Shown here: one piece after another, positions 1-64,000 of the stretch
How the letters are laid out: every line of letters starts with the position of its first letter
Position numbering within the stretch: the stretch's first letter is position 1
From: Capniomyces stellatus
Taxonomy: Eukaryota > Kickxellomycota > Harpellomycetes > Harpellales > Legeriomycetaceae
NCBI GenBank assembly: GCA_001661515.1
Contig: LUVW01000031.1
Coordinates: forward strand, 186,001 to 250,000
Direction of reading: 5' to 3'
DNA: 64,000 nt
The notes under the pieces: generated by a model
Told to the model about the DNA's origin: nothing
The model's database searches: none
What the model saw: the letters and a program-made list of their open reading frames with translations, nothing else
Position numbers and translations under genes: made by a program

Positions 1-3000
1 CTGTTTGATTGAACGAACTCTCCATTGGTGGTCTGTTTGTTGACGAGCAAATAGTATAGCAGTTGCTTGGCTAACCCGCTAACCAACCCAGTCAGCTTCA
101 TGTAATGTCTGGTCAAATCAAGTTTTTCAAATCCTCCTAGCAGCTCCAAAGTGTCGATTGAGTTGTTCATTGTAAATTCAAGACATTTATTTCCCGTCAG
201 TGCTGCCAGGTACCGGACAATTGAAGACTTGCCAACACCACTGCTTCCCACCAGAATAGCCATCCACTTCATGTTGACACAGTGGATCAGGTGCTCCAGT
301 GTTTTGTTCTGGCTCACTAGCAACGTGTTTTCGCTATTTGCCGATGGTATTGCAGACATGTTGTTGATGGACTTGGCGCCCATATTTCTCCTGATTACCG
401 CTGATCCTACAGCCAAAGTTTCTCTGTTTATAACCACAGCATTTTCGCAGTTGAGAATCTTGTTTACAACCAAATCACCCTTGTTAAACACCGATTCGAT
501 AAGCTGCGCCATTTCAAACTTGTCATTGTGGCTTCTCATCCTGTCAATGTACAGCGTTGACACGTAATCTAATGGCGATTTGTTGCCACCCCCAGCACCG
601 CTATAGGTGATTTCCAACCACCGGTAAACATCTCTCAAGTTAAACTCCCAAGGCGAACCCAACCGTCCAAACCTTCTTTGGGTTGTTACTTGGTGCTGGA
701 CCAAATTGTTGAACTTTAAAACGTCAGCCAGCAGCTCCCTGTTGCTTTCGTTGAGCTTGGGAAACTTGAACCGGCAGATGATTTCCATGTCAACAAAACT
801 CAACTCGTCCATGTACGCCAATGTAAACCTTCCGGTAAACGATTTAGGCAAACCTTTTCTCCCACCCCCTTGTACAACCGGGTTTTGTGCAGCAAACAAG
901 TAAAAGTCCTTGTGGCAAAAGAACTCTTTGTTCAATTCACTAATATAAACAGATCCTCGATGATCAAGACAACTGTTTAGTCCTTCAAGCACACTTTGTG
1001 AAGCCAAATTGATTTCGTCCAGCAACACCCAGTCTCCGTTCTGCATTGCCCTCAAAAACGGTGCGTCTCGCCACTCAAACTGTCCTGACTTTCCGTTTTC
1101 CACCGGTAAATCACACCCAAACAAGTCCATTAAATCGGTCTGATCGCTCAAGTTGATCCTCACCAGCTTGTGTCTTGTCATTTTAGCCAATGACTCTACT
1201 AATGTGGTCTTCCCTACTCCCGGACTTCCCTCCAGCAATAACGGCTTTTTGATCTGCAATCCCCGCAAAATCCTAAACAAGTTGTCAAAACTTGTTGGCG
1301 CATGGAACGCAAAGCTCTTGTTATCAAACTCACCGCCATCCTTGCACTCCACATAAAAGGGCTCAATCCCCAGCTTCCCGTGCGATTCCTGGTTCAGATT
1401 GCCTGACTTGCTAACCAAGTACTCTGGCAAACACGAAATGTCAACACCGTTCATCTCCAGCAGCTTTGCAGAGTTGTACAGCCCAAAGTTCAGCGCAGAC
1501 TCCTTAGTGTTGTTATCCATGCCAGCAAACCCAACCAGCTTGCCTACACAATAGTCCTTCACCATCTGTTTCTTTTCCAAAAACGAAGCCCCACTACTGG
1601 ACTTGCCTGTTTCCAACCTCATATTGCTGAACATCAGTGCCAAGTTTGACCCAACAGACCCATGTGTTCCTATTCCATCAAGAATCACTAAACATCCGCC
1701 ATGAACAACAGCCAAATCAACACTCAGCCCGCTAACCGTCTTTGCAACAAAATCGCACCACGCCAAATAATCACGGAGCGAAAGAAGATTCATCAAGCTA
1801 AACTCCACGCCCTCCACACCGCTATCCGCTAGCCCCAACCCTCCAGCAAGGTTTCTTGGCTTAACAAAGTCTGTAAACCACTGTGCAAACTCAAGAATTG
1901 CGTCTGCAGCCAAAAAGCACCACTTGTCATCATCCAAACCACCTTCAACCGTCAAACCAACGTGCTTTTGGTACGACTGGACCATCCTGTCAACAAGAAT
2001 GTCGCGCAGATCAGCTTTGTTGGTGACACTGGGCACCCACAGCTCCACAAACCTGTTTCTCAGCGCTGGACTCAGCTCCCGCTTTCCATAATCGCCTCCT
2101 GGATTCATGGTTGCCATAAACTCAAACCCTTCGTGAGCAACCACGTGCAGGTGGTCGCTGCTCTCCTTTGAATTCCCCTTCTCCGCCAACAACAGCGTTC
2201 TGCTTGGCTCCAGCACGCTGTTGAGTCTCTCAAGCACCGAATCGTCAGCCAAAGAAATCTCATCCAGCAGGAACAACCCACCCTGCTTCAACGACTTGAC
2301 CAGTGGCCCATCGCTCCACTCAAACAACGTGTTTGCCTGCTGATGCTTTTCAATCGCTTGCTGACCCAACTTGTACAGTCTGCTTACTTGCTCGCTGCCG
2401 CCATTGCAGTCCAACCCCAAACCTGCGTCAAGTCGCTTGTCCGAGTTTACAAACAGAGCCAACATACTCCACAACCTTTCGTAGCTCTCATCCCCAAACT
2501 GTTCAACATCTCCGCCCTCAGCAACCCCAACCAGCTCAACCAGCCCGCTGTGATCTTTTTTGTTCAACTCGGTCTTAAAGCCCGGAATTGCCCCAACTAC
2601 ACTACGCAGGTGGGTAACAAACGACTGGGCAAGCGTATTGGCGTTGTTGATCAGAACAGATCTGTTTCTGATCGGTCTTTGTCCACCAAGCAAGTCTGCA
2701 GTCTCGGTGTTTTGGTGACAATTGACAATCGACAAATCCGCATTTCTTGCCACCGCTAGCAGCTGGCAAACAGTGGTCTTTCCACACCCAGTTTCTCCAA
2801 CCAGCAAAACTGGCTCGTTGAACCTTAAGCAGTAAGCAGTCAGAATAAACAGCCTTCTCATTGCAAAGGTCCAAACCACTTTAGGCACATTTGCCACATT
2901 TACAATCCTCTCCTTGTATGTCTGGTACTCAACCAGCGCCTCCAGCTTTTCAAACGAGTACAGGCTAGAAACATCGATTTTAACCCTCAACACAGTCTCG

Positions 3001-6000
3001 ATAATCTTCTTGACCACCAGCTTCTCCTCCAGCTTGCGCACTCTCTCTGCCAGCAGCATGTACCCTACCTCTGCCAGCTCCTGCATTGTCACTGCACCCC
3101 TGCCGGCCCACCTAAACAGATCTCTCAGCGTGATGTATCCGTGCTTGGACTCAAACATCCGGCTTTGCGACCGCTCCTCCGTCAGTTTGTTGTATATCTC
3201 AACCAGCTTCTTTGAGTGACTTGGCGCTATTTCACACCGCGTTGTCAGCACAATATCCAGCTCAGAGTTGGGCATTTGCTCAAAGTTCAGCTCCACAAAC
3301 CGATTTCTAAACGCTCTACTCAGCGGCTTACGGCCTCCATACAGACCTGCTGGATTCTGCGTTGCAAACAGCATAAACTGCTTGTGTGGCTTTACCACCT
3401 GCAGCGTCTCGGGAATCAACAGCTCTCTGTTGTCGTCCAGCAGTCGGTTCAGCGCCTCCAGCACATCCGAAGGCGCCAGATTCAGCTCGTCAAGAACTAT
3501 CCAGTACCCGTTTCTCAGTGCCTCAACCAAAATCCCCTCCTGGAACTCCAGCTTCCCGTCCCTAGCCACATACGACCCAATGTACTCTTGCAGATCCGTG
3601 TGCTCGTGGTTGTTCACTCGAACAAACTTGTGTCCCGTCTTCTTTGCCAGGTACTCTACCATCGACGTTTTACCAGCCGATGTTGGCCCCTGAATCAGCA
3701 CTGGGTACTCTCTGCACATCACTGCTCTTGCCAACGCCTCCAAGTTCTCATTAACTGATGGTGTCAAAACATACTTGTCCACCTCGCCCTTCTTGGCATT
3801 GCTCGCCTCATCGTTGATTAGTTCGCCCAACTGCAGCCAGAAACTCCCAAACTTGACGTACTCTTTGTTCTCAACCACCCCGTCTATCTGGCTCTGCTTG
3901 TCGCTGTTGTTTGGTGCCAACGGTGCTCTCTTCAGCAGCCCCTTCAGGTTCTTGCTGCTCAGTCCACTACCCGATGGCCCATTGGTAAACAAATGCTTAA
4001 TCAGCTCACCTTTCAACAGTTCCTTGCTTGGGTTGTCCAGCTGCGTTGCAAACGTCATGTACAGCCCGTCGTACAGCGCTCTGTTCAGCGTGTACACCGT
4101 TGCGTTCTTCATTGCAAATGTCAGCGCTCTCGTCAGCGTTCTTAAACTGTAATGCGGCTTCACCTGCGCCCCGTCAACTAGCTTGTGGCTGTTTGACAAC
4201 GCTCTTGCCTTTCTGTAAAACTCCATAATCTCAAACAGAACCTTCTTGTTTGAGTTGTTTATAAACCCTTCCAAGTACCTCTCTATCACCGACAGCAAAT
4301 CTGCGTTGTTTTTGTCTGGTGGAAACACATAGTACTCGCTAAATCTACTCCGAAGCCCTGCTGGCAACATCCTTTTCCCCACATCTGTTGCCGGATTCAT
4401 GCACGCAAATATTCTAAAGTTTTCGTGCCTCTTAATCGGCTCAACATCGCCTCGGTCATGAAGAAGAATCGATCCATTCACGCTTTGCAACAGGCCGCTC
4501 AAACAATCAAGCGTCTCTGCTGTCGCCAAATTGATTTCGTCCAGCAGTATCCACGTTCCCTCCTTTGCCGCCTTCACCAACGCTCCTTCCATATACGAAA
4601 ACACCAGGTGCTGCCCTCCTTCACCCACGCTTTGCTGGTTCGAAAACTTCATCACTTGGTGGTAAAACTCTGTCCATCTATTCTGCGTCTTTTCAACCTC
4701 CCTCTTTGACTGCTCACACTTGGCTATTTCCTCTTGCAGGTCCACCAGCTCATCTGCCCCATCAACCTCCATACTCTCTCCATTCTCCACTCCTAAATTT
4801 GCTTCCACATGCTTCTGCTTTGCCTTTTTCGCTCGCTTACCCTCACCTCCCTCAAGCTCTGTGCCTGAGCTGCCACTACCTCCTTCAGAGCCACTGCGGC
4901 TGCCCCCATCGTTACTGTCCATTCTGCTCTCTATTTCACTAATCCTGTCTTCTAACTTCCTCATCTTGTTGCCTAGCGCCTTGCTAGCCATCTTTGTAGA
5001 CTCCTCAAACACCTTGGCCAGCCTGCTCCAGTTCTGTCTATTAAACGCCTGTCGAACTGCATCCAAAAACGAAGCGTTTCTCTTCACCGAAAACGTTGCC
5101 GAGAACAGGTCGTCAAACGCCTCTTTTAGCGGAACCGCCAGCGCTCTTGAGTCAACCGGTCTGTATCCTCCCAACAAATCACTCGAGTCGCTTTGCTGTG
5201 AAAGATTCACTACTATCAGCTTCTGGTTTGTCATGTCTGCCAAGTACTGCACAATTGTTGTTTTTCCTGTTCCTGTTTCTCCCGACAACAGTATTGGCTC
5301 GTTCAGCTCAATCGATATTGCAAGCTTCTCCATCAGCCTGCTTCCGTGTTCAGTTATCGCAAACGGCCTTTTACTCTTCTTTTCGCTCAAACTGTTCTTG
5401 ACCAGTCTCTCCTTCCTCAAACTCGATCGCCCAATGTGTATTTGGCCATCCTGCACACCTTCCGTCTGTATATGCGGAATCTCCTTTTCAATATAATACC
5501 CAACCCTCTCCTTTGCCACTCCTACTACCAGTCCTACCAAGCCCATCTTCCTCACCCACAAGTCGTAGTCCGGCTCCGACCCGCAAAATATGTCTGCTCC
5601 CTCAACAAACACCAGGAACTTTCCCTCTGCCAAGTCCAGCAGCTGGTTGTCCTCATTCATCCAAAACACCGATATTTGCACCTGGTGGTTGATTCGCTCG
5701 CTCCACTTTATCAAATCTCTTGGCGTCAACTGCCTCCCCGACGTGCCCCCTATTCCCGCCAAACTCACAACATCTCCACTCTCGCCTCCAAGCTCCCTCA
5801 CCGCTGCTCTGCCACCGCTAAAGCACTCGCTGATCTTGGTGTATATTTCCACCAACTGCCTACTGTATCGCTCCAGTCTTGGGTACTTTCCCGAAACCAC
5901 CATCGACATCTCCTCGGCTCCCATAGCCTCTACACTCACTCTACTCCAACACCCATTGCTAACTATCCCCCCAGCTACTCCCATCTTGCCCACATCTCCC

Positions 6001-8057
6001 CCCGTGCTCTCCACCCCAAACATCTCTCGTTTTCCACGATCGCCTGTTTCCATCTCACTCCCCTCTTCCTCCCCTCTATCACCAAATGCATTGCCTGGCT
6101 CCCTGGCGGCTGGACTCCTTGTAGTCATTGTTGCCAAAAGCTGGAACCTGTTGTGCGCCTGGATTCTTTCTCCTCTTCCTGCAACAAACAGCTCCCTAGT
6201 CTCCAGCAGTCCCAGCAACACCGACACTACCTCTACTGGCGCCTTGTCGATATCCTCTATCAACACCCACTTTCCTGTCTGCACCGCCAACGTCAAAACT
6301 CCTGCCTGCCACTCAAAGTCTCCTTGCTTCTCCCCCGTCACATATGTTCCCAGCAGCACCTTTGAGTCTGTTTGGTCTCCCAAATGTATTGTTATCAAGT
6401 CGTTTTCTGTCTTGGCTGCCATCTCCTCAACCATCGTCGACTTTCCGCTCCCGCTTGGCCCAAACAACAACACTGGCTGATTCAACGAAATCGCCAATGC
6501 CAAATCCCTCATCGTGCTCTTTGCAAGTCTTGTTCCTATCAACTCTTCTCTAACCCTCCCCTCCCCCAATCCTCCCCGTTTGCCCTCTTTTAGTCTAGGC
6601 AGTATTGCCCCGTAAATACAAACCACTCTTTCATCCAAGTCCTCCTCCTTGAGCCAAACCACTCTCTCTTTTGGCTCTATCACCTTCTTCTCTCCGCTCC
6701 CTATCACATTAAATATCTCCCCATTGTTGTACCTTCTACTGTGCTCTGTCATCCTCAAACTCTCATCCACGCTCCTCCCTTCCTCCTTTTTCATCAAGTT
6801 TATATGCATCTTTGCTACTCTGCCAATTCCTGTCCCACTCCCTGGAACTGTGCATAACCCACCGTTAACCCCATCATCATGGTCAGGAACCAATCCCTCA
6901 CTCTCACCCTCATCCACCTCAATCGCAGTTTCTTCCTCAGCACTATCATCTCCTTCAACCACCCACTTTTGTTCAAGCCGTCTAATATCGTTATCCTTCA
7001 TCAGCTCCAATCTACCCATGCATTGAACTGCCATAAACCTCGCCATCGTATTTTCGTCACTCAAGCTCTTGTACACCGATGACTTCCAGTTTTCTACCCC
7101 CAAACACATCTCCTCAGCCTCTAAGGCCGCCCCGCTCTTCCCATCTCCCACCTCGCTTCTTATTCCTGATCTGCTTGCAACAATTTGCGTCAATCTGAAT
7201 ATCGTAAACAGCTTTGCTAATCCTACCTCAACTCCAACTTTGCTTGTCCTCAGCTCGCTCGCCCATTTATCCTCTGTAGACACCATCATCCCCACCATCC
7301 CCACTATCTGCGACGCTACTCCCACCAACAACCCCAGCGCGTATCCCAAAACAAACTTGTAATTATCTCTTTTAACAATCAAACTCTCTCCAACCATCAG
7401 CTCCCCAACAACCAACTCCTCCACTGTCCCAGATCCCCACCTACTCACCAGATCTATCAACAGCGGCCTAAACACTCGAGCCACTCCCAACACCAACTCC
7501 CCCTCCTCCGTCTCAAACCCATAGCCTCCCGCTTCTATTTTGCCCTGTCTGCTCGCTCTTTGCTCATTACAATACTGACATTTTTCTATTGGAAATCCCG
7601 CCTGATTCTCCAACAACCACAGCCCCTCGCCCAGAATCAACATCGAAACCAGGTTCATTATGTTTTGAATCTCGCCGTCTCTCTCCTTTTCCAAATACAT
7701 ACTCAGCCCTCCCTCAGTCTCTACCTCGTCTTTGCTTCGCTTATTGCTTTTACCCTCACTTTTAACTATCTCTGCTCCAATATCTTTATTTGCCAAGCTC
7801 TTAATCTTACCTACCCACTCCTCAAGCTTGCTTGATATCCTGTATACTGCCCTTTGGTTGCACTCGCATTTCTTTGTAAACTCCCTTTTTAGCTCAAGTA
7901 CCTTCTCCACCGCTTTTATTAAATCAACAGTAAACGGGTCCACCAGGTCAATAAACACCCCCATTTCCCCAATATCTTTTCTCTCATTCTCGTCTCTTGT
8001 CTCAACTTTTACTTCAACTCCCATCTCTTTTGTATTTACAATCTTAATTTCGCTCAT
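1..8057 (-). CDS. MDN1: Midasin, dynein-like AAA ATPase of 60S ribosome biogenesis (N-terminal 2685 residues; C-terminus outside window)
   Basis: Midasin (Rea1) is a nuclear AAA+ machine that removes assembly factors (Ytm1 and Rsa4 complexes) from pre-60S particles. The ATG is at 8055-8057 and one uninterrupted frame runs off the left edge, so the gene is partial. After a ~530-residue N-terminal domain, six P-loops appear in order: GPSGSGKST near residue 533 (AAA1), GETGTGKTT near 925 (AAA2), GPTSAGKTS near 1456 (AAA3), GETGCGKTT near 1754 (AAA4), GSPGVGKTT near 2277 (AAA5) and GSSGVGKSS near 2604 (AAA6). Walker B motifs include WVLIEDID (AAA1), WILLDEIN (AAA2), WIVLDELN (AAA3), LFLLDEIS (AAA4) and WVLLDEIN (AAA5). 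AAA2 carries a ~240-residue Gly/Ser/Glu-rich and charged stretch between Walker A and B. The rest of AAA6, the long linker, the acidic region and the MIDAS domain are missing only because of the window edge. No intron was needed. Identification is very secure. Confidence 0.96.
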   Translation of the reverse strand, partial: MSEIKIVNTKEMGVEVKVETRDENERKDIGEMGVFIDLVDPFTVDLIKAVEKVLELKREFTKKCECNQRAVYRISSKLEEWVGKIKSLANKDIGAEIVKSEGKSNKRSKDEVETEGGLSMYLEKERDGEIQNIMNLVSMLILGEGLWLLENQAGFPIEKCQYCNEQRASRQGKIEAGGYGFETEEGELVLGVARVFRPLLIDLVSRWGSGTVEELVVGELMVGESLIVKRDNYKFVLGYALGLLVGVASQIVGMVGMMVSTEDKWASELRTSKVGVEVGLAKLFTIFRLTQIVASRSGIRSEVGDGKSGAALEAEEMCLGVENWKSSVYKSLSDENTMARFMAVQCMGRLELMKDNDIRRLEQKWVVEGDDSAEEETAIEVDEGESEGLVPDHDDGVNGGLCTVPGSGTGIGRVAKMHINLMKKEEGRSVDESLRMTEHSRRYNNGEIFNVIGSGEKKVIEPKERVVWLKEEDLDERVVCIYGAILPRLKEGKRGGLGEGRVREELIGTRLAKSTMRDLALAISLNQPVLLFGPSGSGKSTMVEEMAAKTENDLITIHLGDQTDSKVLLGTYVTGEKQGDFEWQAGVLTLAVQTGKWVLIEDIDKAPVEVVSVLLGLLETRELFVAGRGERIQAHNRFQLLATMTTRSPAAREPGNAFGDRGEEEGSEMETGDRGKREMFGVESTGGDVGKMGVAGGIVSNGCWSRVSVEAMGAEEMSMVVSGKYPRLERYSRQLVEIYTKISECFSGGRAAVRELGGESGDVVSLAGIGGTSGRQLTPRDLIKWSERINHQVQISVFWMNEDNQLLDLAEGKFLVFVEGADIFCGSEPDYDLWVRKMGLVGLVVGVAKERVGYYIEKEIPHIQTEGVQDGQIHIGRSSLRKERLVKNSLSEKKSKRPFAITEHGSRLMEKLAISIELNEPILLSGETGTGKTTIVQYLADMTNQKLIVVNLSQQSDSSDLLGGYRPVDSRALAVPLKEAFDDLFSATFSVKRNASFLDAVRQAFNRQNWSRLAKVFEESTKMASKALGNKMRKLEDRISEIESRMDSNDGGSRSGSEGGSGSSGTELEGGEGKRAKKAKQKHVEANLGVENGESMEVDGADELVDLQEEIAKCEQSKREVEKTQNRWTEFYHQVMKFSNQQSVGEGGQHLVFSYMEGALVKAAKEGTWILLDEINLATAETLDCLSGLLQSVNGSILLHDRGDVEPIKRHENFRIFACMNPATDVGKRMLPAGLRSRFSEYYVFPPDKNNADLLSVIERYLEGFINNSNKKVLFEIMEFYRKARALSNSHKLVDGAQVKPHYSLRTLTRALTFAMKNATVYTLNRALYDGLYMTFATQLDNPSKELLKGELIKHLFTNGPSGSGLSSKNLKGLLKRAPLAPNNSDKQSQIDGVVENKEYVKFGSFWLQLGELINDEASNAKKGEVDKYVLTPSVNENLEALARAVMCREYPVLIQGPTSAGKTSMVEYLAKKTGHKFVRVNNHEHTDLQEYIGSYVARDGKLEFQEGILVEALRNGYWIVLDELNLAPSDVLEALNRLLDDNRELLIPETLQVVKPHKQFMLFATQNPAGLYGGRKPLSRAFRNRFVELNFEQMPNSELDIVLTTRCEIAPSHSKKLVEIYNKLTEERSQSRMFESKHGYITLRDLFRWAGRGAVTMQELAEVGYMLLAERVRKLEEKLVVKKIIETVLRVKIDVSSLYSFEKLEALVEYQTYKERIVNVANVPKVVWTFAMRRLFILTAYCLRFNEPVLLVGETGCGKTTVCQLLAVARNADLSIVNCHQNTETADLLGGQRPIRNRSVLINNANTLAQSFVTHLRSVVGAIPGFKTELNKKDHSGLVELVGVAEGGDVEQFGDESYERLWSMLALFVNSDKRLDAGLGLDCNGGSEQVSRLYKLGQQAIEKHQQANTLFEWSDGPLVKSLKQGGLFLLDEISLADDSVLERLNSVLEPSRTLLLAEKGNSKESSDHLHVVAHEGFEFMATMNPGGDYGKRELSPALRNRFVELWVPSVTNKADLRDILVDRMVQSYQKHVGLTVEGGLDDDKWCFLAADAILEFAQWFTDFVKPRNLAGGLGLADSGVEGVEFSLMNLLSLRDYLAWCDFVAKTVSGLSVDLAVVHGGCLVILDGIGTHGSVGSNLALMFSNMRLETGKSSSGASFLEKKQMVKDYCVGKLVGFAGMDNNTKESALNFGLYNSAKLLEMNGVDISCLPEYLVSKSGNLNQESHGKLGIEPFYVECKDGGEFDNKSFAFHAPTSFDNLFRILRGLQIKKPLLLEGSPGVGKTTLVESLAKMTRHKLVRINLSDQTDLMDLFGCDLPVENGKSGQFEWRDAPFLRAMQNGDWVLLDEINLASQSVLEGLNSCLDHRGSVYISELNKEFFCHKDFYLFAAQNPVVQGGGRKGLPKSFTGRFTLAYMDELSFVDMEIICRFKFPKLNESNRELLADVLKFNNLVQHQVTTQRRFGRLGSPWEFNLRDVYRWLEITYSGAGGGNKSPLDYVSTLYIDRMRSHNDKFEMAQLIESVFNKGDLVVNKILNCENAVVINRETLAVGSAVIRRNMGAKSINNMSAIPSANSENTLLVSQNKTLEHLIHCVNMKWMAILVGSSGVGKSSIVRYLAALTGNKCLEFTMNNSIDTLELLGGFEKLDLTRHYMKLTGLVSGLAKQLLYYLLVNKQTTNGEFVQSN

Positions 8058-10110
8058 TGTTCTATTTCTTCTTTAATATTTCTTTTTAGCCCGCTTTCAA
8101 ATTCTTGCTTTTCTATGCTCTTTTTTATCCAACGCTATCCTTTGCTATGATGTTACCTTTGTATCTTTGTATTCTATATCTTCAATCCAATTCAGCCAAC
8201 TCTTTGTACTCTACCTCTGTCAGCCTTGTATCGAATTCTCAACTTGATTCAGTGTTTATCTCGCCGTGTGTATTTGGATTTAAATATACTCCTTGCTTTC
8301 AATTTCTACTACAGCTCTGAGTAGACCGTTTAATTCTTTTTTTCCTTTTTGTTGTCTTGTCTAGTTTCTCGATTTCTATTAACTCTAGTCAATTAACTAT
8401 AAAACCGTTATGTGTTCCCCCTGTTTGCTATTTATTGAACTCTTTGCTTTTGCTTCCCTTTATATACCCTAGTATATCTCAAAACTTCCTTATTCTCAGT
8501 ATTCAAATCCTAATTCTAATTCAAATCTACTTTCCTTCTCTTGAATGTACTTCTTCAACTTGGTACTCTATATCTTTTTTGTTTTTAAAATTTTTTTTTT
8601 TCCCCAATTTTTTTTCTCTACAATTACTTTTCGATTCGCTTTTTTTTTACTAGCTAATTTGTTGATATTTTTTATGACATCGAGTATATAATTGGCCGAA
8701 TTCATTTTAATTCCAATTTTAATTTTTTTTTTACAACTAAAGTTAAAGTTTACTAGAATTTGTTTAAATCTGGCGAAAAATTTTCTTTTACTTTTTTTTT
8801 TTTTTTCAAATCTTATTTCGATCGGATTTTCAAAATTCCTGGCTTTATACTTGCAATTATATTCGTGTATCGGCGTTAATTTTGCAGACTTTGCAAATAT
8901 ATAAAAAAAAAATTCAATTTTCAACTCAATTATATTATCTGTATGTTTACTCTAACTGTATATTTCAATTAATTATTCATCCAAGTTGATCAACGTTTGG
9001 TTTAATATGCTCTACAGTCAGACGGTAAAATTTACTCTTGACGTACGTACTCGTTCATTCCATTTTATAATATAGCATCAAGTGCCCTAGATTCACCACT
9101 TGTATTTACTTTGATTCTATATACTTCTTGTACGCTAAATCCAACTCCCTGCAACCAGCAAATGCACCAACTGGTTGGATCTTATTATTTATATTGCAAG
9201 TACCGGTTGCACTTGCAGCCAAATTAAATCTTTGCAATTCCTAGAATTAGGATTGAAAACTGTATTGGCATTAATAAATCGAGTCTAAAGATAAAATAAA
9301 GGTGCCTTTGAAGTAAAGTCCAATGTTGAAATTGAGATACCTTTGCTGAAATTTAATGAACATTATCCAGCAACACTGTAACTTGGTCTTTATATTTGTT
9401 GAATCGATGTCATACATGTGTTACTTTGAGATACAAAAAGTACGTACGCATCCCAGCTTCACCGAGTCAATTTTTTGTAAACCTACTCTCAATCTGTTAC
9501 CAATTCACCTTCAGAAAGTACGTGGCGTGTATACTCAATATAGTATCATTAATAGCCCGAATATTGGATTTGTATCGCTTTTCAGGCCAAAGAATACCAC
9601 ATCACTTTAACTGGTGACTGTTTTTAAGGATAGTCATATCGTCATGTCATCGTACCACTATCTAAATATTACTGACAGAGTTCACTTGAATGGCCTGGTC
9701 TTTGAGTTTGTTTTATCTATTCTACCCTCACCTTACACTAAAGTAATTTAACGCCAAGCCCATAATTCGCTCATTTTTCTTGTCTTAACTTTCTTGTCAT
9801 TGTTTTGTTTTGTTTTGTTTTACTTTGTGTATTTATTTTCTGGGTTTTGGGGGCGAGAGTTTGGATGGGTCATGATAGCATGACCTTTTTTTCTTTCTTT
9901 GGTTACGCTTTGGGGATCCAAGTTCCAGTTACACCCATACATTAATTTATCAGAACCACAAAATCCCAATCTGTATTCGTTTTCCTACTAGACAAATGCT
10001 TTTTTGAAAAGATGGAGTGTGTTTGTGAAACTTTTTCTTCTTATAACATTTGCTGTTGAGCCTTTTTTTTAAAAAATATATATACAAAAGTTTGGATGCT
10101 GTTGAGCTTT

Positions 10111-10158
10111 TTTTTTTTTTTTTTNNNNNNNNNTTTTTTTTTTTTTTTTTTGGTTTAT
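10111..10158. other. Poly-T tract with nine undetermined bases (N)
   Basis: A long T homopolymer is interrupted by nine N at about 10125-10133. This looks like an unresolved homopolymer or small assembly join, so the true length and sequence at this point are unknown. Confidence 0.9.
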
Positions 10159-11220
10159 TGGGATAAAACTAAAACAAAATTCCTGAAAGTAAGACAAGTC
10201 GGAAAAGACGACGTGTCATGTAATCTAGTTTTGGCAGTATTCAAATGTTCAACACTGACAAATACATCCAGCATACCAACGCAACTAGAACCATGATTCG
10301 ACTTTATTTTCTGTTTTTTTTTCTTTTTCTTTTTCCCTCTTTAAAACTAGAGTGGTCTTTTAGACCAATCTTGTGGTTGTTTTCTGCGTGGATATACTAT
10401 CATTACACATCTAGTACAAAATTTAGTCATAAACCAAACTTGTAATACTCTTTGAATGAAAGGCTTTGTTAAAATTGACGGGTTTAAACCAATTCTTGGA
10501 AATAGCTCAATAACCAGATGTAATATACCATTCCAAATAGCACATCGTTATATCTACACACAGCTACTTTATCATGTCCTAGTCCAGCCTTATTTAAAAG
10601 TAAATGCCAGAATAGGATGTATATAATTCACAGTAGTTATTTTTTTTAAAGAATAAAAACTTGTATTCAAAGCAAAACAAACCCCAAAATTAAGAACAAT
10701 TTAGAAACCGGTCACAAACAGGTGTCATAATAACTGGCACTTTCAATAATAGAAATAAAATGACAGTGACAAGTGTGGATGGTGTGACAGGTGTGAATGA
10801 CGCGATAATTTACCCAATCCACACCGATTAAATTACATTTGTACTGAATTAATTGAAGCTAATGTCTACTTTTTCTTCTAATTGCTATTTAGGTTTGGCT
10901 TGGTAATTCAATATTAATTTAAAAAAAAGCAAAAGCAAGTAGACCTTACTGCACCCATAATGCAGCTAGTTACGCCTGGGTTTCTATACTATAAATACAT
11001 TTTCCTTTAGAAGAATTTTCCCTTGGAAACACCGAACTATCGTCAGCACACCAATTAAAGTCTACCTTATTAGGCCAAATGTCAACACGGGTTGCCTTGA
11101 CCAAAACTGATACAGGTGCTTTGGTTCTAGACTTAAGGGAATCGCTGTTTCATAAATATACACAGATGCAATTTTGTTGTTGTTTTTGGTCTTTACTGTT
11201 TCAGCAAGCTCGCAGCAAAC

Positions 11221-11320
11221 ATAACGCTTGATGAAATTTAAATAACCTTGATGAAAATTAAACGCTTTTGATGAAATGTGAATGCTTTTGATGAGATGTG
11301 AATGCTTTTAATGAGATGTT
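11221..11320. repeat. 20-nt tandem repeat, five units
   Basis: Five consecutive 20-nt units are in perfect register, starting at 11221, 11241, 11261, 11281 and 11301. Each contains a variant of CTTTTGATGARATGTG. The last three are closest to each other and the first two more diverged. No open frame spans the array convincingly. Confidence 0.85.
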
Positions 11321-12979
11321 TGATGCTGCCTCGAGCTCACCAATAATATCATCACTTTTTTCCATAGTAGCCAAATCACACAGTAACTTGGATATATTGA
11401 CCAAATGAATGGCTTGGAATATACCATACCGAGAGCTTGTATGGTACTTTTGATTACTTCCTACACTAAAAAAAAAATAATCTCAAAAAGGCTAAATAGA
11501 CAAATTCAAGAATGTGTTGTCATCTTGTTTTTGTAGAAATTAACTTTTTTTCTGCGTGTTTGTTATTTTTTTTTAAACTCAAACTACAATTTGCGTTATA
11601 AATATATTGGGATTTTATTTATTTTACTAATCACACAGGCTGAAAGGCATTACTAGCATTCAATTTGGAGCAGTAGAGAGGTTGGTTATATCGATGATGC
11701 CAAAATAAACTAATATCCAAGCCATCCATTGATGTTGCATTACCAATCCGCAACATGTATCCCTAAAGCATTATATTAAACCAAGATGTTTGAAGTTGCC
11801 ATAAACAATATCAAGAAAACGTGTTAAAATCAATATACTCGCTCGCAATAAAAAAACATTTACTTGATTACTACTTGATTACTACTTTTTTTCATATAAG
11901 CAGCAAGGAATTAGTTTTTTTTTATTATTGAAATTTATTAATATAAAAGTTAATAAATGTGAAAAGTTATAAATGTTACTATAGTAAAAGTAGTGTCTGC
12001 TTAATTAGAGTCTATTCTCCTTTGGATTTGGGGGGTATGTTAGTCAAATTTGGGGTTTATTGCACCTAAATTTTTTTCTTTCGTCATTTTCATTTCCAAA
12101 TTGAGCACTGCTTTTGTTTTATTGATCTTAATGCCATGTAATACCACACTAAACTACATTGCACAAGTATGCCTGTGACCTATTGAGCTGATATGATTCA
12201 GTAACCTGTGCGATTAGCGGTGTTTTTATTGATTAGTGTACAAGAGTTGGTGAGATTGAATAATGTAAATACATTGATTTGACATCTTTGTGTAAAGATG
12301 ATATTGAAGCTGTTTGTAATACTCTATACGCTAATTACGGACATCGTTGGTTTATTTACATAACCCATAACCACAGAATTAGTACTACATTAAATCAGCA
12401 AAGTCGGTGCCTTGCATTGGCTTACACGATAAAAGGTTATTTTTTTTTCCTTGTAATTATTTTTTTTGTAAATTTATAGTTATTTTCCTCATCTTTTATT
12501 TTTTCAATATTGTTAGTGTACAAGAGCTCTTGGCTTTAATCTCTCGAATGCTGTTTGTATGTTTATTATTATTTTTCAAAGTGTTGTTCAAGAGTAAACG
12601 AAAACAAATTGTTTTTTTAATTTTAATTTTAAATATTTTTTTTAATTGAAATCGTGTTTTTTTTTTTTAAACTTTTTATCAGGAGAATTTTAAAATTCAA
12701 TTGTGCTATACAAGTTCCATTTTAACCAAGAAAAAGCAACAAACAAACAAAATCTCAATTTGAAACCCCAAGGCAGAACTCAGAACCATTTACTTATCAT
12801 TGGTATTCTTTTACAAAATAGCACGGAATAAAAAATTGGTATTCCGAGTTAGCAAATCTGAATTAAAATTGTTGTTTTCTATTAAAAATATCAACACAAA
12901 AAAACACAGCCCAATTCAGCTGAAAATAGGCTATTAATTCCTAATTAGATTCGGTTTAAACTTTCCCTCTATTTGTTTT

Positions 12980-13046
12980 GTTCTTGAGATTTATCTTTAC
13001 CTTTTATACATTTAAAAGGCCTCAAGAACTCGATGGCAGGCCTTTT
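12980..13046. repeat. Two interleaved 9-nt inverted repeats
   Basis: GTTCTTGAG (12980-12988) pairs with CTCAAGAAC (13021-13029), and AAAAGGCCT (13014-13022) pairs with AGGCCTTTT (13038-13046). The arms interleave, as in an H-type pseudoknot, and overlap by two bases. The structure lies about 350-415 bases before the arrestin-like start codon, so it could be promoter DNA or leader RNA. Confidence 0.6.
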
Positions 13047-13394
13047 ACATATTTGGCACACTCAGTATCTTGGAATTCAAGCTCAACTACACCCAACGCT
13101 TTTATTTACGTTTACGTTTAAATTGATATAAAAATAATTCAGCCTTACAAGCACCAGAAAGTAAAAAAAAAAAAAAAGAGGAAAAGTAAAAAAGATAGAG
13201 AAAGAAAAATAAAAAGAAGAAAAAGTTAAATTATATCGTGCAAAAGACCTGCACTCTTTTCTCCACTAATCACCCTAGCCACTATTTAATACCAATATCA
13301 CATTTACAGTTAGAACAACAAGCTAGCACAAATTTACTCTCCCTCCCCCAACCAACATCCAATAGATAGGACCAACACTACATATACACATAGA

Positions 13395-16300
13395 ATGAAG
13401 CCGGAGCTATCCATTGAGCTTGATAGCGACGAGGTGTTCATTTCTAAAAAGGGGAGCAATAAAAACAACGCACATTTCAATTATGAATACAACGCTGTTA
13501 CGGGCCAAGTAAAGGTCAATGTATTGGTAGCAACCAAGGCCAAGACGTTGACAATCGAGTTTAGGGGTGTGGAAGTACTGCCTTCCAAAAAGAATGCCGA
13601 CGCACAACCCCAGTTTAGTGATAAAAGCACCATTTATGCAAAAACGTCGCTGTTTGGATACCTGCTGACCGAGGAGGAGCAGTTGGTTAACTTGGAACCT
13701 GGAGAACACATGTTCCCCTTCAACCTGTCTATTCCGCCCAACATTACTCCAACAGCCTCAACAAAGATAGGGTCTATTAGCTATAAATTGAGGGTGAAGT
13801 TTGAGCAGCAAGACACAGCAAGAAACGCCGTGTGCGAAAAAGATATAAGCGTGGTTAACGCTCCCAGCGAATATAAAAAGGGTTCGTTGGGAAATCCAAT
13901 TGGACAGAGTAAGATGCAGAACACTCATGAAAGCAGCGGCCTGACATCGATGATTGGCACAGAGGTCGGCCCGAATAAAGGATCACCTATTAACTTGGAG
14001 TTGAAGATACCAGAGCTGGCTAGAATACGAGTCAGCGGTAAAAACAGCACATTCAATGAGGGCGACTCGGTTGATTTAAAAGTGATTGCTGCCACCGCGT
14101 TTCCGCATCTAGCATCACTGCGCATCTTGGTTTTGTTGAAGGAATATACCACATGCATAATGGCTGTTTCGTCAAACAGTCTAGTGGGTGTTGGTAGCAA
14201 CGACATGAAAACAATACATTCGAAAAGAACTATCTGGGAGAAATCAATACATGTTCTCAGCTCAAACTCAGAGGACCCAAACGGTGCAAACGGAAATAAA
14301 ACTAAAGACGAAAACAAACAGAAGAATAACATAAGATGTAACCCTAGCAATATAGAGTACTCTAGCGCTGAAAAAAATAAAAGGATAAGCACGGTTGTTG
14401 ACAAAAGTTCGGCCAAAAATATGAATCAACTAGTCAAGAAAAGCAACAGCGTTAACTTTCCTATTGAATTGGGCATGGATGCAAACAATGCGTATAACAA
14501 AATGCTTGATGCTAACAAACAAGACAATCTGAATCTGTCTAGCAGTAATACGGCTATAAACATGGGCGGAAGTGTGGCATCAAACAATCCAATGAGCATT
14601 GGCCTGGGAAGGGAAAAGGGGTCTACAAGTTTAGAAACAGTTACCAGCAAACATCTCAATATTGAAACAGACGAAAATAACAAAGCTGTTAACGAAACAG
14701 GCGGGAATAGCAAGATTGTAGATGGAACAGAAACAGTGAAAAGCACAGAGGCTCGTTGCCAAAACCAAACAAAAGATAGCAAGAGCGAACCTAATAAGTC
14801 CAAGCTTGCTGGAAAGTCGATAAGGTTGAACTGGAAGAGCAAAAGGGACGAAAGCAGGGCAGAGACCAGACTAGTTGAAATAATCCCCCTAGTTTCGGGG
14901 AAAAAAGTAAATTATGACATATCATCGCCCAACATAAACGTTGAGCACCATTTGATAGTGTACGTAGAGGCAACCAGGCTAGGATTTCAGAACAGTGATA
15001 TGAGCAGCGATAAGCTGGACAGTGAAAAGATAAGCAGCAGCTCTGAAACCACAAGCGTGTTGAAAGCGTCCAAGTCCAAACGAATTTTGATTATTCCAAA
15101 ATGGAGAATAAAGAACCATAAATTTTTGGAAAAGCAGAACCAAGTTCTAAGCCCAAGCCAAAACCAGAGCCATAATACAGCACAAGATCAAAACAACAAC
15201 CACAAACATAGCGTATACCAATACCAGGGCCAATACCAGAACCAGAATCTAAACCAAAGCCAGAGTCTAAACCAGTTTGTTGTAAGAAAATCGGCAGAAT
15301 ATAGAAAAAACTCGTCAAAAAGTTCAGAGTACACTACCAAGGCCAATTTGTTCTCGAAGGTTAGCAACGATAGTGATAGCTCGTTGGACATCTTTCCCAG
15401 CCAAACCGAAGTGGCACAGAAGGACCTTAAGCTAAGGAATGGCTCTGTTTCTAACCCATCAAAGGGCTCAGTCTCGAGTATAGAGTACTTTAGGCACAGC
15501 AGCGACTCGTACCAAAGGAGCCACAACTCGAGTATTCTGTACCGCAGTGGGTCAAAGCACTCTTCGGTTAAAAAGGATGACTTGAGTTTAACCAAGATAA
15601 AGGAAGCAGTAGTACCGGACAGCATGTCTCACTTATTGTACAACGAGGACCAGGTTCAGAAAAAAGGTTTAACTGAGGTGGATGAGTACAATCGATTGAG
15701 CTTCACTATTCCCGAGCCCTCAGCAATTGGGGGAGCGGGAAACACTTTGCCAGGGTACTACAGAGGTGACCTATCGATGTATTTTTTGGGCGCAAACAAC
15801 AGGGCGGCTAACAGGAGCGGCAATTTTGGCAGCTACAACAAGTACATGAGGACAAACAAGAGCAGCAGAATAGCGCTGGATTCGAGGTTGCAAAACCTGA
15901 CGAAAAAAAGAAGCGATGCGTTTTTTTCATCTCTAGAGTCAACACTGGAGCCAGAGCATATCTTGCACAGAACAAGCAGCGCGCAGTCGATATCGAGCTC
16001 CGCATATACTGGTCGATCTGCAGCAAAAAGCACAAACTACAGCGCCAAACCACAAAATACAACGACCAAAGAAGAATATGTGTCTAGCAATAGCAATCAC
16101 GAAAGCATGTTCAGAAGTTCAACAATAAAAAACAGAAGCTTCGAGTCAAATGGAGCACCCAAGTTTACAAGATGGTACCCGGAGGAGCACAAAGTAAGAA
16201 AACTCGAAGGCGATGGCAGAAATGGCTCAAATCCAGGAAAAATCAAATCAAAGATAGTAAAAGAGCAGATCAGGCAGAGCTACTTGGACGGTATGGCATT

Positions 16301-17429
16301 TTTAAGTGAGAGGACAAAGATGGATAGGCCAGAGCTACCTGCAAAGAACGAGAGTCAGAAGTCGTTCTCTAAAAGCGGGGGCTCTGTTGACCCTTCAAGG
16401 ATTATTATTAAAAGATCGATCAGTCTACTCAACAAACAGCACATACCAAACAGAAAAAAGTCCAAAGACAATCTGCTAAAAATAAAAGAGAGAGATCCGG
16501 TGTTTGATCCTGGCATGTTTGATTCGGTTCTGAACAAATCGAACGAGTATAGCGAGAATTGCAAGAGGGAAAGCCTACTGAAACCGCTACCAGCTACTTT
16601 AAAGAGTGAAAAAGTCTTGCCGAAGGTTCCAGACCTGATCGAGTTCTTTGAACTATCCGAGATCAAGGAGCTTGACACAATAAATGGCTACAACAAGTCT
16701 AGGATCTACGCTGATCTTAAAGAGCTTGACGAAATGAACGAGTTCCGGAACTCAATGACCTATGGCGGAATAAAAAACGAGTCAGGCACGTTTAACGAGT
16801 TTATAACTGAGTCCAGATCAGATCTAAAAGACTCCGAGTCAGACACATCGCAAAGACTTGCTAAAAACAAACCGGTTTCTGCTGGGCTGTTTGATTTGAG
16901 GCGCTCTGATTGGGACCTGGGCCTGATTCCTGACCAAATCGACAAAAAACCAAACGTCAATGTCCTCGAGTACGTTGAAACCGCTGAAATTGAGTCAATA
17001 AGCCAAAGTACTCACTCGGAACTTAATAAAGTGGTGTATCTTGATGATAAAAACAAAAACAAGCCGGAAAGCTGCTACAGAACCATCCATATCAAGCCTT
17101 CGCTAACTTCCATCTTTTCTGCCTGCTCGTCCACCAGCACATACGTGTTTATTGATAACAACAACATTCCCTTTTACAAGATTGGAAAATGCCAATCCCC
17201 ATTCCAACTTATCTCTGCCAAAAACCTTCTTGTCTTTTTTAACAGTCTGTTCAACAAGTTACCCTCCAAGTCCTCACTGAAAGATCTCGAAAAGAACTAC
17301 TTGAGCTTTGTTTTCGATCTGGAATCCCCTGCTGATGACGCTATCAACCGTCGCCTGTCACTTTTAGGCGGCGAGTACCTAATTATCAAAAAAACAAACC
17401 AAGAACTCAACAACATGGTAATGGCCTAA
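13395..17429 (+). CDS. Large arrestin-fold (alpha-arrestin-like) protein, 1344 aa, with split C-lobe and long disordered tail
   Basis: The N-terminal ~155 residues resemble an arrestin N-lobe: a TIEFRGVEV strand, LEPGEHMFPFNLSIPPNITP (the fungal arrestin pattern of an L..G.h.FPF core followed by P..PTS) and a GSISYKLRVKF strand. Residues ~200-275 look like the start of the C-lobe. The last C-lobe strands appear only at ~488-570, ending in SKRILIIPKWRI, so ~210 low-complexity residues rich in Asn, Ser and Lys are inserted within the C-lobe. The tail to 1344 is Ser/Lys/Asn-rich with a Q/N patch (~600-640), and the last ~110 residues look folded. Fungal alpha-arrestins usually bring Rsp5-type ubiquitin ligases to plasma-membrane transporters. 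I did not find a clear PPxY motif, so the ligase-adaptor role is uncertain. The ATG is preceded by a purine-rich leader, and the frame needs no intron. Confidence 0.75.
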   Translation: MKPELSIELDSDEVFISKKGSNKNNAHFNYEYNAVTGQVKVNVLVATKAKTLTIEFRGVEVLPSKKNADAQPQFSDKSTIYAKTSLFGYLLTEEEQLVNLEPGEHMFPFNLSIPPNITPTASTKIGSISYKLRVKFEQQDTARNAVCEKDISVVNAPSEYKKGSLGNPIGQSKMQNTHESSGLTSMIGTEVGPNKGSPINLELKIPELARIRVSGKNSTFNEGDSVDLKVIAATAFPHLASLRILVLLKEYTTCIMAVSSNSLVGVGSNDMKTIHSKRTIWEKSIHVLSSNSEDPNGANGNKTKDENKQKNNIRCNPSNIEYSSAEKNKRISTVVDKSSAKNMNQLVKKSNSVNFPIELGMDANNAYNKMLDANKQDNLNLSSSNTAINMGGSVASNNPMSIGLGREKGSTSLETVTSKHLNIETDENNKAVNETGGNSKIVDGTETVKSTEARCQNQTKDSKSEPNKSKLAGKSIRLNWKSKRDESRAETRLVEIIPLVSGKKVNYDISSPNINVEHHLIVYVEATRLGFQNSDMSSDKLDSEKISSSSETTSVLKASKSKRILIIPKWRIKNHKFLEKQNQVLSPSQNQSHNTAQDQNNNHKHSVYQYQGQYQNQNLNQSQSLNQFVVRKSAEYRKNSSKSSEYTTKANLFSKVSNDSDSSLDIFPSQTEVAQKDLKLRNGSVSNPSKGSVSSIEYFRHSSDSYQRSHNSSILYRSGSKHSSVKKDDLSLTKIKEAVVPDSMSHLLYNEDQVQKKGLTEVDEYNRLSFTIPEPSAIGGAGNTLPGYYRGDLSMYFLGANNRAANRSGNFGSYNKYMRTNKSSRIALDSRLQNLTKKRSDAFFSSLESTLEPEHILHRTSSAQSISSSAYTGRSAAKSTNYSAKPQNTTTKEEYVSSNSNHESMFRSSTIKNRSFESNGAPKFTRWYPEEHKVRKLEGDGRNGSNPGKIKSKIVKEQIRQSYLDGMAFLSERTKMDRPELPAKNESQKSFSKSGGSVDPSRIIIKRSISLLNKQHIPNRKKSKDNLLKIKERDPVFDPGMFDSVLNKSNEYSENCKRESLLKPLPATLKSEKVLPKVPDLIEFFELSEIKELDTINGYNKSRIYADLKELDEMNEFRNSMTYGGIKNESGTFNEFITESRSDLKDSESDTSQRLAKNKPVSAGLFDLRRSDWDLGLIPDQIDKKPNVNVLEYVETAEIESISQSTHSELNKVVYLDDKNKNKPESCYRTIHIKPSLTSIFSACSSTSTYVFIDNNNIPFYKIGKCQSPFQLISAKNLLVFFNSLFNKLPSKSSLKDLEKNYLSFVFDLESPADDAINRRLSLLGGEYLIIKKTNQELNNMVMA

Positions 17430-18114
17430 CCTCCCCTCCCCCCCTAACCCCCCAACCTAAATTCGGCTCATTAACTAACTAACAATTATTAAATCCATGA
17501 CATATCTAAACTTTACGCATCCCTTATATTCTCCCAAAAGTAAATCTTCTCACCTATCTCTTTGTCCTACATAAAAAAAAACCCCCCAACTTTGAAAACC
17601 GAAATGATTCGAATTCTCTATCCAACTTCCACGCCGAAATGTATCATTATATCATCCCCCCTTACCGCCTATCCCACAATACTACCTTTAATATACTACT
17701 TCTACAAAAAAAAAAAAATTAAATTAAACAAGAGGAATCGTTGGCAATTTTATCTATTGACACACTTATTTCTCTACTTTTCGCATTGTTACTCGATGCT
17801 AATACGACATTCATCCTTTTATTCCCAAACTTGCAGCCTATTCTCGGCCGAGTTTTTTTTTCTTTTTTTCTTTTCAACTCTATAGAATGACTTTTATTAT
17901 AATTTATACACTACCAATACTGGTGCAACTCCCCTCCCACTCACGCTTAAAAATAATTAAACACCTTTTGTTACAAACTCGTATAATGCTTCACGATATT
18001 AAAACCCAATTTTTTATTTTAAAAAAAAAAAAAAGTAACTATTAAAAGCACAAAATTGGAAGCCAACTAGATTTGTAAAATGATCATGAAGCTGGGATAA
18101 ACATACTAGAATAT
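17430..18114. other. Convergent 3' spacer
   Basis: This lies between the 3' ends of the arrestin-like gene and dihydroorotase. It is AT-rich with several A- and T-runs (for example near 17707 and 18020) that could serve 3' end formation on both strands. I see no coding or RNA gene signal. Confidence 0.6.
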
Positions 18115-19251
18115 TTAGTTGTTTATGATTCTCCATGGCAGTTCATGGCCAGAAACAAACGGCACTACACCGTGTCCAGCAGAAGGGGCCGCAGTTCCGT
18201 CGGGGGTAGATGTCTTAGTAGGTTCAATGACGTTGTAAAGTTCGGGGACGCTGAAGCTTTGTTTGACTAGGGATATTTTATCAGAAGTGTTTTTAGGCAG
18301 TTTGTAAAACTGTCTTCCAAAGTGAGTGCAAAACCCTTCGACTTTATCAAGGCAGCCGAGTTTTTCAAAAATCGATACCATCAAAGGAAGCAGAATTGGG
18401 CTAGTGAAGACACCAGCAGCGGGACTAGCGTTCTCTTTGTTAGACTTCAAATGAGGAGCAGAGTCGCTGCCCAAAAAGAATCTTGGGTGGGCTGCAGTCA
18501 CAACCTGGCGAAGAGCCAATCTGTCTGAGGGAAACTTGGCGACTGGCTTGCAGTAATTGTGTGGCTGACCAGCCCAGTCATCAATGGTCAGTAGCAGGTG
18601 GTGGCAGGTAATTGTACACGCTACAGTTTCACCAAGCGACTTTACACAGTCGATTGCGGCTTTTGTTGTTGCGTGTTCAAGAACTATCCGCAGTTTGGGG
18701 AATTCCGCGTGGATCCATTTTAGCGTTGAGAGAAACTTTTCCTCGGCATTCAATACGCATATATTCTCTTCGTGGTTGTTTGGGCATTCGCCGTGCAGGT
18801 TCAGCACCATGTCTTTTTCTTCCATCGCCAAAAAGGTTTCGGTGTAAGCGGACAAATCACCAACACCAAATTGCGAGTTTGTTGTTACGCCCATTGGGTA
18901 CATTTTGACACCAGTAATTCCGTGCTCGCTAGCCTTGTAAATCTCTTCCTTTGTAAGCAATGGGTTCAGGTACAGGGACATTACCAGCTCAAGTTTTGGA
19001 TCCAGGGCCTGGATCTCCTCCTTGTACTTTAGCACCTGGTCAGTGTTGACCAAAGGTGGAACAAGGTTTGGCATAACAAACACTGTCCCTACTCCGCCCT
19101 GGCTAACTGTAGGAACAACAGATTCCAACATTAATCCCTGTCTCAGATGCACGTGAAAGTCGCTTGCCTTGCATATCTCTATTTCTGTTCCCTCCTCGTA
19201 AACCTTGGCGGATTCATTGTTGTTTTTTGTCCAAAAGCTATTGAAACTCAT
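18115..19251 (-). CDS. URA4: Dihydroorotase (class II), pyrimidine biosynthesis
   Basis: The enzyme catalyses cyclisation of carbamoyl-aspartate to dihydroorotate, the third step of UMP synthesis. The 378-residue protein has the family signature in order: metal ligands HxH in DFHVHLRQG (residues ~33 and 35), MPNLVPP, the lysine that is carbamylated in the family in GVKMYPMG followed by TTNS (Lys ~116), LHGE, EHATTK, CHHLLLT, and GSDSAPH with the catalytic aspartate. Length and motif spacing match the stand-alone E. coli PyrC/yeast Ura4 type rather than the CAD-fused type. The ATG at 19249-19251 was chosen over an in-frame GTG two codons upstream because this is a nuclear gene. No intron is seen. 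It is divergently arranged with NAA30. Confidence 0.96.
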   Translation of the reverse strand: MSFNSFWTKNNNESAKVYEEGTEIEICKASDFHVHLRQGLMLESVVPTVSQGGVGTVFVMPNLVPPLVNTDQVLKYKEEIQALDPKLELVMSLYLNPLLTKEEIYKASEHGITGVKMYPMGVTTNSQFGVGDLSAYTETFLAMEEKDMVLNLHGECPNNHEENICVLNAEEKFLSTLKWIHAEFPKLRIVLEHATTKAAIDCVKSLGETVACTITCHHLLLTIDDWAGQPHNYCKPVAKFPSDRLALRQVVTAAHPRFFLGSDSAPHLKSNKENASPAAGVFTSPILLPLMVSIFEKLGCLDKVEGFCTHFGRQFYKLPKNTSDKISLVKQSFSVPELYNVIEPTKTSTPDGTAAPSAGHGVVPFVSGHELPWRIINN

Positions 19252-19908
19252 TTCCACTTGGTAATTTACTTTATTCGCTTGTAGTGCTTTGTATAGTCAC
19301 TTGGTTATATATATATAAGTTGATGGGGAGCAGGACTAGGATGATGTTGAATCTGTTTACTAACTAGTGTTATTTTAAGCACCGTTGCAACTCTTTTTAT
19401 TCTTATTTTTATTTTATTTTTAGGTGTTTTAATTCTCGAGTGAAGCTTTGTGATTTGGAGATGCATTTTTTTATATTTTCTTTTTTATTTTTGTTTTATT
19501 TGCAGAAATAAAAGTTTTATGCACCATTTTATATTGATAATATTGTTTACTGATCACTGATTGATTGAGTTTAATCTTTCATCAAACCAAGCCCAATTTA
19601 ATCTAACCCAAACTATGCCAAATCTGTCAAACCAAATTCAAATAAATCCCCCGACTAGGTTAGTGTTATTAAGTCCAAGTTCCGAGCAAAATCAAGCGGA
19701 AATAGGTTTAGGTATTCTTGTTAAAACTTTACGTTTATTGAAACAACATTCGACTTTATAATACTTGTTATTATTGCAAAGTACAGTTAACATTTAAAAC
19801 ACAAACTTTTTGTCCATTGAAATTAGATGGGATAGCTTTTATTTCAACTACAAGATAAAAGGAAATAGAATATATAAAAACAAAAAAAGGAAGTAGTAAA
19901 AGATAGAC
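19252..19908. other. Shared divergent promoter region of URA4 and NAA30
   Basis: This is 657 bases between two divergent start codons. It is AT-rich, with a TATATATATA run near 19307-19316 on the URA4 side and an AATATATAAAA stretch near 19868-19880 just before the NAA30 start. Nothing coding is supported. Confidence 0.5.
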
Positions 19909-20929
19909 ATGAAAAAAGAGGATTTAGACGGTGCTTTAAACACAGCAGAACCACAAGAAATAATCGACCTATATGTAACTCAAGAGCAAGAAAAACCAGA
20001 CCCTAAAGGCAAAGGCAAAGGCGGTGGGAAAACGAAATCCGAAATAGACATGGAATTGAAATTGGAATTTGAGGTTGAGCAAGAAACGAAAAGAGTAAAT
20101 TCGGCTAAAATCAATGAACTACTGGAAAAAACCAATGCAATAAACGAAGCTGATTCAACAGGGATTCGGTATGTACAATATTCTACTGAGCAGCAGCTAC
20201 AAACAGCGATTGAACTGATAGAACGAGACTTGTCAGAACCGTACTCAATATACACATACCGATACTTTGTCTGCCAATGGCCCCAGTTCTTTTTTCTCGT
20301 AAGAAAAAAACAACATTACAATCACCATTACCATACTTTAAGTTTCCCGTACTTTATGACTTTAATTTTAACCAAGTGGAAAATATTATATTGTTTTTTT
20401 TTTTGTAATAATATAATGAAATTGTTAGGCTATGGTTGGTGAGGAGTGTGCTGGGGTTATAATTTCAAGGCTTGAATTGCACACACGAGGAGCAGATCGG
20501 TTGTTTGACGAATCAAAAGTGTTCTTAAACCGTGGATACATTGCAATGCTTGCCACCAACAAGCTGTATAGAAATCGGGGAATTGGAAGAAGTTTGGTTC
20601 AATTAACAATAGATTCAATGAAGATTGAAAGCGCCGACGAGGTAAAAACCTCCTTCATAACTCTCAGGCTTTTATGCCGATTTATTTTATCATAGTGAAT
20701 ATTGGGTCTAGACAGTTCAATTGGCGATAGGTATAAAAAGTGGATTTGGTAAATGATAAAATAGATTGTTTTAGAGACAGAAGAGGACAATTATGGGGCA
20801 CTGAATTTATACGAATCGTTGGGATTTATCCGAGACAAAAAACTGCACCGATACTATCTTGGTGGCAAAGAGGCATATAGACTTAAGCTATGGCTTCCAA
20901 ATGAGGAAGAGTTGAAGTTGGCAAAGTGA
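19909..20929 (+). CDS. NAA30: N-alpha-acetyltransferase 30, catalytic subunit of NatC (3 exons, 251 aa)
   Basis: NatC acetylates protein N-termini starting with Met followed by a hydrophobic residue. Exons 19909-20298, 20429-20641 and 20777-20929 join in phase to 251 residues. Conserved Naa30/Mak3 blocks are intact: [30 protein letters not shown], the GNAT acetyl-CoA loop [21 protein letters not shown], and [17 protein letters not shown] at the C-terminus. The first ~90 residues are a lysine/glutamate-rich extension absent from short homologues. Exon 2 ends at GACGAG|GTAAAA. Keeping frame requires the second AG of a TTAGAG at the second acceptor, with exon 3 starting ACAGAAGAG; the usual VVLETE segment is then shortened. 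Confidence 0.92.
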
Positions 20930-21156
20930 AGTTTAACAAGCTTAGGATCCTGAGGTTTTATGGCTAAAGTGTTTATGTTATAAATATATAGTTTATTAAT
21001 AACTAGTAGTTTTTATTATTATTATTATTAGTTAAAATAGAGGAAGGATAAAGATGAATAATATAAATATATATATATGTAAGCTGGAATAAGACAATAA
21101 AAGAAAAGTTAATAAAAGAGAGAAAAGAAAAGAAAAGTAGAGAAAGATTCAAGTGG

Positions 21157-23690
21157 TTACTCTGCCTTTGCAAGAGTTTGGTGTTGGACTTGTGCCTGAC
21201 CTTCATAGTGATTGGAGGAGGAAAAGTCGGAGGCTAGAATAGAACTAGAAAAATCGGAGGGTTGAACAGATAGGGAAGGGACATTCGTGAAGGGAGCAGA
21301 GTGGGAGTCGAGATTGGAAGTGGGAATGGCGTTGTGAGAGAGGGACTGGATGATTTGGGGATGAGAGAAGGATTGGTTGCGGGAATGAGAATGGTTGCGG
21401 GAATGGTTGCGGGAATGTGAGACAGGGTAGTTGTTGTAGCTAGAGTAGCTGCTTTGAGCAGAGATGGGAATGTTGGAGGTAAAGTGATCGATACCGATGT
21501 GAGGAGCTAGGGAGCTTAAGGAAGAGATTGCAGGGTGGGAGGAGGTGGAGTCGAGCTTGTTGGTGGACAGCAAAATAGAGTCAACGGTTTCAACAAGTTT
21601 CTGGTAGCCCTGAACGCCCTGTCTTTGCAAGGGTTGGAGGGAGGCTTGAACGCGGACAGAGATGCGGAGTTTCTCTATTTCGTCAACAGAAGAGCTGGTG
21701 AGGACACGGTGAACAAGATTGGCACCGTGGACCTGGTCGGCAATAACGTCATCAAGAACCTGGGGTTCAGGGTTGAAGAACAGGGTGTTGAGGATGAGGT
21801 CACGGGCATCAGGCTCTTCGCGCTGGTCGATGATTTTAAGAATGGTTGCGGAGCCGAGCTTATGGGTGCACAAGTGGCGGAGATGGCCGGCAAGCTGGGG
21901 AGCAAGAACCCTGAATCTTCCGGGGAAGTTGGAGGAGTCGAGCAGCCAAGTGATGAGGATGTTTCCGTTGGCGTTAGTGGAGAGAGCGACTGCGTTGAGA
22001 ATAAGGGCAACAGCAACAAGTTTTTGCTGGGGCCTGGATGAGTTAGGGCTGTCAAGGCAGGTGCGGATAGCGCGAGCGCCAAAGCGGCCCTGAGCAATGT
22101 CCCAACTGCGGGCGTGGATGGAGTCGAAAATAAACTGGTTGCGGTCACCGGCAAATGGCAGGCAGCACTGGACAACGTAGTTACCGAGCTGGTCAAGCAG
22201 CAGCTGGGGGATGAAGGGGCGCAGAGACTCGGCAATGACGTTTTGGTGAGCAGGTTCTTCTACGCAGTCGATGATTCGCTGGATAGCCCAAGTACCGTTT
22301 TTGTGGACGCCGATAGCGGCGATGTGGGGGGCAACAGCAAGGACCATTTTCATGCGCTGATCAGGGTTACCTCGTTCAACCAACCGCTGGACCAGCATGT
22401 TGCCTACATAGTCAGTGCACAGCTCAACCAGCACAGGCAGCGTCTCGTTGAAGATAGCGTCAAACTCGGCCTGCGGGCACTGGACGTCGAGCCGTTTGCG
22501 CATTTCACGCAGCTTTGCCTGGTCCATGGACAGCTCCTGGGACTCGGACAATTGCGGCAGCGCTGTGGCAAACGGGAAGGCCACCAAGGACTCGTCCATG
22601 GCCGGAACTCCGGGTTCAAGCACGCTTTCGCTGCCCAGTCCTACCGTAGACGTCCCCACAATTGCGTTGGCCTCGGCAATTCGCCCGCTGACGGTGAGCG
22701 GAGGCGCGCTGGGCACCTGATTGCGCAGCCGCGTGTGGCCCTCAGCGCCCTTGACCGGAACTTTGGCATACCCAATACGCAGCACCATTCCGTCCAGTTC
22801 TCGTCCGTTGGTTGCCTGTTTTGCCCGAACAGAGTCCTCAAGCCGCTCAAAGTTGACAAACCCGCAGCTCTTCTGCGTCAGAATCCTTGCGCTTTCAACA
22901 ACCCCAAACTGCTCAAACAGCTGCCGCAGCGAAACTGGTGTTGTGTTTGCTGAAATGTTTCCCACCCACAGCGCTCGTGTTGGCTGCATTGCCTGTGCAT
23001 CGCTGCTGGCGTACCCTTCGCCCTTACCAAACCCAACCCTGATTGCACAGTTGCCAATTGTCCCACCCTGCATCTCGTCGTGCGCCCTCATTGCGTCCTC
23101 AAGCCTCATAAAGTTGACAAATGCACACTCCTTGTCAGGAAGCGTCCGCAAACTCTCAATTCTCCCAAACTTTCCAAATATCGAAATCAGCTCTCGCGGC
23201 GTGATTGTCAGGTCCAGATTCCCTACCCACAATGACCTTGTAGGCGCCAAGTCCCCACTTGACCCTATACTTCCCCCATACGACAACGAACCCCCATGTC
23301 TCGAGTTTGTCTGCCCAATCCCATGCAGTAATCCGCTTGTCCCTGCTCTCCCCACCGTCGAGAAGTTTGCCGCCCCCATCCCCATATTCATCCCCATATT
23401 CATCCCCATATTCATCCCTAGTGATGGCGATACATTTTCTGATCTTGCCAGTCCCACCAGGTTTGAAAAGCTGTTTGACGCCCCTCCTCCTCCCTTGCTC
23501 ATATCTCTGTTTCTCCCTGCTCCTAAATACCCCATCGATGCTTGTCGTAGATGTCTATTACGTGCAAACTGTGTCTGTGCGTTTATACGTGCCGAATCTT
23601 GCTCATTAGTCATCCCAAACTCCTCAATTCCTACCTCCTCTCCATAGTACCCATGCCCGTACCCCCCTACTTCTGAATTACTGTTATTAC

Positions 23691-23746
<56 letters not shown>

Positions 23747-24422
23747 GACCTTGACCCTCTGCTGTCCATTCGGCCCAAATATCCTCCCCTCATTCCACTT
23801 CCACTTCCATTTCCACTACTTCCTCCTCCATACATTCCTACTGTCCCCACATCCAACATGTTCCCCAGAGTTCTTGATCTCATATGTGTTCTAACCTCTA
23901 TTTCATCTCCTGTTCTTTGTCCATGTTCATTCAAAATCTTTTTCCCTTCTCCTGCCCGCCTTGCCTCGTACCCCATTCCATTACCACTTTTATTGTTGTA
24001 ATTTCCTCCATCATCATTACTCTTACCATTACCATTACCATTACTATTACTATTACTATTACTATTACTATTACTATTACTATTGTTACTGTTATTACCT
24101 CCCATCCCTCCTCCAAACGTATACCCTTGAAGTTGTACTTTGCCCGTCTTTCTGCTGTCCCAACAATCTGGAACCGACACTCCCCTGCTAAGCAAGTTAC
24201 CCGTTCTCTTATTGTCATGAAGCGAGTTGCTCAGCTCAAGCAACGCCATATCTGGCAATGGTGGCACTGGTGGAATCCCTCCGCTTCCTTCTCTTCCCTG
24301 ATGCATATAATGCCAATCCCCTCTTTCTTTACTCTGATTCTGATTCTGATTCTGATTCTGATTCTGATTCTGGCCTTGTCCTTCATTCAAGCCTTGTTCA
24401 GTTCCCCACCCATCATTGTTGC

Positions 24423-24453
<31 letters not shown>

Positions 24454-25452
24454 TCCACTTCTCCACATACTTTCTTCACCATACCCTTTCATTCTCCCAT
24501 ACGACAAACTCGAACTCCCCCCTCTATGTCTCATAAACGCTGATCTTATTCCATTCCCCCCCAATGTCCCTCTAAGCAGACTTGATGTTCCCCCTCCTAA
24601 CCCTTCCCTTCTCATCTCCCCTTCCTTCCCTTCTGTCATCCCCATCCCCATTCCCATTCCCATCCCCATCCCCATCCCCATACTCGCCCCCGTTCCCACC
24701 TCTTCTAGCCCTGGTGGTGGTGGCTGTAGTCCTGGCGGGAACCCAAAAATACTTTCATTTGATATCTCTGTTGTTGGCCCTACAAAGACTTCTCCCTTCC
24801 TACCTTTATTCTCTCCACCACTCCCAGTTCTACCTCTACCTAAACCTCCACCTCCTCCTAAACCTCCACCTCCTCCTAAACCTCCACCTCCTCCTAAACC
24901 TCCACCTCCTCCTAAACCTCCACCTCCTCCTAAACCTCCACCTCCACCTCCACCTCCACTTACTCTGCCTACTTCCTCACTGTTTGATGTTGACAACGAT
25001 GGAAGTGTTTCTGACCTGAGCCCATTAAGCTGCTTAAATGAAAGCTGCTCCATCTGCCCCTGCATGTTCTCATTCCCCACAAAGTTCCAAGTACGTCTCC
25101 CCCCATCATACGACTTTTCATTCAACATGTCCAGCAACGACGTTCCATACGACTTTGTTCTCAAGTGCTTGATTCCTGCTTTGTCCTGGTCTGTCTTTAC
25201 TGTCCTAATTGCCCCAAACTTTAGCTTCTCCCCCTCTTTGCTTGTTGTCTCCATATATTTATCTCCCTCTCCCTCTACCCCCTGCGTTGTCTCCCTACTG
25301 TTACCGCTGTTCTCCTCAATCATAAGCCCTTTGCTAATTGCGTCCAAATTATTGCTATCTCCACTGTTTTTTTCAAAGTTCGTTTCAATTGTGTTGTCCG
25401 AGTTTGTGTATTCTATCTTTAGTTCTTTCAGTCCTGACTCTATGTTTTCCAT
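21157..25452 (-). CDS. Puf1/Puf2-class RNA-binding protein: two RRMs plus Pumilio repeats, 1431 aa
   Basis: The order is: disordered N-terminus (~1-730), RRM1 (~735-810, TRSLWVGNLD with RNP1 CAFVNF), RRM2 (~820-895, TRALWVGNIS with CGFVNF), Pumilio-type helical repeats (~970-1290, e.g. YVGNMLVQRLVERG, NGTWAIQRIID, LGNYVVQCCL), and a Ser/His-rich tail. RRM(s) before a Puf domain is the arrangement of yeast Jsn1/Puf2 and a fission-yeast relative, which bind mRNAs, often for membrane or mitochondrial proteins. The N-terminus holds GGGGLGG repeats, a (Met-Gly) run and long Asn runs encoded by nearly pure codon repeats at 23691-23750 and 24420-24455. The ATG at 25450-25452 follows a purine-rich leader. 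No intron is evident. It converges on NAA30 with a 227-base gap. Confidence 0.93.
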
Positions 25453-28400
25453 CTTTCTCTCCCTTTTGTACTTTTTTCTTTTTCTTTACTTTCTTTTCTT
25501 CTCTTTTTTTTTTCCTTGAAAATAATATCTTGTCTGTTAATACCTAAATTTACAAAAATAAAACTGTTTACTATCAAACTGCCCTATATTCTACTAAACC
25601 CCTCTTGTTCCCTCTCTCTTTTGCTTTCAATGTCCTTTATTACCGTCTGTTTCTATTGTCCTGATATCTGACCTTTGCTTCTTTTTGCTAGCTTGCTTGT
25701 ATATTTTATCTTGGTTTCTTTTCTCTCTCTCTCCTTGTTTTTATTTTATAAATCCCTCTTTTCTCTCAGTCTGCTTTTTATTTGCTTTATTAGATTAGTG
25801 GTATCTATTTTTTCTCTCTCTTTGTATTGTAGTGCAAGTATTTGGTATTATTGATATCTATATTGCCATTGGTTTATCTTTATATTGTATGCTCGTTTAA
25901 TCGCCTGCTTGTTTCCTTATTTCTTCTCTCTACCAATCTATAAATAGTACAATTATAAGCTTGTTAGTACTTTGCTTTTATTCCTTTTCCGGCTTTCTAT
26001 CGCTCATACTATATCTCTCTCTGTTAGCTCCCGTTCTCTTTTGGTTCTCCAAGCTTTAGGGTTTGCGTTACTGAAAGCAAAAGATGAGATGTTTGGCTAT
26101 TATAATATACAAGCGTACGTTGTCTATACTAGTTGTGCTGTAAAGTGTTTACCTTTTTTGGTTTGATTAAAGTTGAAATTGGTTTTGAGATGTTCCCGTT
26201 CAGGAAACAGGTGTGTATCAAATATATTATATATTAGAACTTAAAGTATGCTATTAGTTGGTCAAATGGATAGTTACTATTTATAATGTGTATATTCATA
26301 CAAATCACTAAATGTATGTATGGATATATACTATAAAAAGTAGCTTTGAGAATTAAGATTATATTAGGTTGTTATGTTTAATAATAATGGTTAATTAGTT
26401 TTAGCATAAAGCAGTCTCCATTTATTGAATATTTATTTAGTTCTCATTTCTAATTTATACTATTGATTTTTTGAACAAAATAATCACTTTAAAAAAAATA
26501 AAAGGTATCATGCTAATCGATAAACTGTAAAAAAAATACTCGCCTTATAAAGCTGATTGAAGGCAGAAACAATCCAAGTGTTGTCAAAAATATAATTTTT
26601 AAACTTAAATTTCTTGGTATTTGATAATCTCACACTTGCAAGTACTTTTTCCCTACTTTTTTTTTTTTTTTTTTTCTTGTTTTTGCTTCCGTTTTTGTTT
26701 CTATTTTTATTGTTTTTATTATTAGAATCGATTTAATCCTATTTTTATTTTCCACACCTCAACTTATTTCCCTTTTATTTCCTTCTACTTTTGTGGTTTA
26801 TTGGCAACAGAATCAACATAACAACCTCGCCTTATTCGGTCCATTATTCACTGGCAGAGTTTTACTTTCTTCTTTTTACTTTCTTCCATTCACTTTCTTC
26901 CATTTACTTTCTTCCTTTTTTTTTCTTTTTTTTTACTATTCTTTTTATTCTCTTTAAATTATCAAATATTATTTTTCCCTCGCTTGATTATGTAAATTGG
27001 TAATTGGTATAATCAAACCCTCCCCTCTCCTCCCCCATTCAACAACTTAACCCACCAAACGTACTCCTAGTTTTTTTTTCTTTATTCCAATCTTGGCTCA
27101 AGGCGGTTTTACATTATGTATTCTTTTTTCGCTCTTTGTTGATTTCTCTTTATTCTTGACCAAAATTAATCTATTTCGAGCATGCTTCTCTATTAGGTAA
27201 ATTAAGCTAATCAATTAAGTGTTTATTAGTTTAATATCTTTTTAATACTCTAGTCAACACAATGAATATTATTCTCAGTATCTACCCTCCGTTTTCCATT
27301 ATCGCCCGTACGTTTTTTAATTTACTTTTTAATTAAATAGCCTATTTGATTTCATTATCTACGTTTCAATACAAACCCTCGCCCATTTAAGCTGTGCTGC
27401 TTTTTTTGGACACTAGTAATTGCAATTGTATAGGACAATAGCTTTATTATTAATAAAACATTTTTGCGGATTGCATTCAGGCTCCTAAATAAGCCAATCA
27501 TCTTACCCACCGCTATTTGCCAGCTTTATTGCTTCTTCATGTTTCTCCCTCTGCATTTTATTATTTGACTCTGTCTTTCAAACCAGCCTTTTTTTGCTTT
27601 TGAATTAAAACTATTAAAAAATTATAATTAAAAAGCTTGACGGTTTATCTTGACTGCTCCATCTTTTAAGCCATCAGATAGCTTAAATCAACCGACAATC
27701 AAACTTATTTTCTCATGCCAAAGTCTACGTTGATTTATCAAACAACCGTTTCCTACCCAAACTATTTTACATTCAAAGTATAGGCTGAACTAGCCAAACT
27801 CTCATTAGCTTTGCCAGTTGTACTTGCTATGCAAAATTTCAGTTACTCTCATTTGTACGCTGAAAATACCTGCACATATCTACTTTGGACTAAAATCCAT
27901 ACACTTAATACAGCACACACATAACACACCTAAGTATTCTCACTGACGCCTCAATTGATCACTGTTAGATTTTGTCTTACTCCGCTAACAACTGTCTCAA
28001 ATTATGCTTTTCTGTTGATTGCGGCGATTTCCACCACTATTTTAGACTTCTAAACCGCTTTTTTTCTCTTTTTCACTTTTTCTCACCTTCTACTTTTAAT
28101 ATTGTTGATCCAGGAGTCATGATCAATACACTCTACTTAGCTTCGTTATGGCAAATCTAGAACTTTTTCTTCTTTTTTTTATTTTTTTGGGTAATATTTA
28201 TATTTAATAATCTCGACTCTTAGCAGGGACACTTATTTTGCTTGATTCGCTTGGCAATGTTATGTACTCCGCAATTAAAGTTCGCAGTTTTGGTTATTAC
28301 AAATGATGCACCAATCACTTTTTAAAAATTAAACTTTTCTCCAATAGGTTTACGATACGATGAATCCAAACTGGCCAAGGCCTCAAGGTATTTGCACTGT

Positions 28401-30599
28401 GTTTCAATTTCTCCACTGCCCAACAGATTACCACCTTCATAATTGAACTTAATCCCTTCGCTATTGCACCTTCCGTTTCCAACAACAAACTTTAACTCAG
28501 CCAAGGTTTGGTGCATGGATAGATACATCTTTTAAATGTATCTTTTAATAAAAGTCAAGGCCCATTTACATAAATGGCTCGCCTAAGTGCCCACCAAACT
28601 CTTCTCGTTATGAATCACAGATTATGTCAAACCAGCTTGTCCCTATTTACGCTACTTGAATTTATATACTTCTCAACAAGCCATGTGATACTACACAACG
28701 GCAAAGCCTAACCACACATGTACACATCTCCTTACTTTCTTCCTCTCCCATTGTTCTACACCAGTTTTGACTTTAGCTTTGTTTAACTCGAGGCTTTGTA
28801 TTGAGTTGACGACAAATTTTGTCAAATTTGAATCATCATTTGTAAATACTCTGTCCCGAGTCTTAGATAATGGGTTGAAATCAACGAAACGCCATTTTGA
28901 AAACAAACAATGGCTAATTTTTTATTTATGTAACCCGAAAATGGACATATTTTTTTAACTATTTTCAAGTTGAATATTCCAAAAGCAGATTAATTCGGAA
29001 ATATATTTATTGCAAAGGTTAGGTTTAAAACCACAAAATGTCATTGATTTATATCCAGTATTAGTAATAACATTTCATCAGTAGCCTAAATGGGTGCCGC
29101 CAACAAAAACTTCACACGTTCAACTCAAACAAACCAACTTGGTAAAAACTCGTATAATCATAGACACAAGTCCAGCTACTTTTCCCCTAGAGTCCAACGA
29201 TTACTCCTATTGGCGACTTATTTGGAAAGCCAAGAGGCACATGTGCTACAAACTTTTTTAAGCAAATTGGCTTACAGTCTTGCCTCTTTGAACTGAAAGA
29301 GTAGGCAGCACAAGTTTAAAGTTCAAGTTTAACTGGATTATTGTTGACCTAATTCGCAGCTAATACAGAGTCTTGTCAAGTAATAACACCAAACCAGCGT
29401 ATTGATCAGCAAGTCATTTTATATTGCAGTTATTGTAAAGATAGCACTTTGAAACTTCAACGCCCCAACACTATAAAAACCAATCCAGATATCATTACAA
29501 ATATTGTTTTTTTTTGAAGAGAACTTCAAGCTTGAAGGCACCTAGTTTGTGATTTGAATCATCAAATAACACAAAATGTTCTTATACACATTTTTACATT
29601 GACCCAAAGTCTTGCGCTCTCAAGACAAGTTGGGGGTTTGAGCTAAGGGATATTGCTTCAAAGACTGATCGTGGCTAATGACTTGCATTTAAATAGAGAA
29701 AAATAGATATCACGTTGTTGTTAAAATAACAAAAATATAGCCGTTTTAAAGTTGTAAATGCCTTTATAAAAACAAAAAAAAACCATTATAAATATAGAAA
29801 CTATTGGATTTCAGGATTTAATTAAGCTAAAGGATAAAACACCAACAATAAATGTTAATTTTCAAATTGATAAAAATGAACATACCAGCTAGCCTTTTAG
29901 TTTCAAATAGAGTAAATAAACAAACAAGCAGACAACAAAGTGGCACTATTTAACCGAATAACACAAACAATAGAACGATACCAGGAAAAACGAATTAGAA
30001 ACAAACAGAATAACAGGAGCAGGAGCAAAGAGAGAAAAAACAGGAACAAGAACAGGAACAGGAACAAGAACAGGAACAGGAACAAGAACGTAAAAAGCAA
30101 GGCTTTACGAGGCAACATTGCAATTATTGCGGCGTTGGATAGCATTTCTTGTTTGCTGAATGAAATTCCTTGAAAATTAAAGAGAGAGAGACCGAAAATC
30201 CGATAAAAGCAGCAAGGTAAAACATAATTCGCAAATCCATGAATTCGCAGAGTAGAAAGCATCGGAATTCTTTAGCTAAAAACTCGTTGGATCCAATGCC
30301 AACCAAGGTTGAGAAGCAAAACGTTTTATAACAGAAAACAATTTTAATGTCTTCAATTTCCAACCATAGGGTGTAGAGAGCGTCTAATGAACAGCTCGTC
30401 GAAAGCAAAAGAAAATGAGATGGAAAATACAATTCTTAACGAGTCCAAGTAAGCGTTTAAATGATACGGGATACAGTGCAAGAATACTAGGCTTTGCCAT
30501 TGCTACTATATTTACCATTGCTACTATAGTTACCAATATTCTCATTCAATTCAACACAGACAGACGGAGCATGTATAAAAAAAAGTGGAATCTGATTTG
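25453..30599. other. Long AT-rich spacer upstream of the Puf and FPL genes
   Basis: The first ~600 bases are pyrimidine-rich on the plus strand, i.e. purine-rich leader/promoter for the Puf gene. A T20 run is near 26660. A hexanucleotide A/G/C repeat (AACAGG/AACAAG units) lies at about 30030-30095. Minus-strand frames at 28322-28528 and 28691-28906 lack recognisable domains. No tRNA or snRNA was recognised. A first exon of the FPL gene may hide near 30200-30455 but could not be joined in frame. Confidence 0.5.
30026..30096. repeat. A/G/C hexanucleotide microsatellite
   Basis: Alternating AACAGG and AACAAG units run through this stretch and would encode Asn/Arg/Lys in one plus-strand frame. 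It lies upstream of the FPL gene and is not part of a gene I can support. Confidence 0.75.
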
Positions 30600-33500
30600 A
30601 TGCAAAATAGAAAGTTGGCATCGGAGCTGAATTTGTCCAAAAAAAGCACAAAGAACCCAAAGGCACTGATTGAGGCAATTAGAAAGGTGTCAGAGCTTGT
30701 AATACTATGTGATAGGCGGTATCCGGACTCGATAAAGTAAGTTTATAACTACTGGTAGATAGAGTGAATTTACCACAAAATAATATAATGTACATTATAC
30801 CAAGGGAACCAAAAGCCGAGATATAACTATAGTTGACGCTTTTTTTTTATTGTTTTCGTAATGCTTGATATGCTAGTTATATAATGGAGACGGATATATT
30901 CACAACAATGTTTGAGATTATGAACAACAAAAAGTATCCGAACGAGGTTAATGTGCAGATATTGCAGACTTTCAGTATTATAATGGATGGAGTTCACAGC
31001 GAACACTTTATGCGTAGGTCACTGGAATATTTAAGACTTGGTATTTTTTTTTATTGGTTTTTATTATTAAATAGTATTGATTAGGCAAAGTTTTGGCGGG
31101 GTATTAAATGAAGTTGCGACTGTACGGAATAAATTGGGCTTAGATTATCTGCTGTCAGAGAACTTCATAAACTCGATCATAACAACGTACCTGGATCTGG
31201 ATGACGAGGAGATCATAGCGTACTACATCACATTTCTGAAATCATTGTCGTTTAGGCTAAACGAGTCGACAGTTGATTTGTTTTTTGAAAAGGTAAGGAT
31301 AACGTGCACAGCTGGGCTTGCTGAAAAAAGTGTATACCCGTGTATCGGAATTATCTAAATTAACAATACAATACAATACAATACAAATGAATAAATATTT
31401 TTTTCAACTATAGGAGTCAGGCGAGTTTCCATTGTAAGTTGTAAAATTGAGAGTAAATTCCAAAGCAAAGTAATTCATTATAGTAGTCTTTAAAGGTTGA
31501 ACAAGTTGAACTATTTCTGAAATCAAAAGGTACACAGCAGCTACAAAGTTGTTTGACAGTGACGACTCGATGGTGCAGATAGCAGTCAAGACGATTACTT
31601 TAAACATTCTACGAGGTATTTGCCAGCTACACACTAATGATTATAGCCACATTGTATTGCATAGTTAATTTTGATACGACCAAAACAGCGTTGCGTAACC
31701 ATTATGCTGGAATAAACAATAGTTGACAATGATAAGGTGCGAGGTTTTGTTCTGAATAAAAACCAAGGAGGGTCGTTTTTTTTGTGGGTAATGAGAAGTA
31801 TCAGAGAAAAGCTTGAAGATGCAGTGCGGATAATAGTTGATACAGAGAGGTTAGACCGATTTACCAAAACAATAAGCTCATATTTGTACTTGTATTTGGA
31901 TTTGTACTTGTAAATATACTCATACTTGTATTCATTCAAAATTGCAAAATTAGAGATATGGACTATGCAGCAATAGATTATGTGTTGGAGGATCATTTGG
32001 AGTTGCTGTCCTATGTTAACGATTTACTGGGACTTGGAATTGATCGAGTAAACAAACAGATTATTTCAGAATTCCATGAGCGGTTAACATGGTTCACATA
32101 TAGCCACTACATTCAGCTTGGGAGCAACGAGTTTGCATCTTTGGTACTTGAAGAATAATAACAGTTACATAGCATTGATATTTGGCAGCACATATGATTG
32201 ATTTGGTTCAGTACGCATTGCCTAAAAAGTAACTGAAATGTTTTGGTTAAATAAAATAGCCAGAAATAGCATCCATGCAAGTGTCAACCATGTTCTTGGC
32301 ACAGACGTTCTCGGTGATTAAGCATGGAAAGCTACTAGACGACCTAGTTTTGTATTTTTTTGGAAAAGCGGACTCAGGCGAAATAAGCGAGAATGTCGAC
32401 ACTGGCAGGATAAAGGGCGGTAAGGAAGTTGAGGCAGATGACGTTGATTCAAGCGACATTGGCTCAAGCGAATACGAAGGCGAATCTGATCCAAATCGCT
32501 CGCACCAGGCCAAGCCCAATTACGACAATCATAACGATGAAATAGAGTAATTATAGTATAATTAATAGTTAAAAGTATAAAATATATCGACTAACTGATG
32601 TCTGGAATTTCCAAATTAGCCTAATAATCAGACGGAAAAAAAAACATAGAAACTGTGATGTAATGTATTGTAGTTTTACTGTACATATTTTTAACAGAGA
32701 TGAAAAGAAGTATTTCGAGATATCCAAGATGAGAAAAAGCAACAATTTTACGCCCTGGCTTTGTCTGTGTCTAGAAATACTCAGAAACAAGCGTAAGTGT
32801 CGGTTTATACTTGCAATTGGACCGAAAAGCAGAGTAGTCAGCATTTTGCTTTTATTCCAAGTAAACGCTTTGATACCGTACGAGTAATATTTTGATGCCA
32901 TATGAATAAATTTTTTGATGCCATATGAATAATACATGGAATAGTGATAAGCCCTCGAATTTTAAGTGGCACTTATTTGGCGCCATTGAGCAGGGGTAAA
33001 AAGTCAGGAAGCGAAGTATTGTTGACAGATTATATCACCGAGATGTTTGCAGATTTAACCTCGCTTTGCCACTGGAAGGTGTTTTCGGTAATAAAATCGA
33101 TAGTCTACATGAAAATATATTGCCAGAAATGCACGTAGATACCTTTGTTGCATAAAGATTTAACTTTCACACCACAACGCAAAAGAGGGAAAAGGAGGCG
33201 GATTTTTTGGTGGGTTGTATTCGAAAAAAAAAACCCCGCAATTTACGATGGTGTTTTCGCATATTGACTTTGTCTAGTTTAATTCTATAATTTATTTCAT
33301 ACACACGACTTGTGTATAGGTTGCAGCAAGGATATTTGAGCGTATCAATACAGGCGAAGATGGTAGCTTGGAAATACCAACAGAGTTTGGAAACGTGCTT
33401 GAAGAGCATTTGAGCAATGTTAAAGCACAAATCAAAAACCGTATTTTAAATGATTTTACTCGGGTTGGATCAGCAATCCAGGCTATAGTGGATGTTGAAG

Positions 33501-35528
33501 GTAAGGCCGATACGCTTTGGTTCTTATGGATGTCCTCGGATGTCTGCAGTAGTGTATGTGTTGTTTTGGCCAATTGGAATCCATTCTTGGTTGTACACTT
33601 CTGATCCGTGTATTTAGCTATTAGTATATGCATAGATCTAAACAAAAGAGTGAGTATAGTGATCAAATGTGTTTGTAAATGTGTTTGCGTGATTAGAATG
33701 TACCGAGGATATTATTCTGCAAAGTTTAGAGTCTGAAAGCAAGTACTCTTTTGTGTTTGTAAAGCCAAACGAAGGCGAAATTTCATCCAAGATAGTCAAT
33801 CTGTTGACCAATCTGGCAGTTGACGACAAATTGGTGCAAGCTTTGGAGCAAAACTCCAGTGAGCTGAGCTCATTAGTCTTCTATGAATACTACTTTGACA
33901 AGTGGCTAAACGAAGCGAGGGCCAACAGGAATAATCAAGATAGTTTAGTCGAGGGATTCAAAGATAAATTGCATTTATCAAAAATGGTGCCTGAAGAGGG
34001 CGATCTAGACTGCCAGAACTTAGGCACTAGACCTAGCGATGTGGCTGGTGTGGCCCACGAATTCAGCAACATCAGCCACGGCTGCTTGGATAAAAACAAT
34101 AGTAAAACAGGCGACAAGGTTTTATTAGACAAACAGCCACCACTCCAGTTTTCGACAATCTCCGTAGACTGCGAAAGGCTGATTCCTGTGTTCTTGAGGA
34201 CAGAATCTATCAACCAAAACAGCCCAAACTCGTTCAAGCCGCAAAGCTCACACTACAAAACCACCGAGTTCAACACGAAGATGTTTCTCAGCAACCGCTT
34301 GAACAACAACCTGGCCTCCAGCAGCTATAAAAAACAAACAGACAGCAGCGTATCCAACAAATCTACCAAATCAGCAAAATCCAACAGCTCGGAAAAAAGC
34401 ACAAAGTCTAGTCACACAATGCTTGCACTTATTTCTGGGCACAGGAATGGTAAATCTATTGGACCAAATACCTCTAGATCTGGACTTGGTCTTGGTCTTG
34501 GTCTTGGGCTTGGACTAGGACTTGGAACGAACGAGTCTTCACTCCCACCGTTTTCAACCTTTTTCTACAATCCATTCGCTCTACAAAAACCCTCCAACTA
34601 TGGACCCACCAAGCCAACAAATCTCAACAACCAAACACCCGATCTCTCTTTAAACCAGCCTCCAGTGCACAAAAACAGGCCAAACAACACCAGTTCTTCA
34701 AGAACAAACATCGCTCCCTTCTCAGAAAACCACTGTGGCCTAAACACCAATAATGTTGTCAGCACAAACACCAGTGCCAATCTGTGTATAAACGAGAGTC
34801 TCAATTTGATCCATGCATTCCTGTGCGTTTACTCGGATCAGTATTTGTTGCTGCTTCTGAAAGTTCCCCTGCAGCCCGGCCAGCCAGATCCAGCCCATGT
34901 TTCCGATACTTGTGAATCCTGTTTAGTTGTCAGAGTATTTAATCTAGCAGACCTGTTTATTTTTCCCAATAGGGATATTTCCAGTCCAGCTATTGATCGC
35001 AATGCCCTGTCACCCTGTTCCTCCAGCCAATGTTTGTCTACTGGAAATGCTTGTCCAAAAAGTAGCGGTAACATTGCAAGTAACAGCGTTCTGCTCTCTT
35101 TGGTCTCGTTTCCACAGTCACCAAAGCTCTCCAGCCTCTACTTGTCTAACCAGCAAAACCAAATCTATAATTCAAATCAAAGTACAAATCAAAGTACAGA
35201 TCATAATGCAAATCATAATGCAAACCCAAATGCAAACCCGAGTGCAAACCCAAGTCACTCTAGGCATCATTCAAAGTTTCTGGACATGTACAGCCAAATA
35301 AAACACACTATTAACCGCCCTGATAAAAACAATTCTTCAAATAACGCTTCAAATGGCATCTCGAATCCCATTCCCAACATCAATCCCACCTTCAGTTCAA
35401 ACCTTATGGTTCTGCAGTCTGCGACTTTATGGTTCGGCGATTTTTTGCATGCCAACACTATCAGAGAAAAACTCATTTCTTTCAAACTCAATGCTAGGAG
35501 ATCTCACAAAGTATTGAATCAACTGTAA
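30600..35528 (+). CDS. CLEC16A: FPL-domain protein, CLEC16A/Ema-like endosome and autophagy factor (12 exons, ~1150 aa)
   Basis: CLEC16A/Ema family proteins act in endosomal maturation and autophagy. Exons 30600-30736, 30877-31013, 31075-31292, 31414-31433, 31530-31615, 31723-31849, 31954-32143, 32260-32546, 32698-32792, 32945-33087, 33320-33500 and 33697-35528 are bounded by GT-AG and stay in phase (total 3453 nt). The spliced product follows the FPL domain: LDYLLSENFINSII, LDDEEIIAYYITFLKSLSFRLN, FPLYTAATKLF, MVQIAVKTITLNILR, FFLWVMRSI, HLELLSYVNDLL and the MFLAQTF segment. The last ~600 residues are Ser/Asn-rich with a (Leu-Gly) run near 34480-34530 and Asn-Ala-Asn-Pro-like repeats near 35200-35255. 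The start is the first in-frame ATG after an in-frame TAA at 30576. The ~40 residues that usually precede this point are not found, so an upstream exon may be missing. Confidence 0.85.
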
Positions 35529-36083
35529 ATTATCGCCTCTTTTACACTTCGTTTTGTTAATTTAAAAAATAGACTCTTATTGACCAATCTACTTGTTGCT
35601 TTTTCAGCCAGTTTTTGTCTGTGCTTTTGTTTAATCGCTCTACAAACCAGTACACTTTTCTTTAAATATCTCAGCTGAACCAGGTGCACATAAGATAGGG
35701 CTGATGTGTAAGAAATGCACTAGTATCCCATTAACTAGTTCGCTCTAAAAGAAATGTTATACTTTATCGCTTTTATTTTCGTCACATTTGATTCGATATT
35801 CTCGTTGAATTTTGAATGCTAGGGTTTGCTTTTTTTCAAATAAATCCGAATTATTTGTTTTTTTACTGAAATTGTTGTTGATTCATTTATCCAGTCTTTT
35901 TTTTATGGTTATGCATTCCTTGTTCACTTTCAAACTGAAATAAATCAACAATCTTATACCAGTCATTACAAGACCCAAATGAATCCCGCTTAAAAATACA
36001 GAAGCGACACCCCTTCACACGCACACCCCTAATTACGACGCCTCAAACTCACTTTTTTTTTATACTTTTTTTTGGATTTCGCA
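35529..36083. other. Spacer between FPL and WDR83 genes
   Basis: This is the 3' end of the FPL gene and the promoter of WDR83. It is T-rich, with a CACACGCACACC stretch near 36016 and a T-run immediately before the WDR83 start. No coding signal is seen. Confidence 0.5.
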
Positions 36084-37955
36084 ATGTTTAAAACCAAATC
36101 GTTTCCATTGACCAATATTCAACTCAGGCTCAAACCACACAAGGAAGGTGCTGTTAATGTTGTTGGATTTGATCGTTCTGGCGAATACTTGTTTTCAGGT
36201 GGCCAGGATCGCAGTATTTGCTTGCTAAATTCCATCACTGGGAAAACTATCAGTACTTATAATGGACATGGAAGAGAAGTTTTAGATATCTACATGTAAC
36301 AGTTTGTTTTTCTTTATCTAACACAATTATTCAAGCATGCTGTATTTATTGTAAGGGCATATTGTCGTAGTAGCACTATTGCTGCAGTTGAATGCGCTTT
36401 TAACTAATCGCCAGGTTAATCAATCGTCTTGTAGTGAGCAGAGCAGTAAACGATTCGCTTCATGTGGCGGCGATCGCTCTGTGTACTTATGGAACATTGA
36501 GCGCGGCGATGTCCCCAGAAAATACGGTGGCCACACCCAAGTAATTACAATTTATATTCACACGCTTTGTTTAAAGCATATTCAGTATTTTTGAGTCTAA
36601 CCAACACACCTTGATATCTCGTGGGATACTAGCGTATTAACTCGGTTTCAATGAACGCAGAGGGATCTCTTTTGATAAGTGGTAAGCGCGGTTTTGTTCT
36701 TTTTTTGTTTTTTTTACACCACTTTTGACGATTTTTGATTGACATTTTCCCCGGTTGCCGGCTATCCACTTTTAGGCTCATACGATACTACTGCGCGTGT
36801 ATACGATATCCGGTAAGGATGCTGCTATCCAGATTCAGCCAAACTCCTCCAAGTGATGCACCTTATAACTGGTTACATTCAAACCTCTTGATTTCCTGCT
36901 TTGTCTTTTATTATTGTTTCCAACTAGATCACACCAAAAGCACTCGATACAAGTACTGGATGATGCCAAAGATAGCATTTCAACTGTCTTTATGAATAAG
37001 ACACAAATCGTCACAGGGTAAATACGTATACCTGATTGTTTTTTTTGTTCACTATTTATTTTTACAAACCCGCTACTTAAAACTCTCAAGCAAGACCATT
37101 GAAATAGCTAAAACTCTATTTTTTTAAATTAGGTCGGTGGACGGATTTGTAAGGACGTACGATATACGAACAGGGAAAATAATATCGGACTGTATATCCG
37201 GTACGTTACTTGTGCTTTTAAATTTATACCTTAATATATTTATGTTTAGTGTAAATTATGTTTTACATCTAATTATTTGTTTACTTTTTATTTATTTACA
37301 ACTTGGTTATAATCGCGGTTTAAATGTACTCTTAGAATCGGTTACCAGTGTTACTGAAACTTCGGACAGCAACTGTTTGCTGGTTTCTACATTGGATAAT
37401 AAAATCCGTCTCTTGGATAAAATGAACGGATTACTGCTGAATACGTAATATATTACCTCCTTCATTTCCTTTTACCCACCACCTGCTATTTCCATTTAGC
37501 CAACTCTACACTATATGTCTGCGTTTGCGTGTTTATTCTTGGGTTTCAAGTGTGTTCGCGTGTTGTACTTGCTAAATACTTAGGTTCACGGGACACAAGA
37601 ATAGCGATTATAGACTCAGGTCGTGTTTAGACAAAACAGACGAGTTTGTAATAAGTGGCTCTGAGGATGGCTTGATCTATGTGTGGGATATATTGGGCGT
37701 AAGCATGATTCTACTTGAAATTCAATCATTGCACCTTTTTATTTGTCTTTTCTTTTTGTAAATAGCTTCCACATCCACATCTACGCTCGATGCTTTACTT
37801 TTTCCAACGTTGATTTTGGTTTGTATTTATAGGAAAGGGCATGTACTACTCTTGGGTTCCATACGAACATGGTTGGGTCAGTTGCTATCTCTAATGATAA
37901 TTCGCGGTTAGCATCAGCCTCAGTAAACGGCGACATAGTCATATCAGGCACTTGA
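36084..37955 (+). CDS. WDR83: WD40-repeat scaffold WDR83/MORG1 (9 exons, 302 aa)
   Basis: WDR83 is a seven-bladed WD40 protein found in spliceosomal C complexes and reported as a MAPK scaffold. Exons 36084-36295, 36435-36540, 36633-36681, 36776-36812, 36928-37017, 37133-37200, 37336-37444, 37584-37698 and 37833-37955 have GT-AG ends and total 909 nt in frame. Blades show GHGREVLDI, FASCGGDRSVYLWN, LLISGSYDTTARVYDIR, IVTGSVDGFVRTYDIR, NKIRLLDKMNGLLL, FTGHKNSDYRLRSC and VISGSEDGLIYVWD, close to the animal protein in order and spacing. For exon 2 the phase-consistent acceptor is GTAG|TGAGCAG, which gives the family's spacing between EVLD and ASCGGDR. Exon 4 is only 37 nt. The last blade is shorter than in animals. 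Confidence 0.92.
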
Positions 37956-38780
37956 TGTTCCTTCGTCAACAATTTGTTTTTCAACCACTCGTTTAATTTT
38001 CAGCTGTTTATAAACTCGGGTAACAGTTTTTTTTTATCTCACTACCTTTAGTGGTTATTGTGGTACAAACGATGTACTTTTTTGCTTTAAACTTCAATGA
38101 TTAGTAGAACGTGCCACATATTCTTTTTTTTTTTTTTACATATTACGTTTTAGCTTTTATAATTTAACATGGATTTGGCAAGCTTGAAACGTTTTTAGAT
38201 CTACTTTTTCTCTAATCAGGGAAGTGCCGTGAACTTGATATTTTTAATGCCAAAGTGTTAGGGCCTTGATTTTTTTTTTTTTTTTTTTACAAATTCTACA
38301 TTCCTTGCCTACTTTTTATTTTCAAAAAAATTCTGCCAACTTGCTCGCAGACTCGGGGTAATTCAAGTTGGGCTTATGCTGAAAAACTAGTATATAATAA
38401 CGATGTTGAGTGTAACTAGCAAGTTAGATTACCATTAGTTTTAAAGTCCAATATGACAAATTAGGTTGGGTTGTTTTTTAAACAAATTTTGAAAAAATAC
38501 CAAACCTTATAAAGTAACTAGCTAATGGGGTGTGTGGTAGCTATTTGGTGCTCTCAAATTATTAAAAAAATTTGGTGTACAAACTGTATTGGCTGTTAAA
38601 ATACTTTTCTTGGTTTTTTTTAGCAAAGCATTGGCTGTTGATTTGGAATTTATTAAATAAAAAACTTGCTTGTCGAATAGGAATGAAGACTGACAGCATT
38701 AACCACACTACTTTAATAGCTGATATCATGTAATAAAGCATATTATTGGGTAAATATTAAATTGTCATTTGTGATTAAAG

Positions 38781-39069
38781 GACCTGTCTAGGCAAAAGTA
38801 TTGGGATGCACATTACAGTTTTTTCTAATGAGTTTTTTTTTTTAGCCAATTTTCCAAAAGTGCATCCAAGTTATTGGATGGTTTTTTTTATTAAATATTG
38901 AAAATGTTGAATGGTTTTTGGTAGCTTTTCCATCGAGCACTGTCGATGTTTCCATGAGTTTGCTGTTGAACATCAAAATTATCACTTGACGAAAGATACG
39001 CTTATCTTTGCCGGGTTGTTTAGGGTTTTTTAAAAGCTTAAAACCAACTAAACATCTATCAATTGGCAA
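38781..39069 (-). mobile_element. Possible degraded Tc1/mariner-type element fragment
   Basis: The GGCAAAAGTATTGGGATGC stretch at 38791-38809 resembles the kind of terminal sequence seen in Tc1-like elements. A minus-strand frame (up to 39069) has a basic segment, GKDKRIFRQV, somewhat like the N-terminal helix-turn-helix/linker of Tc1 transposases. There is no DDE catalytic core, no matching second inverted terminus and no clear TA duplication. This is a weak resemblance only. Confidence 0.2.
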
Positions 39070-39104
39070 TTTGGCAAGGATGGCAATAGGTGGACCAAAG
39101 TTTG

Positions 39105-39144
39105 GTAGCTTAGTAGCTTAGTAGCTTAGTAGCTTAGTAGCTTA
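39105..39144. repeat. 8-nt tandem repeat (GTAGCTTA) x5
   Basis: Five perfect copies of GTAGCTTA are followed by a degenerate GTAGTTT. It is noncoding and looks like a recent slippage array. Confidence 0.9.
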
Positions 39145-40151
39145 GTAGTTTGGCACCAGAAATGTAGAATTAGATGGGGAAATTGGTGAAAGTGAATAAA
39201 GAAGAGTATTTCAACTTTTGGTCAGTTGTTGATAAAAGTAAAACGCAAATTCTCCAGTTTATCGAATTTGAGATTTCTTTAGCAATGAGTCAACGAGGGT
39301 GACGACAAGGGTGATGACGATGGCGGTGAGAGGGTGCTTCTTGGCAAAGATGGAGGGAGAGAGGGGATGCATATCCTCAGTTCCTATGCAAAGTAAACTC
39401 ATCTCTGGAAGGGTTCTCCCGAATTAAAATGTAGTAATAATAAGGTATCGCAAGAGACGAAATGTCGAGTGTATGTAAAACTATGCATAAAGATTGCAAG
39501 ATTTTTACACCATTTGAAATTTTTTTCTACAAATTGAATTAAAGTTAAATTAAAAAAAGTTGGTGCCCAAATTCGAGTGGAATTCGTTGCTGGATAAAAG
39601 AAAAAAGATTTGAAAAAAATTTGAAAAAAGCGAAATTTGGTAAAAAGTACGGGAATTTATACAATGTAAATAGTAAAGTCAGCAATTAAAATGAAATCTG
39701 CTCAATTAAATGGATTAAAGATTAAGTTAGAGATATTACAAACTAGAATTTTTTTTAACTTTAAGATTTTGATTTTAATTTTTTACAAAAAGCAAAAACC
39801 AGTAGTTGATAAATGAGGAGCAGAAGGAAGTTGGTTTGCACCAGTTTCATATATCGCAGAACTTTATCCTAATTCCTTTGCTCCAAAATTTTACAATAAT
39901 ACTTTATTTCAAAAAAAAAAATCAGCTTACTGATTTTAAATAGCAATTTGTTAACACTATTCCTTGAAATTTCTACCTTGAAGCCACAAGCTTAAAGTAA
40001 TCCTGAAACCTTTTACCACTATTCGGGAAATTCAAGCAAGTAAACGGGAGGAAAATCAGTCAGTGGTATTGTTGTAAAGGGGAATTATCGACATTTAATA
40101 TATTTGCATTCGAAACATATATATCAAAGTAAAGCAAATACAACCGAGCAC

Positions 40152-41981
40152 ATGTCACCCAATAGCCAAAAAAACGCAAAGTTGACCGCCAAGAATATTG
40201 GCTTTAAGGAAAGTGCTAGTACCAGCAGTTTGTACAGTATTAGCGGGGCAAGCAAAACAGAAGGCATTCGGCTTAATTACGAATACGATACTGATGAGAC
40301 TGGTGTTAATGAAAGGTTTGGCAGACACAGGGACACGAAAAGAGCCATGGGCACCTATAAATATGGTCTAGATGGCGTTGATCCTATAGGCAAGGATGAT
40401 GGCACTGAGAGCATTGACAGCAGACTAAGTGAGATGTGCAACACGGAAACTAATTCTAATTATGAGTGCAGCAGAGATCCTTCGTGTGACGGGAGCGCGT
40501 CAGGAAACAGCGGCACGGAGATTGAAGGCAGTTATTTGAACCACAAGGAAATATTTATGAATAAAGACAAGCACAGACAACCTAGGGGATCGGGGTATAC
40601 GAGCGGGAAAACATACATTATCAAAACTAACGGCTCACCCGACACCAGTCATGCTTTATACGATAATGGCCAAGTTGAGCAGTTTGTAATAGGCAATCAG
40701 TCGCCAAAAAAATCAAGGAATCACAAGCTTACAAGCGACTCCACACAATCCAGCTTTGATGGTATTTATGTCAACACAACTGACCCAGACATGCAGCTAC
40801 TAGAAGACTACTCTGAAAAAGAAGGCACACATCCAGAAAGCGCTTTTAGCAGACTTTTAAAGTGGAGCAGGCTGGGCAAAATGACTCGCCACAACATCAC
40901 AAAGCATATCAAGTCGACACTGCAGTCATTTACATATACGCAAGACACTGAGCAGCGGCCGCTGTTGGCATGGCTGATATTTATGGCCACTTCTTACCTG
41001 GGACTAGGAATGCGTATATATTCAGGCCAAAGCTCGCTTCCGCTATATCTATTGACGCTGGCCTATTTTGCCTCCAACGCGCTCAAGGCGTTTGTTGGGA
41101 GAATAATTGAAGACGATCTTGGCTTTGAAAACATGTTTGTGGTTATTGGGCTTTCGCACATCATGACATCGTTTCTAATAGAAATATTCACCCACAAGTA
41201 TGGCTTGTTTTTCCGAAAAAGCGAAGGAATTCAGGTTGTTTCAGTTATTCCTTGGGCTGCTTGGGCGGTTTTCAACATGCTATTGGAACACTATGGCTTA
41301 GCGTATAACACCAGCATGAATATTTACCACCAGGTCAAGTCAATGACTGTTGTCAGCACCTTGATTATGTCTCACTTACTACAGGGCACTCGGGTATCCA
41401 GATTTTCATGGACCACTGGCCTTTTAGTCAGCGTCGGGAGCACTCTTGCATGTGTATCAATCTCGTTTTCAATATCCCACGACACGCCCTTTGCCTTTCT
41501 CGGATTCGTCCTGGCTCTCCTCAGTTTAGTGTCTCACTCGGCTTTTGCAATCAGTCTTAAAAACCACGTTGTTGCTATGCGCTACGACTTGATGAGTTTT
41601 ATGAGGTTTTACTCTCCTCTATGTGGCCTTCTCTCAGTTGCCTCCATCCCCCTCGTGAACATGTTGGATTTCTTTCACTTGTTCCCATTCAATCTGGGCT
41701 CGTCCTTTGCGTTAATTGGGCTGGGCGCGCTGGGCGCTTGTGTTAATTTAACCTGGATGAGCCTGTTGATAAAAGTCGGTCCCCACCCTCTAGCCATAAT
41801 CTTCCAAGTTAAAATGTGCTTTCTGTTGATATTTGGCTCCTTCCTCTTTTATTTCCCTCTGGACCCTATAAATTATATCGGGATATTTGTATCTCTAGCT
41901 GCCGCTTTACTTTGGTTTATTAACGACTTTAAAACCAGACAGCGTCCATCCGTCCTTCACGCCAGCGTGCTAAAATACTAG
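40152..41981 (+). CDS. DMT-superfamily (SLC35-like) membrane transporter, 609 aa
   Basis: From residue ~270 on, about ten hydrophobic segments follow each other (e.g. LLAWLIFMATSYLGLGM, PFAFLGFVLALLSLVSHSAF, FALIGLGALGACVNLTW, AIIFQVKMCFLLIFGSFLFY, YIGIFVSLAAALLWFIND). They have the small loops and the penultimate-helix pattern of nucleotide-sugar or triose-phosphate transporters (SLC35/DMT). The likely location is Golgi or ER, with export of an activated sugar or similar metabolite; the substrate cannot be read from the sequence. The first ~265 residues are a hydrophilic Ser/Asn/Asp-rich extension, longer than usual for the family. The first ATG in the frame is at 40152; the frame is open upstream to 40104 without another ATG, so a 5' exon is possible. 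No intron was needed. Confidence 0.75.
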   Translation: MSPNSQKNAKLTAKNIGFKESASTSSLYSISGASKTEGIRLNYEYDTDETGVNERFGRHRDTKRAMGTYKYGLDGVDPIGKDDGTESIDSRLSEMCNTETNSNYECSRDPSCDGSASGNSGTEIEGSYLNHKEIFMNKDKHRQPRGSGYTSGKTYIIKTNGSPDTSHALYDNGQVEQFVIGNQSPKKSRNHKLTSDSTQSSFDGIYVNTTDPDMQLLEDYSEKEGTHPESAFSRLLKWSRLGKMTRHNITKHIKSTLQSFTYTQDTEQRPLLAWLIFMATSYLGLGMRIYSGQSSLPLYLLTLAYFASNALKAFVGRIIEDDLGFENMFVVIGLSHIMTSFLIEIFTHKYGLFFRKSEGIQVVSVIPWAAWAVFNMLLEHYGLAYNTSMNIYHQVKSMTVVSTLIMSHLLQGTRVSRFSWTTGLLVSVGSTLACVSISFSISHDTPFAFLGFVLALLSLVSHSAFAISLKNHVVAMRYDLMSFMRFYSPLCGLLSVASIPLVNMLDFFHLFPFNLGSSFALIGLGALGACVNLTWMSLLIKVGPHPLAIIFQVKMCFLLIFGSFLFYFPLDPINYIGIFVSLAAALLWFINDFKTRQRPSVLHASVLKY

Positions 41982-42602
41982 ATCTCCTCTCTGATGCCTC
42001 TAGACTAATACCACCCAATATACCAGTTATATCCCTAACTCTCTACTGCGGCTCAACCCGGTTTTTATTTCCTTTTTATTTATTTATTGATAGCTATAAC
42101 CCACTCCTCCTTTTTTGTTACGTAAAACTAGACTACTCTCAATCCCCAATATATAATACACATAGATACTAGATTATTGAAATCACTCATAACTATGCTT
42201 TGCTGACCAAATCGTTGCTTCGATTCAAACATTTTATGCTGAAAATTCAAGAAATTGATCATTTTCCACAATTTAACCTGGTTTCGTGTTAATTCAAATA
42301 AAACAAATACATTAGACCAATCAAAACCCGCACTGCATTTAGTTTTGTTTACTGTCCAGCTTTTGATTTTACTGAACCAAAGCCATTGTTTTGATTGACG
42401 CTACGTTAATACTTTATTTACTTGCTTATCAAAGTTTTTGATAAAAGGAGTGAATTTGTCTGTTTGTTTCCTTGCTGCCTTCTCTTGAAAAACAATTCAA
42501 AGTCGTCCAAAACTTGATCAAAGTTAAGAATACTCAATATTTTTTTTTACCTCACAACCAAGAAAAAGAAAAAAAGAATCTTGTTAGGCTTGGAATCTCA
42601 AA
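41982..42602. other. Spacer between transporter and methyltransferase genes
   Basis: AT-rich, with an A-rich leader (AAGAAAAAGAAAAAAAG) directly before the methyltransferase ATG. No coding or RNA signal is seen. Confidence 0.5.
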
Positions 42603-44590
42603 ATGGGTTACGAGTACGATGAACAAATGATTGATTTGTCGGATTTAGAGGATATCGAGGATATAAAGGAGGTCGGCGATCTTTATAATCCTGAATCGAA
42701 CAAAAAGATTAAAAACCAAAGCGAGCTATCATACTCGGCTTTGCCAACAGGAAAAGCAGATCTGATCAAGGTGCAGAATAGTGCCAAGCGACGAATCGAT
42801 TTGGTTTCTGAAGGTGATGAAGATTTTGCGCCAGCAGAAATAGTCGATAATAAGTTTGCGGATAACTTGAAGCGCGAAATTAATGGCTGCAGTAAAAATG
42901 ACAGCGAACTAGAGTATACATCTTTAAGCAATGGCGTCAAAGGTACATTAATTACTATTAAACTTTACCTAAACATCCTCTAGTGAAGTTTTGTTTTATT
43001 TTTATATTGTTATTATTTTGCACACGACCTGTAACTGTTGTTTGGAGAATGTATGGCTAGATCGACAACTAATGTTGCATAACCTCATTTTAAACAGAAC
43101 TGACCACCAAAGACCACCCCAAGATGCTAAGCGACGTTAAAGAAAAAGAGGAAGTTGTGCAAGCACACTCCAGAACTGGAGGTATGTACAGCACTTTAAT
43201 TTTGTATATTACCAATAGCCATCATGTCTGTTTGGTGTTTTTTAATCTAGTAAAATGCTGTTAGTTAGTTCTTTTGATTATAACCAACAACTAAATATGG
43301 GTATTCACAATTGCCTACCAATAGAGTCTGACACTGAGCTAAAGGAATTGCTGGAGCGCGAAGCAGAAATCAGAATAAAGATATCTGAAATCAAAAAGGA
43401 AATAAAGTCTCTAGAAAAGTCTCTGGGCGTTTCGGTAGACGATGCAGATGCGGAAGAAACGGCTGAAGGTATAGCAAGGTTCCACACAAATCTATACTGT
43501 GATAAAATGTGTCAACCGCGTTACGATAACAAAGGGTTTTGCCTGTTAATTTTTAGATTTAGAGGAGTTTCAGGCACCAAAGTATTGTATACCAATAAAG
43601 GCTAATGTCATGGACTTTAATTGGGATGTAAGTGCAGAACACAAAATATGCTGTCATGTGCTAGAGCCAGCTGTATTGCCAAAACGATATTTGTCCATGC
43701 TGCCCGCTGCTGATCTCAACTAATATAGTGCCTATTTGATATAGAAACTGGCCAATGCCTGTCAATTCGATGTTATAGTTATGGATCCGCCATGGCAACT
43801 GGCCTCACAAGCACCAACTCGAGGTGTAAGTAGAACTTTAGTTGGATAAACCCTATTTTGATTATATGGCCGCGATATGGAAATATATATATATATATGT
43901 ACACTGTCTTTTTGAGGACTACTAGGGTAGGATGCCAAAATATAAAATAAATGTATGAATTAAAAAAATGTATAATAGGTTGCAATCGCGTACCAACAAC
44001 TCCCAGACGTTTGTATCGAGTCTCTTCCAATTGGAAAACTTCAGAATGAGGGTGGATTTCTGTTTATTTGGGTTATCAACAACAAGTTTTCAAAGGCTTT
44101 TGAGCTATTTAGGCAGTGGGGGTATACATATGTCGACGATATCACATGGGTAAAACAGACAGTCAATCGAAGAATGGCGAAGGGGCACGGGTATTACTTG
44201 CAGCACGCAAAGGAATCGTGTTTGGTGGGAGTTAAGAATAAACCAAAGTCTGGCGAAGATACATATGCTATTGACAAAGAGTCACTTATCCCATGCCCTC
44301 TTCCTACACAGCTGGCCTTTAAACCGCTTTCGCACACAGTTTCGGGCAGCAACACAGAACACCAGGACTCTGACATACCTAACCCTCACGAGAATATTCT
44401 TGAGCCAAAGGGCATGCAATATAATATTGGCTCTGATGTGATTTTTTCAGAAAGAAGAGGCCAAAGCCAGAAACCTGAGGAGCTGTACGAGCTGATTGAA
44501 GACTTAGTTCCAGGTGGAAGGTATTTGGAAATCTTTGGAAGAAAAAACAATCTAAGAGACTATTGGGTTACAGTTGGAAACGAGTTATAG
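42603..44590 (+). CDS. MTA1: MT-A70 family adenine-N6 methyltransferase, MTA1/AMT1-like (candidate DNA 6mA writer), 6 exons, 443 aa
   Basis: Exons 42603-42942, 43098-43181, 43325-43468, 43557-43627, 43745-43825 and 43979-44590 splice in phase to 1332 nt. Residues 1-~185 are acidic and end in a coiled-coil-like ELKELLEREAEIRIKI region. The MT-A70 domain follows, with catalytic DPPW at ~227-230, GGFLFIWVINN, WGYTYVDDITWVKQ, HAKESCLVGVKN, SERRGQSQKPEELY, LEIFGRKNNLRDYW and VGNEL at the C-terminus. The APTRGVAIAYQQLPD stretch after DPPW and GHGYYLQHAKESCL match what I recall of ciliate MTA1/AMT1, which methylates DNA, better than METTL3 or METTL14 (METTL14 lacks DPPW). Early-diverging fungi are known to have abundant 6mA at active genes. 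A ~75-residue loop (~323-395) separates the two halves. Family assignment is secure; DNA versus RNA as substrate is inference. Confidence 0.9.
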
Positions 44591-45371
44591 CTTGCAAACT
44601 GTCACTTTTTTATTTCCATTATTTTACGACCACTTTTCTCTCTCATCCTTATCTATTCCTTTCTATTTTTCACTCTATCCCTTTTCCTTTTCCTTTCTAT
44701 TTCTCACACCATCCTATTTCCTTTTTTCTTTTTCCTTTTACTACTTTTCTTATCTCTTTAATTTTTCTCCATATTTTTCTTTATTTTCCTTTACAATAAC
44801 TCAAACTAGCGATTATTTAAAGAAATCGACCGCTTTACCCCCTTTGTAAGTAGGATATGCTAATTCTGTTCTGTTCTAGTATGTCAATGGTATGTACATA
44901 TATGTATTGATGTAAATTAGTGTGTATACCTCACTTTTACAATTGCGGTTCAAAAGTCCAACTAAAACATTCAACGACTTTAAAAGAAACCATAATCTAC
45001 CAAACGCTTTTGGATTAGAATTCGGTTCGCAATTGGTAAAAATAAAAGGGAATACACCTAAAATCTAAAATTTTAATTTGAGAAATATCGAATCAATTAG
45101 CCAAAGACATCTTTTTTCTTTCATCATTTTATTTCTTTGATTATTTTATTTCTTTCATCATTTTATTTCTTTCATTGTTTTAATTCTTTTTTTCAGCCAT
45201 CTAGGTTGTGATTCAAGGCGCAAATTCGTTTAATAAATAATAAAAATACCCAAGAAACCTAATCGGGATGCTTGGGTTCATTGTAACTAAAGACTTAATG
45301 ATCACGACACTACCGATTAAGAAATGCTCTGCATCATCCATGAATTTGGATTTGCATACCGCTTACATCAC
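44591..45371. other. Spacer 3' of the methyltransferase gene with 17-nt repeat
   Basis: The first ~230 bases are strongly pyrimidine-rich. A 17-nt tandem repeat lies at 45119-45186. No gene is supported. Confidence 0.5.
45119..45186. repeat. 17-nt tandem repeat, four units
   Basis: Units start at 45119, 45136, 45153 and 45170 and follow TTTCATCATTTTATTTC with 0-4 changes. The array is noncoding. Confidence 0.85.
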
Positions 45372-45760
45372 TCAATCTGTTGTGTAATTCCCGTATAAAG
45401 TTTGGGATGGACATTCGATTGGGTCTATTGTCTCATTGCTACAATCCTCACAATGCAACATAACATCTTTTTCTCCAAAAAAAGTGCTTCTTCTGGCGGT
45501 GTATACAACGTCTGCTCCTTTGTGGATAATAGTATAACTGGAAATAGTGGATGTTGGTTTATTAGCGTTTAACCCATTCAACAACTGTTTCTTTTTTTAA
45601 AAAAATTTGGTGTAGCATAATTACTACTATTTACTGTTTTTTTTTTCCACTGCATTTTTGGTAACAGTAAAAACACAAATTGATGTATAAAAGGGCGGTT
45701 AGGACAAAGAAAGGCAAACCAAGACACAAACACAAACACAAACACGGCATACTTGAGCAT
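45372..45760 (-). CDS. Possible small secreted Cys-containing protein (2 exons, ~112 aa)
   Basis: The ATG at 45760 opens a frame with a hydrophobic N-terminus (MLKYAVFVFVFVSWFAFLC), as in a signal peptide or membrane anchor. A 50-nt GT-AG intron (45634-45585) would join it in phase 0 to a second open stretch (45584-45372) rich in Ser/Thr, with HCEDCSNETIDPIEC near its end. Both segments are open, and the splice keeps frame exactly. There is no homology I recognise, and the intron would be the shortest in the window. It could be a lineage-specific secreted protein or a chance frame. Confidence 0.3.
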
Positions 45761-46218
45761 AGTTATTTTTTACAATTAGTAAACTACAGCACTATTTTTA
45801 GCACACTTTTTTGCATTTAAAATTACATTGAACAGCAATATTGTTCAAAATTTGCATTGGTACAAAGTTTAAACCGACGCTAATCGCACACGCACACATT
45901 TATATATTTAATTAAGCGGCATTTGGCTAACTTGGCGAATAAAACAAAGTTGAACAGTAAACACACACTATCTCATCATATTGGTTTCTATAACGCCACA
46001 AAGACACGGTCTATCCAGCATTTTACCACTAGAACTCGACTCTAAAGCAAGAACATCAAAACTGAAGTTCTTGGTGTATGAATATATTGATTTTATTTGG
46101 GACAATAACAAAACAATAAAGTATATTGGATAAAAGTACACTCGTACCAGGAACTAACTAAAAACAATATTGAAAAGAAGGATAATAATAGCAGCAATAG
46201 CAATTGAAGCAGAAAAAA
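45761..46218. other. Spacer between the possible small gene and the next gene
   Basis: 458 bases, AT-rich, with CACACACA-type runs near 45890 and 45960 and an A/G-rich leader before 46219. No coding signal. Confidence 0.45.
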
Positions 46219-48204
46219 ATGCAGAATTCACCAAGCTTTGAGGAACGTAAGACAGAAAATGATATGACCAGAAAGATGGCTGAGAAAGCAGTCCAAGAGA
46301 ATAAGGGTATGGTTTTTGCAGAGGGACGGACTGATTCAGAAAGCGGGAGGGGGGCTAGGCTGAAATACTCGCTGTACTTTAGATGGTATACCATAGTGTA
46401 CACGTACATCCGCAGACTGGATTCGTTGATGTGCCAGCAGGACATGGATCTGTGGACGAGCAACTGTGATTACGGAAACATCAGCAAACAAAAGATAAAG
46501 ACGAGATGGAGCAACCTGCTGCATAGATTAAACAAGGAGGTGTCGGAGATGGAGCAGACAGAGCTGGGAGTTGGAAAGTTGATGGATATTTCAGCAAAAT
46601 CGACAGAGCTGCATCAAGTGGTTTATGAAGTCAAAGATAGTAAGCTGAACGTGGGTGATGTCAAGGGGTATGGAGGTTGTGGTAGTGGGTTTGGGAGTGG
46701 TGGATTTAGGGATGATGCGAGTATTGACAGTGTATTCCCAGTCAAGCTGAACAAAGTTTCATTTTCAATGTTGAAGGAGCTCAAAAGGAGGGAGCAAAGC
46801 GTTGGTGGAGGCGAGGACAGCGCGGATTTGTTTTTGAATATTCAAGACAAGCACATTTCATCGTTGTTGTGGAGGGGATACAAGACGGGGGTAAACAATG
46901 GGTACAGTGTACCCAGACATAGTTACTCTGAAGATACGGCAAGCATATTGTCTGAATACATAGCAATCTACGGGTGTTGTGGGATGTTTGACTACAGGAT
47001 GTTGTTTATAAACCCGGGGTATTTGACAAATAGCGACAGAGATATTGACTTTAACGTATTAAAGACAAATGCGGTGGCGTTTGAAGAGTATACTGGTGGA
47101 GGAGGAGGCGATGGTTTAGGGATTGGAGGGGAGGGTGCTTGGGAATGCGGAAATGGTTGGAGCATTGGTGATGGAGAGTGTGGTTTGGTACGCAGCAAGG
47201 AGCAGTGTGTGACTGGACAGGGGGGCAGCGATGGTTTGGAAATTCCTGAAGAGGTAAAGAGTATGTTCTATAGCAGCGTGCAAGAGAAAATTCTGTCGTC
47301 AGCAGCCAACTCGCCAAAAATGGCAAAATCGGGAAATGGGGGCGCAGTGGGTAGCCAGTGCGTTGTTGGTGGGGAGAGAGACTATGGCTTGTTTAACAAA
47401 CATAGCGGGGTTTTTGACACTATAGAGTTTGGAAATGGTGGTGGCTATGACGTTAGCAAGTTGACACCGCAGGTATTGGATTATTACTGGTCACCAATGG
47501 CAGTTCCGGCATTGGCAGGGGCGATTTCACCAGAAACAGATGTTTCAGGTAACTGTTCATTTGAATTTCCAACAACACCCAACACAACGCAGCTGGTGGG
47601 AGAGTTTGGTAAGGAGACAGTTGGGGAGAATTTTCTGGATGACAGTGTGTTTGGCAGCAACTATCTTCTTGAATCGTTTTTGAACCACACCAACAACTTT
47701 GGAGTATTTGGGAGCGAGAATATGGTTGATTCTGTTGCAAGTCTGGCTTGCGACAATTATTTGAAAGAGATGGTCAACACCAACAACTCAGAGTTAAACT
47801 TGGGTTTGAACATAGTGGAGATAGCCGATAAATTGAACAGTCTGAACGCAGAGCCGAATTATCAGGACACGATGCTTGGATTTGGAGCAAACTTGGGGCT
47901 CGAGTTTGAGTTTGAGTTTGGAGTTGGAGCTGGAGCTGGATTTGGATTTGGAGTTGAGGTTGGGGGTACAAAGGAGAGCAAGTTCAACATTGACCATCAG
48001 GACATATTTGGAAAACTGCCGCTAATGGGTAGATTTTCACCAACACCAAAGTATGGTGATGGTGGTTTTGCAAAGAGTTATAAAAACAGCAATGGGAATA
48101 TTGGCGGGATTGCAGTGAGCAGAGGAGTCAGGTCCAATATTTTTATTGACGGAAGCAACTATAATACTGGGGATGGAAGGGCACATAAAAGACAAAGAGT
48201 TTAG
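46219..48204 (+). CDS. Unrecognised protein with conserved-looking N-terminal half and Gly/Asn/Phe-rich remainder, 661 aa
   Basis: I do not recognise this family. Residues ~45-110 form a plausible helical block (LYFRWYTIVYTYIRRLDSLM, then DLWTSNCDYGNISKQKIKTR) that vaguely recalls a SANT/Myb or adaptor helix bundle. A second well-composed block at ~170-285 includes LNIQDKHISSLLWRGYKTG and SEYIAIYGCCGMFDYRMLF. The rest is glycine-rich or Asn/Ser-rich with short (Glu-Phe) and (Gly-Ala) repeats at 47900-47960, ending in the basic GRAHKRQRV, a possible nuclear localisation signal. The ATG at 46219 was chosen; an in-frame TTG lies just upstream. The frame is intronless and converges on the Nrd1-like gene with 223 bases between stops. 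A nuclear regulatory role is a guess. Confidence 0.8.
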   Translation: MQNSPSFEERKTENDMTRKMAEKAVQENKGMVFAEGRTDSESGRGARLKYSLYFRWYTIVYTYIRRLDSLMCQQDMDLWTSNCDYGNISKQKIKTRWSNLLHRLNKEVSEMEQTELGVGKLMDISAKSTELHQVVYEVKDSKLNVGDVKGYGGCGSGFGSGGFRDDASIDSVFPVKLNKVSFSMLKELKRREQSVGGGEDSADLFLNIQDKHISSLLWRGYKTGVNNGYSVPRHSYSEDTASILSEYIAIYGCCGMFDYRMLFINPGYLTNSDRDIDFNVLKTNAVAFEEYTGGGGGDGLGIGGEGAWECGNGWSIGDGECGLVRSKEQCVTGQGGSDGLEIPEEVKSMFYSSVQEKILSSAANSPKMAKSGNGGAVGSQCVVGGERDYGLFNKHSGVFDTIEFGNGGGYDVSKLTPQVLDYYWSPMAVPALAGAISPETDVSGNCSFEFPTTPNTTQLVGEFGKETVGENFLDDSVFGSNYLLESFLNHTNNFGVFGSENMVDSVASLACDNYLKEMVNTNNSELNLGLNIVEIADKLNSLNAEPNYQDTMLGFGANLGLEFEFEFGVGAGAGFGFGVEVGGTKESKFNIDHQDIFGKLPLMGRFSPTPKYGDGGFAKSYKNSNGNIGGIAVSRGVRSNIFIDGSNYNTGDGRAHKRQRV

Positions 48205-48427
48205 ATGATTAAAAAAAAAAGCTATAGATTTGATTAATGAAGGTTTATTTTATTTTTAGTAACAAAATGACAAATATATGAAAGAATATGAGCAGCAGTA
48301 AAAAATAAATAAATAAATAAAAAAGATTAAATAAATAGAAAAGAAAAATTGAAACAAAATGGAACAGAACGAGTAAACTAGAGTCGATAAAAAGACAAAC
48401 AGAAGCTAAATGAATAAGGAAAAGAGC

Positions 48428-51400
48428 TTAGTAGTAAGGGGGCTGGTAGTAGGACTGGTTGTAGGCTTGGTTCGGGTGGTATTGACTGGAGCTTGGTGGA
48501 ATGGAATGTGGAGGAGGGATGTTTGGAGCTGGTTGGTGGGCAAGATGGGGTCTGTTGTTTGGGTTGTTGGGCAGGTTTGGAATTTGAGGATTGGGGTAAT
48601 AAGCAAAATTGCTGGTGTTGTTGGGAGGATTTCCACTAGGGTTATAACCAAGGTTGGTATGGGGCTGAACAGTTATACTTGGGTTGTGGTTGTAGTTTGG
48701 AATTGGATTTGGATTTGGATTTGGATTTGGATTTGGGTTAAGGTTTGAATTTGGGATTGTATTTGGGATTGGATTTGGGTTATATTGTTGGTTTTGTTGG
48801 TTATAGTTGTAGCTACTAGTACTGTTGCTGTTGTAATTGTTATTGTAGTTGTTTTGTGGGATATTATTAAATGGGCGTGAGGGTCGTTGAGAGTTAAAAG
48901 AAGAGTTGTTATTGAATCTGGGACCACTGATACTTGCACCTCTACCAGCGCCTCTTCCACCTCTTCCTCTGCCACCACCACCTCGGATTGGACCATTGAT
49001 TGAGCTGTTGTGATTGTGGCTAGGAGCAGAGTATTGGGACTTGGGATTGTTGTTGTTTGAATAATGATCATCATAACTATTGTTAGTGTTGTTATTGTTG
49101 TTGGGATGAGAATGAGGATGAGAGTGAGGATGGTTTTGATTTTGATTTTGGTCATAGTATCCAGAAGAGTTGTGGCTACTAAAGTTAGTATTATTGTTGG
49201 AGGTGGGATATTGGTTGTTGGAGTATCTAGAGTTATAGCTACTATTGTTGTTGTTGTTGGGGGGATTTAGGGGTTGTGGAGGTGGACCATTGTTGTTATA
49301 GTAGGGTTTGGCAGGATAAGGATCGTTTGAACCGGAATATCTACTGCTGTTATTGTTGTTGTGGTGTTGATTTTGATTTTGATTTTGATTTTGATTTTGA
49401 TTTTGATTTTGATTTTGATTTTGAGAATATGGCTTTTTAAGATGTCTGTTTTGGTAGGGTGGATGTGGATGTGGATGTGGGTGTGGGTGTGGGTGTGGTG
49501 GTGGTGGTGGGGGTCTAGATGAGTTTTGGTCGTTGTAATGTGGTCTGGACGATGTTGAGAAATTGTTGTGTCTGTCATTGCGGTGGTGGGGGTATTGTTG
49601 GGGTGAAAAGTCGTTGTCGGTTGAGCTAAAAGATCTTCTAGAAGGGGGAGACATTTGGTTATTGGAGTAGCTGTGGTTATTGGAGTAACTGTGGTCATTG
49701 TGGTTGTGGCTACTGTAGTTGTGGTTGTGGCTATTGTAGTTTGAATCATATTTTGAATCATAATTGTCGTATGGTCTGTTGTTGTTGTTGTGATGAGGAA
49801 GGGATTTGTAAGAGTCGTTTCTAGGGTAATTTGAGCCAAACGTTGAGGGGGGTCTAATTGAGGAGGAGCAGCGGTCAGAGCCATAGGAAAAGTGGCAGGT
49901 AGAGTAGATGTTTAGGGAGGGATACTTGTTGATGGGGAAGGACTGCATTAGGTTGACAAGACTTACAGCATCGGCCATGTCGGAAAAGTGCAGAAAGCCA
50001 ATGCGTTTGGTTAGGACCAAGTTGACAAACTCAATCTCGCCAAAGAGCTTAAAGTCTGCCCTCAGTCGGTCAACCGAGTCTACAGCAGCAGGCAGGCCTT
50101 TGATGTACACCGTTCTGGTCCCATTCTGCGCCAGTGCTTGTGCTATCATTTCGGGCAACTTCCCGCTATGACTTCCCCAGCCGACCTTGATCGTTCTGGA
50201 GTGGACTACCAGAGGATTGGTCCTGTAATTATTGTAGAAGGCCAGGGCATCTTGCGACCGGATAAACGTGACAAAGCAGATTCTCTTGCTCAACACTAGC
50301 CGGATACACTGGATGTTCCCCCCTCTAATCACGTCGCAAAGCTCCTCCAATGAAGTGTCCCCGCTCAGCCCTCCCAAATACACACACCGGTTAGCCTCAC
50401 CCTCTTCGTTCCTTTGCTGGAAAACCGGCCTGCCTACTTTTCCTCCCTCATATCCTCCCTTATATCCTCCCTTATATCCTCCTTCATGCCCCCCAAATCC
50501 CCCACCCACTCCAGTCCCAGTCCCAGCCCCAGCCCCAGCCCCAGCCCCAGTACCCAAATAGTGTTGGACCCTACTGCATCGGTCCCTACCATAATTGATT
50601 CGTCTCCCTCGAGCCCATTCTTCCTTCAACGGCAGTTTGTTTACGCATTTCATTGCCGATGATATTGTCAGATAAAACACAAACACACATTTCTTGACCT
50701 TGTTTACTCGAATATCCTCAACCTCTCCATACTCGCTCATTACCTTCTTTAGTTCCAACAATGTCATCCCTCCACTAATCCTACTATCTACCCCTTCTTT
50801 ATCTACCCCTTCTTTACCCTCTCCTTCATCCTTCCTGTCATAGTCATCTTGATAATCATAACTCTCTTCTCCAACATGACTACTCTCCATCCCTTCGCTA
50901 TATGGCTCATTATCTATGTAAAACACTCCTTCTTTATTTTCACTTTCATCTTCAATTTCAGTATCAATACTCTTTTTCTTTTCTACCTCTTGTTCCTCCC
51001 CCTCTTGTCCCTGACCCTGTTCTTCTTTTCTTTCTACATCTTGTTCTTCACCCATTCGTTCTTCTTGTTCATCTAGCTGCCCATGTTCTTGTTCTTGCTC
51101 TTGCTCTTGCTCTTGCTCTTGCTCTTGCTCTTGCTCTTGCTCTTGCTCTTGCTCTTGCTCTTGCTCACCTACTTGTTCATGTTCTTGTTCACCCACTTGT
51201 CCTTCTCTTTCTATTCTTTCCTTCTCTGCCTTTTCTTCCATCTCTTGTTCCTCTTCGCTCTGCTCAATTATCTCAATGTTTCCTATATAAACTGCCCGTG
51301 ATGCTCCATATTCCTCAATACCAATTGCCACCTCTTTATTCATTGGAACTGGCTTTCCCCATCCAAACTTCAATTCTACTTTTCCCTTTTTTTTTTCTGT

Positions 51401-52003
51401 TTTTTTATTCTGCTTTTCTTCATTACCCTCATTACCCTCTTTACTCTCTTTACTCTCTTTATCCTTCTCAATTGAATCCTTACTTTCTTCATTTTGTTCT
51501 TCGCATTCCAGCTTGGTATAAAACTCAATATATTCTGTCCCGTCTTTACCTTCTTTATCTCCTACTTCCTCATCTCCTACTTCTTTATCACCCGCTTCTT
51601 TATCACCCGCTTCTTTATCATCTTCAGACTCATTTTTCTCAACTTCTTCCTTTTCCAAATCCTCTGCCAACTCACTTTCAAGCATTATTTTCTTATTTCC
51701 ACTTGACAGTTTGCTATGCAATTGCTGTGCACTCTTTGCCCAAACAAACGTCACAAACGCACACCTTTTGGCCTCCAGCACCTTAACCGATTCTATTGGC
51801 CCTTCGTTGATTTGGTCAAGCAGCTTTTGCACCTTTGCCTTTTCGGGCAAGTTTCCAAAGTACAACGTCCTCGACACCCCTCTATTGCTCTCATCCCCAA
51901 CATGGTACTCCTCAACCCCTTCTCTATACTTTCTATATGGCGCCCCCATTACTCGTGGCCTCTTTACCATCCCTCCCCTATACGTCTCATAACTCCTCTT
52001 CAT
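48428..52003 (-). CDS. nrd1: Nrd1-like RNA-binding protein with four RRMs, acidic insert and prion-like tail, 1191 aa
   Basis: RRM1 (~45-110) has RTLYFGNLPE and RCAFVTF. RRM2 starts at ~234 (ASRAVYIGNIE), is interrupted by ~185 residues rich in Glu/Gln, and resumes at ~420 (MTLLELKKVMSEYGEVEDI, KCVFVFYL). RRM3 (~534-615) has NRCVYLGGLSGD and ICFVTF. RRM4 (~624-715) has TRTVYIKGLP and IGFLHFSD. The four-RRM layout and the repeated GWG and YGSDRC ends resemble fission-yeast Nrd1/Msa2, which binds mRNAs to regulate differentiation and cytokinesis. The C-terminal ~470 residues are Asn/Gln/His/Pro/Tyr-rich with an RGGGGRGRGG patch (typical RNA-granule composition). Codon repeats at 49370-49425 encode a Gln/Asn run and those at 51085-51170 a (Glu-Gln) run. 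The ATG at 52001-52003 follows a purine-rich leader. Confidence 0.88.
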   Translation of the reverse strand: MKRSYETYRGGMVKRPRVMGAPYRKYREGVEEYHVGDESNRGVSRTLYFGNLPEKAKVQKLLDQINEGPIESVKVLEAKRCAFVTFVWAKSAQQLHSKLSSGNKKIMLESELAEDLEKEEVEKNESEDDKEAGDKEAGDKEVGDEEVGDKEGKDGTEYIEFYTKLECEEQNEESKDSIEKDKESKESKEGNEGNEEKQNKKTEKKKGKVELKFGWGKPVPMNKEVAIGIEEYGASRAVYIGNIEIIEQSEEEQEMEEKAEKERIEREGQVGEQEHEQVGEQEQEQEQEQEQEQEQEQEQEQEQEQEHGQLDEQEERMGEEQDVERKEEQGQGQEGEEQEVEKKKSIDTEIEDESENKEGVFYIDNEPYSEGMESSHVGEESYDYQDDYDRKDEGEGKEGVDKEGVDSRISGGMTLLELKKVMSEYGEVEDIRVNKVKKCVFVFYLTISSAMKCVNKLPLKEEWARGRRINYGRDRCSRVQHYLGTGAGAGAGAGTGTGVGGGFGGHEGGYKGGYKGGYEGGKVGRPVFQQRNEEGEANRCVYLGGLSGDTSLEELCDVIRGGNIQCIRLVLSKRICFVTFIRSQDALAFYNNYRTNPLVVHSRTIKVGWGSHSGKLPEMIAQALAQNGTRTVYIKGLPAAVDSVDRLRADFKLFGEIEFVNLVLTKRIGFLHFSDMADAVSLVNLMQSFPINKYPSLNIYSTCHFSYGSDRCSSSIRPPSTFGSNYPRNDSYKSLPHHNNNNRPYDNYDSKYDSNYNSHNHNYSSHNHNDHSYSNNHSYSNNQMSPPSRRSFSSTDNDFSPQQYPHHRNDRHNNFSTSSRPHYNDQNSSRPPPPPPHPHPHPHPHPHPPYQNRHLKKPYSQNQNQNQNQNQNQNQNQNQHHNNNNSSRYSGSNDPYPAKPYYNNNGPPPQPLNPPNNNNNSSYNSRYSNNQYPTSNNNTNFSSHNSSGYYDQNQNQNHPHSHPHSHPNNNNNTNNSYDDHYSNNNNPKSQYSAPSHNHNSSINGPIRGGGGRGRGGRGAGRGASISGPRFNNNSSFNSQRPSRPFNNIPQNNYNNNYNSNSTSSYNYNQQNQQYNPNPIPNTIPNSNLNPNPNPNPNPNPIPNYNHNPSITVQPHTNLGYNPSGNPPNNTSNFAYYPNPQIPNLPNNPNNRPHLAHQPAPNIPPPHSIPPSSSQYHPNQAYNQSYYQPPYY

Positions 52004-54546
52004 ATTTGCCTATCCCTTCTTTTTTTTTTTATCTTTACTCTATACTTGTATCAGCTATATATTTATACTTGTCGCCAAAAGTAAACCCCCTCAACTGTAT
52101 CCTCCTATTCATAAATACATTTACCCTTCTGTTACCCTTATGTTTACCCACCTCACCCCCCCCCCGTATTCTCAATCTATCCAAACACATTTAAAATCAT
52201 AAACAAACTTACCCTTGTGGTTATTTCTATTCGGTCTGCTTTGTTTTTTTTACAATTCAAATTTATATACTTTTTGTCTTTATATTTTTCTCTTTGCTAT
52301 TTGTTTAAATCGCCTTCCCAATCTTCAACTCTTTAAAAGTATGACTATTAAGTTTGGCCTTGTATGCCGATTTTACTTCTTCTCTCTTGGGCTGATGTTT
52401 GGTTTTGTTGGTATTTTTATAAGAAATCTATAGCCCAAACATTCATTTGTTTTGTTTTTTGTTTTTTGTTTTCCCGAGACACAGGTTGAATTTAAAACTT
52501 GTACGCTCAATCTTTGGTATGCTATTTTGTACTTTACAGTACTACTCTTCCCACCCTTTAAAGAAAAATCAAGTTGTTTACCTATACTCTTCAACTATTC
52601 TAAGCTCTTTTATGCTTTAACATTAAATATCTATATTTATATCATTAAAGCAATACAAAATACACGGTTTTATTACAACGTAAAAGTACAGTTATAGTTA
52701 AGCTCAAGTCTAGTTTCAACCATTGCACTTCACTATCAATCTCGTAATACAAGCTTCCCAGGCTATCCTTCAATATAAGATTACCCAAGCATACTTTTAC
52801 TCTTCACATTCTGCCTCTTTAAATAATCAAAAGCTCAGAGTTAAAAGTGCGCAATTGAAAGCTTCTTTATTCTTCCAACCCACCAAAAGCTTTTCTTCTT
52901 CCTTTCTTTCTTTCTTCTTATGTTGCCTTTTCCTCAAAGGGTGCTTATTTTTGTCATAAAAATGATTGCCTATATTATACTAATAAATTTCATTGTACCT
53001 TTTATTAATCTCGCCGACTTTACTTTTTATAGCTGCAAACTCTAATCTCTCTTTTACTTTTATTGCATATACTTTGGTATTGCTGCTGTTGCCGAGGTAG
53101 TAGTAGTAATAGTAGTGGTAGTAATAGTAGTAGTAGTAATAATAGCAGTAGTAGTAGTGGTGGTGGTGGTGATGGTGATGGTGGTGACAATAATAATGTT
53201 TTTGTGTATTCTTCCTCTTGTTTTTTAAAAAGAAACAAGAAAGCAATTGTTAATCCGTTAGTACCACTTTTATCAAATCTTGCTTTTCTACCAAACTAAA
53301 CCTATTCACAATTTTTTTGGATCTTTCAGATTGTCCTTTTAATAGTTCTCTCTTTTTTTCGACTTTACTCTTTTATGTATCTTGTTCTTTTCCTGCTATT
53401 GTTCTATCTTGAACTTTGCTGCTTTTATTTTATTTTGACCTTTGCTGCTTTATTTCCCCCCTCTTCCCCTTGTATACCCTGAACAAGGCTATTTATCACA
53501 GTCTCTTACTATTATCTAAATGCCCATCCAAACCTATCGTTGTTGCATAAATTGTTTATAAATCCTTTTTTTCTGCACAGCTTTATTTTATCGATCAATG
53601 TAAAAGTCGTATTATTCAAGGTCGTATAATTCTGTTTGTGTTATATTATGTTTGTGTGTGTATGTGTGTTTTTTTAAGCCCTTGCCTTTCTTTGGTGCCT
53701 TTGTTCCCTTTACTTTTGCATCTCTTTTCGCAAGCTCTTGAATTGTTGGTTTTATCACTATTCTGGCTCTTTTGAACTTCCAGTTTGCTAATTACAATTT
53801 CAAACTTATACCCTCTATTTCTTTATGTTTCTACTAGTATCAAATTTTCTTTTACTTGACCTCCATTCCTGTTTTTTTTGCTTACAAACCACTAGTGCTA
53901 ATTTTGAACTTTACTCTTTTTTTTTTTGTTTGTTGTCTTGTGTTTTTTTTTTTTCAAAAGGTTGTTTATTTCATTTCTCTATTAATTTTATTTACTAATT
54001 ATTTATTTTATTTCGCTTTATTATTTGCTGATTATCTACATATTTTATTTCGCTTTATCTTATTCCATTTATGAGGTATATTGGCAACATGATTTATTTT
54101 ATGGAGATTTTTTCTACAAATACTCATTATGTGGATTTCCCTAAAAATTAAGAAATGAATACACGCGCCTAATTGGTTACCTTAAATTTCTCCAACTACT
54201 CATTGGTTTTTGATATATTGCGTTTGAATTACAGTTTACAATTCATTTGAAATGGTTTGTCAGTTAAGTTACCAGTTACTCTCAATAAGGCCTTTGTTCA
54301 CCAAAGGCGAAATTAAATTGGAAGCACAAATATATTATTATATAAAATAAAACATAAAACATAAAACATGCGTGGAATAAAAGTGCAGTCTAGACTAGTA
54401 AATATACCAATCAAAATACCAGGATTTAGTACATATGGGAATAATATTGCTATTGGGTGTTGGTTGGGTGTAGCTATTGCTGCTATTGACTGTCAATCGG
54501 GTGTAGCTTTAACCTTGAGTTGTTTTTCTGGTTGGTTTAGGTAAAT
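52004..54546. other. Spacer with AGT/GGT microsatellite
   Basis: AT- and pyrimidine-rich. It contains a C9 run near 52159, a trinucleotide array at about 53095-53200 and long T-runs near 53920-53955. Short frames through the array encode Ser/Asn/Gly (plus) or His/Tyr (minus) runs and are not supported as genes. Confidence 0.5.
53095..53200. repeat. Imperfect trinucleotide array (AGT/AAT/GGT/GAT)
   Basis: About 35 trinucleotides are nearly all of the form RRT or RGT (AGT, AAT, GGT, GAT) on the plus strand. It lies in a spacer with no supported reading frame. Confidence 0.85.
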
Positions 54547-56430
54547 TTAACTCTCATCAATAGAGTTATATGACAGCTTTGCTACCTTTGCCCTGTACAT
54601 TGATTTAGGCATTAGATTCATTGTGACCACCTTGTAAGGGTAATTGGTTTTGGCAGGTGCAGTGTTGATTATTGGAGCTACAGACTGAGGCCCGTTATTT
54701 AAATACTGGTCATTTTCATAATCAGAAATTGTGTTGTAAGCCATTTCTTTATACCTCCCATTTACTGCGCTAGGCTCGGGTGCTATGGAATAAACCGCGT
54801 CATTTTGTACATACGAATCATCAGGGTAGGAGCTGTCAAAGTATTCATCGGTAAATGTATCTGTAGGCTGTGTGTAAGCGTAATACGGTTCAGTACTATC
54901 GCAATCGGTTTCAATAGTACTGGTTATTTCGCTTGGCATTGGTGACTCGGTTTCACAATCTGTTTCAATAGTAACTGTTACATCGCTTGTAATAGGTGGT
55001 TCAGTCTCACAATCAGTTTCAATAGTAATTGTCACTTCACTTGGAATTGGTGGTTCAGTCTCACACTCAGTCTCACAATCAGTTTCGATGGTCATGGTAG
55101 TGATTATAGTTGTCAGCGGCTCTGTTTCGCAATCAGTTTCAATAGTAATTGTCACTTCACTTGGCATTGGTGGTTCAGTCTCACAGTCAGTTTCGATAGT
55201 AATTGTAGTAACTGTAGTTGATGTTGGCTCTGTTTCGCAATCAGTTTCAATAGTAATTGTCACTTCACTTGGCATTGGTGGTTCAGTCTCACAGTCAGTT
55301 TCGATAGTAATTGTAGTAACTGTAGTTGATGTTCCGAGACAAAGCGTTAGTCAAAGTTATCATTAACAGTGAAGTGAACCGTAACCACCAAGTCAGAGTG
55401 TCAGTCAAAGCTATCATTAACATCATTGACATCAACTACAACCGAGACAAAGCGTTAGTCAAAGTTATCATTAACAGTGAAGTGAACCCATTGGTGGTTC
55501 AGTCTCACAGTCAGTTTCGATAGTAATTGTAGTAACTGTAGTTGATGTTGGCTCTGTTTCGCAATCAGTTTCAATAGTAATTGTCACTTCACTTGGCATT
55601 GGTGGTTCAGTCTCACAGTCAGTTTCGATAGTAATTGTAGTAACTGTAGTTGATGTTGGCTCTGTTTCGCAATCAGTTTCAATAGTAATTGTCACTTCAC
55701 TTGGTATTGGTGGCTCGGGCTCGCAATAAGTTTCAACTGAAGTTTTTACAACTGTTCTTAAAAAACATTTATGAGAACCATCACTATGTGTACAGCTGGT
55801 CGGGTCGCTTGTATACTCGTTATTGTAATTTCTGTAGTGCACAGCCTCTTCGTAGTTGTTGTGGTTGTAGCCATTATAATGCTCAGCATCCAAATAGTAA
55901 TCCTGAGGCACCTCGTTGGAGCGATCGTTGTCATTGGACCAAGAATTGCGCTTATTTAGCCCATTGAACTTGCACTTGATTCGCTCATAATTGTCCAATT
56001 TACAGCTTATGCCCATTGGGCACTTGTCTGCTGCCCAGTTATCGTACAGGTCTCCTTTATAGCACATAATTACATTCTCAACTATGCGATCGGCTTTGTC
56101 TTTGATACAAATGAGTTTGCGGTCTATGCAATTGTTAGAGTCGCAGTATTCACTACCTTCTTTTATAGTCTCTAAGCATTGCATGCCGTTGAATTTTACT
56201 ATATTCCCACTCACATGCCCAGAATCTCTAGAACCATCGTAACTGTTGTTTAAATGGTTTGTAAATACTGGGTATCTCCTAAATGGCTTTTGTTTCCTAG
56301 TATATCTATTGGGGTTATATCTGCTGGAACTTGCACCCTGTGCAAGTATTAATGTTGCAGCTATGAGATAAAACACGTTTATATAGGTCCTTTTGGCAAG
56401 TAGGCGGCAGTTGATATATAGAGTTCCCAT
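54547..56430 (-). CDS. Secreted repetitive Cys/Thr/Glu-rich surface protein; frame broken in the given sequence by an anomalous 155-bp block
   Basis: The ATG at 56428-56430 starts a signal-peptide-like N-terminus (VFYLIAATLILAQGAS). A Cys-rich segment follows at ~70-150 (MQCLETI, EYCDSNNCID, LICIKDK, VIMCYKGDLYDNW, KCPMGISCKL), then an Asn/Tyr/His-rich linker. From ~235 to 505 there are tandem 18-residue repeats around TITIETDCETEP, encoded by a 108-bp double unit. The C-terminus is Tyr/Asp/Pro-rich. As written, translation stops inside the block 55334-55488 (TAA near 55471) and an in-frame open stretch resumes at 55275 down to 54547. Start and end are in the same frame, and the full span is 1884 nt (628 codons). 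I do not recognise the family; a spore-wall, adhesin or other extracellular structural role is plausible from composition only. Confidence 0.8.
55118..55765. repeat. 108-bp tandem coding repeat array, six units
   Basis: Units begin with GGCTCTGTTTCGCAATCAG at 55118, 55226, 55334 (as complement), 55442 (as complement for 47 bases), 55550 and 55658. The units at 55226 and 55550 are identical over 108 bases. Each encodes two 18-residue repeats on the minus strand. More diverged repeats continue leftward to about 54900. Confidence 0.9.
55334..55488. other. Block that is the unreversed complement of the surrounding repeat
   Basis: Base by base, in the same left-to-right order, every base here is the Watson-Crick partner of the base expected from the 108-bp array (checked over all 155 positions against the identical units at 55226 and 55550). 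Both edges are sharp and the array phase is preserved across the block. It is not a reverse complement. Confidence 0.93.
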
Positions 56431-59400
56431 GTTGGCTATGGAGGTTTGTTTGATGCCTATAAAATACCTATAACACTTTTAAAAAATATAAGCTAGTTTA
56501 TAAAATGCAGAGTCAAGAAAAAGCTCAAATCGTACGGCTAAAACTAAAGGGTCAAAACGAAAGATTAAAACAAAAAGGTAAAAACAAAAAGGTTAAAACA
56601 AAAAGGTGGTGATATCCAAATAACTCGAAAAGCAAGATTTGAGAGCTACTTTAATGAAGGGGATGTATGTTTAAAACCTCAAATATCAGTTCTATTATAT
56701 TACAAGTATTATATGTTATGTATATTGTGGTATAGTGTGTTGTTTTTGTTGTACATTTATTGCAATTGCCATATTTTGTTTTATCAGCCAAAAGAAACAG
56801 AAATAGGATAGTGAAAAAGACATAGAAATATATATTCTTATAAATAACTGAGGTTTAAAAGAATTTTTTTTTTGCAAAGTTAAAATTGGAAGGAAAAAAA
56901 ATGCTGCTAATCCGAAATCATCCTTTAGACACCTTGCAGTTTGCTAACTATCTTTTATGACTAACGTCGGTGTTTTAAACTACCTTTTGGGAGCTGGAGC
57001 ATTTAGGATCTTTTAGACAATTAATTAAGCTAACCATTTGTGTATTGTTAAAATGTCAATTGTCTAAATGCTTAATCAATTGAAATGGCTGAATTTTCGT
57101 TTAGGTTAATTTAAACAATGTACAATAGCTAACCTTGCAGTTAAAATCAATAACCACAATGGAATTGATTTCACAATTAAATGGCCTTCAATTTGCCAGG
57201 GTCTACCTAAAGGCATAATTTACACGTCAAATATATTGAAGGAAATAAACACAATTGATTGTTATAGAATTCAATCTACAAGAGCCTCAACAACTACTTT
57301 ATACTTTACTCTACCACTGCGAGTAAACTCCATCCAAATATTTTGTAAATCATCATATCGTTTGCGTAAATAATAACCAAGTTCGGGCTTTCTTCTAACT
57401 CTTTGTCGAAATAGGCACAAGCCTTCATGTCTTGACTTGATGTGCAAATTAATTGCAAATCCAAACGCCTTTACTTTAATACCCTAGACACTTAGCAATG
57501 AGTATTGGCTTTGAAATAAATCAGTGGGCAGTAGATAATCCAACCTCAAGCTACTCCATTTTGCACTTTGCATTCTGCACTGGTATTTATATTTATTGAG
57601 TTGAAGCTGGAATGGTCATTGTGGATTATTGGCATATTCTTTTCCCCCCGCTTTCAAATCATCAAGGCGTAGAGTTTAATCCAAGAATTGTATTATTTTA
57701 GTAATCATTTATTGATCAAAACACCCCCCCTCTCTCTCTTTCTCCTCCCTTTCCAGCGCTCTTATTTTGCACTGTTGTTGCCATATATGGCGTTGTAATG
57801 TGGATCTTTTATGTTATTATGCACAGCCCTGGCCTTACACTTACCACCCCAATGTTAAATTACGTGCACACTTTCTGGCATTTATCTACTACTGTCTGTG
57901 ACATCGGCAGTCACAATATATTGCAATCGCATTATATCTTGGTTGTACATGCTTTTTATTACTGTTAGTATGTTACTGTTAACACCGAGTTGTGCTAAAT
58001 TTTTTATTTTAAAATATTTTACAAATTTGTATTTCGACAAAACTTTTATTTTTAATGGAATTTTGATAAATCTGACAATTTCGATATACAAAAACAAAGC
58101 TGACAGACTGATACACTGTAAAGCGTTGAAATCGGATGCTATAGCTACAAACTTATAAACAGCACGTGGTGTTGTTCAAGTATTAAAACTTCAACATAAA
58201 ACTATCTCTAGTATTATTTTTTTTCCTACTAAGAGTGTTTTCATTTTTGTTGTTGAGAGTCACTTCATTTCCTTGACCAGGCTCCTTTTTTAACTCCATC
58301 CGAGTAAAGAGTTAATAAAATCATATATAATCTTGTAGATCGCCTATACATCTAAACCAAAATCCAATGGTATTAAAGCGCGCCAAAAATAAATTAAATT
58401 AAACATTAATGTGCCTGAGACAAGAACAGCGTTCAATAAATGATCGCCGTTGCTTTTAAACGATTTTTTACTTTATATTGAATGGCTTTTTGAGTGATTG
58501 AATACTAGAAAAATTGTAATAACACTTAAAAACACTGAGATTAAAGTTCATAACATAACCTTAATAACGAAATGGCATTAATATGTACTTTTAGAGAATT
58601 GTCCAGTAAAGGAGGAAGGAATGAGCAGTTCAAATGGAATTAAAGCAATGCGCTGTTTTGGGTCTGAAACAATAATTTGTTATGCAAGAATTTATTTATG
58701 GTTAAGCAACGATCGACCTTGAATGTATATATCGCTTTTGAGTATTTAAGCAGTTTTAGCATTTTAAAATAAGGTTTTAGATTCCATTGATTCCATTTGT
58801 CTTTAATTAATGGAAAACATAAGATCCAAACTTTAAAACCGAGAAAAATATGCTAATTACCAATTTAACTGATAAAAAAATAAGAGTCTGTGTTCATTTT
58901 TGCTGATAGAGATGCTTAATGCAAAAGAAAGCTTCAACGAAAAATATATACCAAGCTTATTGATCTTCACAAGTAAAATTAGTAGCAAGCTTTTCTAGTA
59001 CTGCCTTCGGTCCTGCTAGACTTGAAAAGTAAGCTGGCCGCTAATCAAGAGCAACACCCAAGGAGTTGGTGATCAACAAAGCCGAGCTTTTCTTCATTTT
59101 GACTATTTGTGCTGTGTATTTATGTGGAAATTTTTTTTATAAACAAACAGCTGTTTGATTGATTTTTGCGTTGCTTTTGGTGTACACAAGAACAGCCATA
59201 CAACTGTTTCAATTTGACTCTACCCATTCATTGACTGTGTAAAAAGGCATAAAAAAAGATATTTCCTAGTGAACTATACTCGAGCTTTGTAAACTAATTG
59301 GGGACAGCTAATTAAATCACTTTAATTTAATATATTATATAGCAAGGCACTCATGCGTTTATTTTATTTTGTGGAGCAGTTTTGAAAATATAATAAGGCT

Positions 59401-60590
59401 TAATCGGAATTTTTTTTGGTTTATACGCACTTTTAATATAAAATGAAATAGAAAACTAGTAAGGGATAGACATTCCATTAGCTGGCATAATTAAACATTG
59501 GGTTTAATCTATAACCACTGCGTAAAAACCAACTTTGCAGACGCATAAACTCGACTTGGTTTAGGCAACTGTATAGAACTGAGGTACGCCTTATCAGACT
59601 AATTTGGCAATTAATATGATATGCTTGCTTTGGAAAGCATGTTCATCTCTCTTAACTACATATACATCCATATATTTATCTGCTTTACTATTATTATATT
59701 GTTCTTTTAAAAAAAAGAAAACTCGTAAACTACAGCCAAAGCCAGTCCGATTCTTTAAATATATATGTGTTTTCAGGTACACTTGTATATGTATAAACAT
59801 TTATAATAGTACTACTTTTGCCACATACAACAGTAAAAGCGAGTTAGATAAACATCAAACACGAAGAGAGGCTTGAACAAAAGCAATACGAAAAACGGAT
59901 AGCAAGGTAATGGTTGAATTTATATATATTTTTATATAAAACAATCTAAATATGAACTAATGACCTATTAATGTCAACAGTGGTATGCTGAGTGTGGCTA
60001 ACACTGTGTATATACTGCAGCGCTCTTGTTAAATAAAATGTGTGCATAGTGCTGAAAACCAGCAGCTCGAAAAATTGTATTCAGCCCAAATCACCAAATA
60101 AGCTGATGTGTTTAGCGGTCAATTTAAGTATTGAACTAGACTAACGGACCTCCTAACAAAATATGCGCTGTACAATGTATTAATTTTTAGATATCAGATA
60201 AGATATAGATACTAGACGGCTATTCCTTGGTTCTAAATAACCTTGTATTTTTAAATAGGATATCTACTACAGATACGGTCTGTTTTTTGTAGATAAGCTT
60301 TTTAAAAAAGTTTGAATACTTACGGATACAAAGGTAACTTGGCAATTGGCCTCGGCTATAAGAGATAAACAGGATACCTAGTGGTTCTATACCTAGTGGT
60401 TCTATACCTAGTGGTTCTATACCTAGTGGCTCTATACCTAGTGGTTCTATAACTATTGATTATATACCTAAATACTGTGTATTTAACGAGCAAGTATCTA
60501 AAAAAAATAGAATCAAATAGAGCAGGGCAGAGTGAAGAAAAATAAGATAGAATAGACAGGGTCAAAAAGAAGTGCAGGTTGATCTGTGTA
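56431..60590. other. Long AT-rich spacer
   Basis: No convincing exon or RNA gene. It includes a short AAAGGTAAAAACA-type repeat near 56560-56610, a C-run followed by CT-repeats near 57721-57745, and a 15-nt tandem repeat near the right end. Small frames (for example 57898-58158 and 59604-59876) have chance-like AT-rich composition. Confidence 0.5.
60376..60450. repeat. 15-nt tandem repeat, five units
   Basis: ACCTAGTGGTTCTAT is repeated at 60376, 60391, 60406, 60421 (one change) and 60436, followed by one or two degenerate units. It ends about 140 bases before the next start codon, so it sits in the promoter or leader. Confidence 0.9.
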
Positions 60591-62912
60591 ATGCCAAATA
60601 GTAGCATGTCAACAAAAATGACAAATTTGGACACACTTGACCCACCGCCGGAAGCCGACTTGGTCGGCGAAAACAGTATATTTAACAAGTTAAACTCATT
60701 GAAAAAACGGAAGCAGGAACTAAATTTGAATTCAAGCAGTATATTAGGATTTGGTCAACTTGAGCCTATAGACTCTGAGCTATTGCTGATATCAAGAAGT
60801 GGGGCGACAGAGAGTAAAGACGTACTTGAAAAAAACAAAGACTTGTTTAGCAGCTTTAATATTGGAGATCTAAGTGATAGCCGTAGTAAAATTGGCTATG
60901 GGTCACCACTAAAAATTGGGAAAATAGACAAAAAGTCAATGGAGAGACTAAGGAGCCTGAAGACTGAAATTGACTATGAGTATGGCCATTCCAATGCCAG
61001 AGTAGCTGAAATAAGCTCTCGGCTGTCTGGATACAGTAAAAGCATGATAGGAGATATAGACAAGAAATCACCAAACCTAAAAAGTAAGCCAAGGTCAGAA
61101 ATGAATTTAAAGATGTCCACGAGCCCCAGTCGGTATAGTGAAGAAAATAGAAACATGCAAAGCGGTTTAATAAAAGGGAGTGATACCCTAAGAAACTCTA
61201 GTGTTGGAAAGATACCAGCTCGAAAAGGCGAAAAAAGTGAGAAGAATGATAAAAGCAATAAAAAAGCGAGAAGCGAAAGGAGTGAGAAGAGTGAGAAGAG
61301 TGAGAAAAAGGATCGAGGTGAGAAAAAGGACCGAGGTGAGAAAAAGGATCGAAGTGAGAAAAAAAAGGGATCGGATGGCTCAGAGAGTTTTGAAGTGACT
61401 ATTAACAGGAAGTCTAATCGAAACAAAAGTAGCAGCATCAACTACGTGGATGTGACTGAGGTCAGATCGAGTGATAAATCTGTGTTCAGAAACCGCGGAA
61501 ATGGTATTGAAAAGACAGTATTTAGAGAGTATAACAGTAATTCTTTTGACAGCGTCATAAATAGAGGCAAATTAAAGAATGTGTGTACAATAAAAGGAAA
61601 CGCCCTAAGACTAAGCAAAAGTATACCAGTTGGTGGTTTAAAGGCAATAAAGAATCGCGACACAATGCAGAATAACGAGTTCTTTAATGAGATTTTCACT
61701 TTTGACAATTCGGCAAGCCGTCCGCCAGATGAAAGTGATCATGATATTGATAATGAAAGTGACCATGGAGGTAAGCATGGGGGTAAGCATGGAGATAAGC
61801 ATAGAGATAAGCATGGGGATAAGCATGGAGATAAGCATGGAGGTAGGTATGGAGATGAGCATGGAGGTGAGCATGGAAAGCCTCCATATACAAGCCAAGA
61901 CAGAGAAGCGTTGGTGCTTCGCAACGGCGAGTATATTTATAGATACGAGGTTTTTGGAAATCAGCACTCGCTAATTGAGGACTACACCCTTCAAAACAGA
62001 AGCACCCCAGGAGAAGACGAGGGCGAGGATACGTTTGGAGGAAAGTATTTTATAATGCAGAATTCCGTGTATTCAGGGGTCATGGACTTGGTCAGCTGCA
62101 ACACGAATAACGTCAACTACCGGAAAATCAACCAGTCAAACACACACTACCACAACACGTTCCACCGGGTAAAGGAAGATAACATGCTGCTGAATGACAG
62201 CTGGATAACAGAGTGCTCGAGCTCAAATTCAAACTCAAAATATACGTATAAAGGCTTGGGCTCTGAAAAATCCAGCAGTCCTGACATAGACGAGAACATA
62301 GAGAACCTTTCGTTGCTGAGTATAAGAGACGGTAGCAATTTCTACAACTCTGCCAGCTACTCGGTTGATTCGAGCATACTGCCGTCGTCTCTGTCAACCA
62401 TTTCTACAATATCCAGTGTCTCAAGCAACACAACATTGCCCATGTACAACCTTAGGATAAACTATGCAGTTGACTTGGTCAAATACCCTCTCTGGGGAGT
62501 AACAACTCCAAGCATCGGCACTTTGCCTTTGTATATACGTGATCTTGAAAAGTCGCTAAAAGTAAACTCCAGCATTGTTCTGATTCCAGATCGAAAAGGG
62601 TTCTGTTATAGATTCAAGTATGCTGGAAGGAATGTAAAGTGGGTAATCAGAAATGTAAAGGAGAACAAGGAGTCTATAATTCTAGGCAATTCGTCTGACT
62701 TTACAATAGAGTGTATCGCCGATAGAAAGGTCATTGCAACAGCTTACATTGACTTTGAAAATCTAAAAACCCCAGAAATCTTGGTGAAGAGCAGCGCCCT
62801 CAAGATGTTTGGGCACAATCTACGAGAAAAGACCGAGTCTATTCTCTTATTTACTGGCGTTGAGATGCTCGAGTGTATTAGTGTTAAATGCATTCGAGAA
62901 CTGCCGGCTTGA
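60591..62912 (+). CDS. Disordered Lys/His-rich protein with possible tubby-C-like C-terminal domain, 773 aa
   Basis: The first ATG of the frame is at 60591. Residues 1-~600 are hydrophilic: Ser/Lys-rich, with Lys-Asp-Arg-Gly-Glu type repeats at 61270-61370 and a run of Lys-His-Gly-Asp/Gly units at 61765-61880. The C-terminal ~155 residues look folded and beta-rich: LYIRDLEKSLKVNSSIVLIP, FCYRFKYAGRNVKWVIRN, FTIECIADRKVIATAYIDF, then ILLFTGVEML. This order (an FRFK..g..vkW strand, a Cys strand, a v.A.y strand and a closing ll.TGvemL helix) resembles the tubby C-terminal-like domain of fungal proteins, which in that superfamily binds membranes or lipids. This is pattern recognition only. No intron is needed, and the leader is purine-rich. 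Confidence 0.75.
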   Translation: MPNSSMSTKMTNLDTLDPPPEADLVGENSIFNKLNSLKKRKQELNLNSSSILGFGQLEPIDSELLLISRSGATESKDVLEKNKDLFSSFNIGDLSDSRSKIGYGSPLKIGKIDKKSMERLRSLKTEIDYEYGHSNARVAEISSRLSGYSKSMIGDIDKKSPNLKSKPRSEMNLKMSTSPSRYSEENRNMQSGLIKGSDTLRNSSVGKIPARKGEKSEKNDKSNKKARSERSEKSEKSEKKDRGEKKDRGEKKDRSEKKKGSDGSESFEVTINRKSNRNKSSSINYVDVTEVRSSDKSVFRNRGNGIEKTVFREYNSNSFDSVINRGKLKNVCTIKGNALRLSKSIPVGGLKAIKNRDTMQNNEFFNEIFTFDNSASRPPDESDHDIDNESDHGGKHGGKHGDKHRDKHGDKHGDKHGGRYGDEHGGEHGKPPYTSQDREALVLRNGEYIYRYEVFGNQHSLIEDYTLQNRSTPGEDEGEDTFGGKYFIMQNSVYSGVMDLVSCNTNNVNYRKINQSNTHYHNTFHRVKEDNMLLNDSWITECSSSNSNSKYTYKGLGSEKSSSPDIDENIENLSLLSIRDGSNFYNSASYSVDSSILPSSLSTISTISSVSSNTTLPMYNLRINYAVDLVKYPLWGVTTPSIGTLPLYIRDLEKSLKVNSSIVLIPDRKGFCYRFKYAGRNVKWVIRNVKENKESIILGNSSDFTIECIADRKVIATAYIDFENLKTPEILVKSSALKMFGHNLREKTESILLFTGVEMLECISVKCIRELPA

Positions 62913-63461
62913 TTTACTTTTAGACTCTATTTTTCCATTTGTTATATTTAACCATTGAAGTTGTTTCGACACCATAATCACCCCATTAAACAATTAGAAG
63001 GCGAAAGCGAGAGTAAGAATGAGATAATAGCGAGTATCATGCAAATAGTGCGGATCATTTATTTTTACTTGCTATACTCGCTTTACTTTTTTTTTCTTTC
63101 TACTTGAATTTATTTCCATTTGTAACTTGTACTTTTTTTTCTATTTCACCTGAACTATACACTAAAAATAGCAATACTTTCTAGACAAACTAATTGTACA
63201 TTTTAATCAATAAGAGACTCTCGCAAGTGTTGATGGGCGGTGAGTCCCGAACCTTTTACAACCAGACCACATATATCAATGCGAGTGAGATTACATATAA
63301 CTTTATAAACAGGAGCCAGGTCTGAGGCCGATAAAGAATGCATTATAATAATACAAGATATATTTATATAAAAAAAACTACAAGGTTAAAAGTAAAATGT
63401 AGAAAATTATAGCTATTAACAGATTGGAAGCAAGTACAATTAGTATAAATAAACGAATAAG
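62913..63461. other. Convergent 3' spacer
   Basis: Lies between the stops of the tubby-like gene and eIF1. AT-rich with T- and A-runs; no coding or RNA signal seen. Confidence 0.5.
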
Positions 63462-63709
63462 CTAAAAACCGTGGACTTTAATCATTTCTTTTTTAGCAAT
63501 CTTCTCATCAACTAAAAAGTCTCTAATGTTAGTACGCTGGTCGCCTTGAAGCTGGATAACCTCACCCAAGTCTTCATCTTCAACGAGTGTGCCGTTACAG
63601 GCAAACACCTTCTTGAAGGCCTTCAGCAATTTCTTTTGGTCAAGCTCCTCAGGCAAACCTTGAAGAGTGGTCAATGTCTTACGTCCATTACGTTGTTGAA
63701 TACGGATAT
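63462..63709 (-). CDS. SUI1: Translation initiation factor eIF1 (SUI1), last exon only
   Basis: eIF1 binds the 40S subunit and enforces start-codon selection. The 82 visible residues cover nearly the whole SUI1 domain: IRIQQRNGRKTLTTLQGLP, KKLLKAFKKVFACNGT, GEVIQLQGDQRTNI and a terminal KEEMIKVHGF-like KKEMIKVHGF. Upstream on the minus strand the sequence is CTCTAATAG|AT, a good acceptor that would complete a codon before IRIQQ, as expected for the family. The N-terminal ~25-30 residues are therefore in an exon beyond the right edge, and 63710-64000 is intron. A TTG-started frame to 63728 is an artefact of reading through the intron. Confidence 0.95.
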
Positions 63710-64000
63710 CTATTAGAGGCAAGGCCAAGTTTCAGAGAGAGAAAAAAAACCCCAAAAGCAATTATAAAGAATTAGTACGTTGAACAAAATTGAGGGTGCG
63801 AGTTTAAAGCGCAGGAGAATAAATTTTCAGTGTAACTATGACAAAATAGTGTAACATTGCAGTTTGCGCCTCAATACGAGTTGCAAGTAAAATTCTTTAT
63901 TCAAGAATTAGGTCTGCTATATATAAAATAAAAAGTTTTCATCAAAAAAAAGGGGGAGGATTATTGTTGGTGTGAATAATCCAAAGATAATGTTAATAAC
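63710..64000 (-). other. Intron of eIF1 (partial)
   Basis: AT-rich, with no match to an eIF1 first exon (FDPF-type motif) on the minus strand. It ends in a pyrimidine-rich stretch and TAATAG acceptor at 63710-63715. The donor must lie outside the window. Confidence 0.7.

Follow-up and report, generated by a model that had tools for sequence, protein, structure and literature searches.

Two complement-only blocks in repeats of one Capniomyces stellatus contig and their probable origin in an assembly error

An interrupted gene and its tandem array

The stretch of DNA analysed here (the window, 64,000 bases) corresponds to C25:186001-250000 of the Capniomyces stellatus assembly, which comprises 24,510,316 bases in 59 contigs; contig C25 itself has 285,220 bases. 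On the minus strand of the window lies a gene in two parts. The upstream part (55489..56430) runs for 314 codons from an ATG and is stop-free up to the block that interrupts it, while the downstream part (54547..55332) continues in the same frame for 262 codons, of which the last is the only stop; in the list of open reading frames this part appears as 54547-55275, starting at its first inner ATG. The gene is predicted to encode a secreted-type protein of no known family; its translation opens with a hydrophobic segment and also shows a part with Cys residues and acidic Thr/Glu/Cys repeats. Neither fragment matched a Pfam family at E ≤ 0.001 or scored above the Pfam cut-off at E ≤ 10, and no homologue of the upstream fragment was found at E ≤ 0.001 among 5,365 candidates. 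The function of the encoded protein has no bearing on the block described below. The window also encodes a dihydroorotase whose closest counterparts among the matches listed are those of Furculomyces boomerangus and Smittium megazygosporum (61% each); proteins of other Smittium, Martensiomyces and Coemansia species come next, and no listed match is identical. A nine-base run of N at 10125-10133, within a long run of T, is a leftover assembly gap.

The interrupted gene holds a 108-bp tandem array at 55118..55704 (plus strand; 587 bp, or five units plus 47 bases). A sequence-only reading of the locus had called this array perfect, which is true within these limits apart from a block lying exactly at the centre; the repeats left of 55118, however, have diverged. 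Mismatches at period 108 outside the block end at 55117 and begin again past 55704. On either side of the block stand two normal 108-bp units, forming arms of 216 bases each, the left at 55118..55333 and the right at 55489..55704 (both plus strand), that connect the block to the two edges of the array. Searched against the genome, the right arm gave a 100% match only at itself, the remaining matches all falling inside the same locus, and the array and the upstream gene fragment match nothing elsewhere in the genome. There is no N in the array, nor does any adjoin the block. Two regularities were noticed post hoc: only 21 of 161,596 choices of start and length give arms that both consist of whole units, and only 1 of 433 placements of a 155-base block gives equal arms. 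Such a central position would be expected had the flanking contigs entered the array to the same depth on both sides, or had a single repeat-graph node been inserted.

A block complemented without reversal

The block itself (block 1; 55334..55488, plus strand; 155 bases, or one 108-bp unit plus 47) is complement-only: the base order of the surrounding repeat is kept and the letters are complemented, which sets it apart from a reverse complement of the repeat expected there. Complemented without reversal, it matches 55118-55272 and 55550-55704 at 155/155 bases each. The best ungapped matches nearby in the other orientations reach 63/155 as is, 66/155 reversed and 77/155 reverse-complemented. 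Both edges (55333/55334 and 55488/55489) are exact, because no base equals its own complement, and the phase and length of the array are kept across the block, with 0 mismatches at −108 and +108 over the 128 positions compared each way. The sequence-only reading had placed here an unreversed complement of one whole unit plus 47 bases, with the plus strand switching at 55334 and back at 55489 in perfect phase, and it proves right to the base. It had further argued that the block is neither a DNA inversion nor a mirror copy and had named a better fit as a true reverse complement as the result that would speak against it; on alignment, that orientation gives the 77/155 above, and both arguments stand.

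A chance origin is excluded by the length of the match. With both block regions excluded, the longest exact complement-only match elsewhere in C25 is 21 bases, and in 20 random sequences of the length and dinucleotide content of C25 the longest is 17–20 bases. Within the window, low-complexity sequence excluded, there are 50 exact complement-only matches of at least 16 bases, and the 14 longest of the 50 all pair the block with its own array. Genomic inversion, also when followed by divergence, is rejected by the comparison of 77/155 for the reverse complement with 155/155 for the complement, and a mirror repeat by the 66/155 obtained on reversal. Across C25, the longest mirror match among those listed is 19 bases.

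Read in the minus-strand frame of the gene, the 51 codons of block 1 include 15 stops as written and 0 when complemented. Counted piecewise, with the sequence left unjoined, the frame consists of 314 codons upstream, 51 in the complemented block, one across 55333/55334 and 262 downstream. The earlier claim that complementing yields a single 628-codon frame is correct in that the stops vanish and the frame is open; the length is more properly 627 codons plus a stop. A pseudogene produced by accumulated mutations was considered and rejected: the flanks are open, and all premature in-frame stops lie inside the block and are gone on complementing. We infer an intact frame in the DNA of the organism.

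A second block in the same contig

C25 was rebuilt whole and compared with itself in four orientations. The scan for other complement-only stretches that the sequence-only reading had proposed thus returned one on this contig, in a different repeat, and it is this second block that goes beyond that reading. Block 2 (C25:9982-10317, 336 bases, outside the window) is the sole further block to emerge from complement-only matching of C25 and lies in a repeat of about 3 kb whose three successive copies are 91–95% identical overall. Its unreversed complement equals 13768-14103 over the full length (336/336) and 16733-17058 over the last 326 bases (326/326). This exactness is weaker evidence than it appears, because copies 2 and 3 are in any case identical to each other for 559 bases from the start of the block-matching sequence. 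Sequence in the normal direction flanks the block on both sides. In the genome, the expected form occurs at seven places, whole or partial, and the complement-only form (query of 317 of the 336 bases) at one. Complementing the block opens a stop-free frame of 111 codons; no Pfam family was found in two open reading frames of the repeat.

Immediately before the left edge of block 2, at 9981, the copies differ (C there and in the copy on C34, A at 13767), and base 9981 may or may not belong to the block; the alignment of copies used the C25 and C34 rows, those of C57 and C38, in the opposite orientation, being left out. The right edge sits 191 bases within a run identical in all three copies, and for this reason the edges of the two blocks follow no single simple rule. 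Two contig pieces meet in the third copy at a lone unresolved N (16732); the piece to its right begins, in repeat register, 10 bases from the left edge of block 2. Blocks 1 and 2 thus occupy different repeats of one contig, about 231 kb apart, and each is exact, keeps the phase and leaves the length unaltered. C25 has nine runs of N, ranging from 1 to 7,711 bases; the longest of them and the 72-bp tandem array of 11 copies that begins straight after it lie at C25:257641-266140.

Detection and frequency of such blocks

A complement-only patch is invisible to an ordinary similarity search because only two strands are tried, and searches with the letters of either block matched only the block itself. 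An alignment-free k-mer model of C25 scores whether a sequence resembles complement-only DNA more closely than ordinary DNA; each tested stretch, with no less than 6 kb to its left and to its right, was kept out of the training. At both k=6 and k=8, block 2 ranks first among the segments of C25. Block 1 ranks eighth at k=6 and is not among the best 15 at k=8; taken as a fixed window, it falls in the top 0.4% (k=6) and 1.4% (k=8). These ranks indicate that a long block can be detected without a repeat partner and that 155 bases is near the limit. From a composition scan, 13 segments were checked for stop-free frames, namely the two blocks and 11 others; the frames singled out no further block among the 11, several of which are too short to tell.

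The complement-only survey covered the whole of C25 and reached the other 58 contigs by single-query searches only, and the blocks visible to it are those that are long or have a partner among the repeats. Naive scaling of one block (beyond block 1) per 285,220 bases would give about 86 in 24.5 Mb, a figure derived from a single event and carrying a very wide range. A genome query with 622 complement-only letters of another multicopy sequence returned no match, there being no known positive match to serve as control; the first 192 bases of that multicopy sequence occur in normal form at 16 places. The empty result suggests that the error is not present throughout the repeats. The long open reading frame of the multicopy sequence scores as a trypsin-family protein. 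C25 also contains two exact 3,985-base direct tandem copies (136821-140805 and 140708-144692; unit 3,887 bases) holding a trypsin-family open reading frame, and similar pairs with equal scores are present on C33 and C34; such copies are either recent tandem duplications or duplicated assembly.

The complement-only form of the telomere-type repeat was also searched for. As (AATCCC)4 it matched 8 times, with overlaps, at three sites hundreds of kb inside contigs of 1,002,815, 502,665 and 671,324 bases, and as (AATCCC)3 it gave 16 matches; AATCCC may also encode Asn-Pro repeats. Ordinary (TTAGGG)4 runs were found at C27:26818-26847 and C58:11152-11709, not at contig starts. The run on C58, made up of telomere-type CCCTAA repeats, is about 558 bases long and starts 11 kb from the contig start. 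A literature search for complement-only assembly patches returned no report in the portions of the papers available, which is weak evidence.

Origin of the blocks

DNA copying and joining are antiparallel, and a real inversion, duplication or conversion therefore cannot read as complement-only. A change that cellular DNA processes cannot make and recurrence at unrelated sequence in the same assembly are among the marks of an artefact. The blocks are complement-only at 155/155 and 336/336 bases, a change of which, to our knowledge, the cell is incapable, and block 2 supplies the recurrence; what would have been an isolated oddity becomes, with two cases in one contig, evidence of a recurring processing error. 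The sequence-only reading had proposed a data-handling or assembly artefact, or else a deliberate edit, and the finding of a block in a different repeat of C25 lends support to the artefact. Since two different repeats carry the same physically implausible change, a processing error is much the likeliest cause of both blocks, neither of which is a biological feature.

As a matter of arithmetic, writing the minus strand backwards gives the very string obtained by complementing the plus strand without reversal, so a single omitted operation accounts for the block. In the proposed sequence of events, the assembler would leave a gap or repeat where identical sister copies exist, a patch would be taken from an opposite-strand read or contig, and this patch would be reversed, the complement step missed, and the result written into the contig with no base changed. 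Blocks 1 and 2 both lie within repeats having identical sister copies, which is where assemblers and scaffolders leave gaps, and each block appears to be a gap patch or repeat patch. Block 1 is thus very probably an assembly artefact, a repeat patch from the opposite strand that was reversed without complementing on insertion.

A whole node of a repeat graph may instead have been miswritten, the middle pass through a 155-base node, which spans the array from entry to exit phase, being printed in complement. Block 1 does start and end at the entry and exit phases of the array, although the same edges arise if the flanking contigs reach 216 bases into it, and the right edge of block 2 coincides with no difference among the three copies; we regard this version as possible and rather unlikely. 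As that right edge fits neither the node nor the contig-reach picture, no k-mer size or program is claimed. An edit of the record after assembly, deliberate or accidental, in the form of a planted test or a hand-made patch inserted after complementing alone, would yield exactly this string. Block 2, however, lies 231 kb away, in another repeat and beyond the limits of the window; an edit confined to the window is therefore unlikely, and an edit of any kind improbable.

It is far less probable still that the blocks are real DNA, a cell process having twice produced a repeat stretch by copying or joining in parallel polarity, with no base changed. The letters match what such a process would leave, and there are two occurrences of them; against this, we know of no polymerase, ligase or recombination route that joins strands in parallel polarity, both blocks fall in repeats of the kind that defeats assemblies, and a real block 1 would disrupt a frame that is otherwise open. 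A true inversion with subsequent divergence has a negligible probability, no point in its support having been found against the 77/155 and 155/155 of the two orientations.

Implications and comparison with known systems

The error attributed here to patching makes one open frame look, at block 1, like two broken fragments, and a block of this kind would mislead gene calls as well as claims of pseudogenes or inversions. Comparison of an assembly with its own unreversed complement reveals such patches in repeats within seconds, and the k-mer test can reveal long ones that lack a partner. If the responsible program is widely used, other assemblies would carry such patches too.

Block 1 resembles a genomic inversion in that a stretch is replaced in place by the other strand with its length kept; an inversion, however, gives the reverse complement, and the block fails that comparison (77/155). 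With a mirror repeat it shares a symmetry other than that of direct or inverted repeats, but a mirror repeat reads the same backwards, whereas block 1 reversed matches at only 66/155. Closer parallels come from assembly errors. In the rhesus draft assembly, a piece of BBS1 lies in the wrong orientation and breaks the gene model (PMC3426473), as the wrongly oriented piece of a gene does here; the BBS1 fragment is apparently an ordinary reverse complement, unlike block 1, in which the base order is kept and the letters are complemented. Sites of gap closing in repeats are also known to carry assembly errors (PMC9575681). The passages of that study on gap-closing errors that were available make no mention of complement-only patches (PMC9575681), but the errors they describe are located, like the blocks in C25, in repeats, where gaps arise (PMC9575681).
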